A DNA stretch of 64,000 nt, taken from NCBI RefSeq assembly GCF_001610875.1, contig NZ_CP011272.1, forward strand, positions 496,001 to 560,000, in the 5' to 3' direction. Origin of the DNA: Pirellula sp. SH-Sr6A. GTDB taxonomy: Bacteria; Planctomycetota; Planctomycetia; Pirellulales; Pirellulaceae. The notes beneath the pieces are model-generated. The model was not told the DNA's origin, searched no databases, and was given only the letters and a program-made list of their open reading frames with translations. Position 1 is the stretch's first letter; each line of letters opens with the position of its first letter. Both the position numbers and the translations under genes were made by a program. Of this stretch, positions 1 to 64,000 are shown in pieces.

Positions 1-786
1 CCACCGCTCTCCTGCTTGACAGCGTCGCAGCAAATAACGGCAACCTTCGTCTCGGACCAGAAGCGCGACTTCCACTTTGTCTTCATAAACCTTCGATGGC
101 TTTGGAGACGGTATCTCGGACTGCTCCGAGTGCGCATAGGTGGGACAGAGGCTTTGCAATGGGCATTCGTGACATAACGGGGCCTTCGGTGTGCAGACCT
201 GCGAACCGAGCTCCATGACCGCTTGGTTTAGCCTGCCGCTCCCAGATCGCTCCGGCAGGATGTCGGACGCAAATTTCCAGAGATGGTTCTGAATCGTTCG
301 CTCCGTGAGCTGCCCTCGCAGCCGAAGCAATCTCGCATAAAGCCTTTGAGTGTTTGCCTCCACGATGGGTGCTCGCATATCGTACGCGAACGAAGAGATA
401 GCTCCCGCCGTGTAGCGTCCTATCCCGGGAAGCGCGAGGATCGCATCGTAGTCTCGAGGAAAGCAACCTTCCCATTGGTCCCGAATGACCTTAGAGGCAG
501 CATGCAGTTGCTTTGCACGTCGGTAGTAGCCCAACCCAGCCCAGTGCAACAGAACCCGTTCCTCAGGAGCGTCCGCCAGGGCAGTCACTGTAGGAAAGGC
601 GTCTAAGAATCGATGGAAATAGGGGATCACCGTCGCTACTTGCGTCTGTTGCAACATGATCTCGCTCACCCAAATCGCATATGGGTCGTGCGTTTCCCGC
701 CAGGGGAGCGATCGCCCCTGTTTCGAGAACCAAACTTTCATTCGCTTGCGCAGTTGCTGTAGCTCTTCAGCCGTCCAAGTCTTCAT
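1..786 (-). CDS. mutY: A/G-specific adenine glycosylase MutY, C-terminal end outside window
   Basis: Base-excision repair glycosylase that removes adenine mispaired with 8-oxoguanine. The first 262 codons are visible. Seen in order: SEIMLQQTQVATV with the conserved catalytic Glu near residue 44, the helix-hairpin-helix LPGIGRYTAGAI, the 4Fe-4S ligands in the spacing C-X6-C-X2-C-X5-C, and the beginning of a NUDIX-like domain at the left edge. The start at 786 gives MKTWTAEELQQL. Odd: where the family normally has Asp (the DGN motif) this protein reads VEANTQRL, so the second catalytic carboxylate is Glu. The family call is firm. Confidence 0.95.
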   Translation of the reverse strand, partial: MKTWTAEELQQLRKRMKVWFSKQGRSLPWRETHDPYAIWVSEIMLQQTQVATVIPYFHRFLDAFPTVTALADAPEERVLLHWAGLGYYRRAKQLHAASKVIRDQWEGCFPRDYDAILALPGIGRYTAGAISSFAYDMRAPIVEANTQRLYARLLRLRGQLTERTIQNHLWKFASDILPERSGSGRLNQAVMELGSQVCTPKAPLCHECPLQSLCPTYAHSEQSEIPSPKPSKVYEDKVEVALLVRDEGCRYLLRRCQAGERW

Positions 787-954
787 GCTTGCGATCGATG
801 TAACAACCGTAGGGCCTGTAACGCCTCTCTCGGTCGATTTGGTTTAAGAGTAAGAAAATTTCTCAAGCTCCCTCGAAACGGTGTTCTACGTTCTTCTTTG
901 GAGCGAATGCCCAGTCCCATTCACTGTATGGTTCATGTCACGAGGAGTCCTACT

Positions 955-1188
955 ATGGCGTCTTGGTTAGAGCGAACGCAAGAAGAATCGTATCTGAATC
1001 AATTGGACCGCATGTTGATCACGCGGCTCAAAAGAAATACCGAGGACGTCGACGCGATTTCACTCCGTCGCAATTCTCCAGAGGCTCCTCGATCCCTTTC
1101 TGGTCTCTCGAAGGAGATCAACGAAGAACTCGATCGACTCGAAAGCCTACTCAGCGAAGCAGACGCGGTCGAGGCCCATCAAGCCTAA
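955..1188 (+). CDS. Small conserved-looking hypothetical protein (77 aa)
   Basis: Family not recognised. The start at 955 is chosen because GAGGAG (942-947) lies 7 bases upstream; an upstream in-frame ATG at 898 has no such site. The product is soluble, charged and largely helical, with MASWLERTQEES at the N-terminus and a Leu/Glu-rich C-terminal half (EINEELDRLESLLSEA) that could form a short coiled coil. It stands alone between mutY and the Tat-like genes, divergent from mutY. Confidence 0.6.
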   Translation: MASWLERTQEESYLNQLDRMLITRLKRNTEDVDAISLRRNSPEAPRSLSGLSKEINEELDRLESLLSEADAVEAHQA

Positions 1189-1369
1189 CTGCCTGACGAG
1201 CTGACTGCCAAAAGAGCTGGCTCCCAGCGACCAGTCCGGAACAGACCCTTGAGACGGATGCTCGCTCGCAGATTCCAGCCGACGATTCGAAACGCTCACT
1301 GAGAAGAAACAAACTACCTAGAAATCAACTACGCAGAAACTAGGTTGCGTAGAGCCCAGACTACTCAGA

Positions 1370-1417
1370 AGCCATCTTACGAAGAAGCCATCTTACGAAG
1401 AAGCCAAATTACGAAGA
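1370..1417. repeat. 16-bp tandem repeat, three copies
   Basis: The unit AGCCATCTTACGAAGA occurs at 1370-1385 and 1386-1401, followed by a variant copy at 1402-1417 (AGCCAAATTACGAAGA). The last copy contains the stop codon of the TatA-like gene that ends at 1409, so the array lies at and just beyond its 3' end. It could be slippage debris or a post-stop regulatory element. Confidence 0.8.
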
Positions 1418-1687
1418 AGGCGGTGGAGTGAACTTGGGAGCGTCTGTCTGAAGACCCTCTTCATCCTCTTTCATGGCTGCCGGAATATATCGAGGTTCGA
1501 CGGGATCAGCCGCTTCGAACTCTTTCTTAAAATCGTCGACACTGCGACGAAGGTTTCGATAAGTCCCTCCCAGGTTGCGGGCCACCTCCGGAAGTCTCGA
1601 CCCAAACAACATCAACGCGACGATTCCCAGCATCACCATCTCGGAGCTGCCAATGCCACCGATGATCGCGAATGGAATTGAATTCAT
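1409..1687 (-). CDS. TatA/TatB-like twin-arginine translocation protein
   Basis: Single-span membrane protein of the TatA/B family, which builds the protein-conducting part of the twin-arginine export system. Seen: one N-terminal transmembrane segment (MVMLGIVALMLFG), the Gly hinge and the amphipathic helix LPEVARNLGGTYRNLRRS, then FKKEFE and an acidic Pro-rich tail. The start at 1687 is chosen over an upstream in-frame ATG because AGAGGGG lies 6 bases before it and the longer form would add residues before the membrane span. A second TatA-like gene follows upstream on the same strand; no tatC is nearby. Confidence 0.85.
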   Translation of the reverse strand: MNSIPFAIIGGIGSSEMVMLGIVALMLFGSRLPEVARNLGGTYRNLRRSVDDFKKEFEAADPVEPRYIPAAMKEDEEGLQTDAPKFTPPPSS

Positions 1688-1837
1688 CCAACACCCCTCT
1701 GGAAATGGAACCACGCTATGTTCCATGAATTTATTGACAACCAACCACAAACTGCATCACCAACCGCTGCCCATTTGCACACTCCATTCGCCTGCGGAGT
1801 CAATCGACCCCACAGGGATTGAAATGCACTTGGCACC

Positions 1838-2038
1838 TTAGGCGGATGGCTTGGAAGCGGTATCGGAGGATGGCTCGGAATCATCGTCCCGCATCCCCTT
1901 CTTGAACTCGGTCGCACTGCGTCCCAAGTTTCTCATCAAAGTAGGAAGCTTCGCGCTACCGAACAGGAGCATCGCGACGACCAAAATGATCAAAAGTTCC
2001 TGAGTTCCGACCGAGGGTAGAAATGCGAGGGGGAACAT
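1838..2038 (-). CDS. tatA: TatA-like twin-arginine translocation protein
   Basis: A 66-residue TatA-type protein: periplasmic stub, one membrane span (LLIILVVAMLLFGS), FGxxKLP hinge (FGSAKLPTLMRNLG), amphipathic helix ending in FKKGM, and a short acidic Ser-rich tail. This is the canonical small TatA layout. It lies 150 bp upstream of the second TatA-like gene on the same strand, so the two are probably cotranscribed and could provide TatA and TatB-like roles to a TatC encoded elsewhere. Confidence 0.88.
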   Translation of the reverse strand: MFPLAFLPSVGTQELLIILVVAMLLFGSAKLPTLMRNLGRSATEFKKGMRDDDSEPSSDTASKPSA

Positions 2039-2308
2039 ATGCTGTTTCCAAAGGTGGGGGTGGGAATCAAGAAGATTTGATTCGACACCTTCATTTTAGG
2101 TGAACCCAGTCTGCTGTCAAACGCCCGCTACACCTTCCGCCGAACTAAAGGCGATTTAACGCACCTTAGACACCATGTGATGCAATCCATCGAGCGCAAC
2201 GATCACTACTGGGCTCCCTCGCTCCGCAAAAAAATGTTGGGGAGGATCGTCGCCTGCATTAGAATCGCGACCTTTCCCCCTTTGCACCCTTCTTTTGTAC
2301 GGTTCAGC

Positions 2309-3628
2309 ATGAGAACAAGCTCCCGCATCTGGCACCAATTATTTCCCATGGCTTCCATCGGACTCTTGATCGGTTGCATTCTCTCTACCGCGGTGGGGCA
2401 GTCGCCGTCGTACCCGATCGCCGGAACGAAGGGTATCACCTTCGACCCCATCAACGACTGGCCGTGGTGGCGAGGTCCCAACCGGGATGGCTCGTCCCTT
2501 GGAGCTCCTGCGCCGGACACGCTCGATGAATCGAAGAACCTGGTTTGGAAAACGCCCGTTCCAGGTCGCGGTCATTCGTCACCCATCGTCGTTGGCAAAC
2601 GGGTGTTCCTGCTTAGCGCGGATAACGCGAAGCAAGTGCACTTTGTCATGGCCTTTGACCGCGACACTGGAAAAGAGTTATGGAAACGAGAACTGAACCA
2701 AGGGGGCTTTCCTGCCAAGAATCACCCCAAGAACACAGAAGCTAGTCCCACACTCGCTTGCGACGGAAACCATCTGTTCTCCGCACTATTCCATCACGAA
2801 GCGGTGTGGGGAACCGCGATCGATCTGGACGGCAAGCTGGTGTGGGAAACGAAGCTCGGTGCATTCAATCCAAAGCAATACGAGTACGGTTACGCCCCCT
2901 CTCCCGTCCTATACAACGACTCCGTATTGTTCACGTACGAGTACGACGGCCCATCGGCCATTGTCGCACTGGAAAGAATCTCCGGAGTCGAACGATGGCG
3001 AACCGATCGCCCTCAATCCACCTCGTTTTCGACCCCGGTAGTCATGTCCCATGGCGATCAAGACTACTTGCTCATCAGCGGTATCGACAAGGTGAGCGCG
3101 TACGATCCAGCCAATGGAAAGCTGCGGTGGGAGACGAAAGGAACCACCATGGCAACCTGCGGAACCATGGTCTGGGACAATGGGATCGTCTTCGCCAGCG
3201 GTGGATACCCTCGCGCCGAAACCATCGCCATCGATGTGAAAACCGGCAATCCACTTTGGAAGAACAATCAAAAGGCTTACGAGCAGTCGATGGTAGCCCA
3301 TGCGGGCCATCTTTATTGCTTGACCGACAACGGAGTTCTCTTCTGCTGGGATGGCACGACAGGCGAAGAAAAATGGAAACAGAGGCTCTCCGGCCCGGTC
3401 AGCGCCTCGGGCGTTCTCGTCGGAAATCGAATCTACTGGGCCAACGAACGAGGCGATCTGTTTGTGTTCGAAGCCAACCCCGAACGATTCGTCCAAGTAT
3501 CCAAAAACAAAATTGGCGACGAATCGTTTGCGAGCCCAGCGATCTGCAATGGCCAAGTCTACTTGCGGGTTGCCACGTTCGAAGGGGACAAACGTCAAGA
3601 ATACTTAATGAGGCTTGGTAACCAATAA
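2309..3628 (+). CDS. Exported PQQ-like beta-propeller protein
   Basis: Secreted or lipid-anchored propeller protein of about 439 residues. Seen: hydrophobic N-terminus with possible signal peptidase I cleavage after AVGQ or a possible lipobox LIGC (Cys23), a WPWWRGPNRDG motif near residue 51 common in planctomycete PQQ-like proteins, then repeated blades containing AxDxxTGKxxW (DRDTGKELWK, DVKTGNPLWK, DGTTGEEKWK). The fold is that of quinoprotein dehydrogenases and BamB, but no catalytic domain is evident, so a structural or binding role is inferred. The start at 2309 is chosen for the signal peptide; the frame stays open upstream to 2177. Confidence 0.82.
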   Translation: MRTSSRIWHQLFPMASIGLLIGCILSTAVGQSPSYPIAGTKGITFDPINDWPWWRGPNRDGSSLGAPAPDTLDESKNLVWKTPVPGRGHSSPIVVGKRVFLLSADNAKQVHFVMAFDRDTGKELWKRELNQGGFPAKNHPKNTEASPTLACDGNHLFSALFHHEAVWGTAIDLDGKLVWETKLGAFNPKQYEYGYAPSPVLYNDSVLFTYEYDGPSAIVALERISGVERWRTDRPQSTSFSTPVVMSHGDQDYLLISGIDKVSAYDPANGKLRWETKGTTMATCGTMVWDNGIVFASGGYPRAETIAIDVKTGNPLWKNNQKAYEQSMVAHAGHLYCLTDNGVLFCWDGTTGEEKWKQRLSGPVSASGVLVGNRIYWANERGDLFVFEANPERFVQVSKNKIGDESFASPAICNGQVYLRVATFEGDKRQEYLMRLGNQ

Positions 3629-3681
3629 CGCCGCATCCCACGGACGTGCCACCAAACGAAGTTCGAATTGAACCGCCTTCG

Positions 3682-3939
3682 CTACACCTTTTTTTGAATC
3701 AGCTGAGCGATTAACTCGGGCTTCCTCTGTTTCTTCAGGTGTTCCAACTGGTCAGGGGGAACACCCAGCTTTTCAAGGTGATTGAACATGCTTTCCCAGA
3801 CCTTTTCTTTCTTCTTCCCCTCGGCCAAATAAAGATCGGTCAAAAGCTCCTGGACTCGTTGAAAGGAAACATTGTCTCGATTCTGGTAGTAGGATTTGAT
3901 GACACCCTGTTGGTAGCGAGTGTAGTTTTCCATAGCCAT
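3682..3939 (-). CDS. Small hypothetical protein (85 aa)
   Basis: Family not recognised by name. It has a strong ribosome binding site (GGGAGGA, 7 bases before the start at 3939). The product is soluble and helical: MAMENYTRYQQGVIKSYY, an EGKKKEKVWES stretch and a Lys-rich C-terminus. The QxLLxxLY pattern and size suggest a small helical regulatory or adaptor protein, but nothing fixes the function. Convergent with the propeller gene. Confidence 0.7.
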   Translation of the reverse strand: MAMENYTRYQQGVIKSYYQNRDNVSFQRVQELLTDLYLAEGKKKEKVWESMFNHLEKLGVPPDQLEHLKKQRKPELIAQLIQKKV

Positions 3940-4132
3940 GATGCTGTCCTCCCTTGTGTTTCGCGTTGGTTGCCGACCCCAAGATCTCGATCTCGGCTTT
4001 TCGGCACCCCAACTTGAAAAGATAGTAATTCCCGGGTCAACGTGGTAGGGATTCCCACTCCTTGGACTAAAATCGCGGCTTATCGGAAGAACGCGTTTTT
4101 TCTACTTCCTGCTCGTATCCCATTTTCGCTGT

Positions 4133-5245
4133 ATGTCCTGCCGTTTTAGCTTGAAGCCGGTCTTGTTCGTTTCCTTGGTACTGGCCGCCCCCCTGTATGT
4201 AGGTTGCTTGCCATCACCGGAAAAAATTTCCGAGGTGTCGTCGCAGCGAGATCCCGCTCCCGTTTCCCCCGAGGAACTGCGCGAGATTATCCAGATGACT
4301 CTGGACCGAAATCTTCGATTGCGAGGCCTTGCTAGCGATCGCAATGCCGCTTGGCAAGTCATCCATGGGGCTGTTGCGTACGGCGACGCACTTTTGATGG
4401 AGGCAAACGGAAAAACCGAGCGGGCCCTTCCCTATCTTTTCCAAGGGGGCGAACTGGCTGGCTGGGAACTCCGCGAAGGGGATCTCCTGGCGAGCACTGG
4501 CCGAAAAGGAATTCGCGTTTCGGTCGAAGAAGGGAGCTTCACAGGTCAAGGACACGTGGATCAATTCCTCGGATACCTGTCCCAAGTGAACATTCCGCTG
4601 AGCACCAAAATCAAAATCGGTGAGAACGAACATACCTTGGAAGATTGGGCCCGACAGGCGCAGCGAGACATTTGCCAAAACCCCTACCAAGAATACTCCT
4701 GGACTCTCATCGCACTTACCAATTACTTTCCTAACGAGACGCAATGGGAGGGAACCGACGGGCGGCAGTGGACGTTGGAACCCTTTGTCGAACGAGAGGC
4801 CGGACAGGATCTCACTCGCAGCGCATGCGGCGGAATGCACCGCCTCATGGGATTGGCTCATAGCGTGCGTTATCGTGAAAAGCAGGGCGGTCGACTTGAA
4901 GGTGGATGGCTCAAAGCAAAACAAGTTGTCGAAAGCGCCATTGCCAAAGCCAAAGCGTTTCAAAACAGCGACGGTTCCTTTTCGACGCGCTATACCGAAC
5001 GCGCCGGAAACAGCGCCGACTTGAGCACCTGCATCGGTGCGACAGGACACACACTCGAGTTCCTCGCCTACGCGTTGCCGGCGGAAGAACTCCGCGCACC
5101 GTGGCTAGAGAAATCGGTTCTCCGATTGTGCGAGATGCTTCACAACGCCGAGCCAACGGACCTCGAATGCGGCGGAGGTTATCACGCGCTCGCAGGGCTC
5201 AGACTCTACGCGGAACGTCGATTTCCGGAGCCCGCACCCAAGTAG
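4133..5245 (+). CDS. Lipoprotein, function unknown
   Basis: A 370-residue exported protein with a clear lipobox (LYVGC, Cys25). The rest is soluble and helical and contains short motifs such as AFQNSDGSFSTRY and ECGGGYHALAGL, reminiscent of the alpha/alpha-toroid (squalene-cyclase-like) folds found in large planctomycete exported proteins. That fold assignment is weak inference. No catalytic motif was identified. Monocistronic and convergent with the AEC transporter. Confidence 0.7.
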   Translation: MSCRFSLKPVLFVSLVLAAPLYVGCLPSPEKISEVSSQRDPAPVSPEELREIIQMTLDRNLRLRGLASDRNAAWQVIHGAVAYGDALLMEANGKTERALPYLFQGGELAGWELREGDLLASTGRKGIRVSVEEGSFTGQGHVDQFLGYLSQVNIPLSTKIKIGENEHTLEDWARQAQRDICQNPYQEYSWTLIALTNYFPNETQWEGTDGRQWTLEPFVEREAGQDLTRSACGGMHRLMGLAHSVRYREKQGGRLEGGWLKAKQVVESAIAKAKAFQNSDGSFSTRYTERAGNSADLSTCIGATGHTLEFLAYALPAEELRAPWLEKSVLRLCEMLHNAEPTDLECGGGYHALAGLRLYAERRFPEPAPK

Positions 5246-5330
5246 TTCCATAGGCAGTACATGCTAAGGCTCCGTTCCAGTCGTTTTCGTGTTGACGCTC
5301 CTACGCATGCGGCCGCGCGGAGAACACGGT

Positions 5331-6293
5331 TTAAAACCCAAGATACGCAGCGGCCGTGACCATCCAAAATGGAATGGTCACCAATCCAATCAGCGATGTT
5401 CCAACCACGACGGTACACGCCACCTCGATGTCTTGATTGAACAATCGAGTCATCACAATGGGAAAGGTGGCCGCCGGCATCGATGCTTGCAGCAGTAGCA
5501 CTTCCTGCAAATCGACGTCGCTAACCCAATGTTTGGCGATCAAGAGAAAGAGTACAGGCAAAGCAATCAACCGAACCCCAATCGCCAGGATTAGGGGCTT
5601 CCATGCATTCTTCAAATCGACTTGGGTCAAACAGTCGTAGACGATGGCACCGCTTAACACCAACCCAATCGGGATCGAACAACGCCCCAGTTGATCGGTC
5701 ATGCTAAGAATCGGCCGTGGAACCCAGACATTCCAGCCCAACTGCCGAATCGCCAAGGCGATCGCTACGGAGAGAAGTGGGGGACTGAATACGATGCGCT
5801 TCCAAGATTTCTTGAGCCCCTGGCCGCTAATGATAAACAACCCCACGCTCCAAAGGGCGACATCGACTCCGACGTTGTGTACTAGCAAGGTAACGACGCA
5901 ACCAGGATAGAAAGCTTCTGCCAATGGAAAAGGAATATAGCCATAGTTTGCAATCCCACTGCATAGCCCGAACGTTCGCGCTCGACTGTTGGTCTCTAAT
6001 CCAAACCAGCGACCGATCGAGACTGCGATGGCATAGGCAAAGAGAAAGCCGAAGATCGTAAGACCCGCGCCGAAGAGAGTGGGAGTCCATGCGGTGAGAT
6101 CGGCGGATAGCTTCGTATCCGTCATAATCCGATGAAAGAAGAACGCTGGCAATAAAACGTTGGAAAGGAATCCTGCGAGGGACCGATCCACTTCGCTCGT
6201 AAACCACTTCAAATAGCGGGCGAGCGCTCCCATCGCCATGACGAGAAAGACTCCCGATACGGTGGTAGCGATGGATAGATATTGGCTGTTCAA
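5331..6293 (-). CDS. AEC-family transporter (auxin efflux carrier/malate permease type)
   Basis: Integral membrane permease of about 320 residues with roughly ten hydrophobic segments in two similar halves, as in the AEC family of organic-acid permeases. Characteristic stretches are SNVLLPAFFFHRI in the first half, CSGIANYGYIPFPL, where the family has its conserved Asn-Xaa-Gly-Tyr region, and LLQASMPAATFPIVM in the second half. The substrate cannot be read from the sequence. It stands alone. Confidence 0.85.
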   Translation of the reverse strand: MNSQYLSIATTVSGVFLVMAMGALARYLKWFTSEVDRSLAGFLSNVLLPAFFFHRIMTDTKLSADLTAWTPTLFGAGLTIFGFLFAYAIAVSIGRWFGLETNSRARTFGLCSGIANYGYIPFPLAEAFYPGCVVTLLVHNVGVDVALWSVGLFIISGQGLKKSWKRIVFSPPLLSVAIALAIRQLGWNVWVPRPILSMTDQLGRCSIPIGLVLSGAIVYDCLTQVDLKNAWKPLILAIGVRLIALPVLFLLIAKHWVSDVDLQEVLLLQASMPAATFPIVMTRLFNQDIEVACTVVVGTSLIGLVTIPFWMVTAAAYLGF

Positions 6294-6372
6294 AGAATTG
6301 CCTTCCTATGTCACGACGGGTTGGGTTGTCACGACGGATCAGGCGAATCCTCAACGTCGACCGCTACCGCAG

Positions 6373-6900
6373 TTAGCGGCTCGCCATCGATTTCAACATC
6401 CCCCCGAAAAATGGCTTTTCGTCGCGGCGGATCATAATGTGATCCCCTGGCCGCAAGGAATAGTTTTGACCTTCCATCACATGCTTGCCCGAATCGTCGA
6501 AATCCACATCCATCCGAACGGGCGGTCGATTTCCGCCATTAGGACGAAGCACCGTAACTTTCATGCGACCGATCTTCTTGAAAAGATCCGCGTCTCGAAT
6601 CACATCTCCCACAAAAAGGGATTGCCCATTTTGCAAAGGGAGTTTCTCTAAATGACGCTTGCCATCGGTGATGTCAAGGACCACACAAGTTTCCCCATTA
6701 TCGGTGAGGACGGGACGCTCGGCTCCATGAGGACCGATGCCATATCCAGCAGCCTTCAAACTCTGGGTATCCAGGTTATCGAGCGGACCTTTTGATCGCC
6801 CCACCAACATGGAGCAACCGCTCAAAGTTAAGCAAAGCATTGAAAGAATCAACGAGCTCAACAAAGAGGATTTGCCCGCGCAGTTTGGATTGCATGCCAT
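6373..6900 (-). CDS. Lipoprotein with SLBB/polysaccharide-export-like C-terminus
   Basis: A 175-residue lipoprotein; the start at 6900 gives a signal peptide ending in LTLSGC (Cys29), whereas the longer frame would bury it. After a short linker it contains a beta-rich domain ending YSLRPGDHIMIRRDE, which resembles the PGD motif of polysaccharide export (Wza/SLBB) proteins. Size and motif suggest a periplasmic accessory factor, but assignment to glycan export is inference. Glycan genes lie about 5 kb away. Confidence 0.62.
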   Translation of the reverse strand: MACNPNCAGKSSLLSSLILSMLCLTLSGCSMLVGRSKGPLDNLDTQSLKAAGYGIGPHGAERPVLTDNGETCVVLDITDGKRHLEKLPLQNGQSLFVGDVIRDADLFKKIGRMKVTVLRPNGGNRPPVRMDVDFDDSGKHVMEGQNYSLRPGDHIMIRRDEKPFFGGMLKSMASR

Positions 6901-7013
6901 AGCCGAGGTCTCATTCAAAGGAATTGATGTCACATCTCGGATATCGGCAGCCGCACCTCTCGCCTTCAAGGAAAAATCTACTTTATCAGAAAATGCGCCA
7001 CAAACCACCCAAA

Positions 7014-7727
7014 CTACCAACCAGCGGACGAGGTTACCCCTCGCGGCAGCTCGACCACCTCCGAGCCAGTGATTCCCCAAACGCGATCACCTGGCGTGCG
7101 AATCAGTTTTTTTCCAAACGTCAACTCGCCAAAAGACGGCAAGATGAGCCGATTGCGAACCTCATAAAAGCACTTGAGCCTCTCTCCGTTGTCACGCAAC
7201 TGGATCAGCGGATGCCAGTGCCCCCCTACTCTCGCTTCCTCGGTCGATTCGTCCGCTAGTGGATCATGGACGAAACAAATGCCTTCATCCCGATAAACAT
7301 CTCCTACCCACGACCACTTCCAGCGTTGCAACCACTTCCGCGAGGAGGTGTCGTGATTACCTAACACCAAGAGGAATTCCATCTCCTGGTGCCGATCGCG
7401 GAACGCGTCCAAATCACGTTCGAGCGATGCACCATGCGCGATTCGCGAGTGGAGAAGATCACCGAGAACGATACATCGACTAAACTCGCCCGACTGCAGT
7501 TCCTGGGTCCATCTCGAAAGGGTCCTCGACGTCGCACCAGCGGGCAAGGGAATGGCAGAGCGTTGGAACGCAACCTCTTTCCCAAGATGCAGGTCAGAAA
7601 TCAACAACGTTCGTTTCGCTTCCCAAACCACCGTTCCTGTCGGTCGCAGTTCCAGCTCTTGATTGGAAAAGATCAGCGTGCACGGCTTTTTACTTCTGGC
7701 GTGCTTTTCCCGATTCGTTCCGTCCAC
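7014..7727 (-). CDS. pdeM: Ligase-associated metallophosphoesterase (PdeM-like)
   Basis: Calcineurin-like phosphoesterase of the DNA-ligase-associated repair set. Metal-binding motifs in order: SDLHLGK (44-50), GDLLHS (89-94), GNHD (123-126) and GHWHP (169-173). Its start overlaps the end of the helicase gene by 38 bases, so it is translationally coupled as the last gene of a ligase-helicase-PdeM operon. Its nuclease role is known for the family; the substrate is not evident here. Confidence 0.88.
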   Translation of the reverse strand: MDGTNREKHARSKKPCTLIFSNQELELRPTGTVVWEAKRTLLISDLHLGKEVAFQRSAIPLPAGATSRTLSRWTQELQSGEFSRCIVLGDLLHSRIAHGASLERDLDAFRDRHQEMEFLLVLGNHDTSSRKWLQRWKWSWVGDVYRDEGICFVHDPLADESTEEARVGGHWHPLIQLRDNGERLKCFYEVRNRLILPSFGELTFGKKLIRTPGDRVWGITGSEVVELPRGVTSSAGW

Positions 7728-10299
7728 GATCTTCCTTCGCTAATTCCGTTTCCAACTGTTCCTGTAGCTTTCGGACTCGAGTTTCGAGCGACTCGCTACT
7801 CATTCTCTGGCGGAGTTGCTCGACAATCAATGGGAACGAAAGGGGCGTCGGACGCTTCAAAAGAATCCATCGCCAATCCGAGCTCTCCAGACGGGATAAT
7901 GTGTTTCGTATTCGATCGATCTCGAGCTGCGACCGCATCACCTCGTCGCGGGCTTGCTGGAGCAATCGATTGGAAGGATCGTATTGAACAAACGCATCAA
8001 AGAACATATTGCTCGAAGCCTGCAGATGCCTGCCTCGTTTGACTTGCCCGGGATAGCCGGGATGGATAAGCCCAGCGATGCGTGCAATCTCTCGAAACTG
8101 CCTCTTGCACAATTCCGTCGCATTGAGACTTGCGAGCAAATCCTCTTCCAACCCTTGTTGAGTCAATAATTCCTTCCAGAACGCCGGCTCATTGCCCAAT
8201 GGCTGGTTGCTTTGAATCATCAATCCATAATCGTTGACTGTCATACTCATCGTCACTTCGACGCGACGAGAGATTCGATAGGCAACCAGCGATGCTAATC
8301 CTTCATGCACCATCCTGCCTTCGAAGGGATAAAGAACGATCGACCAACTATTCTTCCATTCCAGACTTTCTACCAAAACTTCCGACTTCTTCGGCACGAC
8401 ACTCCATCGCCGCTGCAACTCGAGGACAGGTCGAATCGCTTTCATCTCATCCTCCATGAAGCGTCCCGCGGCGGCTTCGTCAAGCAATTCGCGAACCTCC
8501 GATGCCATCTGCGTCGAGAGGGGCATCCTGCCGCCACCCCACCTCGGCGTCGCGGTGGGCAGCAGTTTCGACCGCTTCACCACAGCAGTCCCCTCCCGGA
8601 CTTGAATCAGTTCCAGCGTCTTGCCCGCGAATTGAAATCGATCACCTGCTTTCAACTTAGCGATGAATCCCTCCTCGACCGTCCCCAGGGTCTGTCCTGT
8701 GGCATACTGGACCAACATCGAAATCTCACTGGCAATCGTACCGATCGCCATGCGATGGAGCTTGGCGACCCGCGGATCCACCACCGAAAATAGACCACTT
8801 GTCTCTTGCACCCGTCGAAACTCGTCGTAGGCCCGCAAGGAGTCCCCACCGCTTACGACGAACTTGAACGCCCATTCCAGATCGTCATCCGACAGAGTTC
8901 GATATCCAGCGACGCACGCTAGTTCCCGTTTTAGAGACTCGCGATCAAATGGCTCGGCCATCGCTCTCGTAACTAAATGTTGCACCAAACAATCCAGTGG
9001 CGATAAAAGAGATGGTCGATGTTCAAGACCATTTCCACCCTTGGCAACGCTCGCTGCAATGCGTTTGGCGGCAGCTAGCTCAATCAACTCAAATGTGTTG
9101 GTCGGCACGAATTGGAGATTGCTAACCGCATCGGGTTGATGGCCACTTCTCCCCGCGCGCTGCAACAATCGAGCAGCCCCTTTGGGACTACCGATTTGAA
9201 TAACTTGATAAACCTCGCTGAAATCGACACCCAAATCCAAACTGCTGGTGCAAACAACCGCCTTCAGCTTCCCTTCACGCAGGGCTTGCTCCACCCAGCT
9301 CCGAACACTCCCATCGAGCGAACCATGATGGAGAGCCAAACAACCTGCCCAGTCGGGCCGCAGTCGTAGCAGCTCTTGGTACCACTGCTCGGTTTGATTG
9401 CGTGTGTTGGTGAAGACCAACGTACTTTTCGCCGGTTCGATCGCTTCAACAACGCGTGGGGCCATCGACATCCCTAGATGGCCTGCCCAAGGGAATCGCT
9501 CTATACTCTCCGGGAGAATCGAACGGATAGATATCTTCTTCTTCGACTTTCCATGAACCATCCTTGCAGCTCGAGTCGACTGGCGCCCGACCAACACACT
9601 CAATGCTTCGTCAAGGTTACCAATCGTTGCGCTCAATGCGCATCGACTAGCTTGCGGTGCCAAGGACGAGAGCCTGCCGAGCGCCAATTCGGTTTGCATT
9701 CCACGTTTCGATCCCAACAGTTCGTGCCACTCGTCTACGACAATGCACCGAAGCGATCGGAACTGGTCCTGGAGATCGGCATACGACAGGAGCAATGTCA
9801 GACTTTCGGGCGTGGTGATCAAAGCGGTGGGGAGCCGTTTTCGAATCGCCGCTTTCGTCCGCGCACTCGAGTCTCCCGTTCTGCGTTCGAGTGTCCATGG
9901 GATCCCCAGTTCCTCAATCGTGCCACGTAGCGTCTCCTCGGTATCGGCAGACAGGGCTCGCAGTGGAGTAATCCAAAGTACAGTCAGAGGCGGCTCGGAC
10001 GAGCGCGATCGCGGAGGGTTAGACCTCTTACTCCCTGATTCCGATAGGTACTCCAGCACTGGGCCAAACCACGCAGCAAGCGTCTTGCCAGTCCCAGTCG
10101 TCGAATGAAGTAAATAGTGCTCGCCGCGCATATATGCGGTCCAACACTCTCGCTGAAATGGGAACGGCGACCACCCCTTGCTCTCAAACCAATCGATTGC
10201 CCGGCGAAAATCGAACCTCCGAGGCAGCTTTTCCTCGCAGGGTGACCGGGATTTCTCGGCCATTGCTGTATTGGCGATGGGACTGGCCTCTTCAGGCAT
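7690..10299 (-). CDS. Ligase-associated Lhr-type DEAD/DEAH-box helicase
   Basis: ATP-dependent superfamily 2 helicase of 869 residues, Lhr-core type. Seen: Walker A TGTGKT (68-73), DEWH box (189-192), SAT-type motif LSATIGN, a helicase C domain with QRAGRSGH, then winged-helix and Lhr-specific C-terminal domains. It overlaps the ligase stop by 8 bases. Known context: Lhr, PdeM, an MBL-fold exonuclease and an ATP-dependent ligase form a bacterial repair module; three of the four are contiguous here. Confidence 0.9.
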   Translation of the reverse strand: MPEEASPIANTAMAEKSRSPCEEKLPRRFDFRRAIDWFESKGWSPFPFQRECWTAYMRGEHYLLHSTTGTGKTLAAWFGPVLEYLSESGSKRSNPPRSRSSEPPLTVLWITPLRALSADTEETLRGTIEELGIPWTLERRTGDSSARTKAAIRKRLPTALITTPESLTLLLSYADLQDQFRSLRCIVVDEWHELLGSKRGMQTELALGRLSSLAPQASRCALSATIGNLDEALSVLVGRQSTRAARMVHGKSKKKISIRSILPESIERFPWAGHLGMSMAPRVVEAIEPAKSTLVFTNTRNQTEQWYQELLRLRPDWAGCLALHHGSLDGSVRSWVEQALREGKLKAVVCTSSLDLGVDFSEVYQVIQIGSPKGAARLLQRAGRSGHQPDAVSNLQFVPTNTFELIELAAAKRIAASVAKGGNGLEHRPSLLSPLDCLVQHLVTRAMAEPFDRESLKRELACVAGYRTLSDDDLEWAFKFVVSGGDSLRAYDEFRRVQETSGLFSVVDPRVAKLHRMAIGTIASEISMLVQYATGQTLGTVEEGFIAKLKAGDRFQFAGKTLELIQVREGTAVVKRSKLLPTATPRWGGGRMPLSTQMASEVRELLDEAAAGRFMEDEMKAIRPVLELQRRWSVVPKKSEVLVESLEWKNSWSIVLYPFEGRMVHEGLASLVAYRISRRVEVTMSMTVNDYGLMIQSNQPLGNEPAFWKELLTQQGLEEDLLASLNATELCKRQFREIARIAGLIHPGYPGQVKRGRHLQASSNMFFDAFVQYDPSNRLLQQARDEVMRSQLEIDRIRNTLSRLESSDWRWILLKRPTPLSFPLIVEQLRQRMSSESLETRVRKLQEQLETELAKEDRGRNESGKARQK

Positions 10300-11938
10300 T
10301 CTCGTTTTCCTCGGTTGTATTCGCCCGATCGACGATCCTCTGCTTGAGTGAATCCAAGCTATCCGCCAGGTCAGGAGTCTTGTCCAATCTCAACCTGAGA
10401 ATTCGCGGAAAGCGGACCGCGACGCCACTTTTGTGTCGTGTCGAAGGCTGAATCCCTTCGCAGGCGATCTCCATGACTAACTTCGGTGCAACACTTCGTA
10501 CAGGACCAAACTTCTCTCGTGTGTTTTCTCGAACAAAACGATCCACCGCCCGAAGCTCATCATCCGTAAGTCCCGAATAAGCTTTCGCGCAGGGAACCAG
10601 TAGATCGCCATCCCATACCGCAAACGTAAAATCGGTGTACAGGCTCGCTCGCCTTCCATGTCCTCTTTGAGCATAAAGCAGGACGGCATCAAAGGTCCAA
10701 GGTGCCACTTTCCATTTCCACCAAACGCCCTTGGTCCGTCCCCCCGAATAGGGACTGCTCTTTCTCTTTACAACGAGCCCCTCTGCTTCGATCTCTCTGG
10801 CACCCTCCCGAGCCAGTGCGATCGCGTCCCACGAATCTCCAGAAACAATTGGAGAGATATTCCATATGGGGTCCTGTGTCGATTCTGCGAGCGTCGGATC
10901 TCCTAGGGCGCTGCGAAGATTTTCCAGCGCCGCACGGCGCCACTCTAGCGGCTGATCCCGAACATCCCGACCATCTAGTTCCAATAAATCGAACGCGACA
11001 AAGCGAACCGGCACCTCTGTCAACAGCTTGCGACCGACTTTCCGACGCCCCAACCGTCGCTGCATGGCTTGGAAAGGCATCGGCTTGTCTCCTTGCCAAG
11101 CCAGTAACTCTCCATCGAGCACCGTACCATCGGGAAGCCCTAGCAATGATTTTGTCACTTCAGGAAATTGCTCTTCGATTCGCTCCTCTCCACGACTCCA
11201 AAGATAGAACTCCCCTGACCTTCGAATGGCTTGAGCTCGAATCCCATCCCATTTCCATTCGACCAAATAGTCCGATGGCAAACCCAACACAGCGGGGTCG
11301 GACTCCAACGCGTTCGCTAAGCAGAAAGGAAACGGCTGCCCCTCGAACGAAGAACTGGATGCAGGGGATCTTAATCGCCGAAAGAATTCCTCGCTCGGGG
11401 TCCAACTACCCATCAGGCGGTGGGCAATATGTTCCGGAGGAATCTCGAAAGCCAAAGAAAGAGCGCGGGTGACGAGCCCACGACTCACGCCTACTCGAAA
11501 TCCTCCCGTGATCATCTTCAACGCAACAAACCGCTCGCTGCCAGGAAGAGTATCCCAAACCGAATCGAGACTCGAGAGAGCCTCTTCCACGGGCGATCTC
11601 GAAAGGGGTATCAAGAATGATTCCACCCAACTCGCTAGCGAGACCGTCGAGGGACTCGCGTTCGATCCAGCTAGCAAGTGGACTGTCTCAGCAAGATCCC
11701 CAACGTATTGATAGCTCTCTTCGATCAACCAATCGGGAAGACTCGTCCGCTTTTGGACCCACTCACGAATCGCGGCACCGCTCAAGCTTCTCTTCGGTCT
11801 GTTACCAGAAAGAAAATAGACCGCCCAAGCTCCATCGCGAGGTTCCACCTCACGAAAATAACGAACGAGCGCACCGAGTTTTGCATTCGTCTTGGTTGTT
11901 TCGTCGATCTGGCGATAGAGTTGGCAGAAGGCTCGCAT
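10292..11938 (-). CDS. ATP-dependent DNA ligase (ligase-associated repair module)
   Basis: A 548-residue ATP-dependent ligase that seals nicks in the repair module. Seen: N-terminal helical DNA-binding domain (1-200), nucleotidyltransferase motif I EWKWDGIRAQ with the adenylated Lys at 229, a second conserved stretch LDGELLAW, motif V (EAEGLVVKRKSSPY...WWKWK) and an OB-fold C-terminus. It is the first gene of the ligase-helicase-phosphoesterase run. The family member in other bacteria is often called the cisplatin-damage-response ligase. Confidence 0.92.
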   Translation of the reverse strand: MRAFCQLYRQIDETTKTNAKLGALVRYFREVEPRDGAWAVYFLSGNRPKRSLSGAAIREWVQKRTSLPDWLIEESYQYVGDLAETVHLLAGSNASPSTVSLASWVESFLIPLSRSPVEEALSSLDSVWDTLPGSERFVALKMITGGFRVGVSRGLVTRALSLAFEIPPEHIAHRLMGSWTPSEEFFRRLRSPASSSSFEGQPFPFCLANALESDPAVLGLPSDYLVEWKWDGIRAQAIRRSGEFYLWSRGEERIEEQFPEVTKSLLGLPDGTVLDGELLAWQGDKPMPFQAMQRRLGRRKVGRKLLTEVPVRFVAFDLLELDGRDVRDQPLEWRRAALENLRSALGDPTLAESTQDPIWNISPIVSGDSWDAIALAREGAREIEAEGLVVKRKSSPYSGGRTKGVWWKWKVAPWTFDAVLLYAQRGHGRRASLYTDFTFAVWDGDLLVPCAKAYSGLTDDELRAVDRFVRENTREKFGPVRSVAPKLVMEIACEGIQPSTRHKSGVAVRFPRILRLRLDKTPDLADSLDSLKQRIVDRANTTEENENA

Positions 11939-12009
11939 GCCCCATTATCGCCACCCGTGAAGTGGCGGGGAAATAGGTTATCGCTCGAACCAGCCCCTGC
12001 CTCCGCCTC

Positions 12010-13209
12010 TTACGATCGTTTTTGCTTCGCCTCGTAGATCCGTCCTATCAGATCGGTGTAACAATCGACCATATTTTGCAGGGAAGCATGGCTTTCGACG
12101 AATTGGCGCCCGTTTCTGCCAAACTCCTTCGATTCGTCGGCCCGATCCAAGATCGATTGGACTCTTTTTTCGAAATCGGAGACAGAACCCGGGGTGGCGG
12201 TGTAACCGTTCCATCCATCGAGTACCGTGTCCGGAATAGAACCCACCCGGGAAGCAACCACCGGGACTTCACACGCGAGCGCTTCCAGAATCGAAACCGG
12301 ACTCGCTTCATTGTGACTGGTCAGAACAAAAAGATCCATCGCCGCCAAAAGCCTTGGGGTGTCGCTTCGGGAACCCAAGAAGTGAACGCAATGCTGAAGT
12401 CCCATGGTCGCCCGTTGCACGCGTAGGGATGCTCGCTCGGGTCCATCTCCAATAATGACGAAGTGCGTCTTCAGGTTCTTTTCCTGAAGCCGCTTGGCAA
12501 GCTGCAGGAAGAGACCGTGATTCTTTTCGGGACGCAGGGCGGCTACGATCCCGATCAGTTTGGCATCGCTTGGAATTCCGAGCTCCGTTCGGACATCTTG
12601 ATAAGCGTTTGTCGACGGAGCAAATCGTCTGGTATCGACCCCATTGGGGATCACGAAGACTTTGGATTTGGGAAATCGCTCTTGCTCGACCAAGAATTCA
12701 CCGTGCGACTTCGCGACGCCAATAAATCCATCGGTAATGCATGTGAGCATTCGATTCAGCTTGCCAATCCCATCAGGCCATCCGGTCGAGTGAAGCGCAG
12801 AACAAATAACGGGAACACCCGCTCTCCTTGCCGCGAGTCGGCCCCAAAACATCTTGTCGCCCGCACCGACCGTGATGACGGCATCGGTTTTCTCGCGTCG
12901 AAAGTGTTTGGTCAATCGATTCAAAATACCAATGTCGTATTTGTGTTTCAACAGCCGATCGTAGACGGGAAAATCACTGCTGATCTCTTGCCCTAGCGGT
13001 CCACGATCCTTCAAACAGACAACGCTCGGCTCGATTTGCGAATCATCGAACCCACGAACCAAGTTCACCAGCAGCGTCTCGGCGCCCCCTACCGGCATGC
13101 TTGTGATAACGAACGTGGTTCGCAGCGCGCGCTTCGTCGCGGATGACGCGGTTGGCTGGGAAGAAGGGGTCGAAATGGGACGAAGGCGTGGAGATGCAAC
13201 TGCGTTCAT
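12010..13209 (-). CDS. Glycosyltransferase family 4 (GT-B fold)
   Basis: A 399-residue GT4-type retaining glycosyltransferase that moves a sugar from a nucleotide sugar to a lipid or glycan acceptor. Seen: N-terminal acceptor domain with a Gly-rich loop (VITSMPVGGAETLLVNLVRG), the linker VIPNGVDTRRF, and the donor-site E-X7-E motif in EASPVSILEALACEVPVVAS. It lies with the deacetylase and O-antigen-ligase-like genes, which suggests assembly of an extracellular or cell-surface polysaccharide. Donor and acceptor are unknown. Confidence 0.9.
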   Translation of the reverse strand: MNAVASPRLRPISTPSSQPTASSATKRALRTTFVITSMPVGGAETLLVNLVRGFDDSQIEPSVVCLKDRGPLGQEISSDFPVYDRLLKHKYDIGILNRLTKHFRREKTDAVITVGAGDKMFWGRLAARRAGVPVICSALHSTGWPDGIGKLNRMLTCITDGFIGVAKSHGEFLVEQERFPKSKVFVIPNGVDTRRFAPSTNAYQDVRTELGIPSDAKLIGIVAALRPEKNHGLFLQLAKRLQEKNLKTHFVIIGDGPERASLRVQRATMGLQHCVHFLGSRSDTPRLLAAMDLFVLTSHNEASPVSILEALACEVPVVASRVGSIPDTVLDGWNGYTATPGSVSDFEKRVQSILDRADESKEFGRNGRQFVESHASLQNMVDCYTDLIGRIYEAKQKRS

Positions 13210-13258
13210 ACGGAATTAGGTTGGAGGTCAAAGGAGAAAAGACGAACGAGGATTGGTT

Positions 13259-14152
13259 TTAACCCGGCGAGGACTGGCCTGACTCACTGGAGGAGTCAGT
13301 CGGACGTTGGAGCGCGGATGGGTCGATCACCACCGGTGATTTCAAGTTGAGTTTGCGTGGATCGAGGGTGAGCCAGTTCGTCAGTGCGGCCATGCCGGGA
13401 TCTCCGTGAATGCGTTGCAAATGGACGGGGTCCTCTCCAGGCCAATTGAGCCCGCCCGCTGCGGTAAGAAAGCATTCGAAACCCGCCTCCAATACCGCAT
13501 CGATCGACTGCTGGGAGACGTTGTCTTTTAATCCGTATGGGAACGCGAAATAGGTAACCGGTTGCTGGCTCCAATCCTGCAACTTCTTTCTGGAATCGGA
13601 GATCTCGCGCCGCAATTGTTCGGAGGAAAGCGTCTTTCCCAAATCCAAATGGGTATGGGTATGTCCGCCAATGGTGATCCCCTGCGAAGCCATGCGCCGG
13701 ATCTCCTCAATGGTATTCGGCTTGAGAGGTATCCCCGCTGCGCGATCATGCGGGAACGGCTCTCCAGACTCGACAAAGTGGGTCGATACGAAATAGGTAC
13801 AAGGTATTTTGCGCTCCAAGATCTCGGGAATGGCGCGCTCGCAATTGTCGGAATAGCCATCGTCAAAGGTGATCGCGACCATCGGAATTCGACGATGGCC
13901 ATTCGACTGAGACTTTCGAATATCACCCAGCGAAGCAAATCGAGCGTGCTGCTGCACCCAGTTCAGGTGCTGAACAAAATTCGCGTTCGAGATCGACCAG
14001 CCGTTAGGGTGTTTATCGGCAACGCGATGGTAGAAGAGTACCGCCGCGGGATAGGTTCCAGATGCCTCAAATTGTTTAGCGAGATGCAATCGAGTTCGCA
14101 TCGTCGACCAGCGGTAAAGCGACAATCCGATTTCTCGTGATAAAGATGGCAT
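13259..14152 (-). CDS. Polysaccharide deacetylase (NodB domain)
   Basis: Carbohydrate esterase 4 type enzyme that removes acetyl groups from GlcNAc-containing glycans. Seen: YHRV segment, motif 1 TFDDGYSDN with both Asp residues, and motif 2 GGHTHTHLDL with the zinc His residues; the C-terminal Ser/Pro tail is low complexity. No signal peptide is obvious. It is on the same strand as, and 49 bp upstream of, the GT4 gene, and divergent from the O-antigen-ligase-like gene across a 244-bp gap. Confidence 0.88.
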   Translation of the reverse strand: MPSLSREIGLSLYRWSTMRTRLHLAKQFEASGTYPAAVLFYHRVADKHPNGWSISNANFVQHLNWVQQHARFASLGDIRKSQSNGHRRIPMVAITFDDGYSDNCERAIPEILERKIPCTYFVSTHFVESGEPFPHDRAAGIPLKPNTIEEIRRMASQGITIGGHTHTHLDLGKTLSSEQLRREISDSRKKLQDWSQQPVTYFAFPYGLKDNVSQQSIDAVLEAGFECFLTAAGGLNWPGEDPVHLQRIHGDPGMAALTNWLTLDPRKLNLKSPVVIDPSALQRPTDSSSESGQSSPG

Positions 14153-14353
14153 GATTTAGAACTCCGTCGGTGAGGGACCTTCAAAAATTCGACGAAATTC
14201 AGTTTGTGCCAACTGCGAGAAGATAATTGATCAGAGAAGACTGCCAAAACGTAGCGGTCGCACCAGTTGTTCCGGCTATATCGACCTCGGACGGGATTCC
14301 TGTCCATACGGCGGGATTCTCAGGTTTTCACTGCAGATTTCGGTCGATGTGTC

Positions 14354-14389
14354 AAAGCGAGGACGCTTTCGCTGAAACAAGTAACGAGG
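14354..14389 (+). promoter_or_regulatory. Leader hairpin and ribosome binding site of the O-antigen-ligase-like gene
   Basis: AAAGCG (14354-14359) and CGCTTT (14364-14369) form a perfect 6-bp stem with the tetraloop AGGA. It is followed by ACGAGGT ending 7 bases before a GTG start. The hairpin could modulate translation, but no second instance supports it. Confidence 0.4.
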
Positions 14390-14396
14390 TCATTCG

Positions 14397-15779
14397 GTGG
14401 AATTTGTTGCCACATTGTTGGGTTTATCCGTTCTGGCTTGGAGCGTTTTCTTCCTGCGCGTCCATAATGTTTTCGCTGGCAGTGTTCTCTTTCTCGTTGC
14501 TACGACTCTCTTCCCGCCCGAATACCTCAAGCTGGATGTAGGCGGTCTTTCTCTCACGATCGACCGGGCTTGGATTCTCGTCGTGGCAGGCCAATTTGCG
14601 TGGGATCTGTACCATGGCAAATCGCACTGGCGCAATATGACGGGGAGCGATGCCGTCCTCTTCCTCTTCTTGTCTTGGCTCATTCTCCGAACGCTTATGA
14701 CGCCCATTGGAAAAGAGATTCCGGGCCAACCCTCGACCGTCATGCATCTGATCAATGGATACCTTGCACCGGTCTTCCTTTATTTTCTGATGCGTCATTC
14801 GCGACTCAAGCCCTCCGACGCCTGGCCCGCCATTGTCCTGATCTTGATATTCGGAGTTTATTTAAGCATCACAGCCCTATTAGAAATTACCAAGCAATGG
14901 AGTTTGGTGTGGCCCTCCTTCATAGCCGACCCAACTCTCGGCATCCACTTCGGACGAGCTCGCGGACCGATGCTGCAATCGGTTCGATTGGGAATGTGCC
15001 TTTGCTTTTGCCTTTCCATCCTCTGGGCGTTCGTACTGCGACTGTATCCACACCAAAAATGGGCTTGGTTGACCACACTCTCGCTCTCGCCTTTGCTCCT
15101 GCTTGGAATCCTCCTGACTTACACGCGGAGCATATGGATGGGAGCGATCGCCGTCGTGATCATCTTGATGTCCACAATGCTCACCGGCAAAATGCGCGCG
15201 ATAGCGCTAGGTTCTTTGGTTGTGACCGGTACGATGGGTGGTCTCATTCTGGGCCCCAGCCTCGTTGCGTTCAAACGAGAGTACAGCGAAGCAGAAACGC
15301 TCGAAAGTACGAAGATGCGAGGCGCGTTTGCCTACGTTTCCGTTCAAATGTTCAAAGATCGTCCCTTGGCAGGTTTTGGATTCAATCAGTTTCAAGTCCT
15401 CAATCGCCCCTACCTCGACGATCGCACAACCTCGATTCGCCTCGAATCCATCCGAGGATATGTCCACCACAATTCCTATCTGAGCCTGCTCGTCGATTTG
15501 GGCCTGATCGGGGCGGTGCTGTTCAGCTTCGTCGCGTGGAGCCAACTCCGAAATGGATGGACATTGCTCACCCATCCCCTATCGAACCCTTTCGGCCGCA
15601 GCGCCGCCATCCTCGGTTATTGCACGATCGCGGTCCATGCAATTCAAATGGCATTCCATGAAGTTTCATTCTCCAGTATCGAATACACGATCCTGGCTTT
15701 CTCTCTCGCAATGGTCCAAGTCTATCGAGACGAACTGGTCGAACAGACGAAACGATTTCGCGAGGCAGCCAGCGCATGA
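14397..15779 (+). CDS. O-antigen ligase / Wzy-like polymerase family membrane protein
   Basis: Multi-span protein of 460 residues with about ten hydrophobic segments, beginning at GTG with ACGAGGT upstream. It carries the O-antigen-ligase family region: a large periplasmic loop with RPLAGFGFNQF and the motif VHHNSYLSLLVDLGLIGAV, where the conserved His in the H-N-X-Y/F-L pattern is essential in WaaL and Wzy relatives. Probable role: polymerising or transferring the glycan made with the GT4 enzyme and trimmed by the deacetylase. Its stop lies 1 base from the convergent exonuclease stop. Confidence 0.88.
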   Translation: MEFVATLLGLSVLAWSVFFLRVHNVFAGSVLFLVATTLFPPEYLKLDVGGLSLTIDRAWILVVAGQFAWDLYHGKSHWRNMTGSDAVLFLFLSWLILRTLMTPIGKEIPGQPSTVMHLINGYLAPVFLYFLMRHSRLKPSDAWPAIVLILIFGVYLSITALLEITKQWSLVWPSFIADPTLGIHFGRARGPMLQSVRLGMCLCFCLSILWAFVLRLYPHQKWAWLTTLSLSPLLLLGILLTYTRSIWMGAIAVVIILMSTMLTGKMRAIALGSLVVTGTMGGLILGPSLVAFKREYSEAETLESTKMRGAFAYVSVQMFKDRPLAGFGFNQFQVLNRPYLDDRTTSIRLESIRGYVHHNSYLSLLVDLGLIGAVLFSFVAWSQLRNGWTLLTHPLSNPFGRSAAILGYCTIAVHAIQMAFHEVSFSSIEYTILAFSLAMVQVYRDELVEQTKRFREAASA

Positions 15780-15780
15780 T

Positions 15781-16815
15781 CTAAGCATCTTCCCTCGCTT
15801 CGGGTGATTCGCCGACAAATTGGGTCTCAAGCGTCCGAGCGTCTATCCCTTGCTCGGCCAAATAGCGAACGACTATATTGCTAAAGCCATGCGTGACCCA
15901 GACAGATTCAGCCTCGGTTTCGCGAATGGTCTGAAGCAACCCCTCCCAATCCACGTGATCCGAAAGAACGAACCCTCGATCGACGGCCCGCCTCCTGCGT
16001 GTCCCGCGTATCGCCATCCAACCCGACGCGACGCCCGAGGAGTAGTCTCCGAAGCGACGCATCCAAGGGCTCCCCTGAGCACTGGGGGGTGCCAGAACAA
16101 TCCCTTCGTGCCAAGGTGTGTCCACCGAGGCATCGCGAACCTGTACGGTCGCCGGCAACGCTCGGCCTGAAGCTCGGTACGAGTGCGTCGTTCCCTCCAT
16201 CGCTCCATGCAAATAGATGGGACCGCATCGATCCCCCACCATGGCCATCAATCGCTGGGCTTTACCGAGTGAATACGCAAACAAAACACTCGCTCGCCCA
16301 GCCTCGTGGTTCTTTTGCTTCCACTCGATAATCTCGCTGGCAACTGCCTCCGCAGAAGTCCAATGAAACACCGGCAAGCCAAACGTTGACTCCGTTACAA
16401 ACAGATTGCACCGAAGCGGTACGAAGGGCTCGCAAGTAGGATCCTGTTGCCGCTTGTAATCGCCGCTTACAACCGCTGTATACCCTTTTCGCTCGATGCG
16501 AACCTGCGCCGAACCGAGAACATGCCCCGCCGGGTGAAGCGACAAACGGACATCTCCGAGTGTCATCGTTTCGCCGTAGCCCAACGTATCGAGGGAGATG
16601 GATGGACCGAGCCGCTCTCGAAGAAGCCGCTCCCCATCCGAAACGCAAAGATAACGACTCGATCCCATGCGAGCGTGATCGCTATGCGCATGCGTGATCA
16701 CCGCACGTTCGACGGCTCGCCAAGGATCGATAAAAAAACCGCCCGGCTCGCAATAGAGACCGGACGGTGTCCATTTCAATAAATCTTGCAATTCGGATCC
16801 CCCATCAGTCAACAC
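15781..16815 (-). CDS. Ligase-associated MBL-fold exonuclease (mRNA-3'-end-processing type)
   Basis: Metallo-beta-lactamase-fold nuclease of the ligase-associated repair set, 344 residues. Seen: zinc motif THAHSDHAR (41-49), PAGHVLGSAQV, VSGDYKRQQDP, and the C-terminal WVTHG region typical of beta-CASP nucleases. In genomes with this module it usually sits beside the ATP-dependent ligase; here three glycan genes separate them by 3.8 kb. The start at 16815 fits; the exact N-terminus is uncertain. Confidence 0.88.
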   Translation of the reverse strand: MLTDGGSELQDLLKWTPSGLYCEPGGFFIDPWRAVERAVITHAHSDHARMGSSRYLCVSDGERLLRERLGPSISLDTLGYGETMTLGDVRLSLHPAGHVLGSAQVRIERKGYTAVVSGDYKRQQDPTCEPFVPLRCNLFVTESTFGLPVFHWTSAEAVASEIIEWKQKNHEAGRASVLFAYSLGKAQRLMAMVGDRCGPIYLHGAMEGTTHSYRASGRALPATVQVRDASVDTPWHEGIVLAPPSAQGSPWMRRFGDYSSGVASGWMAIRGTRRRRAVDRGFVLSDHVDWEGLLQTIRETEAESVWVTHGFSNIVVRYLAEQGIDARTLETQFVGESPEAREDA

Positions 16816-16844
16816 ATGCTGCCCGATGGATCCCGAACAGCGGA

Positions 16845-18350
16845 TTAATCACGACCCATTGTAACGCCAGGCCAATCGTCAGTCCGGAATGGAGTGACAG
16901 GAAGCCCATTCTTGCTGAATAGATTGCAGACTGGGTTGGTCGCCCAAGCGTAACGCACGGAAACGGGTGTTTTGACTTCCGGTGCGGAGACTTCAATGCG
17001 ACCATCCTTCAAGATCTTCGCGGTGGCGTTGTAGAACTTCTTGTCTTCGCCGGCGACGGTGAATCCGATCACTTCGTTCACATCAAACGGACGCCATCCC
17101 GATCCTACGTGCTTGAAGGACACAATCGCTTTGTCTCCTTCGACGACCATGGAGTCATACCGAGGACTTTGAAAGTCGATCTGGATCCCATACTGCTTGG
17201 CCAACGCCCAACGTGCCAATCGTTTGCCCACATCCTCTTTGTTGGTTGGGTGGATGTCTTTCCCTTCGCCGATATCGATGATCACCGCCTGCCCCGAGTT
17301 GGGGAGCTTGTCCATGGCCATCGTTTGGGCTTCGCGAAGTTCCGCCCAATCGCTGTCGCCTGGCTCTTTCACTTCGGCTTGGAAGTCAGCCAATTGGACC
17401 CAGTAGAATGGAAAGTCCCCTTGGCCCCATTCGTCGCGCCAATTCTTGATCATACGAGGGAACAGGTCACGATATTGGTATGCTCGCCCTGCATTGGATT
17501 CTCCCTGGTACCAAATAGCTCCCTTGATGCCATATCCAAGGTGGGATTTGAGAACACCGTTGTAAATGTTACCGGGTCGAGCGTTGCCACTCATCTGGCG
17601 ACCGAGATCACCCAAGCGTTTGTTTTCTTGTTCGTTGCGATCTGATTTGCTGTTGAGCTTCGCGAACTCGTCTTCCATCCCCTTCCAACGGTCTACCAAC
17701 TTGGGGAACTCAGCGCTGAGGACGTCGCGGTTGACCCAAGCTTCGCAGGCGGAGCCTCCCCATGCGTTGTTGATCATTCCGATGGGCACATCGGTCGTCT
17801 GATGAAGCTGCCGAGCAAAGAAGTAGCCGACCGCGGAAAAGTTTCCGACGTTTTCGGGCGTGGTGACCATCCACTTGCGATCGTCATGACTCCAAATCGC
17901 TTCTTGAGTTCCCTTTTGAGGGAAGTTGATCATTCGAATCTTCGGATACTTGGCCGAAAGCTTTTCAAGGTCTGGATCGTTGGATGAGTTCACGGACCAT
18001 TGCATATTGGACTGACCGGAACAGATCCAAACTTCACCGATGAGAACGTCCTTGATTTCAATCGTGCTGGATCCAGCTACTTTCAATACGAGGGGCTCCC
18101 CAAGCCCCATCGAGGGGAGCTTGGCACTCCAATCTCCCTTGCCATCGGCTTTGCAAGTTACCTTTTTGTCACCGAGGGTGATGGTTACGGTTTCACCAGG
18201 CTCACCCTTGCCCCAAATCTTGTTCTCCTGTCCCTGCTGAAGGACCATGTGGTCGGAGAAGATATTGGGAAGCTTGATTTCGGCCTGGACCGAAGATGCC
18301 ATCGACGAAAGGGATGCCAACGCTGCGGTTAGCAAAAACCGAATTCTCAT
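16845..18350 (-). CDS. Sialate O-acetylesterase family protein (exported)
   Basis: Exported SGNH-type carbohydrate esterase, 501 residues. Seen: signal peptide MRIRFLLTAALASLSSMASSVQA, N-terminal beta domain, catalytic Ser in SGQSNMQW (Ser114), and a C-terminal DIHPTNK block supplying Asp and His. The start at 18350 is chosen because AAGGA precedes it and the signal peptide begins there; the frame stays open 13 codons further. Known role: removes O-acetyl groups from sialic acid or, in planctomycetes, probably from other acetylated glycans. Monocistronic. Confidence 0.9.
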   Translation of the reverse strand: MRIRFLLTAALASLSSMASSVQAEIKLPNIFSDHMVLQQGQENKIWGKGEPGETVTITLGDKKVTCKADGKGDWSAKLPSMGLGEPLVLKVAGSSTIEIKDVLIGEVWICSGQSNMQWSVNSSNDPDLEKLSAKYPKIRMINFPQKGTQEAIWSHDDRKWMVTTPENVGNFSAVGYFFARQLHQTTDVPIGMINNAWGGSACEAWVNRDVLSAEFPKLVDRWKGMEDEFAKLNSKSDRNEQENKRLGDLGRQMSGNARPGNIYNGVLKSHLGYGIKGAIWYQGESNAGRAYQYRDLFPRMIKNWRDEWGQGDFPFYWVQLADFQAEVKEPGDSDWAELREAQTMAMDKLPNSGQAVIIDIGEGKDIHPTNKEDVGKRLARWALAKQYGIQIDFQSPRYDSMVVEGDKAIVSFKHVGSGWRPFDVNEVIGFTVAGEDKKFYNATAKILKDGRIEVSAPEVKTPVSVRYAWATNPVCNLFSKNGLPVTPFRTDDWPGVTMGRD

Positions 18351-18445
18351 TACGATTTCCTTGAGGAGATTGGGAGGGAATACTACCAAGGCTGCTGATT
18401 GCAGCTGGAGGGTAAAGGCTGGAAGGGGAACGATCGTGCCCCCCG

Positions 18446-19630
18446 TTAAAGCCCTATCATACTAGCGATTTCACGCCAAAACATGTGGTGACCGAACGCC
18501 ACGGTGATGAAAGTTGCCAAGAGCGTGAGCGTTGCGGCTCTTGGATTGTGCCGAAATGCCATGGAAAGCGGCAAATATGCGAACCATCCCACGACAAAAA
18601 TAACGAGCGCCGCTTGCCATCCCAACACCCCGCCCACCATCCAACCGGCTTGCCGCCAGTGGGTTCTCCCGTCGCTGGTTACCCATTTCGGAAGCATGAC
18701 GCACGTAAGACCCGCCACCGCTCCTCCCATACCAAGACCAGCTAGAAGGGTAGAACCCGTAGACAAAAACGAAATGGGAAACGAACGCGCGATAGCTAGT
18801 CCATCCGACCACCGCACGAACTCTAGCGGCATATAAAAGAGCTTGGGACTGCAAATAATGACCACAAATCCAAACCATCCCAACCAAGGAAAACGAAGCC
18901 CCTCCATGCTCGACGAGACGAGCATCACCAAGGATGCAAACAACATAGCGTGTTGAAGATAGGCGGTGATCAAAAGCCACTTCGGAGAAAATATGGTGTT
19001 CTCGAATCCGACGAACGACTCGACGCGCCAGTTGGGTAGATTTGCTCCTCCCGTTATAAGCTCTCGAAACATCAGGACCATGAAGATGGAACCGATGATC
19101 ACCTCCATCCACAAGTACCGAGTGGCGATCGGCAGATGACAAAAGGCACAACGCCCCTTGCACCACAACCATCCAATGACGGGGGTGTTATGAATAAATC
19201 GAAGCCGATTGGCGCAGTACGGACACTTTGAGCCCCCAAAGACAATCCCTTTTCCAACCGGCCATCTCCCTGCGACGACGTTCAAGAAGCTGCCGATGCT
19301 CGCACCGAAGTAAAAGAACCAAAAGGTCGCCAGGTACTGAATCGTTCGAATCAACTCGCGTTGTGGCGAACTCCAAGTCGTAGACCAAGTCTTTGGCTTG
19401 GGATTCCACCACTTTCTCAGCCCCTCTTCCCAAGCCACTCCGGGATACGTGTACAGATACCACCCGAACACCCATAACAAAAGGGGCGCGATGAGCATCC
19501 AGTTGATCCGCAGAATGCGTTTTCTCCGTCGGCGGATCCTGGGGGGGCCTACGTCACCCTCGAGCGCCACGGATTGCGAAAATGCGTTGGTTCCATTCAA
19601 AGCGTTCCAAGATTTAGGAAGGTCGGTCAA
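18446..19630 (-). CDS. Prepilin-peptidase-like membrane protein lacking catalytic aspartates
   Basis: A 394-residue polytopic protein. The N-terminal half matches the conserved domain of type IV prepilin peptidases: GSFLNVVAGRWP, then two zinc-type CXXC pairs (SKCPYCANRL and GRCAFCHLP) and ATRYLWMEVIIG. The peptidase half aligns by membrane segments, but the first Asp position reads VSSSMEGL and the GXGD motif reads GLGMGG, so both catalytic Asp residues seem absent. It overlaps the 569-aa gene upstream by ATGA, so they form one operon. Possibly a methyltransferase-only or inactive paralogue; PilD itself must be elsewhere. Confidence 0.72.
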   Translation of the reverse strand: MTDLPKSWNALNGTNAFSQSVALEGDVGPPRIRRRRKRILRINWMLIAPLLLWVFGWYLYTYPGVAWEEGLRKWWNPKPKTWSTTWSSPQRELIRTIQYLATFWFFYFGASIGSFLNVVAGRWPVGKGIVFGGSKCPYCANRLRFIHNTPVIGWLWCKGRCAFCHLPIATRYLWMEVIIGSIFMVLMFRELITGGANLPNWRVESFVGFENTIFSPKWLLITAYLQHAMLFASLVMLVSSSMEGLRFPWLGWFGFVVIICSPKLFYMPLEFVRWSDGLAIARSFPISFLSTGSTLLAGLGMGGAVAGLTCVMLPKWVTSDGRTHWRQAGWMVGGVLGWQAALVIFVVGWFAYLPLSMAFRHNPRAATLTLLATFITVAFGHHMFWREIASMIGL

Positions 19631-21297
19631 AACGCAGCTCGTTGCTTCTGAACTTGATTGAGGATCTCTTTCAAAGGATCCTTCGTATTGGAATTCCCGC
19701 CCTCTTTCAAGTCCCGTTCGGACAGACGACGGACAGCCCCGGGATTCTCTTGATCCTGAGCCGCTCGAAAGACGTCCAACTCCGTTCCTTCTACGAGTTC
19801 GTCTCCTGGTGGCAATAGAAAAAAGCCAATGCTCCGAGGCTGAAAATTGACGTCCTCTACCACATTGGGACTTGTCCCCGTTCGATCGATGGCGATCGAC
19901 TGCAAGAATATCTCGTAGACACTCAAATCATATAAAACAGCAGGGGGAACTGGAGTGGTGTACTGCTCGTCTACCCAATTTCCCAATGCATCGTCAATGG
20001 AAACGCTTTCTACAATCGTCCCTCCCGCATCCCTTTCTATTCGCACCCGCTTTCGCTCTCCAGCAGGAATTCGGATTTTCACAGGGTTGTCGGGAATCCT
20101 GCGGTCGGCAAATAGAACCAACAGCTCGCCACTATGACGATTCGCCAATTCGATGTCGACGGGGGGTAACGGCGCATTCGGTACAAACTGCTGCTGCGTT
20201 GTCCGAAACTGTGGCACGGGCAATGGAACAATCGGAGTCATGGGATACCAAATTTGCCAAGGATCGTATGCCCATGGCCTTATCCAAAGGCCACCTGTCG
20301 TCGGAAAGGTAAGGCACATGCCAGGATACATGACGCTTTCGAAGTAATAGCCGCCACCCATGTAACTCTGTACGCGCCACAATTGGTCGATCCCTCCATG
20401 CACGGGGGCGAGCAATGCGGGAAAGCCGCCGCTCCCGAACCCTCCTCCACCAAACGCTCCACCCGGCGGGAATACTCCTCCACCGAAGCTTGGCCCCGAG
20501 GGAAACCCTCTCGTTCCGCGCCTGGATCGGAGTCCATCGCGCGGCTGCGGGCCTCCAACCCCAATCGCCATCCACTTGGAATCAACCCGTTGCTGGATCC
20601 TAACCAAATCTTCGCGTACCGGTTGAATAAACCATGCTGCACTCGGATCATCCGCCGCCGTCCGCAATTGAAATCGATCAATCCCCTCAACGGACAAATA
20701 GCGCCTCGAACTCGGCCCGATGGCGAAGATCATGGCGGACATCGTTGGCAGTTCTCCCACAACGGTTCCCGATTCACTCCGCTGCGTCGCGCTGGGCAGT
20801 TGACTAGGAGTCGGTAACTGTCGTGGTACCGAAGGTGGCTGCTCGAGCAGATTGGGAAGAACGCCGGGCGTTGCGGCTTCTGCGTTGCCACTCCCAACCG
20901 GATGAACAGTCATACGGCTAGGAACAAATTGGATGCGCCCCTGCTGCAAGGTCCCGATCTGCATTCCACCGCTACCACTGACAGGCCATCGTATGATCTG
21001 CTGTAGCTCGCGCGAACTATAGCTCAGAAACGCTCCATCGCTGGTGTCGTAACGGGTCAACCTCTTGTAACGGGATACCGATCCATCTGGCGACCGAATC
21101 GTCAAGTCCTCGTCCGTCAATGTCGCTGTGGAAGGACGTTCCAACCCAGGTGCCTTGAGCTCGAAATCACTATTCCGCGAGCGGATTGCACTCTGGATCG
21201 TCGCCGTCTGCGGCAATGCATAAAGCGAGCCCTGTTGAAGCCCACAAGACAGGGCCAAAAACCAAATCCAACATCGTTTAAGATCAAGACGGTCCAT
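19627..21297 (-). CDS. Large exported protein, unknown function
   Basis: About 556 residues with an N-terminal signal sequence (MDRLDLKRCWIWFLALSCG); the start at 21297 is preceded by AAGGA. The central part holds a Gly/Phe-rich low-complexity stretch (FGGGVFPPGGAFGGGGFGSGG) flanked by Pro/Gln-rich segments, and the C-terminal half is beta-rich. No family was recognised. Its stop overlaps the start of the prepilin-peptidase-like gene, and the 584-aa gene lies 42 bp upstream, so the three probably act together at the cell surface. Confidence 0.65.
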   Translation of the reverse strand: MDRLDLKRCWIWFLALSCGLQQGSLYALPQTATIQSAIRSRNSDFELKAPGLERPSTATLTDEDLTIRSPDGSVSRYKRLTRYDTSDGAFLSYSSRELQQIIRWPVSGSGGMQIGTLQQGRIQFVPSRMTVHPVGSGNAEAATPGVLPNLLEQPPSVPRQLPTPSQLPSATQRSESGTVVGELPTMSAMIFAIGPSSRRYLSVEGIDRFQLRTAADDPSAAWFIQPVREDLVRIQQRVDSKWMAIGVGGPQPRDGLRSRRGTRGFPSGPSFGGGVFPPGGAFGGGGFGSGGFPALLAPVHGGIDQLWRVQSYMGGGYYFESVMYPGMCLTFPTTGGLWIRPWAYDPWQIWYPMTPIVPLPVPQFRTTQQQFVPNAPLPPVDIELANRHSGELLVLFADRRIPDNPVKIRIPAGERKRVRIERDAGGTIVESVSIDDALGNWVDEQYTTPVPPAVLYDLSVYEIFLQSIAIDRTGTSPNVVEDVNFQPRSIGFFLLPPGDELVEGTELDVFRAAQDQENPGAVRRLSERDLKEGGNSNTKDPLKEILNQVQKQRAAF

Positions 21298-21339
21298 GGA
21301 TCGATTTCCTTCAACTGAGGACCAGTGATCGGACAAGCG

Positions 21340-23094
21340 TCAAAGGGCGAAGGCGTCCTCCTCCTCTTGCTCCGCATAAATCGGAAGATATCGGTAGTAT
21401 ACCTCTAGAATCATTGTTGCCATACAAGTCGTATAGAAACGCCCTGCCGAATCGGTACTATGCCCATCGTCCCAATACCAGCTCCCAGCGGAATGTCCTG
21501 ATTGAGATTGGGTCGATACTAGTTGATCCCGCATCTTCGCATTCCACTTCTCCCAAACATCTCCACCCATCTGCTTCATGACCTGAGTCGCATAGTAGTT
21601 GTAATAAGTCGTCGACTTGCTCGGTCCCGCCTTGCCAAACTTCTCAACCATTCCCTGCAGAGATGGATGATCTTTCTTCATACCCGAGTACATTCGGCAC
21701 AACGCCGCAGCGGCGGTGCAACTCGCGTTGTAACCTGACTTGCTCGCCATCCTCTTGAAATCGTAGTGATAGGCCGTGCCGTTATCCCAAGCCATCTGAT
21801 CGAGAAACAGATTTGCCTTGCGCACGACATTGATATCCACTGCCAATCCACTCATCGACGCGCTTTTCAAGGCCATCATCTGCCAACCCACCACCGATGT
21901 ATCCCCCAGCCCGCCTGGGGCGTAGTGCCAGCCTCCCGTCGAAGCGTTCTGGGCAAATGCTAAGAAGTTCACACCCGCCTGCGCGGGTTCGAGCAGCTTT
22001 GGGTCACGGGTCATCCCAAACGCCTCACACAGTGCGGTCGTTGCGATCCCATGGGCATACATATCATCGAGTCCTTTCCCCCCTTCGCCGACCCACCACG
22101 ACCCCATGCCCTTCTGATACTTCACATTGCGGATCAAGAAGCTCAACCCCTTGAACACAACCTCTTTGTACTCCCCTTCCATGTGCGTCTGTCCTGCGCC
22201 GAGGAAACAAAGAAGCGCTAGGCCTGTTGCAGCATTAAAGCTCTTATCCCGCCGGCCAGAATGGTCGCACTGGTTGTTGCAGACCATACCGTGCGCGAGC
22301 GTCCAAGCCCCAGTTTGTTTGTCTTGATGTTCGGCGAGCCACTTCAATGCCATCGAGACGGCCCGTTCGGTGTCGCTCGTCCCACCAAATTTTTTCAAAA
22401 GCTCTCGCTTGGCTTCCTTGGATCGCCCCGTCATCGCCGCCTTCATCGCGGCATTGCTCTGTGCGGACATCGCGCTCTGAGGTGCCAGACTGGCAGAACT
22501 GGGGATACTTAGATCCGGCCCGCTCGGTAACACTATCTCCGAAAAGTCGGACTCAGCGATGGTGGACGTATCCACTGCCGGCATCTCAGATGGAATATTC
22601 TCCGACTCGGAGACCTCCAAACTCGATGCCTCCGCCGCCGAGAGCTCGACCTGCTCCAAATCCTCGCCTTCATCGAGTGCCTCGCCCGCCGTCAACATGA
22701 GCTTGATCTCCTTCTGGATGGGCTCAATGTTCCAAGCCGCCAACGCGAGTATCGCCCCCACATGCACTACGGTGCTAATCAACCAACTCGGCATCGAACG
22801 CCATAAGGCACTTACCCAAGATCGGGTAGGGTTGGCCCAAGATTGGGTAGGGCGGGTTGCGGTCCCTTCTTCGAGAACCCTCCCAACAGGGCGATCCCCA
22901 CCTGCCCCATACCTTGACGTCTCGTGAATGTTGGCAGCTTCATGGGAATCAAAGGGTCGTTCAAAACTTTCTGGCACTTGTCGATTTGACGTATCATCCA
23001 TCGCCGATTTCCAATCTCCCAGCAGTTCAAAGCCCTTGTCCACGCCACAAGCAAACGCACCCAATCGCTTCCGCCGTTTCCACCATCTTAGCAT
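21340..23094 (-). CDS. Membrane-anchored prenyltransferase/squalene-oxidase-repeat-like protein
   Basis: A 584-residue protein with a cytoplasmic N-terminus, one central membrane span (ISTVVHVGAILALAAWNI near residue 108), an acidic Ser/Glu linker, and a C-terminal alpha/alpha-toroid-like domain with repeated segments (ALKWLAEHQDKQTGAW, ASTGGWHYAPGG, AGSWYWDDGHSTDSAGRFYTTCMATMIL). The QXXXGXW-type repeats resemble squalene-cyclase or prenyltransferase repeats, common in planctomycete proteins of unknown role. A 21-bp in-frame duplication (22815-22856) adds one extra PTQSWAN/PTRSWVS unit. Confidence 0.68.
   Translation of the reverse strand: MLRWWKRRKRLGAFACGVDKGFELLGDWKSAMDDTSNRQVPESFERPFDSHEAANIHETSRYGAGGDRPVGRVLEEGTATRPTQSWANPTRSWVSALWRSMPSWLISTVVHVGAILALAAWNIEPIQKEIKLMLTAGEALDEGEDLEQVELSAAEASSLEVSESENIPSEMPAVDTSTIAESDFSEIVLPSGPDLSIPSSASLAPQSAMSAQSNAAMKAAMTGRSKEAKRELLKKFGGTSDTERAVSMALKWLAEHQDKQTGAWTLAHGMVCNNQCDHSGRRDKSFNAATGLALLCFLGAGQTHMEGEYKEVVFKGLSFLIRNVKYQKGMGSWWVGEGGKGLDDMYAHGIATTALCEAFGMTRDPKLLEPAQAGVNFLAFAQNASTGGWHYAPGGLGDTSVVGWQMMALKSASMSGLAVDINVVRKANLFLDQMAWDNGTAYHYDFKRMASKSGYNASCTAAAALCRMYSGMKKDHPSLQGMVEKFGKAGPSKSTTYYNYYATQVMKQMGGDVWEKWNAKMRDQLVSTQSQSGHSAGSWYWDDGHSTDSAGRFYTTCMATMILEVYYRYLPIYAEQEEEDAFAL
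22815..22856. repeat. Two tandem copies of a 21-bp unit inside a gene
   Basis: Units at 22815-22835 and 22836-22856 differ at three bases and encode two copies of a heptapeptide (PT[QR]SW...) just before the membrane span of the 584-aa protein. The duplication keeps frame. Confidence 0.8.
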
Positions 23095-23146
23095 TAGCGG
23101 GGCGCAAAAGTACTCAAACGGCCTGGAAGGCAGCCTGGAACAACGC

Positions 23147-24307
23147 TCAAGGTGCCGAGGAAAAGATCTTGGGAAGTTCTACCGACAGGGACTCCCAGCC
23201 ATCGGCAGCAAGCTGGAAGTCGACCTCTGCCCAACGGACCGGCGCGTTGGGCGAAGCGCGGGACTGCTCCTTCGCGTCGGGCCATAGGGGGAAGTGAGCA
23301 CCATTCCCCATCACCAACCTCCCCTCCACCGTTTCGCTGACCAAATGGTCCGCGAGCAAACCGGCGGCAACCGGGTGGGGAGCCCTGTTTATCACGGCAA
23401 TCGTGTTGGGGATGAACAAGGTTCCGATGCCCCCTGCTCCCTGATCCGGAAACACGATTTCCACCGGTTTTCCGGACTCCACCTCGCCGATCGCATCGTC
23501 GGTATCGGTTAAACACCAATCCAAATCACCTTGCCCCACTGCAATCGCGACCTGCTTATTCCCAGCCAGTACAACGGCATTATCACGAACTCCCGCAATC
23601 CATTGCTCCCAACTCCAAACCCCGCTCGTAGATTTCTCGGGACCAACCACTCCAACTGGGGGAAGGATCTTCGACGCATGACTCGCCAATACGGCCATAT
23701 GTGTCGCCGTCGTTCCATACATGGGGTACGCAATCCCGCAACGACTCTTCCATTTCGGATCCGCCAACTCCAGGACCGAACTGGGCCACGCCTCTCGATC
23801 CGGAAGCTTGGTCTTATTCACAAGCAACACACGGCCACGGGCCGCGATCCCCACCCAACTTCCATCTGCGGCTCGAAACGACTTGGGCCACGCATCTGGG
23901 ATCTTCCATTTGCGAGCCTGCAACAATCCCTGCTTTTGAAGTCGCAGGGTGTGCAAGATTTCATTGTTCCAAAAACAATCGCACTTGGGCTGACTGGCTT
24001 CTCCTTCGATACGAGAAACCAAGCCTAAGGTCTTGCTCGCCTCGACGTCGAACTGACGCAATACCTCAACCCCAGCGTTCTGTCTCTCAAAACCATCGAG
24101 AATCGGCGAAGCAAACTCGCGGTCCGCCGCCGCGTAAATCGTTACCTGATTCTCTGCCCTGCGTATGCATCCGCCGACGAGCATCGCAAATACGAGGGCA
24201 AAACCTACCCCAACCAACAGCCGCTCACCTCCTCGAGTCGCACCGGATCGTGGCCGATGCTGAAATTCCTTTATCAACGGACTGTGTCTTTCTGGGGAAG
24301 AGTTCAA
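23147..24307 (-). CDS. Extracellular solute-binding lipoprotein (iron/Fe3+-type family 1)
   Basis: A 386-residue lipoprotein with a lipobox (LVGGC near residue 47) and a bilobed substrate-binding fold: TIYAAADREFASPILDGFE at the start of lobe 1, a CDCFWNNE hinge segment, GTLFIPNTIAVI and a C-terminal GNGAHFPL. The pattern resembles ABC iron or thiosulfate/molybdate binding proteins of the family-1 cluster. No permease or ATPase is adjacent, so it acts with a transporter elsewhere or alone. The ligand is unknown. Confidence 0.75.
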   Translation of the reverse strand: MNSSPERHSPLIKEFQHRPRSGATRGGERLLVGVGFALVFAMLVGGCIRRAENQVTIYAAADREFASPILDGFERQNAGVEVLRQFDVEASKTLGLVSRIEGEASQPKCDCFWNNEILHTLRLQKQGLLQARKWKIPDAWPKSFRAADGSWVGIAARGRVLLVNKTKLPDREAWPSSVLELADPKWKSRCGIAYPMYGTTATHMAVLASHASKILPPVGVVGPEKSTSGVWSWEQWIAGVRDNAVVLAGNKQVAIAVGQGDLDWCLTDTDDAIGEVESGKPVEIVFPDQGAGGIGTLFIPNTIAVINRAPHPVAAGLLADHLVSETVEGRLVMGNGAHFPLWPDAKEQSRASPNAPVRWAEVDFQLAADGWESLSVELPKIFSSAP

Positions 24308-24353
24308 GATCTTTTGAATGGCGAGACAGGGAAAGAGCGGTGCGATCGAATCG

Positions 24354-25469
24354 CTAAGCCATCTTGGTCAATTTGCTGACCCGACCGGACTGGACCCACT
24401 CGGCCACGTAAATATTACCGGCCAAATCAAAACAAGCATCATGGGGGTGCACAAACTTGCCATCGAGCCACTTCGACTCGTCGCGGCGAATGGTATTGCC
24501 TTTGTCTTCGCCGATTCGCTCCACATCGCTCCCTAAAGTCGCGACGGTCTTGTAGTCTTTGTCCAACAGCGATACGCGGGCCTTCAATTCCGGAACCAGC
24601 AACAAATCCCCTTGAAGATCTACGTTTGCAGGCAATCCAAAACCTGTAATGGTCCGCTCGTACTTGCCATCGATACTAAAGATCTGGAGCGTGTGGTGCG
24701 CTCGGTCCGTCACGACGATCTTGGGGGCCTGCGGATTGCGATCGTCGATCCACAGTCCATGCGGAGTCTTGAATTTCCCTTCACCGTCTCCTGCTCCACC
24801 AAACGACGAGAGCCACTTCCCGTCCTTGTCGAATCGATGGATGTGAAATGCACCGTAGCCGTCCGCTAAAAAGAAACCGCCATCTGGAAGGAATGCAAAA
24901 TTGGTCGGCAAAAATCGATCTGGTCCCCAAGTCTTCGTGGGATGGGTCGCTTCGTCGGCATGATAGATTTTGGACTCGGTCGGTGCGAACTTCTTCCAAA
25001 CCGTCTCCCCTTTTAACGTCAACTTTGCAAACGCTTTCACCTGCTGGTAAGCGGCGACGTACAAGAATTGTTCACTCCCCTCGGTGCGAACCTCAATGCC
25101 ATGCCCCCCGCCTTGGAATTCACTTCCGAAGGCCCGAATAAACTTCCCTTTGTCGTCGAAGACAAAAATCGATGGATGGTCTTTTTGATTCTCGCGACCT
25201 TCGTGGATGACGTATACGTTGTTTTCGGCATCCACTGCGACGTTGTGTGTCGTTTGCCATGTGTACTGACTTGGTAGCTGAACACAATGATGCACCAGCC
25301 GATAACGATGCGGACCTTCCCCGACAATGATCTCTTGGGCGGATCCTGACGAGGCATTTGCGACCAAGCCGTGGTAACCGACCATTCCAACCGCTCCTGC
25401 TGCGGCGGTCCTTTGGAGCAGGGTTCTTCGATTCCAAGTAGCAGATCTCAATGGGTTGTTCGATTTCAT
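24354..25469 (-). CDS. Tat-exported NHL-type six-bladed beta-propeller protein
   Basis: A 371-residue exported propeller. The start at 25469 places a twin-arginine signal (NRRTLLQRTAAAGAVGMVG) at the N-terminus; the frame is open further upstream. Repeated NHL blades are visible (VDAENNVYVIHEG, GDGEGKFKTPHGLWIDDR, FVHPHDACFDLAGNIYVAEW). The fold is shared with peptidylglycine alpha-amidating lyase and with non-enzymatic propellers; catalytic residues cannot be assigned. It ends 94 bases upstream of the MFS permease stop on the same strand. Confidence 0.8.
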   Translation of the reverse strand: MKSNNPLRSATWNRRTLLQRTAAAGAVGMVGYHGLVANASSGSAQEIIVGEGPHRYRLVHHCVQLPSQYTWQTTHNVAVDAENNVYVIHEGRENQKDHPSIFVFDDKGKFIRAFGSEFQGGGHGIEVRTEGSEQFLYVAAYQQVKAFAKLTLKGETVWKKFAPTESKIYHADEATHPTKTWGPDRFLPTNFAFLPDGGFFLADGYGAFHIHRFDKDGKWLSSFGGAGDGEGKFKTPHGLWIDDRNPQAPKIVVTDRAHHTLQIFSIDGKYERTITGFGLPANVDLQGDLLLVPELKARVSLLDKDYKTVATLGSDVERIGEDKGNTIRRDESKWLDGKFVHPHDACFDLAGNIYVAEWVQSGRVSKLTKMA

Positions 25470-25562
25470 GATGAATTCGCGGAGATAGGAGAGGGGTTGG
25501 GGAGAGCCAGTAGGAACGATTAGTATACATGCCGGAATAAAGAGGAGGCAATCAGGCATAAG

Positions 25563-26843
25563 CTACGCATGATTCCGATTCAGTTTTCGATTGGAATCCA
25601 TTCCTAACGCAGTGACACCGGCGACGACGAAGCAGAGGGAAAAGGCCCAGAAACAAGCATCCCACCCGAATTGGCGCTGAATCATCGAAATGGCGACCGG
25701 ACTGAGTCCCGCGCCAAAATTACCAAACATATTGACCCATCCAAGCACCTTGCCTGCATTCCTGCCCCCAATATCCTGGGAGAAGGCCCAAACCGATGGA
25801 TTCGATATGTCTGCGGCAATCGCCATGACGCTGAGCAACGCGACGAAACTCAGGGGATGGGTGAACCAAGGGCAGACAAACGACACGATCCCGCACACGA
25901 ACATACTCATCGCAATCGGCAATGAACGCCCCCATCGCAAACCCAAATGCCGGGATGTCCAGTCCGTGATGATCCCTCCCGCTACCATCCCAACACAACT
26001 CACCCAGGCCGGTAGGGAGGACAGAAACCCAGCTTCCACCTTCCCAACCCCTAGCTCGCCTGTGAGGTAGCTGGGCAAATCGCTTAACAAAAACACCCAC
26101 CCAAAGTTAAGTAGAAACTGAACGAGGCTAGCACGAACGAGATTCGGTTCCACCAACATCTGTCCAAACGTCAACGCCTCCGCCCCAGGTGCAGAGTATT
26201 GTTCACTGCTCACCTCTCGAGTGTCTATTTGATCGGGAGGTTCTGCCCCTTTTTGTGAATCGGTGGTCGATCCATCTTTGGCGAGCAGATGAAAGGGAAT
26301 GGCTAACAAAATCCCCACGACGCCATATACGATCAAAACCGCTCGCCAACTCGAGAAAGCAACTTCCAAAATCGGTGTGAGAAACTGCGAAATAGCCCAG
26401 CCTAAACGGCCTCCGAATGTCACGGCACTACACGCTCGACCTCGCAGCCGCTCCGGAAACCAGCCCCGTATCAGCGCGTTGGCATTGGGATAAGCGCCAG
26501 CTTCAGCGAGCCCCAATGCCACCCTGGACGAAATCAAAACCGCAAATGACTGCGAGAGCCCTGTGAGAATCGTCGCGCCCGACCACAACACCAGAAAAAC
26601 GGTCAATACTGTCTTGAATCCAAACCTTAGCCCCAAAGCCGCCGCGGGGACTTGCCCCAACGCGTACGCCCAGAAAAAAGCTCCGATGAAGTAAGCAGCC
26701 TCATCTCGCTCCCAACCAAATTCCGCCGAGATCGAACTTCGAAGCTGCCCTACTGCCGCTCGATCGACATACATGTTGACCGCGAGAAGCACTGTCCCGA
26801 TCAATACGATCGCACTCGTTCGATTCGGAAGATTCTGTACCAT
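25563..26843 (-). CDS. MFS transporter (ACS/hexuronate-phthalate type)
   Basis: Twelve-span major facilitator permease of 426 residues. Seen: MYVDRAAVGQLRSSISAEFGW at span 1, the A motif near GLRFGFKTVLT, the SQSFAVLISSRVALGLAEAGAYPNANALI segment typical of the anion:cation symporter group (hexuronate, galactonate, phthalate), and a long cytoplasmic loop between spans 6 and 7. The adjacent NHL propeller gene and the sulfatase/rhamnulokinase genes suggest a sugar-acid or glycan-derived substrate, but that is inference. Confidence 0.85.
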   Translation of the reverse strand: MVQNLPNRTSAIVLIGTVLLAVNMYVDRAAVGQLRSSISAEFGWERDEAAYFIGAFFWAYALGQVPAAALGLRFGFKTVLTVFLVLWSGATILTGLSQSFAVLISSRVALGLAEAGAYPNANALIRGWFPERLRGRACSAVTFGGRLGWAISQFLTPILEVAFSSWRAVLIVYGVVGILLAIPFHLLAKDGSTTDSQKGAEPPDQIDTREVSSEQYSAPGAEALTFGQMLVEPNLVRASLVQFLLNFGWVFLLSDLPSYLTGELGVGKVEAGFLSSLPAWVSCVGMVAGGIITDWTSRHLGLRWGRSLPIAMSMFVCGIVSFVCPWFTHPLSFVALLSVMAIAADISNPSVWAFSQDIGGRNAGKVLGWVNMFGNFGAGLSPVAISMIQRQFGWDACFWAFSLCFVVAGVTALGMDSNRKLNRNHA

Positions 26844-26983
26844 CAGGGTCTTTCATGGATGTACTTGAACAGGCTAGGATCAGCCAGCTAATCGTTCATG
26901 GGTAGGCTAGAATACTATAGCCAAATTTCTTCGCCCTTTGCTCTCCGATCACCGTTTGTTCTCCCTTCGCCAGGACGCGTCGC

Positions 26984-28840
26984 ATGCCTCTCCCAATCCC
27001 TTTGCCCGCTCGTCTGTTGCCCATCTTCGGCTCTTGGCTCGTGATGCTGCTACTGCCAAGTTTATCGAGCGCACAAAGTAACTCTCCCGGCAACTCGCCC
27101 GCGCGTCCCAACATTCTTTGGATCACGTCCGAAGACAATGGTCCACAACTCGGCTGCTACGGAGATCGATTCGCCTCAAGCCCTCATATCGACGCGTTAG
27201 CGGCTAAGGGGTTGCGATTCAACCAATGCTGGTCCAACGCCCCCGTCTGCGCGCCCGCTCGAACCACCATCATCACTGGCATGTATGCAACTTCGTTCGG
27301 CGCGTCGAACATGCGGAGCCGAGGAACCCGAAAACCAAATACGCTTCTTCTGCCCGAACTCCTGCGGGCCGAAGGTTACTACTGCAGCAACAACGTCAAA
27401 GAAGATTACAACTTCAACGCCACCACCAAACCCTGGAACGCGTCGAGCAACAAAGCGCACTGGCGCAATCGACCCAACCAATCCCCATTCTTTTCGGTCT
27501 TCAATTTCACGACCACCCACGAAAGCCAAATTCGAACACGGCCCCATGACGCGAAGAAAGACCCGCAAAAGGTCCCCATCCCCCCATACCACCCCGACCT
27601 ACCGGAAGTCCGTCAAGACTGGGCACAGTACTACGACAAGATCGAAGAAATGGACGGACAAGTCGGCAAGGTTCTTCAAGAGCTCGAGGCCGATGGCCTA
27701 TCCGATTCCACCATCGTGTTCTACTTCGGCGATCACGGTAGCGGGATGCCTCGCAGCAAGCGTTGGTTGTACCAAAGCGGTCTCCACGTCCCAATGATTG
27801 TCTTCGTTCCCGAGAAACTGCGCGCCATCGCTGGTGAGTCCTACCAGCCCTCCGGCACTTCCGATCGATTGATTGCGTTTGTGGATCTAGTTCCCACCGT
27901 CCTCCGATTGGCCGGCGCTGCCATTCCCTCGTACCTCGAAGGAACCCCCTTCCTGGGAACGAACATCCCAGATGCACCGAAGTACGCATTTGGATTTCGA
28001 GACCGAATGGATGAAAGAATCGATATGTCGCGCGCCGTGCGCAACGACCGTTACCTTTACATTAAGAACTTCATGCCCTTCCGCCCGCAAGGCACCTACT
28101 TGACCTACATGTTCCAAACGCCGACCACCCAAGTCTGGAAAAAGGCCTTCGATGAGGGAAAACTAAACGAAGCCCAAAGCGCCTTCTGGAAACCAAAGCC
28201 CCCTGAAGAACTCTATGACTTGCAGTCAGACCCGTTTCAAATCCACAACCTTGCCGGAACCGAAGCACTTCGATCCGTTCAGCAGGAACTGCGCGATCAA
28301 CTCCGCCATCACATGATTCGGACGCAGGACAAAGGTGTCGTTCCCGAAGCGATTGTAAAGGCGAATCAGGTGGACTCGAACTGGAACTGGAGCGAATTGG
28401 TCGATGCTGCTTTTCAGGGATCCTCTTTGAATGGCCCAGCTCCCAATCGGGACTCTGACAATCCAATCGTTCGGTATTGGGCCGCTCAGCGCCTCCTCGT
28501 TGCCGGTGCGAACCAGCCGACGCGAGCGGATTACCAAAACGCTTGCATCGCATTGCTGAAAGACTCCAACCCGAGCGTTCGCATTCCAGCCGCCGAGGCC
28601 GCTTGCAGGTCCACCGAGCCCGATCTGAAACGCCTAGGATTCGAAACTCTTCTTCAACTCTGCGACGTCGAAAAATGGGAAGGAATGCAAGCGATTGCGG
28701 CCATGAATAGCTTGGTGAACCTCCAAATGACGATCGACGAACCTCAGCGAAAAAAAATCGGAATCGATCCAGCACTCGAACCGGTCTATCGGGAGTATGT
28801 CACCCGTCTGCTGGAAACTCTCGGATCGCAACAAAATTGA
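26984..28840 (+). CDS. Secreted formylglycine-dependent sulfatase
   Basis: A 618-residue exported type I sulfatase that hydrolyses sulfate esters. Seen: signal peptide ending LSSAQ, metal-site start NILWITSEDNGPQLGCYG, the formylglycine motif CAPAR (Cys89 to Arg93), and FYFGDHGSGMPRSKRWLYQSG with catalytic Asp/His. After the sulfatase core, residues 490-618 form an extra helical-repeat-like tail. It sits just before rhamnulokinase on the same strand, so a sulfated rhamnose-containing polysaccharide is a reasonable inferred target. Confidence 0.93.
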   Translation: MPLPIPLPARLLPIFGSWLVMLLLPSLSSAQSNSPGNSPARPNILWITSEDNGPQLGCYGDRFASSPHIDALAAKGLRFNQCWSNAPVCAPARTTIITGMYATSFGASNMRSRGTRKPNTLLLPELLRAEGYYCSNNVKEDYNFNATTKPWNASSNKAHWRNRPNQSPFFSVFNFTTTHESQIRTRPHDAKKDPQKVPIPPYHPDLPEVRQDWAQYYDKIEEMDGQVGKVLQELEADGLSDSTIVFYFGDHGSGMPRSKRWLYQSGLHVPMIVFVPEKLRAIAGESYQPSGTSDRLIAFVDLVPTVLRLAGAAIPSYLEGTPFLGTNIPDAPKYAFGFRDRMDERIDMSRAVRNDRYLYIKNFMPFRPQGTYLTYMFQTPTTQVWKKAFDEGKLNEAQSAFWKPKPPEELYDLQSDPFQIHNLAGTEALRSVQQELRDQLRHHMIRTQDKGVVPEAIVKANQVDSNWNWSELVDAAFQGSSLNGPAPNRDSDNPIVRYWAAQRLLVAGANQPTRADYQNACIALLKDSNPSVRIPAAEAACRSTEPDLKRLGFETLLQLCDVEKWEGMQAIAAMNSLVNLQMTIDEPQRKKIGIDPALEPVYREYVTRLLETLGSQQN

Positions 28841-28921
28841 TCTTGGTGTAAGCTACCGCTTCGATTTCCCGATGCCCTCCAGGCCTCGCAATGCTTCCTT
28901 ACGCGTTTTATCCAATTGCTC

Positions 28922-30421
28922 ATGAGCGGTGATATTGTTTTGGCTGTCGATCTCGGTGCATCCAGCGGTCGCGTCTTGGCTGCGGAGATCTTGCAGGATC
29001 GCATCCAACTGCACGACGTACACCGTTTCGACAATGTCCCGGTCCATGTCGGACGCCGTTTGCATTGGGATATCGTCGGCTTGTGGAGCGATGTCGAGAA
29101 AGGCCTCCGACTCGCCGCTCTTCGCTTTGGGGATCGAATCGCCAGTGTCGGCGTCGATACATGGGGCGTCGATTATGTACTGCTCGACCGAAACGACGAT
29201 CTCGTTGGCCCCGCCTTTTGCTACCGAGATTCGCGGACGAACGGTCTCATGCACCAAGCGTTTGATCGACTGTCCCGAAAAGAGATCTTCGCCCATAGCG
29301 GACTCCAATTCATGGAGATTAACACGCTTTATCAACTTTGGAGCATGCGCGTCGAGAACTCTCCCCAACTCGACATCGCAGAAAACTTTTTGATGATTCC
29401 CGACTTCTTCCACTGGCAGCTGTCGGGGCATAAAGTCAACGAAGCCACCAACGCGAGCACCACTCAGATGTTGGACCCCAACACGCGAGATTGGTCGGAC
29501 CGCATTCTCGATGCCTTCCAAATACCCAGACACCTCTTTCTGCCACCGGTCCAACCTGGCACCATTCTTGGTCCAGTCGTCCCCAAACTTCGTACCCGCA
29601 CGGGATTGCCCGATAGCTGCCAAGTCATCGTACCTGCAACGCACGACACTGGTTCGGCGGTGATCGCGGTCCCAGCCGAAGGGTTTGCCGAAACCACCCC
29701 AAAATGGTGCTATATCAGCTCGGGAACATGGTCCCTCATGGGTGTCGAGCTGGCTTCCCCTGTCCTTAGCGACTCGTGCCACGATTTGAATTTCACCAAT
29801 GAAGGGGGCGCCAATGGAAGCGTTCGACTTCTCAAAAACATCGCAGGTCTCTGGCCCTTTCAGCAACTACGCACGTCCTGGCTTCGCAAAGGAACAGAAG
29901 TCAGTTGGTCCGATTTGACCGCCATGGCCACCCAAGCCGCACCTCTGCAAACCTTTGTCGACATCGAACACCCGATGTTCGTGGCCCCGGAAGATATGCT
30001 CACGGAAGTTGAAAAATACCTGCGAGGTACCCATCAATCGATCCCGGACGCGGGCGGGCTCGCTCGGGCTCTGCTGGAAAGCCTTGCGATGCGATACCGG
30101 ACTTGCCTCGAATGGCTCGAATCGATTCTCGGATACCGCTTGGAAACCATCCACATCGTCGGTGGTGGCGTCCAAAACCAACTCTTGTGCCAAATGACGG
30201 CCGACGCATGCAATCGAACCGTGATCGCGGGCCCCGTCGAAGCCACAGCCTTGGGCAACGTTGCCACCCAATGCATTGCCCTCGGCCGATTCTCCGACAT
30301 CCAAGAAGTTCGAAACTGGATGCGGGCTATGCCGGATATCCAAACCTATGAGCCCAAGTCGCCCGATCTTTGGGCCGAGGCAGCCGATCGATTCCAAAAA
30401 GTGACCGCTCAATATCGCTAA
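28922..30421 (+). CDS. rhaB: Rhamnulokinase
   Basis: FGGY-family sugar kinase that phosphorylates L-rhamnulose in rhamnose catabolism. Seen: VLAVDLGASSGRVLAAE phosphate-binding start, VDTWGVDYVLLD, the STTQMLDPNTRDWSD segment of rhamnulokinases, ATHDTGSAV, SSGTWSLMG and the ADP-binding IHIVGGGVQNQLLCQM. The start at 28922 (ATG) is chosen over the TTG at 28916. No rhaA, rhaD or regulator lies nearby. The stop codon lies inside the first unit of a 15-bp tandem repeat. Confidence 0.93.
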   Translation: MSGDIVLAVDLGASSGRVLAAEILQDRIQLHDVHRFDNVPVHVGRRLHWDIVGLWSDVEKGLRLAALRFGDRIASVGVDTWGVDYVLLDRNDDLVGPAFCYRDSRTNGLMHQAFDRLSRKEIFAHSGLQFMEINTLYQLWSMRVENSPQLDIAENFLMIPDFFHWQLSGHKVNEATNASTTQMLDPNTRDWSDRILDAFQIPRHLFLPPVQPGTILGPVVPKLRTRTGLPDSCQVIVPATHDTGSAVIAVPAEGFAETTPKWCYISSGTWSLMGVELASPVLSDSCHDLNFTNEGGANGSVRLLKNIAGLWPFQQLRTSWLRKGTEVSWSDLTAMATQAAPLQTFVDIEHPMFVAPEDMLTEVEKYLRGTHQSIPDAGGLARALLESLAMRYRTCLEWLESILGYRLETIHIVGGGVQNQLLCQMTADACNRTVIAGPVEATALGNVATQCIALGRFSDIQEVRNWMRAMPDIQTYEPKSPDLWAEAADRFQKVTAQYR

Positions 30422-30472
30422 GATTGGAATCGCTAAGATTGGAATCGCTAAGATTGGAATCGCTAAGATTGC
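30416..30472. repeat. 15-bp tandem repeat, 3.8 copies, over the rhaB stop codon
   Basis: The unit CGCTAAGATTGGAAT occurs at 30416-30430, 30431-30445 and 30446-30460, followed by a partial unit to 30472. Copies are exact. The TAA stop of rhaB lies in the first copy; since 15 is divisible by 3, each copy repeats the same in-frame stop, so the array may be recent slippage. Confidence 0.92.
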
Positions 30473-30537
30473 AAACTCACTTAGCACGAATCAGCCCGAG
30501 GTCTAGCTCATCACCGCGTCGACCTATTGATCGATCG

Positions 30538-31059
30538 CTATCGTCTCAACGAAACGCTCGTCCAAAAGTTGGATCGGGGTGGGGCCATGGCGTTCGAAGC
30601 ATCACTCGCATCATCAAACCGATCCCCCGGGATCAATCGCCTCTCCAGCGCCTCATGCTCCATGATCTCTTCGTAAAGAACTCGCATCTGCTTCCAGATT
30701 TCTAACGTCTCGCTGGCAAGCTTTCCCGCGTACTCAAAATCATCGCATTGCTCGCTCAACGATACGCAATGCAATAAGATCTTTAAATGCTGATCCAACG
30801 CCGCGGTGACCTGCTCGGATTGCCGAGCGCCGGGGGCTGGGATGTACGCGAGGCATTCCTCCATTCGAAATTGCCCAGCCAACTTGTCGCGCAGACGACG
30901 AAGCAAACTTCCCGCATTCTGCTCGATCCAATCCGCACTAAAGGGCTCGTCACCGTACGACCCGAGCAATACGACATCATCCCAAAGGGATGTGTTCTCC
31001 TCCTTGAGCTCTTGCAAGAATGCGTAGTTCACAATCCGCGCTGGAACGCCATTCGTCAT
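30538..31059 (-). CDS. Hypothetical, possibly hemerythrin-HHE-like helical protein
   Basis: A 173-residue soluble protein with a very strong ribosome binding site (GGAGGAGGTG before 31059). The C-terminal half is helical with spaced acidic and His residues (LDQHLKILLH, EYAGKLASETLEIWKQMRVLYEEIMEHEALE), which loosely resembles hemerythrin HHE domains; the full metal-ligand set is not clear. Monocistronic, convergent with rhaB. Confidence 0.65.
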   Translation of the reverse strand: MTNGVPARIVNYAFLQELKEENTSLWDDVVLLGSYGDEPFSADWIEQNAGSLLRRLRDKLAGQFRMEECLAYIPAPGARQSEQVTAALDQHLKILLHCVSLSEQCDDFEYAGKLASETLEIWKQMRVLYEEIMEHEALERRLIPGDRFDDASDASNAMAPPRSNFWTSVSLRR

Positions 31060-31182
31060 CGCTCACCTCCTCCAAGGCACTCTTTCGGAGCCCCATCTCT
31101 GAACGGATGGAATCTTATGGGACGATCTCAAGATGTTGGGGCGTTTTCGATTCTAGCGAATCATTGCGTCGCCGGCAAATTT

Positions 31183-32028
31183 TTAGCTCCCCAGCGCGCG
31201 GACTTCTGCCGGATGAATTCCGCGTCCTAGCCCGGTATTCACATGGATGGCCTTGAAGACTTCCTGAAGCCCAAACTCCACCACCTCCTGGACGTCACCA
31301 TTCCCTTTGGCGAATCCGCAAGCGATGGCGGCAGAAAGAATGCAACCCGTGCCGTGCGTATTGTTTGCGTCCAACCGTGGCATCCAAAGCGAAACAACCT
31401 GATCCCCCATGGCGAGCACATGGAGAGACTTCCCTTCGCAAGCCCCCATCTTGATCAAAACACACTCGGCACCCAAGTCACGCAATACGCGGGCCGCTTT
31501 GACTCCGCTTTTTTCGCTATCCACCGATACCCCCGAAAGCATCTCCGCTTCGAATCGGTTCGGCGTTACCAACGTTGCATGGGGCAACAACCAATCCTTG
31601 TAAGCAACAACGACGGATTCGTCCGCTAACGAATCACCATGCTTGCTCACCAAAACGGGATCGACCACGACCGGCACAGGGACCGTCGCCATCTCCGCAG
31701 ACACCGCCTCAACAATCGCGACGCTACCCAATGCTCCGGTCTTTACCGCCAAGGGCTCAATATCCTCGCGAACGGCCCGGATCTGATCGATGACCAAGTC
31801 GGGTGTGAGCACCTCCACGCGCCTGACCCCAAGCGTATTTTGAACGGTCACCAACGTCACAACAGACATTCCATACACACCCAGTTGCTGGAATGTCTTC
31901 AAATCGGCTTGCAGCCCCGCTCCCCCGCTCGGATCAGAACCCGCAATGGTGAGCGCGACGCAATGGGGAGAAAGAGTGATGACGTCACCGGAATCATCAC
32001 CGGAATCATCACCGTGCTTCGCAATCAT
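31183..32028 (-). CDS. thiD: Hydroxymethylpyrimidine/phosphomethylpyrimidine kinase
   Basis: Thiamine-pathway kinase of 281 residues that phosphorylates HMP and HMP-P. Seen: ALTIAGSDPSGGAGLQADLKTF, GVYGMSVVTLVTVQNT, PVVVDPVLVSKHGDSL, VTPNRFEAEML and NNTHGTGCILSAAIA with the catalytic Cys. The N-terminus has a DDSGDDSGD repeat from a 12-base duplication. It starts 3 bases after the acyl-carrier-protein stop, so it is cotranscribed with that gene and dsbD-like upstream. Confidence 0.93.
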   Translation of the reverse strand: MIAKHGDDSGDDSGDVITLSPHCVALTIAGSDPSGGAGLQADLKTFQQLGVYGMSVVTLVTVQNTLGVRRVEVLTPDLVIDQIRAVREDIEPLAVKTGALGSVAIVEAVSAEMATVPVPVVVDPVLVSKHGDSLADESVVVAYKDWLLPHATLVTPNRFEAEMLSGVSVDSEKSGVKAARVLRDLGAECVLIKMGACEGKSLHVLAMGDQVVSLWMPRLDANNTHGTGCILSAAIACGFAKGNGDVQEVVEFGLQEVFKAIHVNTGLGRGIHPAEVRALGS

Positions 32029-32031
32029 CGT

Positions 32032-32283
32032 TTACTGCTTTTGACGGGAAAGAACGTAATGCGTGAGTTCGCGAATCGTATCGACATCGAGAATGTCGTC
32101 GTCGATTTGGATCGAAAATTGTTTCTCCAACTCGAACGTAAGCTCAGCCATGGCAACCGAATCCACTCCAAGCACTGCTAGCGAATCATCTGGTCTGGGA
32201 GCCCCACCAACTATCTTTTTCAGATACTCGATGATCTTCGACTCCGCAGCCTCCAGATTTGCAAGCTGCGACGGGTTGTCCAT
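32032..32283 (-). CDS. Acyl carrier protein
   Basis: An 83-residue acidic carrier protein with the phosphopantetheine attachment Ser42 in GVDSVAM. The start at 32283 is chosen because AGGAAGGA lies 5 bases upstream; the frame is open 16 codons further. It lies between a dsbD-like gene and thiD on one strand, not in a fatty-acid cluster, so it probably serves a specialised acyl transfer. The partner synthase is not visible here. Confidence 0.88.
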   Translation of the reverse strand: MDNPSQLANLEAAESKIIEYLKKIVGGAPRPDDSLAVLGVDSVAMAELTFELEKQFSIQIDDDILDVDTIRELTHYVLSRQKQ

Positions 32284-32327
32284 TTCAATCCTTCCTGGAG
32301 GAGTCTGTTCGGGTCGGGTGCAGAGTT

Positions 32328-34736
32328 TCAATTAACCGGTTCGAGCCCGCTCGCTGCTGTCGAAGCAGGCATCGCCGTAGGGAGCGAAGGAGGCACCGAC
32401 TCCAACGCCCGGCTTGGACCCGCTTCCTTCAATGCTTCCAAGACGTCTTTTTCGCTGACAAGGTCTCGAAGCACAATAGGTGTTTCGGTATCTCCAGGCT
32501 TATAGATTGCTAAAACCGGAATGGAAATGCTTTCCAACTCGTTGAGCTTGTCTTTGATATGGGGTGGATATTCGGTCATGTCCGCCTCCATGGCGACGAC
32601 CCCATTCTTTTCCACCCAATCCTTCACCTTCTTGGTATGGATGGCTTGGTTCAAATTCAATTTGCAATTCTGACACCACTCGGCAGTGAAATCGATCAAA
32701 ACCGTCTTCCCCTCCGCCACCATTTGATCGAGCGTCTCCTCGTTATAGGCCTTCCAAGCCAACGAATATGGCGAAGGACTCATCATGTAGAAAGATCCGA
32801 TCGATCCCGCCACCGCAACGGCCACGCCGATCCCCCAATTGCGAAGCTTCGGTCCGATACTCGCCCAAGCAGGGACGCGACCTATCAACCAACACGCGAA
32901 CCACACAAAAATCAGCGATGCCAGCATCGCAATCTTCTGATCCCCTGTGAAGCCATTGACAAACATGACCACGGCCAAGAGCATCGGAAACGCCAGGAAC
33001 TCTTTAAATGTCTCCATCCACGGGCCAGGCTTAGGAATAAACCCTAACAAACTAGGCTGGAAACTGATCAACAAATACGGCAATGCCATGCCCAAACCAA
33101 CGCCGGTAAATATCAACAATACGAGCCACGACGGCTGGTTGAGCGCGACGACGAACACTCCTCCCAAGAAAGGAGCACTGCACGGTGTCGCCAAAATCGT
33201 CGTAATCAACCCTTTGAAGAAAGCGCCCAGGTAACCCTCGCGCCCCGCCAGCTCCGCACTCTTTCCTCCCGTCGCAAACCCGGGGATCGGTATGTCCCAA
33301 ACGCCCAGAAAGCTCAGTGCAAGTGCGAACATAAAGGAAGTCGAAACAATCCGAAACGCCACCGACCCGAACTGTTCGCCCCAACCATACGCCTGACCTG
33401 TCACCTGCCGCACCACCACGCTGAGCAGTCCCAATCCGAAGATCAGGGAGATGATTCCCATGGCATAAACAAAGGTCAACCGACTCGCTGTTCGTCGATC
33501 CCCTGCCGCTTCACTTACAAACCCCAGAATCTTCAGTCCGATTACTGGCAGCACGCACGGCATTACATTGAGAATCAATCCTCCGAGCATGGCCAAGCAG
33601 AACTTCGTGAGGATCTCATTCAAACTGAGCGTCAGCGCCACGCGTCGTTCATCGATCCACTGACTCCGTTTCGGTAGCTCGGCGATCGTCTTGTATGGAA
33701 TCGACTTGATCGATGCGAATACCGGGGTCGGGACAGACTCGTTCTCGGTGATCTCTAGCTCCACGCGGAACTCCAATCCTCGAGGCTGGTCGCATGAACC
33801 TTCATTGCATGCCTGATAGCCAACCTGTCCGCTGATGGGGTACCGATTGGGAATCGCGTCCGCAGGGACCTTGAGAGGGATCCGCCACTCCACTTCCCCA
33901 TCGTAGTAGTCGACTTCGAGTCCCGCCCCCATGTCTTGGTGAACTACGGGCTTGCTCGCGACCGGCGCACCCGCCTTCATGCCCGCTTTCTGCTTGAGCA
34001 CGATCAACGTGCGCGATTCGACCGATGGATCCATGGAATCGTATTTGTAAAAATGAAAGGATGGATCCGGCGTCCCTTTCAAAATCAGTTCAACGGTATC
34101 GCCCCGTTTCGCTTTCTCATGCGAAAGGGAAACCGTCCAAGCCGACAAGGATTCGCTCTCACGAAAGGGACCTTTCCCTTGCAAACTCTTTGCCGAGGCA
34201 TAGTAACTGTCGAACTCGGCCATCACTTTCTCACCGAGGATCGGAATGCACTTCCCTTCGATGCAAACCTGCGCTTTGATGGAAAGCTCGATGGGTGCCG
34301 GCTTGTCGGGTACCGTCGGCAACTCCATAGATGCCGCCCACGTCACAGCGCCTTCGTGCGACTCCACTTGCAAACCTTCAAAGCCAGCCTCATCGAGCGA
34401 GATATGAGGGGGAAGGTCCGGTTCAAAGGTCCCGAGCTTGATCGACCTATCCTTGGAGGTGATGATCGTTCGCCCCGGTCCACCGTCTGGCTGCGTCACC
34501 GAGAAAATGTGGTACCCAGGATCAGGAGTTGCGGTCACACGCAACACTCCTCGGGTTCCTCCTTCTTCCAACTCGTAACTTGCCTGAAAAGTGCACGGAA
34601 TGGAGTTCGCACTCGGAAGAGTGAATCCCTTCAACCCTTTCTTCGATGAACTCGACTGAGCGAGCGCGCTGGGAATCCCGGCGAGCACAAAAAGTGCGAG
34701 GGACAATAGCAATGTGCGAATACGGGGAGCTCTCAT
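32328..34736 (-). CDS. DsbD/ScsB-family thiol:disulfide interchange protein
   Basis: An 802-residue exported membrane protein that carries electrons from cytoplasmic thioredoxin to periplasmic thiols. Seen: signal peptide; two DsbC-like periplasmic segments each with a spaced Cys pair (VCIEGKCIP, ACNEGSCDQ); membrane core with conserved Cys in NVMPCVLPVIGLKILG and ATPCSAPFLGG; C-terminal thioredoxin domain with EWCQNCK (Cys688, Cys691). The duplicated N-terminal CX4C pattern is the ScsB type. First gene of the dsbD-acp-thiD operon. Confidence 0.92.
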   Translation of the reverse strand: MRAPRIRTLLLSLALFVLAGIPSALAQSSSSKKGLKGFTLPSANSIPCTFQASYELEEGGTRGVLRVTATPDPGYHIFSVTQPDGGPGRTIITSKDRSIKLGTFEPDLPPHISLDEAGFEGLQVESHEGAVTWAASMELPTVPDKPAPIELSIKAQVCIEGKCIPILGEKVMAEFDSYYASAKSLQGKGPFRESESLSAWTVSLSHEKAKRGDTVELILKGTPDPSFHFYKYDSMDPSVESRTLIVLKQKAGMKAGAPVASKPVVHQDMGAGLEVDYYDGEVEWRIPLKVPADAIPNRYPISGQVGYQACNEGSCDQPRGLEFRVELEITENESVPTPVFASIKSIPYKTIAELPKRSQWIDERRVALTLSLNEILTKFCLAMLGGLILNVMPCVLPVIGLKILGFVSEAAGDRRTASRLTFVYAMGIISLIFGLGLLSVVVRQVTGQAYGWGEQFGSVAFRIVSTSFMFALALSFLGVWDIPIPGFATGGKSAELAGREGYLGAFFKGLITTILATPCSAPFLGGVFVVALNQPSWLVLLIFTGVGLGMALPYLLISFQPSLLGFIPKPGPWMETFKEFLAFPMLLAVVMFVNGFTGDQKIAMLASLIFVWFACWLIGRVPAWASIGPKLRNWGIGVAVAVAGSIGSFYMMSPSPYSLAWKAYNEETLDQMVAEGKTVLIDFTAEWCQNCKLNLNQAIHTKKVKDWVEKNGVVAMEADMTEYPPHIKDKLNELESISIPVLAIYKPGDTETPIVLRDLVSEKDVLEALKEAGPSRALESVPPSLPTAMPASTAASGLEPVN

Positions 34737-34857
34737 ACGTTTTCCTACTGATTAGAGGTCGTGAGATTTTACCGGGTGGGGAACTCCACGGTCAACGTCG
34801 GCAACGCTAGACGGCAAATTCCATACATTCCGGAAAGTCCGCGGAGAATCGGAGAGT

Positions 34858-36663
34858 TTGCCCACCCACCCCAGCTTTCGCATCACCCCCAGCCCCCCTT
34901 TTCACGATAGACCCTCCGTGAAGCCGCGTCTCACCGCTCCAAAATCTGTTGAGCCGACAGCTTTCCGATTTCCAAATCCGTTTTTCCCGAGCGAGTCCAC
35001 CGTGAAACGTAGGTATCCGTCGCATTTGAAAATCCACGCCGAAGATTCGTCATCGCGAGACACCCTTGCCGTTCAGCGCTCCCGCAGCTATGCCGGGCTC
35101 GAACAAGACGAAATTCGCAGTGTACTCAAAGCGTTCTCCGAAGCCACGGGATGGTCAGTCTCATCCCGGTCCCCCCAAAAGGAGAACTCCAGCGCCGTCC
35201 CATCACCGCACGTGATGACAGGACTTCGAGGCCAGCGCTGGCGTCTGGTGGAATCGCTCGTTCAAGACGGGTTGCTCGATCCAAGCGATCTTTCCGACCT
35301 CCCATCCGTGTCGATGGATCGAGCACAATCGCTTCTCCAAGCCATCGAAGGCCTCGTCGATCGCTTGGAGAGCGCGGAGGAAACGGTCCGCCGACAAGAA
35401 GCCGAACTCGCTACCACCGTTGGAGTGACGTCGTCCCAAGACCGAAATCGCGAAACGGCGGACCGTTTAGAATCCATCCTCGAAAGCGCCTCCAAGTCGA
35501 TCGGTGCCTGCGCTGCGGCGATCTATTTGCTCGATGAGGAAACCACCTCCCTGAAAATGCGAGCCTGTATCGGATTGCCCAAGAGCCGGCTGACTCTCCC
35601 ACCTCGCCCCCTGAAAGGCTCGCTCGGGGACTTGGAAGCACTCCTCGGAAACGCGGTTCTCCTCACCGATATCGAAATGATGCCGGAATGGCCCAGCCCC
35701 GAGGACTTCGGTGCCGCAATCGTCGCACCCATCGGTTCCCAAAATATGCCCTATGGAACCGTTTGGTTCTGGTCGGAGAAAAATCGCGGTTACTCGGCTA
35801 CCCAAGTCGAAATCGTCAATTTGGCGTCCGGCCGAATCATGAACGAAATCGAACACTCTTTGCTGGGCGAAGAACTGCAAGAGTCGCGAGAAATGCGTAA
35901 GCAAATCGATACCGCAAGCGTGACCCAGGCAAGCATGCTTCCCGACGCGCAACGCCTCCATGAACACTTCGATGTGCATGGCTGGACGTTCCAAAACGGC
36001 AGCCTCGGCGGCGGTTTTCACCAGTGGGACGCAACCCCCAATCGCATGCTGGGTTTGCTGGTCGGCAACGCGAATCAGCAAGGCCCCGAGGGGGCGCTGG
36101 TGGCAACGAGTATCCAGTCGATGACGCGCATGCAGTGGAACCAACAAGCCTCGTTGGGTTCCATCATGCAGTCGATCAATGATCTCCACTGGAGTATGCA
36201 GGATGCCGACTGGAAAGCCTCGATGGCTCTGTTCTATATCAATCCCGAAACGGGCTATGGCTCTCTTTGCAACGCGGGGAACGTACACGCGTTCGTGGTA
36301 TCAGAACGAGGTTTTAGACCGATCGCTGCTAGCTGCAGCCCTATCGCGACTTCGCCAGACCCCACGTTCATCCCGCATCGCTTCGTCCTGCAGCCATCGG
36401 AGATCCTCATCGCGTACACATCGGACATCGTCGACGAACAAGTCTATGAACCGAACCCACGCCGGGGTCGCAGCCGCCGAACGATGCCCTACTCGCACCT
36501 CAACCAGAATTCCCTGCTTCAAATCGTGCGAGACATGAGCACACAGCGATGCTCTGATATTGCAGGATTCCTGGCAAGAACTCTACCGACCTTTGAAAGG
36601 GATCGACGCAACGGTCTCGACCGATCCCTTATCCTGATGAAGAACACCAAGGTTCCGAAGTAA
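34858..36663 (+). CDS. GAF domain plus degenerate PP2C/SpoIIE-like protein
   Basis: A 601-residue signalling-type protein: disordered Pro-rich N-terminus, a helical region, coiled coil near 160-185, GAF-like domain about 195-340, then an RsbU/SpoIIE fold from about 360. Metal-binding motifs are altered: the usual GGD reads LGGGFHQW (383-390), GDVxGHG reads VGNANQQG (402-409), and YTDG reads YTSD (520-523). It is thus probably a pseudophosphatase or scaffold in a partner-switching pathway. The start is uncertain; a GTG at 35002 is a shorter alternative. Confidence 0.72.
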   Translation: MPTHPSFRITPSPPFHDRPSVKPRLTAPKSVEPTAFRFPNPFFPSESTVKRRYPSHLKIHAEDSSSRDTLAVQRSRSYAGLEQDEIRSVLKAFSEATGWSVSSRSPQKENSSAVPSPHVMTGLRGQRWRLVESLVQDGLLDPSDLSDLPSVSMDRAQSLLQAIEGLVDRLESAEETVRRQEAELATTVGVTSSQDRNRETADRLESILESASKSIGACAAAIYLLDEETTSLKMRACIGLPKSRLTLPPRPLKGSLGDLEALLGNAVLLTDIEMMPEWPSPEDFGAAIVAPIGSQNMPYGTVWFWSEKNRGYSATQVEIVNLASGRIMNEIEHSLLGEELQESREMRKQIDTASVTQASMLPDAQRLHEHFDVHGWTFQNGSLGGGFHQWDATPNRMLGLLVGNANQQGPEGALVATSIQSMTRMQWNQQASLGSIMQSINDLHWSMQDADWKASMALFYINPETGYGSLCNAGNVHAFVVSERGFRPIAASCSPIATSPDPTFIPHRFVLQPSEILIAYTSDIVDEQVYEPNPRRGRSRRTMPYSHLNQNSLLQIVRDMSTQRCSDIAGFLARTLPTFERDRRNGLDRSLILMKNTKVPK

Positions 36664-36742
36664 CCCGCGGCAATGACCTTGCGAATCCAGTTAGGTCGAT
36701 GGAAACGAACGGCAACTTGGAACGCCGGGTTTATCCCGCGCC

Positions 36743-37441
36743 TTAGTTGCCTGTTCCGAACGGATCGTCCGATGCGGGTGGGGTGTTCGGCGCAGGAGTT
36801 CCAAATGGATCATCCCCAGCCGGCACAGTCGTTTCGGTCGCTGGCTGCGTACCTGTTGGCACCGGAACAGCGGGATCCAGGGTTGCAGGTGCCTCAACCG
36901 GCGTTGGCTCTCCTCGTTTCATCCCCGTGACAAATGGATCGTTTGGAGCAAGTGGAGAGGGCTGCACGCCAACCTGGGGAGGAACTACCAACCCACCAGC
37001 CGCTGCGCCACCCTGCTTCTGCATCGCTTCGTATCGTGCACGCTGGATTTCCAATACCTTGGACCGCGACGCGAGCCTCGCCTGCGATCGAGCCTTTTCC
37101 AACTCCATACGATGGGGGCCTTGGATTCGTTCCAACGACTTCCCGACATTCACAACTTTCTTCCCGGCGATCTCCAAGTCCGCTCCCTTTTGGAAATCGG
37201 TGGTCGCTGCGTCAGCTTGGCCGTTTCGCACCAACGCCAATCCGCGGTAGAAATAGACACGAGGATCTTGGCTCCCCGCCGCGATGACTTCGTTCAACAA
37301 TGCTTCGGCGGTGACGACATCCCCGCGAAAGTAATGATGGACGGCGCGGCCGTAGATTTCGTCAAGTGGATCCTGTGCCGATGCAACATTGCACAAGCTA
37401 GCTGAAACGAGCGCGACGATGGACCAAGTTTTCATTCGCAT
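36743..37441 (-). CDS. Exported TPR-like protein with Pro-rich C-terminus
   Basis: A 232-residue protein with a signal peptide ending ASAQ, a TPR-like pair of helices (DEIYGRAVHHYFRGDVVTAEALLNEVIAAGSQDPRVYFYRGLAL...), a basic helical middle, and a low-complexity Pro/Thr/Asp tail ending in repeated DDPFGT motifs. Role not known; TPR segments usually bind partners. Monocistronic. Confidence 0.7.
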   Translation of the reverse strand: MRMKTWSIVALVSASLCNVASAQDPLDEIYGRAVHHYFRGDVVTAEALLNEVIAAGSQDPRVYFYRGLALVRNGQADAATTDFQKGADLEIAGKKVVNVGKSLERIQGPHRMELEKARSQARLASRSKVLEIQRARYEAMQKQGGAAAGGLVVPPQVGVQPSPLAPNDPFVTGMKRGEPTPVEAPATLDPAVPVPTGTQPATETTVPAGDDPFGTPAPNTPPASDDPFGTGN

Positions 37442-37767
37442 AGATGTATCCGCACTGAATTAGAGGAGGGGCCACAACCTACCCTATCCTACTTGACTGC
37501 GGTCCCATTGCAAACTTACCCCAACCCTCCCACCTCCCCGTTTCGGTCGGAAATGAATCTCTTTCCCCTAAAATCCAATCGGCTCCCAGAATGCCATTCC
37601 GATTACATCGATCGAAGCGATTGCTCCGTTGGCACGAGTCTATTGACGCAGTCCGGATTTCCCCTATGCTCGCAATCGCTCCGGCCGTACCGCCGAAGAT
37701 ATCGATTTGCACGGGGCTAGGACACTTGGCCCTGTAACGAAAACCTCCTCTAGATCAGGATTTTCCC
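37442..37767. other. 326-bp intergenic region before tpx
   Basis: No gene fits. It holds the divergent upstream regions of the TPR-like gene and tpx. A possible sigma-70-like promoter for tpx is TTGACG (37643-37648) and TATGCT (37665-37670) with a 16-base spacer, followed by CTCCTC... without a clear operator. No repeats or RNA gene are seen. Confidence 0.45.
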
Positions 37768-38286
37768 ATGGCACGCAGCGGCGCTGTAACGTTCAAAGGC
37801 TCCCCGATGACCTTGCTCGGAGACGAACTCAAAGTGGGTGCCAACGCTCCCGAGTTCACACTCCACTACTTCGAAGGCGGACTCAAAACAATCACTCTGG
37901 CCGACCTCAAAGGTAAGCCCTCGATCTTGAGCATCGTCCCCTCACTCGACACCGGTATTTGCCAATTGCAGACCAAGCGATTCAATACCGAACTCGCGGC
38001 CCTAGGAGACAAAATCAACGCGGTTACCGTTAGCCGCGATTTGCCCTTCGCAATGAACCGATTCTGCGGCGCGGAAGACATCAAGTCGATGAAGGTCGGC
38101 AGCGATTACCAATCCGGTGAATTCGGCTCGAAGTTCGGTCTAACGATCGACGAACTCAAACTCCTGGCCCGCGCGGTCTACGTCCTCGATGCCAACGGCA
38201 AAGTTGTGTATGCCGAAATCGTCCCGGAAGTCGCTCAAGAGCCGAACTACGGACCCGCACTCGAGGCCCTCAAGGCCCAACTTTAG
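37768..38286 (+). CDS. tpx: Thiol peroxidase
   Basis: Peroxiredoxin of the Tpx group, 172 residues, reducing hydrogen and lipid peroxides with thioredoxin. Seen: peroxidatic Cys65 in SLDTGICQLQTKRFN, SRDLPFAMNRFCG with the resolving Cys100, and LLARAVYVLD. No signal peptide, so cytoplasmic. Monocistronic. Confidence 0.94.
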   Translation: MARSGAVTFKGSPMTLLGDELKVGANAPEFTLHYFEGGLKTITLADLKGKPSILSIVPSLDTGICQLQTKRFNTELAALGDKINAVTVSRDLPFAMNRFCGAEDIKSMKVGSDYQSGEFGSKFGLTIDELKLLARAVYVLDANGKVVYAEIVPEVAQEPNYGPALEALKAQL

Positions 38287-38316
38287 GCCCGGCATCCAGC
38301 CTGAATGTTCCGAATA

Positions 38317-39252
38317 CTACACCTTTCGGAACGCAACTCGGCGGGATGGCTCGCGGCCTGTGCCTGCGATGTCCAAGCCATCCCGCTCTAGTGTGAGAAC
38401 CGCATATGCATTGGACGACTCGGTTTCGACCATCCCTTTGAAGGTGATCATCGGAACCTCCTCCCAAACACCATAGTTCCCAGCATGGTTATGACCATTC
38501 ATCCACGCTGCGATCACCCGCTGCTCCGCGATCAATTCCTTCAGTGCCGTTGCGTTCCAGAGATTGTGGCTGTTATCGGGATAAATCGGATGGTGCGCAA
38601 AAAGCAGAACGCGCTCATCGGAATTGCTTGCCTGAACGCACTCCTCGCGAATCCATGCCAACTGCTTGCTCCCAATCGCGCCATTCCAGCTCTGCGCTTG
38701 CGGTAACTTCTGCTCCTTGGCTTCCTGCAAAATCTTTTCCGCTTCGCGTCGCTCGTCCATGTTATCGGCAGAGGCATACATGCTGATATCATTCGTATCC
38801 AAAAACAAAAAACGCCAACCTGGCGCAGCGACACGATAAAACTTGGCTGGAATGCCAACTCGATCGGGAACTTCGCGTAGTTTCGCTTCTTGCACTTCAA
38901 AGTCGTGGTTACCTAACACGTGATAGAAAGGCTGCGCGGCCTTGCTCAACACGCTCTTCATGGCTTCAAAACTATCCCAATCGCGATCGATCAAATCCCC
39001 GAGATTGACGGCCATCCCAACACGCTGCTCATTGAAGTGCTCGACCGCGTCGGTCAACTTTCGGATCGACTGTCGATAATGCCTTGTCCCTAAAGTCGGT
39101 ATGTCCGCATACTGGGGATCCGCAACGATCCCGATCGTGAGCGACGACTCCTTGGTGTTTACCAGGGAGGCAGAAACACGCTGGTACGGTACCGATGCGG
39201 CGGCCAGCGCGTAACCAGTTTGCTTGAGTATCGTTCGTCGAGAAATGCGCAT
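38317..39252 (-). CDS. Tat-exported metallophosphoesterase
   Basis: Calcineurin-fold phosphoesterase, 311 residues, with a twin-arginine type signal (ISRRTILKQTGYALAAAS). Metal motifs: GIVADPQYAD, NLGDLIDRDW, VLGNHDFE, FAHHPIY and NGHNHAG. The start at 39252 puts the signal first and leaves 1 base to the upstream gene's stop, so it is translationally coupled to the molybdoenzyme. Substrate unknown. Confidence 0.85.
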   Translation of the reverse strand: MRISRRTILKQTGYALAAASVPYQRVSASLVNTKESSLTIGIVADPQYADIPTLGTRHYRQSIRKLTDAVEHFNEQRVGMAVNLGDLIDRDWDSFEAMKSVLSKAAQPFYHVLGNHDFEVQEAKLREVPDRVGIPAKFYRVAAPGWRFLFLDTNDISMYASADNMDERREAEKILQEAKEQKLPQAQSWNGAIGSKQLAWIREECVQASNSDERVLLFAHHPIYPDNSHNLWNATALKELIAEQRVIAAWMNGHNHAGNYGVWEEVPMITFKGMVETESSNAYAVLTLERDGLDIAGTGREPSRRVAFRKV

Positions 39253-39253
39253 T

Positions 39254-41446
39254 CTAACCCCTGCCTTCGCCAGCAATTGTGACGGTTATGTTTTTAAATC
39301 GTGGAGTACGTGACTTCGGATCCACCGATCGAGGGACTAACACATTGGACTCCGGGTAGTACATCATCGCACAACCGGCTCGGATGTCGTCATAGCCGCG
39401 AGCTAAAATACCTCGCATCTGACCAGCCTCGCTCGTCACGGTAACCAACGAATCGTGCTCGAGCCCCATTCTCTTCAAGTCTTCGGGGTGCATCAGTATC
39501 ACATCGCGACGCTCTTGATGCCGATAAAGATCGTAATCTTCATACACCACCGTATTGAATTGCCCCTCGGATCGGACGGTCATCAATCGCAATTGGTTAG
39601 GGCCTAATACCGAAAGCTCGGGGAGTGCATGGGAGACCATTTGGGCTCTACCATTCGGCGTTTTGAATACAGGTGTATGGAACGTTCGCCCTCCAACCTG
39701 AAACTCTTGTTTGGTCGCGCCGACATGCTCGATTTGCTCATATCCCGGAACCACCTTGGCAATCCAATGCCGAATGGTCTGGGTCTTCTCCATCTCCCCC
39801 CAATCGATGGGGGAAACATCGCCAAACAATCGCCTCCCCAATTCGGCGATGATATGCACCTCGCTTCGCGGACCTGGCAGCCGTCTTGGTCCTCCGTCGC
39901 TGACGCGTACAAAATTGAACATCGATTCTTGCGTTGTGGGCTCTGGCTCTTCGTCGCGCGCGAGCACAGGCAAGACAATGGTCGTTTTCGCCAAGCCATT
40001 CGCGTGGCCTGTGTTCAACGTCGTGTTCAACATGACCAACATGTCGAGAGAAGCCATCGCCTTATCCGCAAATTGAGAATCGGGGTTCGAGCCGTAAAGA
40101 TTCCCTCCCAAGCAGAATGTGAACTTGATCTCTCCTCTCGCTGCCGCCTCCATGCACTCGAGCGTATCGCGCCCCGGTTGAGTCGGTAGCCGCACGCCGA
40201 AATGTGTTTGCAGATTATCGAAGATCTCATCCTTCAACTTGGGAGTAACTCCCACCGAACCGATACCCTGCACGTTGGAATGACCGCGAATCGGCATCAT
40301 GCCAGCCCCCTTGCGACCTATCATGCCGCGCAGCAAGGCGAGATTGACGATTCCTTGGACATTCTCCACACCGTGCGTATGGTGAGTGATCCCCATTGTC
40401 CAAGAGAAAACGGAACCTTTGCTCTCCGCATACACATCGGCAACCTGCCGCAGCTCCTTCTCGGTCAGACCGCTCTTTTCACAAATCTCTTTCCAACTCG
40501 TGGAGCGAATACCGGCAACATACTCTTCCCATCGATCGCAATACTCTCGCATGTACGACGTGTCTTCTGCACCAAGCTCAAGAACCGCCTTCGCAATACC
40601 CGCCATCGCGGCGAGATCGCCTCCAATATGTGGCTGCAAATAGTGCGTCGCAATGTTGGTACCAAACAACATGCTGATGGGATCGCTGGGCACTTTAAAC
40701 CGGATCAACCCCAATTCACGCAGAGGGTTGATCACAATGATTTTCCCTCCTCTCCTTCTCACGTGCATGAGTGTGGTCATGAGACGAGGATGATTGCTCG
40801 GTGGATTTCCACCGATAATAAAAACCGTATCGCACTCCTCTAAATCATCGAGAACGAGCGTCGCGGTTCCGGTTCCCAGCGTCGATTGAAGCCCAACCCC
40901 GGACGCTTGATGGCAATAGTAGCTGCAATTGTTGACGTTATTGGTCCCAAAGAGCCGGGCGAGTAATTGAAGCAGAAACCCAGCTTCATTGCTGCTGCGG
41001 CCGCTGAAGTACCAAAAGGTTTCGTCGGGGGTCAGCTTCTTGAGCTGTGCCGCAATCCGATCCAACGCTTCGTTCCAAGTGACGGTGCGATACGACTCCG
41101 CGCCTTGCTCGTAAAGAATCGGCTGGATCAATCGGCCACTCATCTCCATCTGCCGGGGTGTGTATTGCCGCATTTGATGGATCGGATGCTTCTTCCAGAA
41201 GTCGGCGGTGATGGCTGGCTGCATGTCGGCTGCCATCGCCTGAATCGACTTCTTACACACTTCGGGAAACGAACCGTGCTCATTGACCATTCCGCCGTGC
41301 TGGCCCCCCATTCCGAGCGCACAGGTCTTGCACGCATTGCGGGAACGCAACGCCTTGTAGAGCTTCCACAGCCCACCAGCTTCGATGCCTTTGCGAAAGG
41401 TATAGCGAACCGCTTGCCAGCCACCGCCAGCCTTGAGCTTTTTCAT
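39254..41446 (-). CDS. FdhF/YdeP-family molybdopterin oxidoreductase
   Basis: About 730 residues, bis-MGD molybdoenzyme of the YdeP (FdhF-like) type with no N-terminal 4Fe-4S Cys set. Seen: CKTCALGMGGQHGGM, the active-site region NNCSYYCHQASGVG, IIGGNPPSNHPRLM, and a C-terminal MGD-binding domain (RSEGQFNTVVYEDYD, MHPEDLKRMGL). The start at 41446 (MKKLKAGGGW) is chosen because upstream residues look non-coding. The family is annotated as formate-dehydrogenase-like but the reaction is not certain. Confidence 0.88.
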   Translation of the reverse strand: MKKLKAGGGWQAVRYTFRKGIEAGGLWKLYKALRSRNACKTCALGMGGQHGGMVNEHGSFPEVCKKSIQAMAADMQPAITADFWKKHPIHQMRQYTPRQMEMSGRLIQPILYEQGAESYRTVTWNEALDRIAAQLKKLTPDETFWYFSGRSSNEAGFLLQLLARLFGTNNVNNCSYYCHQASGVGLQSTLGTGTATLVLDDLEECDTVFIIGGNPPSNHPRLMTTLMHVRRRGGKIIVINPLRELGLIRFKVPSDPISMLFGTNIATHYLQPHIGGDLAAMAGIAKAVLELGAEDTSYMREYCDRWEEYVAGIRSTSWKEICEKSGLTEKELRQVADVYAESKGSVFSWTMGITHHTHGVENVQGIVNLALLRGMIGRKGAGMMPIRGHSNVQGIGSVGVTPKLKDEIFDNLQTHFGVRLPTQPGRDTLECMEAAARGEIKFTFCLGGNLYGSNPDSQFADKAMASLDMLVMLNTTLNTGHANGLAKTTIVLPVLARDEEPEPTTQESMFNFVRVSDGGPRRLPGPRSEVHIIAELGRRLFGDVSPIDWGEMEKTQTIRHWIAKVVPGYEQIEHVGATKQEFQVGGRTFHTPVFKTPNGRAQMVSHALPELSVLGPNQLRLMTVRSEGQFNTVVYEDYDLYRHQERRDVILMHPEDLKRMGLEHDSLVTVTSEAGQMRGILARGYDDIRAGCAMMYYPESNVLVPRSVDPKSRTPRFKNITVTIAGEGRG

Positions 41447-41534
41447 AATATGTTCCGAACGAGGGGGGATGCCGACTGGGGTGCGGGGGAGTGTGGCAGG
41501 AGTCGTCGTCGACGCAAAAGGGACCCAAACCAGT

Positions 41535-41807
41535 TTACCAGATAGGGGCAAACGTGTTGAATTCACCGGATGCTTCGCTTTCAAACCGCTCGGATCGGGT
41601 CACATTTCCAGCCATGGGATTCTCGACTGCGTCGAGAAACTGTTCGACTTCTGGAAGCTCTCCTTCCGCGACAATCTTCACTCGACCATCCTCCAAGTTT
41701 TGTACCGTACCCACCACCAGAAACCTCTTAGCAATTTCCTTGGTGTGAAATCGAAATCCGACTCCTTGTACTCTACCTGATACAAAACAGGTTACCCGCC
41801 GGGCCAT
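41535..41807 (-). CDS. Acylphosphatase
   Basis: A 90-residue enzyme hydrolysing carboxyl-phosphate bonds. Seen: [17 protein letters not shown] with the phosphate-binding Arg, and [15 protein letters not shown] with the catalytic Asn. The start at 41807 follows AAGGT and avoids a 41-residue unrelated extension. It overlaps nothing and diverges from the nuclease-like gene. Confidence 0.9.
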
Positions 41808-41986
41808 TCTGTTACCTTGCTGTCTTCTGGAAAATGTTTCATCAAAAATTAGCGGAGGCGCGGCGCTCCCTCCAGCATGTCGACGTGATCGAACCGTTAT
41901 ATTGCACTGGACCATTCGACGCATCGCCAATGATGCCCTTGGAATGTACCTTCGCTAAACCGATCCCTCCGAAACCGGAATACATC

Positions 41987-42601
41987 ATGGCATTTCTTTC
42001 CTTGCCGATACGTTGTGCTTCCTTCTCCGTATTCGCTGCGACTGCCGGACTCTGCGACGCTCAAAATTCGAACTCACCTTCTGAGGCGCAAACCAAGGTA
42101 GAAAAAATGAATACGACAACGGTCGTCGTCCAAAAAGTGATCGATGGCGATTCGGTGTCCGTCCTCGAGCTTCGCAAACCGGAACCGGTGGCTATGGAAT
42201 TGCAAATCGAAGGGATCGACGCACCCGAACTGGTTCAAGCCCACGGACCGGAATCCAAGCAGGCGCTCGCCAAATTGCTCCCGGTCGATTCGGTGGTCAC
42301 AGTGTCCTGGACGGCTAAGGACAATTACGGCCGATTGCTCGCGCAAGTCACCGATAAAAACAAAACTCACATCAACTCAGAAATGCTTCGATTGGGAATG
42401 GCGTGGCATTTCAAACGCTACAACCAATCCAAGGAATTGGCGGCGATCGAAGAGATGGCGAAATCGAAAAAACTGGGGCTATGGTCGACGCCAACCCCGA
42501 AGGCTCCTTGGGACTATCGTCGTGAGAACAAAACTCCCGATCGCCCTGCATCCGCCGGTGGAACGACACTGAAATCGAGCGAACCAGGCTCCTCGAAATA
42601 A
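41987..42601 (+). CDS. Exported thermonuclease-like (SNase) protein
   Basis: A 204-residue protein with a signal sequence (MAFLSLPIRCASFSVFAATAG) and a staphylococcal-nuclease OB fold: DGDSVSV, the catalytic-type segment EGIDAPELVQAHGPESKQAL and DNYGRLLAQV. Residues that in the nuclease bind calcium and phosphate seem mostly kept, so nuclease activity is plausible but unproven. Last host gene before the tRNA and the prophage. Confidence 0.85.
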   Translation: MAFLSLPIRCASFSVFAATAGLCDAQNSNSPSEAQTKVEKMNTTTVVVQKVIDGDSVSVLELRKPEPVAMELQIEGIDAPELVQAHGPESKQALAKLLPVDSVVTVSWTAKDNYGRLLAQVTDKNKTHINSEMLRLGMAWHFKRYNQSKELAAIEEMAKSKKLGLWSTPTPKAPWDYRRENKTPDRPASAGGTTLKSSEPGSSK

Positions 42602-42706
42602 GCCCCATTCCACCTTCCTAAACCCACCATTTTGTTCGGCCGGAACAACCGGAACTCCCGCTCTTACGGTCGATAAAAAAACGCACTAGGAACTCTTCAA
42701 GTACGC

Positions 42707-42734
42707 TTGCAGCGACCGAACCTAGGGCTATAAT
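42707..42734 (+). promoter_or_regulatory. Promoter of the tRNA-Asp gene
   Basis: TTGCAG (42707-42712) and a perfect TATAAT (42729-42734) with a 16-base spacer; the tRNA starts 14 bases further. This fits a stable-RNA promoter. Confidence 0.7.
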
Positions 42735-42747
42735 CCTCCGCATGTAA

Positions 42748-42821
42748 GGGGTCGTAGCTCAATTGGTTAGAGCACCGGACTGTCGATCCGGAGGTTGCGG
42801 GTTCGAGACCCGTCGACCTCG
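42748..42821 (+). tRNA. tRNA-Asp (GTC anticodon)
   Basis: A full 74-nt cloverleaf: acceptor GGGGTCG/CGACCTC, D arm GCTC...GAGC, anticodon loop CTGTCGA with GTC, T arm GCGGG-TTCGAGA-CCCGT, discriminator G; CCA is not encoded. Gene content changes from host to phage-like directly after it, which makes its 3' end the likely attachment site of the element to the right. Confidence 0.97.
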
Positions 42822-42825
42822 CCTT

Positions 42826-42889
42826 AAAGAAAAGGTTGCTGGTTTGGTTCACGTTGTGGAATCAAGTTCTACCCAGCAACTTTTTCTTT
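42826..42889 (+). terminator. Large inverted repeat just after tRNA-Asp
   Basis: AAAGAAAAGGTTGCTGG (42826-42842) pairs with CCAGCAACTTTTTCTTT (42873-42889): 17 bp with one mismatch, around a 30-base loop. The second arm ends in a T-rich run, so it could terminate the tRNA transcript; it could also be a binding site at the element's end. The long loop is unusual for an intrinsic terminator. Confidence 0.5.
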
Positions 42890-42893
42890 GTTT

Positions 42894-42920
42894 GTAATTG
42901 TCCCGCGTCCAGTTACAATA
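42894..42920. promoter_or_regulatory. Operator-like imperfect inverted repeat upstream of the HTH gene
   Basis: Half-sites TTGTAA...TTACAA flank a core TTGTCCCGC; a closely similar sequence occurs just after the same gene at about 43145-43171. Both may bind the HTH protein or its antagonist. Confidence 0.45.
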
Positions 42921-42931
42921 GGTGCATGCTA

Positions 42932-43141
42932 ATGCCTTTGCAAACAAAAAATGATTGCTTTCTGACCACTGCCGAAGCAGCCGACTACCTCGGATTTGCG
43001 GAGGACACGGTACGTCGGTATGTCTACAGAGGACTGATTGAGGCACAAAAACTAGGCAAAAACCTAGTTGTTTTGCGGTCTGAGTGCGATCGATACATGA
43101 CCGAAAAGCGTGGTCCTGGACGACCGAAAGAAAATCCGTAA
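42932..43141 (+). CDS. Excisionase-like helix-turn-helix protein
   Basis: A 69-residue DNA-binding protein with a MerR/Xis-type fold: FLTTAEAADYLGFAEDTVRRYVYRGLIEAQKLGKN, ending in a basic GPGRPKENP tail of AT-hook type. The start at 42932 is chosen for AGGTG 7 bases upstream; ATG at 42926 is an alternative. As the first gene after the attachment site it may be an excision factor or an early regulator. Two similar operator-like sites flank it. Confidence 0.8.
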   Translation: MPLQTKNDCFLTTAEAADYLGFAEDTVRRYVYRGLIEAQKLGKNLVVLRSECDRYMTEKRGPGRPKENP

Positions 43142-43144
43142 ATC

Positions 43145-43171
43145 CCTGTTGCAATTGTCCCGCATTCTGGT
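43145..43171. promoter_or_regulatory. Second operator-like site, similar to 42894-42920
   Basis: TTGCAATTGTCCCGCAT followed by TCTGGTACAG repeats the core and half-sites of the upstream copy, lying between the HTH gene and the next operon. Confidence 0.42.
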
Positions 43172-43278
43172 ACAGTTCTTTTCAGTTAGCTGACGGCAAG
43201 TAGTAGAACACGAGCCGCCAGCCGAATACCACAACGACTTCTTTGGCGTTCTGCCAACCAAGTCGATTAACGACTTAA

Positions 43279-43294
43279 GACCGGAGGACTGGTC
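43279..43294 (+). promoter_or_regulatory. Shine-Dalgarno inside a hairpin loop, possible CsrA site
   Basis: GACC (43279-43282) pairs with GGTC (43291-43294); the 8-base loop GGAGGACT holds the ribosome binding site, and the ATG follows directly. A loop-exposed GGA over the ribosome binding site is what CsrA binds, and csrA lies 650 bases downstream. A second hairpin, AAGTCG/CGACTT (43260-43276), sits just upstream. Confidence 0.45.
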
Positions 43295-43765
43295 ATGGAT
43301 CTTTTCGAATTCGCGGAAAGAGCACAGGAGGCAACTGCGGTGAGCGTGCTTGCTCGTCGCAGCGACCCACAGACGAGCCACGACGCAGCGGACGAGATCG
43401 CTGACAAGCTGAACGTTCGATGCCGCCAGTTTCTGAGCACGATTCGCGTGCTTGGTATTGCGACTGCGAACGAGGTAGCCGTGCACTTCGCTGGTAGCAA
43501 CATCGGGTTGATCGGATCGATACGACGCAGAGCGAGCGATCTTTGCGCGATGGGCCTTATTCGCATTGTCGGGAGACGCAAGTGCAATGTGACCGGCAAG
43601 AGCGTGCACGCTTACGACGTCGCGTCTCCATTCTCCAGCGTGATTATCTCCGAGCTGGAGCGTGAGCGTATTCCAGAATTCGAAGCGGCCGGTTATCGCG
43701 TGGCCTCGATTATTCCGAACCACTTTGGCAGCGAGAGCGGAATCTTGCTGATGCGTCGCAGCTAA
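43295..43765 (+). CDS. Phage hypothetical, winged-helix-like
   Basis: A 156-residue protein. The N-terminal segment RRSDPQTSHDAADEIADKL matches a pattern frequent in phage proteins, followed by a winged-helix-like region (FLSTIRVLGIATANEVAVHF...RRRASDLCAMGLIRIVG). It may bind DNA. GGAGGA precedes the start inside a hairpin. Gene not otherwise recognised. Confidence 0.65.
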   Translation: MDLFEFAERAQEATAVSVLARRSDPQTSHDAADEIADKLNVRCRQFLSTIRVLGIATANEVAVHFAGSNIGLIGSIRRRASDLCAMGLIRIVGRRKCNVTGKSVHAYDVASPFSSVIISELERERIPEFEAAGYRVASIIPNHFGSESGILLMRRS

Positions 43766-43828
43766 CCTCGGTGCGGCGTGGTTGGGTCCGGCTTGGCTGG
43801 GCATGGTAGGGCATGGCGAGGTTATCCA

Positions 43829-43897
43829 CCAACACCATTGGCGTGGCTACAGATTATTGGGCGTGGTCTGTAGTCGGGTTCGATTCCCGATGTTGGG
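43829..43897 (+). ncRNA. tRNA-like structure before csrA
   Basis: T arm is perfect: TCGGG (43874-43878), TTCGATT, CCCGA (43886-43890). Acceptor-like 6-bp pairing of CCAACA (43829-43834) with TGTTGG (43891-43896). Between them CCA/TGG can close a D-like loop containing GG, and a 7-bp stem CTACAGA/TCTGTAG closes a 13-base loop next to the T arm. This is not a canonical tRNA: positions 8-9 are missing and the central loop is too large. Alternative: a decayed tRNA or old attachment site. Confidence 0.4.
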
Positions 43898-43941
43898 CTG
43901 TAGGGTTTGGTAAGGATTCTGTTTGAGCAAGGAGCTTATGG

Positions 43942-44133
43942 ATGTTGATTTTATCGAGGAAGGTTGGCGAGGTTATTCGGATCAGCGACGACGTGTTTGT
44001 TGAAGTCGTTGCGGTGCGAGGTGGAAAGGTTCGGTTGGCTGTAACTGCACCTAAAGACATTCCGATCTTCCGACAAGAAGTCTATCAGAAGAAACAAAAA
44101 GCAAAGGAGCTTGCAAGCAATGGGGCTGTTTAA
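43942..44133 (+). CDS. csrA: CsrA carbon storage regulator, phage-encoded
   Basis: Complete 63-residue RNA-binding translational regulator: MLILSRKVGEVIRI start, VRLAVTAPKDIPIFRQEVY, with the RNA-contact Arg kept (position 44). CsrA dimers bind GGA in hairpin loops at ribosome binding sites. GGAG precedes the start. The next gene overlaps by 14 bases. A CsrA inside a prophage is unusual and suggests the element controls its own or host messages. Confidence 0.92.
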   Translation: MLILSRKVGEVIRISDDVFVEVVAVRGGKVRLAVTAPKDIPIFRQEVYQKKQKAKELASNGAV

Positions 44134-44473
44134 CTTTCTTGAGCCGGAGATTTTCTATTTCTACATAAGAGTCACGCGATACTTTGGTGTCGCTCGCGCA
44201 CCTCTTCACGTTCCGCTGAACGAGATTCACGACGCTGAGGTCATTGGTAAGTACAGCGAGACCATTGAACGATACGAAATCGTCGAGCGTCATTCGCGTT
44301 TGTCGAAGCAGCACAGTATTGAGCTTTACCGAAAGCAACTCGAAGACGCTGCGATTAAAGAGTTCAGCGGCAATATCAGCGTGCTGACGTGCCTGTCTGA
44401 TCAAAGCGGATACATGCATTACTGCGAAAAGGCTATCGAGCTGGAAGCGTTAGTGGAGTCTAGATGCAAATGA
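44120..44473 (+). CDS. Phage hypothetical protein (117 aa)
   Basis: No family recognised. Mostly helical, with aromatic N-terminus MGLFNFLEPEIFYFYIRVTRYFG and several charged helices. The start at 44120 follows AAGGAG; the gene overlaps csrA by 14 bases and the next gene by 10, so it is translationally coupled in the early operon. Confidence 0.6.
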   Translation: MGLFNFLEPEIFYFYIRVTRYFGVARAPLHVPLNEIHDAEVIGKYSETIERYEIVERHSRLSKQHSIELYRKQLEDAAIKEFSGNISVLTCLSDQSGYMHYCEKAIELEALVESRCK

Positions 44474-44754
44474 TGAACATCGATCTTGAATTGCTACGGC
44501 GAATTAAGCAACTGTATCACGACGGTTTGACGAAGGACGAACTTCGTGCGATGGGGTTTAAAGGCACGCTTGTTTATAAAGCGATCGAGCAGTACGAGCG
44601 GAGCAAAAGGCTTCCCGATGAAAAGACTCCTAGCAAACGCTGCAAGCAATGCGGTCACAAGAGCTACGAGCCGTGTTTTGTTAATGGCGTTTGTCAGGGA
44701 TGCCACACGCGGAAGATTGTCAACGAGCAATGGAAAGGTCGGTTTCGCGTATGA
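44464..44754 (+). CDS. Small zinc-ribbon protein, paralogue A
   Basis: A 96-residue protein with an N-terminal helix-turn-helix-like part (ELLRRIKQLYHDGLTKDELRAMGF) and a C-terminal zinc ribbon (RCKQCGHKSYEPCFVNGVCQGC), ending GRFRV. The same layout and the ending GRFRV recur in the next gene, so they are tandem paralogues. Probably a nucleic-acid-binding regulator; function unknown. Confidence 0.68.
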   Translation: MQMMNIDLELLRRIKQLYHDGLTKDELRAMGFKGTLVYKAIEQYERSKRLPDEKTPSKRCKQCGHKSYEPCFVNGVCQGCHTRKIVNEQWKGRFRV

Positions 44755-45074
44755 GCATCAAGCGAGTCAATCCATACAGCAAGGCTAGTGACCGTGCAGT
44801 ACAGATTCGCACTTTGTTGCGACAGGGCGCGACAGCGAAGCAAATAGCGGAGATGGATTTCCCTGCGTTTGAAATTATTAAAGTTCAACGGCAGCTCCGC
44901 ATTGAGTCGGAGAAGAAGCCGAAAAACAACGAGAAGCGAGAGCCGAAAGACGTGCAGCGGTGCACTGAGTGTGGCTGTTTGGCGGACAAGAAGACTATTG
45001 AATTCGGCGAGTGCAAAGGGTGCATTTGCCGAGCGAAGACAAACTTCGTGAGGAAAGGACGGTTCAGAGTATGA
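44751..45074 (+). CDS. Small zinc-ribbon protein, paralogue B
   Basis: A 107-residue protein with an HTH-like segment (LLRQGATAKQIAEMDFPAFEIIKVQRQL) and a CXXC...CXXC ribbon (RCTECGCLADKKTIEFGECKGC), ending KGRFRV like paralogue A. The start at 44751 overlaps the previous stop as ATGA. Divergence between the two is high, so duplication is not recent. Confidence 0.68.
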   Translation: MSIKRVNPYSKASDRAVQIRTLLRQGATAKQIAEMDFPAFEIIKVQRQLRIESEKKPKNNEKREPKDVQRCTECGCLADKKTIEFGECKGCICRAKTNFVRKGRFRV

Positions 45075-45301
45075 CAATCCGACCATTCCCCACCGAGTTC
45101 TGGGTCGCTCGCGACGGAGCTGTCTGGTACGTCGAGCGATACGACCCGTACCTACGCAAGCTTGTCATCGTTTCCGAAAGCGGCGTCGAGTCCGAGCGAA
45201 ACAAAGACGGGACTGTTGGGGGCGGTCGCTCCTACGACGATTTAACGCAAGAGTTAATTGGGTGCACGAGTTTTCCTTTGAGAAAGAAAGCAGTGAGATG
45301 A
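45071..45301 (+). CDS. Phage hypothetical protein (76 aa)
   Basis: Unknown family; beta-rich, MTIRPFPTEFWVARDGAVWYVERYDPYLRKLVIVSE. ATGA overlap with the gene before and after (45298) shows translational coupling in the recombination operon. Confidence 0.6.
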   Translation: MTIRPFPTEFWVARDGAVWYVERYDPYLRKLVIVSESGVESERNKDGTVGGGRSYDDLTQELIGCTSFPLRKKAVR

Positions 45302-46128
45302 AAAGCGATGCTGAATACCATGCGGACACGAGCCGCATTAGCAACTCGATGATGTCGCTATTGAAGAGGTCGCCAAGGCTGTTTTACCAGCGGTACATAC
45401 TCGGAGAGGCGGAAGAGCCAACGGACGCAATGCGATTTGGTAGCTATCTGCATACGCTTGTTCTGGAGCCGGAGGAGATTCCTAATCGGTACTACATTGC
45501 ACCGAAGGTTGACAGGCGAACGAAGGAAGGAAAAGCAGCGTGGGCTCAGTCGCAGGAGTTGGCGATTGGCAAGGAATTGGTTACCGAAGCAGATGCACAG
45601 CTTGCGTCGCTTTGTGCGAGTTCTATTCTATGGCACCAAGACTTTAAGTTATTCGCAAAGCTAATTACCGAGTCGGTCATAGAAGAGCGAATCGACTTTA
45701 CTTTCGCAAACTATGATTGCCGATGCAAGCCGGACATGGTGCATGTTGGATCTCGTCTTTGCTTCGACATCAAGACCGCAAAGGGTGCCAGCCCAGCAGC
45801 TTTCTCCAAGTCTGTCGCGGAGTATGGCTACCATCGGCAAGCGGCGTTCTATCGCCACGCATTGCAGGAGAAGTATGGCGAGTACTTCCGATTCCTGTTC
45901 GTCGTTGTTGAGACTTCTGCACCATTTGAATCGGCAATCTACGAGCTGGATTTCGATGCAATCGAAAAGGGAGAGCAAGAACTGGAGACGTTGATTGCAG
46001 AGTATCGAGTACGACTCGCAAACGACGACTGGTCACCAGAGTTTTCCAAGGGCATCAACACGTTGTCGTTGCCACGTTGGTATCAGAGTGGGATTTATCA
46101 ATACGAAGGAGAGCAAGTAAGTGAGTGA
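45298..46128 (+). CDS. RecE/exodeoxyribonuclease VIII-like PD-(D/E)XK nuclease
   Basis: A 276-residue 5'-3' exonuclease-type protein working with RecT. Seen: YHADTSRISNSMMSLLKRSPRLFYQRY at the N-terminus, AMRFGSYLHTLVLEP, the nuclease core KPDMV...FDIKTAKGA and the YHRQAAFYRHAL helix with the QxxxY pattern. The start at 45298 overlaps the previous stop by ATGA; a GTG at 45262 is possible. The next gene, recT, overlaps it by 8 bases. Confidence 0.85.
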   Translation: MKSDAEYHADTSRISNSMMSLLKRSPRLFYQRYILGEAEEPTDAMRFGSYLHTLVLEPEEIPNRYYIAPKVDRRTKEGKAAWAQSQELAIGKELVTEADAQLASLCASSILWHQDFKLFAKLITESVIEERIDFTFANYDCRCKPDMVHVGSRLCFDIKTAKGASPAAFSKSVAEYGYHRQAAFYRHALQEKYGEYFRFLFVVVETSAPFESAIYELDFDAIEKGEQELETLIAEYRVRLANDDWSPEFSKGINTLSLPRWYQSGIYQYEGEQVSE

Positions 46129-46912
46129 AGCAACGAAAGAAGCGAAGCCGGAAACGGCGATTGCAAAGAAGCCGAACGGAATTAAGGACTGGCTAAAGAG
46201 CGACGCGTTGAAGACGCAGATAGCCAGCGTTGCACCCAAGCACATGGCACCGGAGCGAGTGATGCGTATTGCACTCAACGCAGTGTCCCGAACTCCGAAG
46301 CTAGCCGATTGCACGCCAGAAAGCTTCATGCGTTGCCTTTTGGATTTGTCCTCTTGGGGACTGGTGCCAGACGGACGCCACGCGCACCTCATTCCTTACG
46401 GGACTGAGTGCACGCTGGTCTTGGATTACAAGGGTTTAGTGACTCTCGCGTATCGAAGCGGATGGGTCAAGAAGATCCATGCCGATGTTGTTTTTGAGGG
46501 TGACATCTTTGTTTATTCGCTAGGGACTGTTTGCCAGCATATTCCTTGGGAGTTCCGAGACGACGCAAATAAGCCGGAACACAAGGGACATTTTCGAGCT
46601 GCCTATTGCGTGGTAACGATGGCTGACGGAATCGAGAAGCACGAAGTCATGACGGCATCGGAAATCGACGCGATAAAGGCGAAGTCGAGGTCAGGAAATT
46701 CGGGACCGTGGAAAGACCACTATACCGAGATGGCGAAGAAGACCGTTTATCGTCGGGCTTCCAAGTGGCTGCCTTTGTCTCCAGAGCAAGCGGACGCTAT
46801 GGAGCGAGACGACGACAGGATTATCGATGCGGTGAGCGTGGCGGTCACGCAGAGGCTCTCCAAGGCTGCTATGCCGCTGATTGGTGCGAACGAAACGGGA
46901 GACACAGAGTAA
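46121..46912 (+). CDS. recT: RecT single-strand annealing protein
   Basis: A 263-residue annealing protein that pairs the resected ends made by the RecE-like nuclease. Seen: RVMRIALNAVSRTPKLADCTPESFMRCLLDLSSWGLVPDGRHAHLIPYGTECTLVLDYKGLV and SGPWKDHYTEMAKKTVYRRASKWLPLS, both characteristic of RecT. The start is GTG at 46121 after AAGGAGAG. Together these two genes form a phage recombination pair. Confidence 0.93.
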   Translation: MSEATKEAKPETAIAKKPNGIKDWLKSDALKTQIASVAPKHMAPERVMRIALNAVSRTPKLADCTPESFMRCLLDLSSWGLVPDGRHAHLIPYGTECTLVLDYKGLVTLAYRSGWVKKIHADVVFEGDIFVYSLGTVCQHIPWEFRDDANKPEHKGHFRAAYCVVTMADGIEKHEVMTASEIDAIKAKSRSGNSGPWKDHYTEMAKKTVYRRASKWLPLSPEQADAMERDDDRIIDAVSVAVTQRLSKAAMPLIGANETGDTE

Positions 46913-46914
46913 TC

Positions 46915-47313
46915 ATGAAGACACCGACGAAACAACAACTCCAGGTGATGTTGGACGCAAAAGAAAAGATTTGCGATGAATGGGCTGATAAGTACCAGCA
47001 GCTCGCAAACGATTTCGACATCGCAATTCGCAACTTATCGCTGTGCGAGTCAAAGGTCAAGCGTCAGGATGAATTGCTAGACCAGTTGCGTACAAAGGCG
47101 GATAAGGAGAGAGTTCGACTCAACTCAAGGCTTTCCTGCATCAGCATGATAATCGAGTCACATCTTCTGACGCACCACAATACCGGCACTGACGAAAAAG
47201 TGATTTACGACGGTGCTCTTGGAAGGGGAATCGAAGAAATCACGACGGAAGAGGTTCGGTTTCTGCGGTACATCAGAGATCGCATAATGGCAGACGTCGA
47301 GGTTCCTTTTTAA
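46915..47313 (+). CDS. Phage hypothetical coiled-coil protein (132 aa)
   Basis: Unknown family. The N-terminal 70 residues form a probable coiled coil (LQVMLDAKEKICDEWADKYQQLANDFDIAIRNLSLCESKVKRQDELLDQLR). The start at 46915 lies 3 bases after recT. Its stop overlaps the next ATG as TAATG. Confidence 0.62.
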   Translation: MKTPTKQQLQVMLDAKEKICDEWADKYQQLANDFDIAIRNLSLCESKVKRQDELLDQLRTKADKERVRLNSRLSCISMIIESHLLTHHNTGTDEKVIYDGALGRGIEEITTEEVRFLRYIRDRIMADVEVPF

Positions 47314-47546
47314 TGACCGACGACCTCCTCCAATTCGTTCGCGGTGCACAGCCGTCGAGCATTTACGAGCTTGCTGGAGAACTAGCCATGCTAGGCGAAA
47401 GCGGTGCAGCATGGCCGCGTGCTAGTGCTGAGCATTGGCGACGTGAACTGCAATCGTTAATCGACAGCGGCAAGCTAGTCGAGGTAGGCGGCAACATCAG
47501 TGTTGCTGTCACAGCGAAACCGATGCAAGGGACTTTATTTGACTGA
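47313..47546 (+). CDS. Phage hypothetical, winged-helix-like (77 aa)
   Basis: A 77-residue protein with a winged-helix-like pattern (SIYELAGELAMLGESG...HWRRELQSLIDSGKLVEVGGNISVAV), ending GTLFD, a form that also resembles a clamp-binding tail (QGTLFD). Function unknown; the TAATG overlap couples it to the preceding gene. A 158-base gap without a gene follows. Confidence 0.6.
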   Translation: MTDDLLQFVRGAQPSSIYELAGELAMLGESGAAWPRASAEHWRRELQSLIDSGKLVEVGGNISVAVTAKPMQGTLFD

Positions 47547-47704
47547 GACAAAGGCTGGGCTGCCTTGGGTGGTGGAGCTGAACACCCTGAATGGTCTGGT
47601 GCGCACTTGAGCCGGGTTGCTTCACTCGCCCAATCGGTGCAGCCGGTGGCGTCTTGGAACGTGGACGTGCACCGGCATTTAATTTTCTTACCTAAAGGTG
47701 ATTT

Positions 47705-48790
47705 ATGGCTACTGTAGTTGAAACAAAACAAGAGTTGATAGTCAGTGGGTCTGTTCCGGTTTTGTATCGCGTATCGGATGCAAAGATTGACGAAATCCGA
47801 GCCGAGTTCACAGGGATAAAGATCCTCGACAGCAAGGACTATGAGCGATGCACAAAGGCAATCGCCGTGTGCCGAACTCTTCGGACTGATGTCGAGAAGT
47901 GCCGCAAGGAGCTGAAAGAGGATGCACTTGAGTACGGTCGAAGAGTTGACGCTGAAGCAAAGCGACTCACGAAACGCCTCGAAGAAATAGAAGAGCCATT
48001 GAAGGCCGAGAAATCACGAGTGGACGAAGAGAAAGAACGGGTTAAGCGGGAAGCGGAAGAAGCTAAGCGAAAGAAAATCGACGCTCGTTTAGAGCTATTG
48101 GCATCCGTCAATTCGCGAATCAATCCAATGGTTGTCTCTGACTGGAGCGACGAGGAGTTTGATAGTCATTTTGCAGCCGCAAAGCAGGCCTGGGAAGAAT
48201 CAAAGCGTCTTGAGCAGCAAGAGGCAGAGAGGAAGGCCAAGGAAGAAGCTGAACGACGCGAGGCTATGCGGATTGAAGAAGAACGCCTAGCCACAGAACG
48301 CGCCGAACTAGATCGGCAACGGAAAGAGGCCGATGAGGCTGCACGGATCGAGCGGGAACGTATCGAAGCCGAGCAAGCTATAGAACGGCAGCGACTTGCA
48401 GAAGAGCGAGCCAAGATCGAAGAGGCGCAGCGTATTGAACGCGAAAAGCTCGAAGCTGAACGGGCGGCGATTCAAGCTGAGAAGGATCGGCTAGATCGAG
48501 AGCAGTGGGAACGAGAAGAGGCAGATCGAGCCATCAAGCAACGATTATGGGAGGAAGAAGAGAGAAAAGAGCAAGAGCGACTTGACGCCATCGAAGCAGC
48601 CGAGCAAGCAAAAAGAATAGAAGAAATGAAGCCAGATCGAGAGAAGATGATTCGATTTGGAACCTTTTTAGAAGAGCTTGAATTGCCATCGTTATCAACC
48701 GATGAGGGTGCTAGGCATTATGAGTCGCTTCGAAGGCTTATCGGTATTGCAGCAGAGTTCTGCAAGACATGCTTCGACGAAACGCAATGA
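47705..48790 (+). CDS. Long coiled-coil phage protein (DUF1351-like layout)
   Basis: A 361-residue protein: globular N-terminal 90 residues (YRVSDAKIDEIRAEFTGIKILDSKDYERCTKAIAVCRTLRTDVEK), a middle linker, then about 170 residues of charged Glu/Arg coiled coil. The N-terminal pattern and place beside recE/recT resemble phage proteins linked to recombination or ssDNA binding. The long highly charged helix may reach between partners. The exact role is unknown. Confidence 0.65.
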   Translation: MATVVETKQELIVSGSVPVLYRVSDAKIDEIRAEFTGIKILDSKDYERCTKAIAVCRTLRTDVEKCRKELKEDALEYGRRVDAEAKRLTKRLEEIEEPLKAEKSRVDEEKERVKREAEEAKRKKIDARLELLASVNSRINPMVVSDWSDEEFDSHFAAAKQAWEESKRLEQQEAERKAKEEAERREAMRIEEERLATERAELDRQRKEADEAARIERERIEAEQAIERQRLAEERAKIEEAQRIEREKLEAERAAIQAEKDRLDREQWEREEADRAIKQRLWEEEERKEQERLDAIEAAEQAKRIEEMKPDREKMIRFGTFLEELELPSLSTDEGARHYESLRRLIGIAAEFCKTCFDETQ

Positions 48791-48984
48791 CCGACACCGA
48801 CATCATCGAACTGTTCCGCGAGCGCGTCGCAATCATGGTTATCGATGGCGGGGTGAACGAAGCGGAGGCGAACAAGGTTGCGTTTTACGAGACGGCACGG
48901 CTGGTTGGTGTTGAACCGAGAGCGATGCCGCAAGTTTGCAAGCAGGAAATGAAAGAGGCGGTTAGCAAGTTGACAAAAGTATGA
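48787..48984 (+). CDS. Phage hypothetical protein (65 aa)
   Basis: Small helical protein (MTDTDIIELFRERVAIMVIDGGVNEAEANKVAFYETARLVG). The start at 48787 overlaps the previous stop by ATGA, and its stop overlaps the helicase start by 4 bases. Function unknown. Confidence 0.6.
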   Translation: MTDTDIIELFRERVAIMVIDGGVNEAEANKVAFYETARLVGVEPRAMPQVCKQEMKEAVSKLTKV

Positions 48985-50462
48985 TTATTGATTTTAAGTA
49001 CGATTCCACAGACAGCTACCGAACATTTCTGAAAGTTCGGCAATGTCCTGTTTATCGATTCAAAGGCACATCGGCATTTGTGCCCGATGAATACAGTTCC
49101 GCGTTTGGGTACTCAAGCATCGACGCGAACATAGACTATCAGCCTAGTTCGTTCCTGTTTGACTACCAAAAAGACATTGCACGGATTGCAATTCAAAAAC
49201 GAAAGTTTGCAATCTTTGCAGACTGCGGACTAGGAAAGACGTTCATGCTTTTGGAGTTTGCAAGACATGCGGCAAAGTCCAGCGACGGCAAGGTTTTGAT
49301 TGTCTCTCCGCTCATGGTCTGCAAACAGACGATGGATGAGGCGGCGAAGTGGTATCCAGATTTGCGAGTTGGAGTCATTCCATCCAGCAATCTTAACCAC
49401 TGGATGAATACGACGGTCGAACATGAATGCCAAATCGGATTGACCAACTACGAAGCGATCCGAGAAGGGTTGATTGCAGGTCAATTAAAAGGTCTGATCC
49501 TTGATGAGTCTTCGATGCTCAAAAGTCATTACGGGGCTTGGGGATTGCGGTTGATCGAACTTGGGAGAGGGTTGCAGTGGAAGTTGTGCGCAACAGGCAC
49601 TCCAGCTCCAAACGATCGAATCGAGTTCGCAAACCATGCTGTCTTTCTCGATCGAGCAAAGACCGTCAATGAGTTTCTTGCGTCCTACTTTATCAATCGC
49701 GGAGAAACGCAGAACCGATGGGAGTTAAAACCGCACGCATTGAAGCCGTTTTACCGAAACCTAGCAGACTGGAGCATTTTCCTAACGAATCCAGCAACAT
49801 ACGGATGGAAGGATAACGTCGGAGTCACACCACCTATTCACGTTCATATCGAACACGTCGACCTAACGGACGACCAGCGACAAGCAGCACAGCAACTAAC
49901 TGGAAATCTGTTGACGACTAGCGTCGGTGGTATTGGAGAGCGTGGAAAGCTATCGCAGATCGCCAAAGGCAAAGGGGGCATGGCGACAAACAAGCCATCG
50001 TTTATTAAGTCGATGGTGGAATCTTGGCCGGACGAATCAGCGATCATTTGGTGCAACTACAACGAAGAGCAGGAGTCGCTAGAGCGTGTTTTTCCTGATG
50101 CTGTATCAATCAGCGGAGACACTCCAGAACACAAGCGGCAAGAGTACGTCGATCGGTTCAAGTCTGGTGATGCAAAGGTTCTGATCAGCAAGCCAAAGAT
50201 CCTTGGGTTCGGCTTGAATTTGCAGATATGCACCCGCCAGATTTTCAGCGGGTTGAAGGATTCTTACGAAGAGTATTACCAAGCGGTGAAACGATCCAAC
50301 CGCATTGGTTCAACGCGACCTCTGCACGTTCACATACCAGTTACGGAATTGGAGATGCCTTTTGTCGAAAACGTTTTGCGAAAGGCTGGAAGAGTTGAGT
50401 CGGACACTAGAGAGCAAGAAGAACTTTTCAGAGAGGTAGGACATGCCTGTTTTCAACGATAA
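48981..50462 (+). CDS. SNF2-type DEAD/DEAH helicase
   Basis: A 493-residue superfamily 2 ATPase. Seen: Walker A ADCGLGKT (80-87), DESS box (175-178), CATGTPAPN motif III, and the C-terminal motif QAVKRSNRIGSTRP with the arginine finger. It is followed, with a 20-base overlap, by a DNA methyltransferase; such helicase-methyltransferase pairs occur in phages and may protect the phage genome or open DNA for modification. Confidence 0.87.
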   Translation: MIIDFKYDSTDSYRTFLKVRQCPVYRFKGTSAFVPDEYSSAFGYSSIDANIDYQPSSFLFDYQKDIARIAIQKRKFAIFADCGLGKTFMLLEFARHAAKSSDGKVLIVSPLMVCKQTMDEAAKWYPDLRVGVIPSSNLNHWMNTTVEHECQIGLTNYEAIREGLIAGQLKGLILDESSMLKSHYGAWGLRLIELGRGLQWKLCATGTPAPNDRIEFANHAVFLDRAKTVNEFLASYFINRGETQNRWELKPHALKPFYRNLADWSIFLTNPATYGWKDNVGVTPPIHVHIEHVDLTDDQRQAAQQLTGNLLTTSVGGIGERGKLSQIAKGKGGMATNKPSFIKSMVESWPDESAIIWCNYNEEQESLERVFPDAVSISGDTPEHKRQEYVDRFKSGDAKVLISKPKILGFGLNLQICTRQIFSGLKDSYEEYYQAVKRSNRIGSTRPLHVHIPVTELEMPFVENVLRKAGRVESDTREQEELFREVGHACFQR

Positions 50463-51354
50463 AGAGTGGGAAGTACACAACGGCGATTGCATACCGCACA
50501 TGCTGGACGACATGCCGCCAGAGTCGATCGACTTTGCGGTTTTCAGTCCTCCATTCCCGTCGCTTTACGCATACACCGATTCGGTTTCTGACATCGGAAA
50601 CGTTGACGCGATGGACAACGAAGCGAGAGTACACCTTTCGTTTTTCTTCCGTGGTTTGTCTCGCGTGTTGAAGCCAGGGAGGGCTGCAATCGTCCACGTT
50701 TGCCAGATACCTAGAATGAAGCGAAGCGGCGGCGTTGGTCTTTGCGATTTCCGTGGAATCAATATCAGACTTGGAGAGCGAGCCGGATTGATTTATGAAT
50801 ATGACTGGTCTGTCAGAAAGAATCCGCAAGCACAAGCGATCCGAACTCGGAGCCGTGAATTGCAATTTGCTGGTCTTGAATCCGACAGGTCTGCGCAGCG
50901 TGGAACATTGCAAGACTACTTGATCAAGTTCCGCAAACCAGGCGAGAACGCAGTCAAGATAAATGCAAAAGATCAGGTGAGCCGCAACGACTGGATTAAG
51001 TGGGCGGAAGGTTGCTGGGACGACATTCACGAAACAGACACGCTGAACACGGCAGCAGCTAAAAGCGAGGACGATACAAAGCATATCTGCCCTTTGCAGT
51101 TGGAAGTCATACGTCGATGCGTATTGCTGTTTTCTAATCCCGACGAAGTTGTATTTTCTCCATTCACTGGAATCGGTTCTGAAGGGTTTGTTTCAGTCGG
51201 TGGCAAGTCTCCAAAGACGAAGCTATCGATACGCGACCCAAGGCGTTTTTACGGATGCGAATTAAAGCCAGAGTATTACAAGCAGGCTTGCAAGAATATT
51301 ACATCGGCGGTCAAAAACAGGACGCCAGAACACGACCAAGCGTTATTGTTTTAG
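50443..51354 (+). CDS. DNA methyltransferase (N6-adenine/N4-cytosine class)
   Basis: A 303-residue S-adenosylmethionine-dependent DNA methyltransferase of the beta-type order: catalytic motif IV FSPPF (34-38) comes first, the SAM-binding SPFTGIGSEG near residue 240 later, followed by GCELKPEYY. SPPF suggests N4-cytosine or N6-adenine methylation; the recognition sequence cannot be read. No restriction endonuclease is adjacent, so it likely serves as an anti-restriction or regulatory enzyme together with the SNF2 helicase. Confidence 0.88.
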   Translation: MPVFNDKEWEVHNGDCIPHMLDDMPPESIDFAVFSPPFPSLYAYTDSVSDIGNVDAMDNEARVHLSFFFRGLSRVLKPGRAAIVHVCQIPRMKRSGGVGLCDFRGINIRLGERAGLIYEYDWSVRKNPQAQAIRTRSRELQFAGLESDRSAQRGTLQDYLIKFRKPGENAVKINAKDQVSRNDWIKWAEGCWDDIHETDTLNTAAAKSEDDTKHICPLQLEVIRRCVLLFSNPDEVVFSPFTGIGSEGFVSVGGKSPKTKLSIRDPRRFYGCELKPEYYKQACKNITSAVKNRTPEHDQALLF

Positions 51355-51360
51355 TGCTTT

Positions 51361-51427
51361 CCTGATGTGGTGTTAATCCAGGCAACACGGCGTTAAGCAG
51401 TTGCGGGTTCAAATCCCGCCGTCAGGT
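51361..51427 (+). ncRNA. tRNA-like cloverleaf with truncated anticodon arm
   Basis: Acceptor CCTGATG (51361-51367) pairs with CGTCAGG (51420-51426) over 7 bp with one G-U; TG at positions 8-9; D arm GTGTT/AACAC with a loop containing GG; T arm GCGGG-TTCAAAT-CCCGC perfect. Between the D and T arms are only 14 bases, where a normal tRNA has about 23, so no 5-bp anticodon stem can form. An alternative stem GCAAC/GTTGC would compete with the D and T stems. It lies between the methyltransferase and a small gene. Confidence 0.55.
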
Positions 51428-51467
51428 TTTGTAGGAATTAAGGGACCGAGAAAAGGAAGGTCAGAAG

Positions 51468-51620
51468 ATGAACAACGTGTTCGATTTGGAATGCGAGTTT
51501 GGGGTTATAGACGCACGCTGCGAGTGTGATGTATGTAGGCTCCAGCGTGAGGAAACAGACGTGCGTAGGCAAGCGGTATTGCGTGAGCTTGCGGACGTTC
51601 AGGAAGGCATGGAGGCGTAG
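51468..51620 (+). CDS. Tiny Cys-rich protein (50 aa)
   Basis: Complete ORF beginning MNNVFDLECEF and ending VQEGMEA, with a ribosome binding site (AAAAGGAAGG). It has four Cys (LECEF...RCECDVCRL), which could bind zinc. The next gene starts 2 bases after the stop. Function unknown. Confidence 0.55.
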   Translation: MNNVFDLECEFGVIDARCECDVCRLQREETDVRRQAVLRELADVQEGMEA

Positions 51621-51622
51621 TC

Positions 51623-52381
51623 ATGAGCTTTCAATGGGTGAAAGTGGAGAAGGTGACGGCACGGAAGCCGGAGGTTTTGCGGATTGCGTCCAAGCTGAAT
51701 TTGCACCTGGACCACGCCTTCGGGCTGTGTGTTCGGTTCTGGATTTGGTGCGACGACAACCTAGAAACCGGTAGCGCAATTGGTGTAACACCTGTAGCGC
51801 TCGATGCGCTTCTGAATTGCGACGGATTTGCACAAACGCTCATCGAAGTTGGTTGGCTTCGGGTCCGCAATGGCTCGCTCGAAGTCCCTAATTACGATCG
51901 GCACCTGTCGGAGAACGCTAAAAAACGTGCTCATTCACAGGAAAGAATGCAAGTTTATCGAAAAAAGGCGTCGCAAAAATGTAGCGCAAAAAGTGTAACA
52001 ACAGCGTCACCAGAGATAGAGATAGAGATAGATAGAAGAAAAGAAGAAAAAGAGGAGGTCTATCGATCCGAAGAAACAGAACTTTTGACCATCTGGAACG
52101 ACCGGATGCGGCGAAAGGATCGGCTTACCGACAAGCGACGAAAGGCGTTCCGAGCCAGGCTGGAAGACCGATGGTGGTTGGACAACTGGCGGGAGTCAAT
52201 CGAACGCGCTGTCGAGATGCCGTTCCTCAACGGTGACAACGATCGGGGTTGGCGTGCTGACCTGGATTGGTTTTTGAAACCAGACTCGGTGACGAAGATC
52301 ATGGAGGGCAAGTACGAAAGCAAAACTCCGGTTGGAGTAGTCTATGACCCACTAGCCGAATACGAGGATCTCGATGCTTAG
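51623..52381 (+). CDS. Phage replication protein (replisome organiser-like)
   Basis: A 252-residue protein directly before DnaB. The N-terminal half resembles phage replication initiators with a winged helix (PEVLRIASKLNLHLDHAFGLCVRFWIW...), then a short linker encoded by a purine-rich repeat tract, and a helical C-terminus (TIWNDRMRRKDRLTDKRRKAFRARLEDRW) that could contact the helicase. The role as initiator or helicase loader is inferred from position and layout. Confidence 0.68.
   Translation: MSFQWVKVEKVTARKPEVLRIASKLNLHLDHAFGLCVRFWIWCDDNLETGSAIGVTPVALDALLNCDGFAQTLIEVGWLRVRNGSLEVPNYDRHLSENAKKRAHSQERMQVYRKKASQKCSAKSVTTASPEIEIEIDRRKEEKEEVYRSEETELLTIWNDRMRRKDRLTDKRRKAFRARLEDRWWLDNWRESIERAVEMPFLNGDNDRGWRADLDWFLKPDSVTKIMEGKYESKTPVGVVYDPLAEYEDLDA
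52013..52058 (+). repeat. Purine-rich AGAGAT repeat tract inside the replication gene
   Basis: A run of AGAGAT-type units followed by GATAG and A/G-rich bases, encoding EIEIEIDRRKEEKEE. Lambda-like phages carry iterons within their initiator gene, so this could be part of an origin; it could also be simple coding low complexity. Confidence 0.35.
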
Positions 52382-53681
52382 CATACCTGAGACTCGCGAT
52401 ACCGAGACCACACGCGCTGAGCGTGCACTGGTCGGGTTGATGATTATTCATCCGTCGATAATCGATCGATGCGAAATAGAACTCCACGACTACCGATGCG
52501 TCGACAGCGATGCTAGCCAGATTTGGCCGGTGTTGTGCGAGTTGCGTCGTGGTAACTTCCCGATGGCAGATTTAACTTCGCTAGCCGTAGAAGTTCGCAA
52601 GCGTGGTATTGCACCGGCGTCGCTTGCTAGGGTCGCAAATGAAGCTGGGTTGCCGTCGAATGAGAACTTTTACATTCACACGTTGACGAAGCAACGACGG
52701 AAGCGAAGGCTGTTGAAACTAGCTGCGGATGCGTTAGAAAAACTCGACCGAGAAGACTGCGATGTGGATTCCGTTGCGGATTCGCTTAGCAGCGGACTTG
52801 CATCTATCCCGCAACTATCGAAGCGGAAGAGCCGAGCCGGTGACATCATGATGGATGTCTTGGCGTTGTCAGAAGAGACGCAGCAACCGGTTCGAAAAGT
52901 GTTTAGCGGAATATCCACGCTCGATTTAAAGATGGGTGGATTTCGCGATGGTCAATTAATCGTTTTGGCTGCACGACCTAGCGTTGGCAAATCCGCATTG
53001 GCTGCACAGATGGCAATCAATGCAGCAAAGGACGGTGCGAAAACTCTGTTCATATCGCTGGAGATGTCTGCACAGGAAACCGTAGCGAGAGCGATGGCGT
53101 TCGAGACGGGAATCAACATGCAGCATATTCTCGATGGGACTTTGCAAATCGGAGACGTAAATCGCTTGAAAGGATTAGCGACTGCGTATCAAAACGAAAT
53201 TCCTCTGTATGTGGAGGACCGTTCGAACCTGACAATGCACAGGCTAGAGATGCTTGTTAAGCAATACTCCGCGAAGCAGAGACTAGGTTTTGTCGTGGTT
53301 GACTATATCGGTTTGGTGTCCAGCGATGACTCTCGCAAGTCTGCGTGGGAGGTGACTGAGAAGGTCAGCAAAGGATTAAAGCAACTAGCAAAATCCGAGA
53401 AGGTTCCGATACTTGCGTTGTCTCAATTGAACCGTGACTCCGAAAAGGAAAAGCAGATTGCAATACCGACGCTTGCACAATTACGCAACAGCGGTTCAGT
53501 CGAGCAAGATGCGGACGCTGTTTTGTTGCTGCATCGAGAAAGCAGACAATCGAAGGACGCAACATTGATACTTGCGAAGGGTCGAAATTGCGGTACCGGT
53601 AAGCTGTCTCTCGAATACAACGGACCAAAGTATGAGTTTATCCCAGCGATGGTCGACAACGAGTTTTCAAAGGATTTCTAA
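52374..53681 (+). CDS. dnaB: Replicative DNA helicase DnaB
   Basis: A 435-residue hexameric helicase. N-terminal domain (ERALVGLMIIHPSIID), linker, RecA-like C-terminal domain with Walker A RPSVGKSA (201-208), LFISLEMS, VVVDYIGLV and ALSQLNR...RNSGSVEQDAD. The start overlaps the replication protein by 8 bases. It drives phage fork unwinding. Confidence 0.93.
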   Translation: MLSIPETRDTETTRAERALVGLMIIHPSIIDRCEIELHDYRCVDSDASQIWPVLCELRRGNFPMADLTSLAVEVRKRGIAPASLARVANEAGLPSNENFYIHTLTKQRRKRRLLKLAADALEKLDREDCDVDSVADSLSSGLASIPQLSKRKSRAGDIMMDVLALSEETQQPVRKVFSGISTLDLKMGGFRDGQLIVLAARPSVGKSALAAQMAINAAKDGAKTLFISLEMSAQETVARAMAFETGINMQHILDGTLQIGDVNRLKGLATAYQNEIPLYVEDRSNLTMHRLEMLVKQYSAKQRLGFVVVDYIGLVSSDDSRKSAWEVTEKVSKGLKQLAKSEKVPILALSQLNRDSEKEKQIAIPTLAQLRNSGSVEQDADAVLLLHRESRQSKDATLILAKGRNCGTGKLSLEYNGPKYEFIPAMVDNEFSKDF

Positions 53682-54002
53682 ATGGGAGTGCGTCATGCAA
53701 AAGTTGGTCCTAGAGTTGCCGATCGTATTGCCTACCTGGAACGCATTGCTGGCGATGAATCACTGGCGACGCGCAAAGGTCCGGCATTCAGTTCACGAGT
53801 TCGTATTACGATCGTTTCGTATCTCGCAAGATTGCGAGACGCAGACGGGACAAGCGGCAAAGCAGCAATTGACGGACTCGTACATGCCGGAGTCATTGCA
53901 GACGATTCTCCAAAGTACGTCGAAGAAGTCTGCTATCGGCAAGTCAAAGTCAAAACGAAAGCCGAGCAGAAAACGCAAATCATAATTGAGGCGGTCGATT
54001 AA
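53682..54002 (+). CDS. ORF carrying the C-terminal half of a RusA-like resolvase
   Basis: A 106-residue ORF that starts immediately after the dnaB stop. The C-terminal 60 residues match RusA Holliday-junction resolvases: RITIVSYLARLRDADG, KAAIDGLVHAGVIADDSPKYV, RQVKVKTKAE. The N-terminal 35 residues do not look like RusA; the expected RusA N-terminus lies in another frame of the same DNA. It is therefore probably a frameshifted or deleted gene, or uses an unusual frameshift. Confidence 0.6.
   Translation: MGVRHAKVGPRVADRIAYLERIAGDESLATRKGPAFSSRVRITIVSYLARLRDADGTSGKAAIDGLVHAGVIADDSPKYVEEVCYRQVKVKTKAEQKTQIIIEAVD
53695..53985 (+). pseudogene. RusA-like N-terminal half in an alternate frame
   Basis: Read from 53695 the frame gives MQKLVLELPIVLPTWNALLAMN and HWRRAKVRHSVHEFV, the expected start of a RusA resolvase, then continues into unrelated Ser/Lys-rich sequence. 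The conserved C-terminal half is in the other frame. The 20-odd residues normally between the halves seem missing, so a small deletion with a shift of frame is likely. No canonical slippery heptamer was seen. Confidence 0.55.
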
Positions 54003-54020
54003 CAATCAGGAGGTGGTGTC

Positions 54021-54281
54021 ATGGAAGTCTATTCGCAAATCGAACTCGCAAAACACTGCGATGTATCGAGGCAAACAATTCGCAGGTGGCAACAGTCTGA
54101 GAAGATCCCTGGACCGTTAATAAGCCACGCAGGAAGGCATCTTTGGACGAAGGAACAGGCGGACGAAATAAGAGATCTTTCCATCACTCTGATACGCAGC
54201 GTACCATCCGTTTCGGCAAGCGTGACGCAAGAGGACCAATCGCATAAGATTGATTCAACTCAAGCACAAGAGAGGGGGTGA
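54021..54281 (+). CDS. Helix-turn-helix (MerR/excisionase-like) protein
   Basis: An 86-residue DNA-binding protein: YSQIELAKHCDVSRQTIRRWQQSEKIPGPL with a wing (ISHAGRHLWTKEQADEIRDL). A strong ribosome binding site (AGGAGGTG) precedes it. It ends the replication block and may regulate the lysis/tail block that follows. Confidence 0.75.
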   Translation: MEVYSQIELAKHCDVSRQTIRRWQQSEKIPGPLISHAGRHLWTKEQADEIRDLSITLIRSVPSVSASVTQEDQSHKIDSTQAQERG

Positions 54282-54327
54282 TCCGAATCTATGAACGGGT
54301 ACTGACTCTCACACAAAGGAGCAAGCC

Positions 54328-54612
54328 ATGCCGGTAAATACGTTTGCACTCCACAGCAACTTCAACGGAAATCAAGTTGCTGCAAGCGGTGCACTGATTG
54401 AAAACTTCCGTGAATGGTTTCGCGGATTGAACATTCCATTGCCGCCCAAGGCTGACCTGTTGAAACAAGTCGCTGAGGCATACGACGCTTACGTTGCACC
54501 GATCGACATCCCGGGTGTTCCAAATCTTGTGGAGCCTTGGTTGGATTCGGCACTCAAAGCAATTGTTCTTCAACAGGTCAGCCGAATCTATGACAACTTC
54601 GCAGCAAACTAA
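54328..54612 (+). CDS. Phage hypothetical protein (94 aa)
   Basis: Small helical protein with a ribosome binding site (AAAGGAGC). N-terminus MPVNTFALHSNFNGNQVAASG; Pro-rich middle PLPPKADLLKQV. It overlaps the next gene by 23 bases. Function unknown; the first gene of the protease/holin block. Confidence 0.55.
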   Translation: MPVNTFALHSNFNGNQVAASGALIENFREWFRGLNIPLPPKADLLKQVAEAYDAYVAPIDIPGVPNLVEPWLDSALKAIVLQQVSRIYDNFAAN

Positions 54613-54982
54613 CGTCTGGGATTTCGCTACCAGGACGGGCCAGACGATCGCCCTTGCGACGGTCGTCTGTGTCCTGGGCTGGTTGTATCTCGGAAAGCCT
54701 TCCACGGATGACGGAAAGCAAGACGACAAGCCAGTCGTTCTTGAGCCAATCTCAAAGATCCTCGCGAAGTGCTACGAGGCTGATCGAGTATCGAAGATTG
54801 CGATACTCAAAGGCATCACTGCCAACACTTTTGCAGACGATCAAGCGAAGCTGGAATGGATCAACAGAGAAAGCGAAACGAAGCGAATTGCTGACTTTCA
54901 GGCATATGTTGATCGTTTATCCGAAGCGATCGACACTGGCAAAACGGAAGAACTCGCAAAAGCACTGGAGGCTGGCAAGTGA
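54590..54982 (+). CDS. Single-span membrane protein (130 aa)
   Basis: Starts MTTSQQTNVWDFATRTGQTIALATVVCVLGWLYLG, with one membrane helix near residues 17-35, then a charged helical domain. The start at 54590 is chosen over a long upstream extension. It overlaps the previous gene and couples through GTGA to the papain-like protease gene. Possible lysis accessory or membrane anchor; unproven. Confidence 0.6.
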   Translation: MTTSQQTNVWDFATRTGQTIALATVVCVLGWLYLGKPSTDDGKQDDKPVVLEPISKILAKCYEADRVSKIAILKGITANTFADDQAKLEWINRESETKRIADFQAYVDRLSEAIDTGKTEELAKALEAGK

Positions 54983-55806
54983 GCGACTTTAGCGGCTACC
55001 CAATTGAACAAGAGGACCGTGCGTTCCTTTCGTCGCTTCCAAATGCAGAAGGAAACGTTCCACTGTTTGGATCATACGAAGAGCAGCGTTTAGACCCTCG
55101 CGAATTGATCCCTGTTGAGAACCAAGGCTCTGTTGGGTCGTGTCAAGGACACGCATTATCGAGCTGTATGGAATGGTGTTACGTCATTGCGACCAACGGC
55201 CAACGGCAACAGCTCTCGCGTGCGATGGGTTATTACGAGACGCAACGCATTGATGGCATCAACGGAGACCGTGGAAGCACCATTAGCGGCGGCGTAAAGT
55301 TGGCGAAGAACGTCGGGCTCTGTGAAGAGCCATTGTGGCCATACACCGGACGCTACCAGCCAACTAGACCGGGCAATTGGCAAGCGATTACAGAGAACGC
55401 AGCCAAGTACAAGATCGGGCGCGCGGTGCAGATTCGGACCTACGACGACTTTCGCGCCTTCTCTGGTTCCCTGCAAGGCGGAATCCACATAGGTATTGCC
55501 TGGGGTAACTCGATGAGTAAAGCTGTTGTGGAATCCTTCTCTCCTGGAATGGGTGGGCACGCGATAGCTGGGTTGTGCTTGTCGGATCGAGTGGACTCAC
55601 AAGGGAGGCCTTATGCGTGGATTATGAATTCATGGGGTCAGAACGTTGGCTCGCGTGAGCATCCAGGGTGGCATGAATGGAGTCCGAACGCTATCAGCCA
55701 AATGCTTCGTCATCAATGGACGGAAATGATTGGCATCTCCGACATGCCCGCCGCGAAACCTCGCAAGTTTTCAATTGAGGACTGGAAGTCGAAACTGAGG
55801 GTTTAA
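54979..55806 (+). CDS. Papain-like (C1 family) cysteine protease
   Basis: A 275-residue protein with the complete papain signature: oxyanion Gln49 and catalytic Cys55 in VENQGSVGSCQGHALSS, catalytic His194 in GMGGHAIAG, and Asn217 in WIMNSWG. No signal peptide. It starts with GTG overlapping the previous stop. C1 peptidases are rare in tailed-phage genomes. Position between a membrane protein, a lipoprotein and a holin-like protein suggests a lysis, maturation or host-takeover role, not yet assigned. Confidence 0.87.
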   Translation: MSDFSGYPIEQEDRAFLSSLPNAEGNVPLFGSYEEQRLDPRELIPVENQGSVGSCQGHALSSCMEWCYVIATNGQRQQLSRAMGYYETQRIDGINGDRGSTISGGVKLAKNVGLCEEPLWPYTGRYQPTRPGNWQAITENAAKYKIGRAVQIRTYDDFRAFSGSLQGGIHIGIAWGNSMSKAVVESFSPGMGGHAIAGLCLSDRVDSQGRPYAWIMNSWGQNVGSREHPGWHEWSPNAISQMLRHQWTEMIGISDMPAAKPRKFSIEDWKSKLRV

Positions 55807-55808
55807 CT

Positions 55809-56222
55809 ATGTTCCATCGATCAATGATGTTTGGAATCTATGCGGTCGTGGCGGCTGTTGTGCTTGGATGTCCAGCACCTAAGCCGATCGTGTTAAAGCC
55901 AATTCCTGCAGTGGAGGCGGCGATGATTGCGAAGCCAATGCAGTCGGAATCGATCCAGGAAGTGAAAGCCGTGGAGCCCACAATAATCGTGCACTCCGCA
56001 TCGTTTGACTGTCCTGCATGCGACCGGTGGGTTCGAGTCGAATTACCAGTGTGGAAAACGATCGGGTGGAAAATCCCTGATCCGTTGAAGGATGCGATCG
56101 CAGGAAAACGTTATCCGTGGTTCGAGCTCATAGATGGAGACGGTCTCCGCTTCGAAGTCAACACGTATCTGACTAAGAACTCGTATGAAGAAGCCCGGAA
56201 GAAAGCACTGGGAAGTAAGTGA
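55809..56222 (+). CDS. Lipoprotein with CPAC motif
   Basis: A 137-residue lipoprotein with lipobox VVLGC (Cys21), a Pro/Glu linker, and a domain around FDCPACDRW (Cys68, Cys71) followed by RYPWFELIDGDGLRFEV. The CXXC pair could be a redox or zinc site; a thioredoxin-like fold is possible but the rest of the motif is not seen. In the lysis block, an outer-membrane spanin-like part is a speculative alternative. Confidence 0.68.
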   Translation: MFHRSMMFGIYAVVAAVVLGCPAPKPIVLKPIPAVEAAMIAKPMQSESIQEVKAVEPTIIVHSASFDCPACDRWVRVELPVWKTIGWKIPDPLKDAIAGKRYPWFELIDGDGLRFEVNTYLTKNSYEEARKKALGSK

Positions 56223-56229
56223 GGTCTGA

Positions 56230-56592
56230 GTGCATGGAATCACCACAGAGGAAATCATTTTCCACTCGCTTGTCTGGGGCATCGGCTTTGCGGCGTCGTT
56301 GGGTAGGAGCAGCCGTAAGCGCGGCCGTGTCTCTATCTGGGACGTCGTTAATACTGGTTGCACAAGCGGGTTTATCGCTTTCGGGATTGTTACTCTTTTT
56401 TTCGGTAGTGCTACTCGTAGTGGCTCCTTTAATTGGCCTGCACTTGGTCTGGCGGCATTGGTAGGCGCTGTTGGAGAAGAGAGAGACAAGTTTGGGAAGA
56501 TGGCTTTGACTCGCGCATGGGAAGCTGGCCGAGTCTTCTTCTCGCAGTCAAGCCAGGCGAAGAGCGAAGACGACGGGAGAAAAGGCCAATGA
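56230..56592 (+). CDS. Holin-like membrane protein
   Basis: A 120-residue protein with at least two hydrophobic segments (HSLVWGIGFAASLG, GCTSGFIAFGIVTLFFG, WPALGLAALVGAVG) and a charged C-terminal tail, starting at GTG 56230. Size and topology fit a phage holin. Its stop overlaps the next ATG. A second frame over the same DNA also encodes a hydrophobic 77-residue peptide. Confidence 0.6.
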   Translation: MHGITTEEIIFHSLVWGIGFAASLGRSSRKRGRVSIWDVVNTGCTSGFIAFGIVTLFFGSATRSGSFNWPALGLAALVGAVGEERDKFGKMALTRAWEAGRVFFSQSSQAKSEDDGRKGQ

Positions 56593-57491
56593 CAGACCGC
56601 AAAGTCCACGCACAGAAAAAGCCGCTGACAGATGCGGATCTGCAAGCCGCACTTGCAGAATACTCGACAACTTCACAGATTGTTGCTGCATTTGCTCCCA
56701 TCGTTCACAGCCATCCGATTTCCGATGTTACGAATCTTCAAACGGCACTAGACGGGAAGCAACCGAGCGACGCCGACCTATCAGCGATTGCTGCATTGTC
56801 GGGTACAGGCTTCGCGCAGCGTACTGGCTCAAATTCCTGGGCTTTGATTACGACCGTTCCACAAACGAACTTGAACAACACATTCTCTCAGCCTCAGACT
56901 GTCCAGAAGTCGCTATCAGTAATATCTGAAGGCTCCAACTTTCAGGGCATCCGAGTGTCGGATGCAACGGCTACGCTTGGGAAAATTGGCCAAGTCATCA
57001 TGGGATACCCAGGCTACTACGACAATGATCTATTGATTCTGTATGATGGCCAACCCGCAATGTCTTGCAATTCCGGCGCTGTGGTGGCATACAAGAATCT
57101 TCGTGTGCAGTCGTCCGGCACATCATCGACCATCGACATGGGGAATAACGCGAACAATGCTCTCGTTTTTAGTACTACCGGGGCGCCAGGTCTCCGTATT
57201 AGTGCTTTGACGCAACTTGCCTTCGCGATCAATTTCTCGAATCAGATCACGCTAACCGCATCCGCATTTACGATCACCCCAGCGACCACCGTAAATGGAA
57301 CATTGGCATGCGGAGCAACATTCTCCGTAGGGACTTACACCGTGGCAACGCTCCCAAACGCCTCCTCTAACGCAGGAAGAGAAGCACAGGTTACTGATAG
57401 CAGCGTTACTACGTACAGAAGCAACGTTGCAGGCGGCGGAACTTCTCGGGTGAAGGTATTCTCAAACGGGCTGAATTGGTTGGTTAACTAA
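56589..57491 (+). CDS. Tail-fibre-like protein
   Basis: A 300-residue protein with fibre-type sequence: AFAPIVHSHPISDVTNLQTALDGKQPSDADLSAIAALSGTGFAQRTG near the N-terminus, then Gly/Ser/Thr/Asn-rich beta-strand sequence with TTYRSNVAGGGTSRVKV at the end. The DLSAIAALSGTGF element is common in phage tail fibres and structural proteins. The start at 56589 overlaps the holin-like stop by ATGA. Probably a receptor-binding or baseplate component. Confidence 0.75.
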   Translation: MTDRKVHAQKKPLTDADLQAALAEYSTTSQIVAAFAPIVHSHPISDVTNLQTALDGKQPSDADLSAIAALSGTGFAQRTGSNSWALITTVPQTNLNNTFSQPQTVQKSLSVISEGSNFQGIRVSDATATLGKIGQVIMGYPGYYDNDLLILYDGQPAMSCNSGAVVAYKNLRVQSSGTSSTIDMGNNANNALVFSTTGAPGLRISALTQLAFAINFSNQITLTASAFTITPATTVNGTLACGATFSVGTYTVATLPNASSNAGREAQVTDSSVTTYRSNVAGGGTSRVKVFSNGLNWLVN

Positions 57492-58024
57492 TGACTACAA
57501 CACCATACGAATTATTGGCACGATTTAATGCAGATGGAACCATCGCGGGCGTTCATGTTCGCCACCTGCTGACAGTCGGAGAGAAAGCGATTGAGCTTGA
57601 TCCCGTACCTCTATCCGACACTTCCGATCCTGCCTTCACACAGTTCGCAGAAGCGTTTGCAGCGGCGGCGGTCGCAGAGAGGGACGCATTGCAGGCACAA
57701 CTCGCGACAGCACAAGCTCGCATTGCAGAGCTAGAGGAAGCATTGCCGTGGAATCCCAGGATCATGGAAGCCAAAGCGTTTGTCGCTCGCATCACAGCGA
57801 GTGAGATGCTTACACTGGCTGGCTCGCAAGACGAAACCGTCCAGGGGATAGTCGGTATGCTCACGCAGTGGGTAGCAAATGATTGGCCGATCATTCTGGA
57901 TTCGCCGGAGATGCAGCAAGCAATCGGCTACTTAGGGCAAGCAGGGATTGTGACATCGGATAGAGTCGCGGAGTTGCTGCGCGATTGCGTGCGGTCTGAA
58001 GCTCACGTTGCGGACGGGCAATAG
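57491..58024 (+). CDS. Phage hypothetical, possible tail-fibre partner
   Basis: A 177-residue protein, start overlapping the fibre stop (TAATG). The N-terminal part MTTTPYELLARFNADGTIAGVHVRHLL is beta-rich, the middle is an Ala/Glu coiled coil (AAVAERDALQAQLATAQARIAELEEAL), and the C-terminus is helical. Position and coiled coil suggest a fibre assembly or adaptor role; this is inference. Confidence 0.55.
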   Translation: MTTTPYELLARFNADGTIAGVHVRHLLTVGEKAIELDPVPLSDTSDPAFTQFAEAFAAAAVAERDALQAQLATAQARIAELEEALPWNPRIMEAKAFVARITASEMLTLAGSQDETVQGIVGMLTQWVANDWPIILDSPEMQQAIGYLGQAGIVTSDRVAELLRDCVRSEAHVADGQ

Positions 58025-58050
58025 CGGATTGTTCATCCTCACTTGATTTT

Positions 58051-58063
58051 TGACAGCCTGTCA
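58051..58063. promoter_or_regulatory. 13-bp perfect palindrome (operator-like)
   Basis: TGACAG-C-CTGTCA in the 203-base gap between the tail block and the small-gene region, just before a terminator-like hairpin and a promoter. Confidence 0.4.
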
Positions 58064-58102
58064 CAGACAAGACGATGCACCGAACACGTCCGCAATTGAC
58101 TC

Positions 58103-58135
58103 GCACCCCTCTTTTGTGGGTGCTGGAATCTTTTT
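58103..58135 (+). terminator. Terminator-like hairpin
   Basis: GCACCC (58103-58108) and GGGTGC (58118-58123) form a 6-bp stem with a 9-base loop, followed by TGGAATC and five Ts. It would end transcripts from the tail block. Confidence 0.45.
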
Positions 58136-58157
58136 CTAAAAAGTGTGCGCATAGTTC

Positions 58158-58186
58158 TTTACTCTTGCCGATAGTGTGTGTATAAT
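58158..58186 (+). promoter_or_regulatory. Promoter of the small-gene region
   Basis: TTTACT (58158-58163) and a perfect TATAAT (58181-58186) separated by 17 bases, 42 bases before the first small gene. The strongest sigma-70-like site seen in the element. Confidence 0.6.
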
Positions 58187-58227
58187 TACAGCATCACCGC
58201 AACGGACACCAACCAGGAGACGGCAAA

Positions 58228-58467
58228 ATGATTACTGAAGTGCACAGCGTTACAGCGGAGTATCTTGGACAAGTTGATTTGGGTGCACCGTGCTTTGCGG
58301 TCAAAATTGTCGACATCAAGCCAAACGCAACTGTACACAACAAAGTTCTTTTTCGGTCGCGAGTTGCTGGTTCTTTCCAAATCGGGAAGAATTACGAGGT
58401 AGAGGCCGTCATAAGCCAAGAGTCGAAGGAAAGTCCAAGGATTTACGAAGTGTTGAAGGTTGCGTAG
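58228..58467 (+). CDS. Phage hypothetical protein (79 aa)
   Basis: Small beta-rich protein (MITEVHSVTAEYLGQVDLGAPCFAVKIVDIKPNATV). Strong ribosome binding site (AGGAGA). Its TAG stop shares a base with the next GTG start. Function unknown. Confidence 0.6.
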   Translation: MITEVHSVTAEYLGQVDLGAPCFAVKIVDIKPNATVHNKVLFRSRVAGSFQIGKNYEVEAVISQESKESPRIYEVLKVA

Positions 58468-58655
58468 TGACGAACGAGAGAAAGAACATAACCCAACCAC
58501 CAGATTGGTGGAGGGTTTTTGAAGAGGAAGCACAAAAGGCAGGTGTAAGCCTATCCGAATGGATTGGCGAGGCGTGCGTGGAGAGGCTTCCGTGGAAGAT
58601 TCGAAAGAAGCTGAGCGAGCGTCCGCCAGCTAATAGACCGAAGAAATCAGAATAG
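58467..58655 (+). CDS. Ribbon-helix-helix-like protein (62 aa)
   Basis: Starts with GTG overlapping the previous stop. PPDWWRVFEEEAQKAGVSLSEWIGEACVERL resembles the helix pair of CopG/Arc-type repressors, and the basic C-terminus (RKKLSERPPANRPKKSE) could bind nucleic acid. The first strand is not distinct, so the family call is tentative. Confidence 0.5.
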   Translation: MTNERKNITQPPDWWRVFEEEAQKAGVSLSEWIGEACVERLPWKIRKKLSERPPANRPKKSE

Positions 58656-58671
58656 CGGATGGTTTAGCCGC
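58655..58671 (+). promoter_or_regulatory. GCGG/CCGC leader hairpin before the gene at 58685
   Basis: GCGG (58655-58658), starting with the G of the upstream TAG stop, pairs with CCGC (58668-58671); AAGGGGAGGGG follows as ribosome binding site. Similar hairpins precede the genes at 61467, 61682, 61964 and 63135. Confidence 0.5.
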
Positions 58672-58684
58672 AAGGGGAGGGGTG

Positions 58685-59011
58685 ATGATGGCTTTTGGTA
58701 TGCGAGAAGAAGACGGGAAAACGATAGTGCAGGTCAAGGTGCCGGTTTGCGTGAACCTGCAATTGCTCGAAGAGGATGCCGAGCGAATGACGCAGGACGA
58801 GCTATGTGGATTGGTAGATGGTGTCATTGACCAGTACAGTTCGGAAAACAACATTATGGAGTCAAGGTTGCGCCCGCGTGGCTGGATGCAGGCTGTGACT
58901 GTCCGGTACGAAATAACGCGACATTGGGACGATCTTCCGGTCGACGAAATGGAGCTTATGAGCGTCGATGTCGGTCTTTTTGAAAAGACCGGATTGGAAG
59001 ACGACGAATAA
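58685..59011 (+). CDS. Phage hypothetical protein (108 aa)
   Basis: No family recognised. Acidic, with KTIVQVKVPVCVNLQLLEEDAERM and a C-terminal EKTGLEDDE. The start at 58685 follows GGGGAGGGG after the leader hairpin; 58682 (GTG) and 58688 are alternatives. Confidence 0.55.
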   Translation: MMAFGMREEDGKTIVQVKVPVCVNLQLLEEDAERMTQDELCGLVDGVIDQYSSENNIMESRLRPRGWMQAVTVRYEITRHWDDLPVDEMELMSVDVGLFEKTGLEDDE

Positions 59012-59058
59012 GACAGATGTTTTGATCAATGCGGGAAGAAAAGGGAAAAGAGGTTTTT

Positions 59059-59352
59059 ATGCGATTAGCTAACGATCCGCCGAATAGCAGCCGGAAGGTT
59101 GTTTTGCGATTTGAAGATAATGGTGAGCAAGACTGCTTTGGTTTTTATTGTGCTGAAACAAATGCTTGGTACAAGACGGACACGAAAGATAGGTGTCATC
59201 CGTCGCATTGGTGCGAGGCTTCGTTTGCGATTTATCAGGTTGTTGAAGACACAGGACGAGTTGTCTTCGACGAATGCACAATGGAAGAAGCATTGCACTT
59301 TGCAGACGCGATCAAAAGACGATGCAAAACGCAAATTGTAGCGATGGTTTAG
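59059..59352 (+). CDS. Phage hypothetical protein (97 aa)
   Basis: No family recognised. MRLANDPPNSSRKVVLRFEDNG, with clustered Cys and His (DRCHPSHWCEA) that could hold a metal. The start at 59059 is chosen because GAGG precedes it; the frame is open to 59029. Confidence 0.5.
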   Translation: MRLANDPPNSSRKVVLRFEDNGEQDCFGFYCAETNAWYKTDTKDRCHPSHWCEASFAIYQVVEDTGRVVFDECTMEEALHFADAIKRRCKTQIVAMV

Positions 59353-59622
59353 AAGTGCGGAGTAGCCAGCCGCTAGTGGAAATACCAAATGTGAGAGAGG
59401 GCAACGGTGAGCACGCAAGTGAGCCCCTTTTCAGCGACGAGACCGATAAGTTGCTGACGGAGCTGGGATCGGAACGCAGCGATCGCAGATGACGAAAAAT
59501 GGTTATTGGGAGGCACGAAACAACCGACGATTCGGGGCCGCATTGCGATGTAAAGCAATGCGGTACAGGTCGAGGATGCCAAATGGTTTCGGAGGCGTGA
59601 CAGGTCGGAGAGACGGCCAAAC

Positions 59623-59734
59623 GGATCGGCGGCGTGAAAACTGGAGGCATCTGGTGATTAGCGTAGGGAGTCCTAGTTTGGCGGGGAGTTGATCGCTCCG
59701 TCGAATGAAGCAGGTTCGAATCCTGCCCGATCCA
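59623..59734 (+). ncRNA. tRNA-like element with oversized middle
   Basis: T arm GCAGG-TTCGAAT-CCTGC (59710-59726) is followed by CCGATCC and A, the usual tRNA 3' end. A perfect partner GGATCGG occurs at 59623-59629, 112 bases upstream of the end. A stem GGAG/CTCC with a 7-base loop TTGATCG (anticodon position GAT) lies between, but no clear D arm was found. Possibly a disrupted tRNA or a long insert. Confidence 0.35.
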
Positions 59735-59863
59735 CTGAGCACTAGCCATCCAAGTAGTGGAGCGACGAGACCGATGGCTTACATCGTCGCCGGGGCCATG
59801 ACTGACAGCAGCGAACGGTGGATGCAAAGCATGGAGACCGTGACAGCCGGAGAGACGGCGCAT

Positions 59864-59934
59864 TCGCGGGTGGTGGTAATTGGTAGCCACAAGGCTTAGC
59901 TATCCTCGTGCGGGTTCGACTCCCGCCCCGCGAT
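59864..59934 (+). ncRNA. tRNA-like cloverleaf (71 nt) with weak anticodon arm
   Basis: Acceptor TCGCGGG (59864-59870) pairs perfectly with CCCGCGA (59927-59933); TG at 8-9; D arm GTGG/CCAC with loop TAATTGGTAG; T arm GCGGG-TTCGACT-CCCGC perfect. The central AAGGCTTAGCTATCCTC gives only about 3 bp around a loop centred on AGC. It could be a divergent tRNA or a mimic without decoding function. CCA is not encoded. Confidence 0.6.
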
Positions 59935-60027
59935 CTTACAAGCAAGTCCAGTCCGGGGGGATTTCGGACACCCAGCTCTGTGTTTTAAGACCGCGCAGAG
60001 CTGGGCTTTGGAACAAAGGAGACCGCA

Positions 60028-60351
60028 ATGGAAGATAAGGAACTAATCGCCAGAGCTATTCAGGGCTGCGTAGTCGGTAACGGCTCTAAGCAAATTGAGT
60101 TGCTAATTGGAGAGTTGGCAAGGATTTGCAGCGAGGTCAAGTATGTACGCAGTCAGTCTTTTTGGCCCCACATGGGCGAGTTCTCGCGTGGATACCAAAC
60201 TGCGTGCGATGAGATCCTGGAAAGAATGAAGCCGTTTGCAAAAGTCGAAGCTGGCAAGCTGACGCTTGAACATTTGGCGAAAAGGCTCTCAGACGTTGAG
60301 CGTTGGATTGAGAGACGCGAAGATTACGAGTCAGAGCAGCGAGAACAGTAG
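60028..60351 (+). CDS. Phage hypothetical protein (107 aa)
   Basis: Helical protein with ribosome binding site AAAGGAG. MEDKELIARAIQGCVVGNGSKQIELLIGELARICSEVKYV, C-terminal coiled-coil-like AKRLSDVERWIERREDYESEQREQ. Family not recognised. Confidence 0.6.
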   Translation: MEDKELIARAIQGCVVGNGSKQIELLIGELARICSEVKYVRSQSFWPHMGEFSRGYQTACDEILERMKPFAKVEAGKLTLEHLAKRLSDVERWIERREDYESEQREQ

Positions 60352-60429
60352 TCAGGTATTTCTTGACTACTCGAATAACAAACCAGTGCACCGTCAAGTG
60401 CCGATTTAGCAGCCGCAGGGATTCGAAAC

Positions 60430-60984
60430 ATGTCCGCAAATACCGAAGAAAAAGTACACGTCGAATGCGAAAAGAAAACTGTGCTGGAAGTACGAGTTCG
60501 ACGCCCGCTAGGTGTTGCTAGGGTGGTACTGGACGGATTGATGCCTACCAGGGAGGGAGAGTCTGGAGGTCGCGTCTTTGTGGATAGTGAATACGGCGAC
60601 TGGTCTTACGCTTGGTACTCCATCGGTAAGCAATCTCTTGCCAAGTTCTTAGCTACTTGCGACTACGACTACATAGGTCGCAAGTTTCTTGGTGGGAAGT
60701 TCTATGTCCGAGACGACGAAGGAACAGTGAGCGAACTTCGCAAAGTTGTCTTACAGATGCGGCGGCAAGGCGATCTGTCAAAAGACAAGTCGCGGCATGA
60801 ATGGGAGTTGATCGAGCAACTCGAAGATGGGTACATCGACTGGCGTGGATACGTTGACGAAAGCAATTTGTGTGAGGCGTGGGAGTACGGAGTAACAAAA
60901 CCAGATCCGCAATTCATGGCGTTTTGGAATCAGCTTTGGGTTCCGCATATTGTTCCGGCTTTGCTGGACATAGATGCCAAATAG
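60430..60984 (+). CDS. Phage hypothetical protein (184 aa)
   Basis: The largest gene of the small-gene region. N-terminal beta-rich part (TVLEVRVRRPLGVARVVLDGLMP), then WSYAWYSIGKQSLAKFLATCDYDYIGRKFLGGKFYVRDD and Trp-rich C-terminus. No catalytic motif recognised. A weak ribosome binding site (CAGGGA) follows CAGCCGCAGGG. Confidence 0.6.
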   Translation: MSANTEEKVHVECEKKTVLEVRVRRPLGVARVVLDGLMPTREGESGGRVFVDSEYGDWSYAWYSIGKQSLAKFLATCDYDYIGRKFLGGKFYVRDDEGTVSELRKVVLQMRRQGDLSKDKSRHEWELIEQLEDGYIDWRGYVDESNLCEAWEYGVTKPDPQFMAFWNQLWVPHIVPALLDIDAK

Positions 60985-61036
60985 CAAGTCATTGCGGCAC
61001 ATTCAGAATTTTGGAAGTGATGGAGGGAAAGTACAC

Positions 61037-61252
61037 ATGAAGATGTTGTCGAGCATTAAAAATCCTCGCAAATTGAAGAAGCGATGGAAAAAATTAGTAA
61101 CAAAAAGCTGCTTAAATAATCTTGGGGAGCAACGTCAGCAATTTATGAGTTGGCGTCTTCGTTGGAATCCACCGAGTGGTTGGATCGTGTCAGTCGTGGC
61201 GAATCGACGACAATTCGATAGGATGCAAAAACGTTTGGTTAGTGCGGCCTAG
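61037..61252 (+). CDS. Small basic phage protein (71 aa)
   Basis: A Lys/Arg-rich protein (MKMLSSIKNPRKLKKRWKKLVTKSCLNNLGEQRQQFMSWRLRWN). The start at 61037 is chosen for GGAGGG 9-10 bases upstream; the frame is open from 60974. Nucleic-acid binding is plausible from charge. Confidence 0.5.
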   Translation: MKMLSSIKNPRKLKKRWKKLVTKSCLNNLGEQRQQFMSWRLRWNPPSGWIVSVVANRRQFDRMQKRLVSAA

Positions 61253-61272
61253 ATATACGCAAGGGGAACGAG

Positions 61273-61467
61273 ATGAAAAAAGTAGAGCATTGGGGGTGCG
61301 ATGTTCGCATCAACGGCAAGCACGTTTTGACGATCGAATCCAATTGTGTGTATGGGCGATTTCTTACCGATGCAGATGAAGAGACGATCAGGGAGATAGC
61401 CGAGAACCTTTTGGCTTTCGTCGGTAAAAAGAAAACAAGTGCGGCACAGTCCGCAGAGGGGGAGTGA
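61273..61467 (+). CDS. Phage hypothetical protein (64 aa)
   Basis: MKKVEHWGCDVRINGKHVLTIESNCVYGRFLTDADEETIREIAENLLAF. Preceded by GCGG...CGCAAGGGGAACGAG. Its 3' end contains the next leader hairpin, and TGATG joins it to the following gene. Confidence 0.58.
   Translation: MKKVEHWGCDVRINGKHVLTIESNCVYGRFLTDADEETIREIAENLLAFVGKKKTSAAQSAEGE
61440..61455 (+). promoter_or_regulatory. Leader hairpin TGCGG/CCGCA
   Basis: TGCGG (61440-61444), loop CACAGT, CCGCA (61451-61455), then GAGGGGGAG before ATG 61467. A 5-bp stem inside the end of the preceding gene. Confidence 0.55.
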
Positions 61468-61682
61468 TGAGCGCGAACGCTGCACAGCTAATTAATGCAA
61501 TCGTGAACGCAATAGATCTGCACGCAAAAGCAAATAAGAGTCGATTGGACAATTGCTGGAGCGGCGAATCTGACGACGCAGAACGGAATTTCTGCGAAGG
61601 TTACGATCAAGCTATGGATGACGTGATGGAGGAAATCCAAAGACTTACAACAGCGGCCCCAACCACCGCATCGGAGGAATGA
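61467..61682 (+). CDS. Phage hypothetical protein (71 aa)
   Basis: Acidic helical protein: MSANAAQLINAIVNAIDLHAKANKSRL, then CEGYDQAMDDVMEEIQRL. The start overlaps the previous stop (TGATG). Function unknown. Confidence 0.58.
   Translation: MSANAAQLINAIVNAIDLHAKANKSRLDNCWSGESDDAERNFCEGYDQAMDDVMEEIQRLTTAAPTTASEE
61653..61669 (+). promoter_or_regulatory. Leader hairpin GCGG/CCGC before 61682
   Basis: GCGG (61653-61656), nine-base loop, CCGC (61666-61669), then ATCGGAGGA. It lies within the previous gene's 3' end. Confidence 0.5.
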
Positions 61683-61897
61683 TGGATGCCGTGTTGCATA
61701 ACATCACGCTCAAGTCAGCTAACTTTCGCATTCCTGATGGTGAATACGAAGGTATATGGGGAGGTTATGGAGTTGAGTTCAGGACTGATGTAGGGATTTT
61801 TGCAGCGCGATGCAACATGGGAGTCAGAGGAAACGCTGTCCCCTGTGTCGTGTCGGTGATTGACGGAAAGTTTTCAGTAAGAGTCAAAAAAGAATAG
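61682..61897 (+). CDS. Phage hypothetical protein (71 aa)
   Basis: Beta-rich: MDAVLHNITLKSANFRIPDGEYEGIWGGYGVEFRTDVG. GGAGGA lies just upstream; ATG 61679 is an alternative start. Function unknown. Confidence 0.55.
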   Translation: MDAVLHNITLKSANFRIPDGEYEGIWGGYGVEFRTDVGIFAARCNMGVRGNAVPCVVSVIDGKFSVRVKKE

Positions 61898-61913
61898 CGG
61901 TCTTGAACGCCGC
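61897..61913 (+). promoter_or_regulatory. Leader hairpin GCGG/CCGC before 61964
   Basis: GCGG (61897-61900), nine-base loop, CCGC (61910-61913), followed by a GTGCACCG...GTGCCGCAATGG stretch that recurs in shortened form near 60387 (GTGCACCG...GTGCCG). Confidence 0.45.
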
Positions 61914-61963
61914 TTCGAATAACCACGTGCACCGAAGTGTGCCGCAATGGAAGAGAGTTGGTA

Positions 61964-62281
61964 ATGAAGATTGCGAGTAAGAAAGCCGAAGTTTCGCTCC
62001 TTCTCTACTTTGAGACTAGGTCTGTGGACCACTCAGGAAGAGTCGATTCCAGGTATATGAATGAATCTGATGTCGAGATCGCGAAAAAGTGGAACGAAAT
62101 CGGTTTCGTTCGTTTTGGTCGAATCGCAAGCGAGGACTGCAACGCGAATGGATCAAACTGGGTTGAATTGAGCGACGATGCGTGGAGCGAAGTCAGCGTA
62201 CTTCGAAGGGAAAGAGCTAAACGCAATTGGAAGACACGACGGTTTAGATCAACGGAAGAGAAGCGACAGTTGTCGAACTAA
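61964..62281 (+). CDS. Phage hypothetical protein (105 aa)
   Basis: Charged protein: MKIASKKAEVSLLLYFETRSVDHSGRVDSRYM, VELSDDAWSEVSVLRRERAKR at the end. A winged-helix-like arrangement is possible. The start at 61964 follows GAAGAGAG; the frame is open to 61937. Confidence 0.55.
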   Translation: MKIASKKAEVSLLLYFETRSVDHSGRVDSRYMNESDVEIAKKWNEIGFVRFGRIASEDCNANGSNWVELSDDAWSEVSVLRRERAKRNWKTRRFRSTEEKRQLSN

Positions 62282-62316
62282 TCAGTGCGGCCTGAGTATC
62301 GGCAAGGGAGAGAACA

Positions 62317-62550
62317 ATGAGAGATGACAATGCGGCGAAGATCGTAGAGCAACTCGACAAGTGCCAGCCGTGCACTGATGACACTCTCTACCTTCCGGTT
62401 GAGTGCGTCGGTGAGATTATTCGGCTTGCTTTGTCGATGCGATCCAGGATCGACGAGCTTGAATCAACTCGCGAAATGGAACAGATAAAGCCGCGTCGCG
62501 GAAGAGTGACAGAAGATGGACTGTTGCTGTTGAACGAAGACAAAGACTAG
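62317..62550 (+). CDS. Phage hypothetical protein (77 aa)
   Basis: MRDDNAAKIVEQLDKCQPCTDDTLYLPVECVGEIIRLALSM, then a coiled-coil-like RSRIDELESTREMEQIK. Preceded by TGCGGCC...GGCAAGGGAGAG. Function unknown. Confidence 0.55.
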   Translation: MRDDNAAKIVEQLDKCQPCTDDTLYLPVECVGEIIRLALSMRSRIDELESTREMEQIKPRRGRVTEDGLLLLNEDKD

Positions 62551-62599
62551 CGGCTGTTAAGACGGCAAGTAATGTTGCTAACAATTTTAGGAGATGGTT

Positions 62600-62797
62600 A
62601 TGGATTTCTTGGATTGGTTGATTCTTGGGAAAGGCTCTTGGATTGCCTATCCTCTTGCCGTGTTGTTTGTGATTGGATTGTGGATGGGTTCGTCAGCAAT
62701 GGAAGCGAAAGCGTTCAATCGAGTGACAGGAAAGAATGTAACGATGTGGGATGCGATGTTCATTCAGTTGCGTGTTCAGGATGAAGTAGCGAAATAG
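62600..62797 (+). CDS. Small membrane protein (65 aa)
   Basis: MDFLDWLILGKGSWIAYPLAVLFVIGLWMGSSAMEAK has one membrane helix and a soluble C-terminus. The start at 62600 is chosen because GGAG lies 7 bases upstream. Function unknown. Confidence 0.55.
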   Translation: MDFLDWLILGKGSWIAYPLAVLFVIGLWMGSSAMEAKAFNRVTGKNVTMWDAMFIQLRVQDEVAK

Positions 62798-62840
62798 CGA
62801 GTAGCGAGACGGCAAGGGGAATTTTGCAATCGGGTGATTT

Positions 62841-63095
62841 ATGCGAGAGTGGACGGAAACAATGCGAGAACCGCCAGACAAAATTGAGGGCGGTTACGTT
62901 TACCGAGGCATGATTGATCGAGGAACGAAATACAAAGACGCCGCAACTGGTGAGATCAAAGATTTCACGGGCGAAGACGGCAGGAAGTACATCGGATTAT
63001 TGAACGGTCGTGGCGAACCGTTGCAGTTAGGAGAACCTTTGCACATTTTGTGGTTTGAAGTTCGGAAAGCAGATGAGCGAGACTTGTCTAAGTAA
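62841..63095 (+). CDS. Phage hypothetical protein (84 aa)
   Basis: MREWTETMREPPDKIEGGYVYRGMIDRGTKYKDAATGEIKDFTG, beta-rich. Preceded by GACGGCAAGGGG. Function unknown. Confidence 0.52.
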   Translation: MREWTETMREPPDKIEGGYVYRGMIDRGTKYKDAATGEIKDFTGEDGRKYIGLLNGRGEPLQLGEPLHILWFEVRKADERDLSK

Positions 63096-63105
63096 TCGAA
63101 CACTA

Positions 63106-63122
63106 GCGGATGTGAGATCCGC
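63106..63122 (+). promoter_or_regulatory. Leader hairpin GCGGAT/ATCCGC
   Basis: GCGGAT (63106-63111), loop GTGAG, ATCCGC (63117-63122), then AATGGAGAAAG before ATG 63135. With 6 bp it is the longest stem of the series. Confidence 0.6.
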
Positions 63123-63134
63123 AATGGAGAAAGC

Positions 63135-63398
63135 ATGAAAGTTGATGTCGACGTATTGGACTTTGTGCGTTGCGAGCTTGCGCAAGGTAGCTGTCCAAAG
63201 TGCCACGCTGTACACGATCCGGTTTTGATGCAACGAAGCTGGATGATTCCCGGTGAGCCTCGCGTGTTCGGGATCAAGTGCCCAACGTGCGGATTCCACG
63301 TCACAAACGAAGAGATTGCCAGGATAGAGCAAATGATAGCGCCCTTGGTCGCCAATGCTGTCAAGTCATTTGAAGAATGGAGAGCATTTAATGAGTGA
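63135..63398 (+). CDS. Zinc-ribbon phage protein (87 aa)
   Basis: Two CXXC pairs (GSCPKCHAVHD and IKCPTCGFHVT) form a zinc ribbon; a helix follows. It has a ribosome binding site (TGGAGAAAG) after the leader hairpin. A 16-codon ORF (63391-63441) links its end to the next gene with ATGA-type overlaps on both sides. Confidence 0.6.
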   Translation: MKVDVDVLDFVRCELAQGSCPKCHAVHDPVLMQRSWMIPGEPRVFGIKCPTCGFHVTNEEIARIEQMIAPLVANAVKSFEEWRAFNE

Positions 63399-63437
63399 GC
63401 CTATCAGCATTAGCGGCGTCAACAAAAAGGTAGGACG

Positions 63438-63674
63438 ATGAGCCATACACCACGAATCGAAACCAGAGTCGTCGAAGAGTTCGATCTTTACTGGGTATAC
63501 AGTTCTGTGAATGGTTGGTGTACTCAATGGCCTGTTCAATCGCCCACAAAAGAGGATGGTGAAGTTCTCGCGGCACAACTTCGAAACCTCATTAGGTCCG
63601 TCTATCGTCAAGCCTACAACGACGGCATCGCCGCTTGCCAGGAACAAATCAAGAATGCACTGGGGGTAAAATGA
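63438..63674 (+). CDS. Phage hypothetical protein (78 aa)
   Basis: MSHTPRIETRVVEEFDLYWVYSSVNGWCTQWPV, then a helical C-terminus. Start follows AAGGTAGGA. The stop overlaps the next ATG as ATGA. Confidence 0.55.
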   Translation: MSHTPRIETRVVEEFDLYWVYSSVNGWCTQWPVQSPTKEDGEVLAAQLRNLIRSVYRQAYNDGIAACQEQIKNALGVK

Positions 63675-63913
63675 GTTGCAAAAAAAACGCAGCAAGCAAT
63701 CCGCCTCTCTATCGAGGCTTTGCGTTCGTGGATTCGAGCGGTATCGATTTGAATTCGATCGCAAAAACGGAAGATGAGGTTAAGTGGAACATGCTCGAAT
63801 CAAGCATGGGTTGGAGATTCGGGCATCCAGATCGGTATTGCAGGGACACAGAATGGGAAAGGCTGTTGACGTATGGAAAGGTTGTCTCGGTAACGGTGAG
63901 CGTAAATGAGTAG
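63671..63913 (+). CDS. Phage hypothetical protein (80 aa)
   Basis: MSCKKNAASNPPLYRGFAFVDSSGIDLNSIAKTEDEVKWNML. The start at 63671 overlaps the previous stop by ATGA; the end overlaps the next gene. Function unknown. Confidence 0.52.
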   Translation: MSCKKNAASNPPLYRGFAFVDSSGIDLNSIAKTEDEVKWNMLESSMGWRFGHPDRYCRDTEWERLLTYGKVVSVTVSVNE

Positions 63914-64000
63914 CTTCAACTGCGAACACTGCGGTGCACCATGCTTAGACTCGCCAGCGGGCTATACCACTGGCTGCGAGCATTACCCGCCAGACGTGCC
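63906..64000 (+). CDS. Partial small Cys-rich phage protein at the right edge
   Basis: Reads MSSFNCEHCGAPCLDSPAGYTTGCEHYPPDV, with CXXC and further Cys/His, a pattern seen in small phage proteins (CXHCGXXC...GYXTXCEHYP). The C-terminus lies outside the window. It overlaps the previous gene. Confidence 0.6.
   Translation, partial: MSSFNCEHCGAPCLDSPAGYTTGCEHYPPDV

Follow-up and report, generated by a model that had tools for sequence, protein, structure and literature searches.

The locus and its tRNA-like element

The window, the whole stretch of 64,000 nucleotides analysed here, belongs to the 6.53-Mb chromosome of Pirellula sp. SH-Sr6A and carries on its plus strand a DNA methylase gene (PF01555; 50443-51354) and, beginning 6 nt behind the stop codon of that gene, a 67-nt tRNA-like element (51361-51427), which together with its relatives is here called class 1. 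A leader hairpin, GGACCGAGAAAAGGAAGGTC, lies over the ribosome-binding region (51443-51462, plus strand), and is followed on the same strand by a small ORF of 50 amino acids (51468-51620) with a weak match to PHROG 3407, a family of unknown function, and by a gene for a replication initiation protein (PHROG 2509; 51623-52381) and then a DnaB-like helicase. A promoter-like site was not found within 50200-52200, a result that carries little weight. The genes identified include a sulfatase, and a papain-family cysteine protease gene at 54979-55806, part of the prophage that holds the element, has, by reading, a relative in a third prophage of the same genome (L093:18925-19761).

The acceptor stem of the element (51361-51367 with 51420-51426) is CCTGATG/CGTCAGG, with 7 bp including one G-U pair, and positions 8-9 are T-G. 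The D arm (51370-51388) reads GTGTT-AATCCAGGC-AACAC, and its stem, counted as 5 bp in an earlier sequence-only reading, corresponds to the 4 bp of most relatives plus an extra T-A pair. The T arm (51403-51419) is GCGGG-TTCAAAT-CCCGC, and the discriminator (51427) is a T with no encoded CCA after it. Anticodon arm and variable loop are replaced by 14 nt, GGCGTTAAGCAGTT (51389-51402), in which no stem longer than 2 bp can form (loop of 5 nt, then 4 nt). The sequence-only reading had described complete acceptor (7 bp, one G-U), D and T stems with a canonical T loop, which sequence and Rfam bear out, and 14 bases between the D and T arms without a normal anticodon arm, which the sequence bears out as well. 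Class 1 thus has the 7-bp acceptor, the D arm, the 5-bp T arm with a TTCRANN loop (TTGRANN in four elements discussed below) and the 19-56 pair of decoding tRNAs, while their 5-bp anticodon stem, 7-nt loop and U33 are without a match in the window element.

The Rfam tRNA model RF00005 matches 51361-51427 with 32.2 bits (E 5.4e-5 in a 441-base stretch; gathering score 29), and the whole-genome search returns the same 32.2 bits (E 2e-4). The element was missed by the whole-window Rfam scan with fast filters and by ARAGORN. Folding of the single sequence favours another pairing (z about -2), so the case for the element rests on its homologues. A strict scanner requiring a 7-bp acceptor, a 5-bp T stem and a TTCRANN loop found no match in reversed control sequences (1.14 Mb counted on both strands), and chance is further set aside because the stems are kept by compensatory change in two genomic homologues and in many viral ones. 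An ordinary tRNA overlooked by software is ruled out by ARAGORN, Rfam and the anticodon-arm tests given below. Neither ARAGORN nor Rfam reports a tmRNA in the window, and the GOLLD and ROOL models of Rfam give no match there at gathering, none at E up to 10 in 51200-51640 and none at E up to 1 in 59350-60030. Comparative sequence evidence confirms that the element is a genuine tRNA-like RNA and that it has no arm for decoding.

Copies, viral relatives and covariation

Two further prophages of the same genome carry copies of the element. Copy 2 is at G000:C1 4893079-4893150 (L076:3080-3151) on the minus strand and copy 3 at 1047555-1047628 (L093:15556-15629) on the plus strand; the acceptors of copies 1, 2 and 3 are CCTGATG/CGTCAGG, CCTAACG/CGTTAGG and CGCGTCG/CGGCGCG. 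All three lie directly upstream of replication-initiation genes. Copies 1 and 2 are followed by a small ORF and then by one and the same protein of 252 aa (PHROG 2509), copy 3 by a different protein of 281 aa (PHROG 9474, E 2.6e-12); the upstream gene differs in each prophage and encodes the DNA methylase, a 74-aa protein or a 211-aa protein. The DNA of copies 1 and 2 can be aligned from the element onward, at 98.5% identity, but not upstream of it (3.4 kb compared, 1.2 kb upstream), and between copies 1 and 3 the one significant match (120 bp, 70.8% identical) consists of the element and the leader hairpin. This hairpin, GGACCGAGAAANGGAAGGTC, which folds weakly when alone, was found at three genomic places when up to 3 mismatches were allowed, one behind each copy and all exact, and it also occurs in the viral contigs L115 and L116, there without a preceding element. 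A normal tRNA with an intact anticodon arm at this place in related phages, the outcome that the sequence-only reading had set against itself, was not found in the two other prophages. ARAGORN nonetheless calls copy 2 tRNA-Cys, although its arm is a 3-nt loop on 6 bp of stem; copy 3, called tRNA-Ser, can be read as 5 bp with a 7-nt loop, but without U33. Programs that find tRNAs thus list RNAs of this kind as tRNAs, with unusual anticodons.

Relatives outside the genome come from uncultured viruses. Scanning IMG/VR for the D arm returned 16 contigs, several of them near-identical, with a 5-bp T stem in 16/16, a 7-bp acceptor in 15/16 and, by eye, a normal anticodon arm in none. A scan for the D loop and T loop without a constraint on the D stem returned 43 contigs, some of which are chance matches or ordinary tRNAs once parsed; by reading, D stems change in step (GTGT/ACAC, GTTT/AAAC, GCTT/AAGC), and the constancy of the D loop in the viral matches, which are fragments of genomes, is partly imposed by the search patterns. 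Among the matches listed, 44 elements in 44 loci are fully paired, 41 of them in uncultured viral contigs, and these fall into 23 non-redundant groups. In an alignment of 11 elements 98.3% of cells are paired and both sides change in 9 of 16 pairs, with the D stem invariant as part of the search pattern; the covariation score is 0.595, against 0.199 +/- 0.031 in shuffles (0 of 500 reached it) and at most 0.153 when the alignment is slid. A covariance model built from this alignment, R1, gives its members and their near copies 68.6-85.1 bits and later-found elements 40-77 bits, while ordinary tRNAs in the own-genome loci searched score at most 38.7 bits. The search for homologues with compensatory changes in acceptor and T stems, which the sequence-only reading had proposed as a check, therefore succeeded both in the genome and in viral contigs.

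The sequence of the acceptor, base -1 and the discriminator all vary in class 1, and no identity element is kept in acceptor or discriminator. In the groups of L159, L161 and L166, which share the same downstream gene, the flanks are 78-91% identical and the arm between the D and T stems differs in sequence and length, while L154 has the same scaffold, with 84-88% identity across the element, although its flanks are unrelated. In L165 and L175, class-1-like elements stand immediately behind a tRNA-Gln gene within viral tRNA arrays.

An R1 match in a record picked for the second class described below (L191/L201) has C at 19 and G at 56, and the elbow pair 19-56 was then followed in a viral scan that permitted C or G at both positions. 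The 125 pattern matches among those listed divide into 63 G-C, 13 C-G, 24 G-G and 25 C-C, whereas the 44 fully paired elements among them have 40 G-C, 4 C-G and no mismatched pair, and none of the 49 mismatched matches listed is fully paired. Counted by non-redundant group among the matches listed, the pair is G-C in 20 and C-G in 3. The four C-G elements, which have the TTGRANN loop, show two acceptors, GCCTCTG three times and GGATCGG once, so the reversal represents few independent events, perhaps one. Another C-G element, L250, was excluded for an acceptor that is not fully paired. This pair forms the flat elbow face, a stacking surface for RNase P, T-boxes and the ribosomal L1 stalk, and RNase Z also holds the tRNA elbow (PMC4810234). 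The ribosome and many other users explain why tRNAs conserve their elbow; in class 1 decoding is gone and the elbow is kept, even with 19-56 reversed to C-G, so that what other elbow readers require can be told apart from what translation requires.

For the anticodon arm, a strict test asked for at least 4 of 5 stem pairs in the expected place, a 7-nt loop and U33. It is passed by 2 of 23 non-redundant groups among the matches listed and by 77 of the 84 ARAGORN tRNAs of the genome; the seven of these tRNAs that fail include copies 2 and 3 along with three further tRNA-like RNAs. A loose test, in which the arm may slide, is passed by 7/23 groups among the matches listed, copy 3 being in one of them, and by 80/84 tRNAs. 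The strict passes, L151/L158 and L172, lie at other places and have the 7-nt loop CTTCTAA with U33, the anticodon UCU and a C-A mismatch atop the stem. From their sequences these elements may decode, and as tRNA-Arg(UCU) they could hint at the ancestor of class 1. In 22 groups the arm is a hairpin that starts 0-2 nt past the D stem and ends 3-5 nt ahead of the T stem, with bulge-free stems of 2-13 bp and loops of 3-21 nt, none of them 7 nt by that measure. GNRA tetraloops cap the arm in L162 (GCAA), L167/L174 (GAAA) and L280 (GTAA, read by eye); a loop motif common to class 1 was not seen by eye.

These results bear on decay, which the sequence-only reading had named as the main alternative. 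A pseudogene carried along would account for the lost anticodon arm, and the resemblance of L151, L158 and L172 to tRNA-Arg(UCU) supplies a plausible ancestor. A tRNA pseudogene should lose stem pairing without compensation, and class 1 does not: acceptor and T stems and the 19-56 pair covary, which is unexpected without selection, 21 of 23 non-redundant relatives are without a canonical anticodon arm, and the element is kept beside different neighbours. Decay is rejected on this comparative evidence, and a carried-along pseudogene appears highly improbable. The alignments instead show selection for a tRNA shape without decoding.

The family was sought more widely. R1, run with stricter filters in 392 genomes of the phylum, found above 52.4 bits only the three own copies; the lower matches are presumably ordinary tRNAs. 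A wider pattern matched 5 of 397 genomes of the class, the own genome at three places; the others are L282 and L283, which were viewed and not judged class-1 members, and L284 and L286. L282 and L283, from two genomes of one genus, possibly hold another tRNA-like leader element, which contains TAATCCAGGCATCCAACGCGGGCCGCGAGTCAACGGCCCG and terminates in ACGGGTTCGAGTCC a short distance ahead of a start codon. The sole match of the D-arm pattern in named reference genomes, L150 (Bacteroidetes), is without acceptor and T arm and was set aside as chance. Among the matches listed, blastn of the window stretch, L112 and L159 against isolated phages and plasmids gave T-arm or partial tRNA matches, none with at least 80% query coverage except two tRNA-Trp records of Mycobacterium phage Omnicron (E 8). 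Relatives of the 252-aa replication protein were followed to ten viral loci and one locus in a genome, where ARAGORN reported no tRNA and Rfam nothing at E up to 1, and the small ORF at 51468-51620, used as query, found no relative. No description of the class-1 family was found among the papers listed in the literature searches.

Longer tRNA-like RNAs of the same phages

A class-2 tRNA-like RNA lies at 59623-59734 (plus strand), with the acceptor GGATCGG/CCGATCC and the T arm GCAGG-TTCGAAT-CCTGC; 80 nt separate acceptor and T arm. The consensus of the class, obtained via the strict scanner, is an acceptor GGRTCRG/CYGAYCC, a long variable region and a T arm GCAGG-TTCRAAT-CCTGC, and most members have a D-like arm, GCGTG-GTGGGAA-CACGC, with 87% of cells paired. 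Both sides change in 7 of 17 pairs across 17 sequences, and the acceptor sequence is conserved, unlike that of class 1. Model R2 finds one class-2 copy per prophage (3/3), about 8.3 kb behind class 1, and the insert reads identically in all three. Of 34 viral class-1 records searched with R2, from which near-identical and chance ones had been removed, 8 hold class 2 at a score of at least 60 bits, while class 1 is present in one of the 13 records given for class 2, which are those among 20 new pattern matches that show the structure. Three contigs, L103, L153 and L170, were found by both class patterns, above the expectation under independence in 2.9 million contigs, an overlap to which the preference of both patterns for tRNA-rich phages may contribute.

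A further tRNA-like RNA lies about 130 nt behind the class-2 RNA (59864-59934, plus strand), with intact acceptor, D and T arms, the acceptor and T stems perfect, and no canonical anticodon loop; ARAGORN gives it a 2-nt anticodon, 'ag'. The class-1 model scores it at 32.4 bits, in the range of ordinary tRNAs, and it is therefore not counted as class 1. It is preceded by GTGACAGCCGGAGAGACGGC, with a possible GCCG-GAGAGA-CGGC hairpin, as is a class-2 RNA of L191, and a similar motif stands before 59623. The third prophage has one more tRNA-like RNA at L093:10070-10138; its acceptor, D and T arms are normal, and its anticodon stem of 5 bp is capped by a GAAA tetraloop. Two pairs of tRNA-like RNAs, L091:7319-7397 (minus strand) with G000:C1 4176970-4177063 and L092:3387-3465 with G000:C1 5073719-5073810, have by reading anticodon loops of about 12 nt and about 26 nt. 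A dense array at G000:C1 6053989-6058767 (L079) has 28 matches to the tRNA model, several of them weak (19-27 bits), and resembles mobile tRNA arrays.

Several tRNA-like units stand close together, in arrays, in L200 and L201. Class-2-like RNAs near L200 1450 and L201 1800 (minus strand) have the T loops TGAAAAT/TGAAAAC in place of TTCRANN and a common CTGCTAAGCG-TAAAG segment.

The inserts of class 2 invite a reading in which the element is a trans-acting small stable RNA, its tRNA body a protective scaffold that displays a hairpin or a longer insert. Such an RNA would act through base pairing or by binding proteins, and the phage control circuits close to the replication genes are a possible place of action. 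It would be a natural counterpart of the engineered tRNA scaffold. Class-2 RNAs, from the same phages, have long stretches inserted between their D and T arms, and the insert is alike in the three prophages; the arrays of L200 and L201, the arm that differs among close relatives with flanks 78-91% identical, and a T arm and acceptor-like strand at the end of T4 rnaC point the same way, and tRNA-Other of Bacillus cereus has been proposed as the tRNA-like part of a regulatory RNA (PMC3399842). Against these stand the absence by eye of a class-1 loop motif and the near loss of the arm in copy 1, and we regard this scaffold as a serious possibility with well under an even chance. Somewhat more doubtful still is that the phages run a whole set of non-decoding tRNA-shaped RNAs, comprising class 1, class 2 and others, at times several to a genome and arrayed, a natural scaffold for exchangeable hairpins and inserts that would serve as a regulatory or counter-defence system.

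A candidate processing signal between cistrons

Class-1 elements tend to follow closely on genes. In 13 of 22 groups no more than 15 nt separate the element from the stop codon of the nearest upstream ORF, compared with 373 of 4400 random positions, and an SD-like motif with a start codon follows within 50 nt in 18 of 23 groups, a count made without a control; ORFs were defined mechanically, with at least 50 aa for the upstream one. Outside the own genome, the genes downstream of class 1 differ.

The explanation that we favour, and to which we would give about an even chance, is that class 1 is an intercistronic, non-decoding tRNA-shaped RNA of temperate phages, set between co-directional genes and kept for its fold, with an elbow and an acceptor/T half that recruit RNase P and RNase Z. 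The host RNase P would recognise the elbow and cut at the 5′ end of the element, and the host RNase Z would cut behind the discriminator, so that the element would punctuate the operon transcript and then be freed as a small RNA. Both enzymes read the elbow and the acceptor/T half of a tRNA but not its anticodon. The acceptor/T stack and the elbow, as in substrates of RNase P and RNase Z, are kept by covariation in class 1. CCA is encoded in none of the 84 ARAGORN tRNA genes of this genome (0/84), and the host should therefore need RNase Z. A hairpin in the place of the anticodon arm would need only to fold, which would explain varied loops and tetraloops, and a variable acceptor, base -1 and discriminator are expected if shape alone is read. 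Since RNase P can act on less than the whole elbow, conservation of the D arm may reflect another elbow user. Processing of this kind offers a possible way for phages to cut polycistronic transcripts with host enzymes.

Several observations count against pure punctuation. A cut behind the discriminator would separate the element from the leader hairpin kept beside the three own copies, and the position of all three copies ahead of a replication-initiation gene could reflect gene-specific control. L151, L158 and L172 keep a plausible decoding loop, L165 and L175 lie in tRNA arrays, and the long class-2 inserts fit a released RNA with a task of its own better than punctuation alone. The benefit may lie in the cut messenger (cis) or in the freed RNA (trans), with the free variation of the arm favouring cis and the class-2 inserts and T4 rnaC favouring trans.

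Two other roles would leave the processing enzymes aside. Elongation factor Tu and several charging enzymes read a tRNA at its acceptor and T arm. The retention of these parts, and the position of the element just ahead of ribosome-binding sites, would suit a non-decoding tRNA that can be charged and that donates an amino acid or binds a translation factor, or else a leader structure that acts on translation without being cleaved. Class 1 has neither an anticodon nor a conserved identity element in acceptor or discriminator, and we consider this role unlikely. The sequence-only reading had itself proposed a mimic or decoy, for example against tRNA-cutting defence; such an RNA would occupy tRNA-directed defences or toxins, or be a substrate that escapes them. 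Phage tRNAs do counter tRNA-cutting defence, as with the tRNA-Tyr of T6 against Septu, possibly as decoy or supplement, and in that case the cut falls in the variable loop of a specific tRNA (PMC13096335). Class 1, without an anticodon arm, would offer little to enzymes that cut anticodon loops, and an acceptor and discriminator that vary freely would imitate no one tRNA, so the proposal is unsupported and a decoy role seems very unlikely.

Among known systems, T4 rnaC (species 1 RNA), an annotated small stable RNA, is like class 1 phage-encoded and non-decoding, and its 3′ part has a T arm, CCGGG-TTCGAAT-CCCGG, and an acceptor-like strand, CGTTTCG. T4 rnaC, class 1 and class 2 thus agree in being non-decoding phage RNAs that have a T arm and an acceptor strand like those of tRNAs. 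T4 rnaC differs in its length of 139 nt and its place inside the tRNA cluster of a lytic phage; by the scanner, the partner of its acceptor strand is a CGGAACG inside the RNA, the 5′ end of the RNA being only partly complementary by eye. The likeness to class 1 is one of structure, with no sequence relation shown. In organelle transcripts punctuated by tRNAs, and in mascRNA-type tRNA-like ends, the tRNA shape is a processing signal. The punctuating organelle tRNAs mostly decode, whereas class 1 has lost its decoding arm and stands in phage operons.

RNase P substrates include phage M3 RNA, phage C4 antisense RNA and some mRNAs (PMC11143913). The M3 RNA and the C4 antisense RNA of P1/P7 are thereby phage RNAs other than tRNAs that RNase P cuts (PMC11143913); the element, which is likened to them by description alone, has a complete tRNA elbow. 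The tRNA-Other of B. cereus is a bacterial pseudo-tRNA outside translation and tied to mobile DNA, and differs in being a single gene at an island border and part of a longer RNA, with no covarying family described in the abstract of that report (PMC3399842). GOLLD and ROOL are phage RNAs of unknown function near tRNA islands (PMC12286853), and are, unlike class 1, large RNAs with folds of their own.
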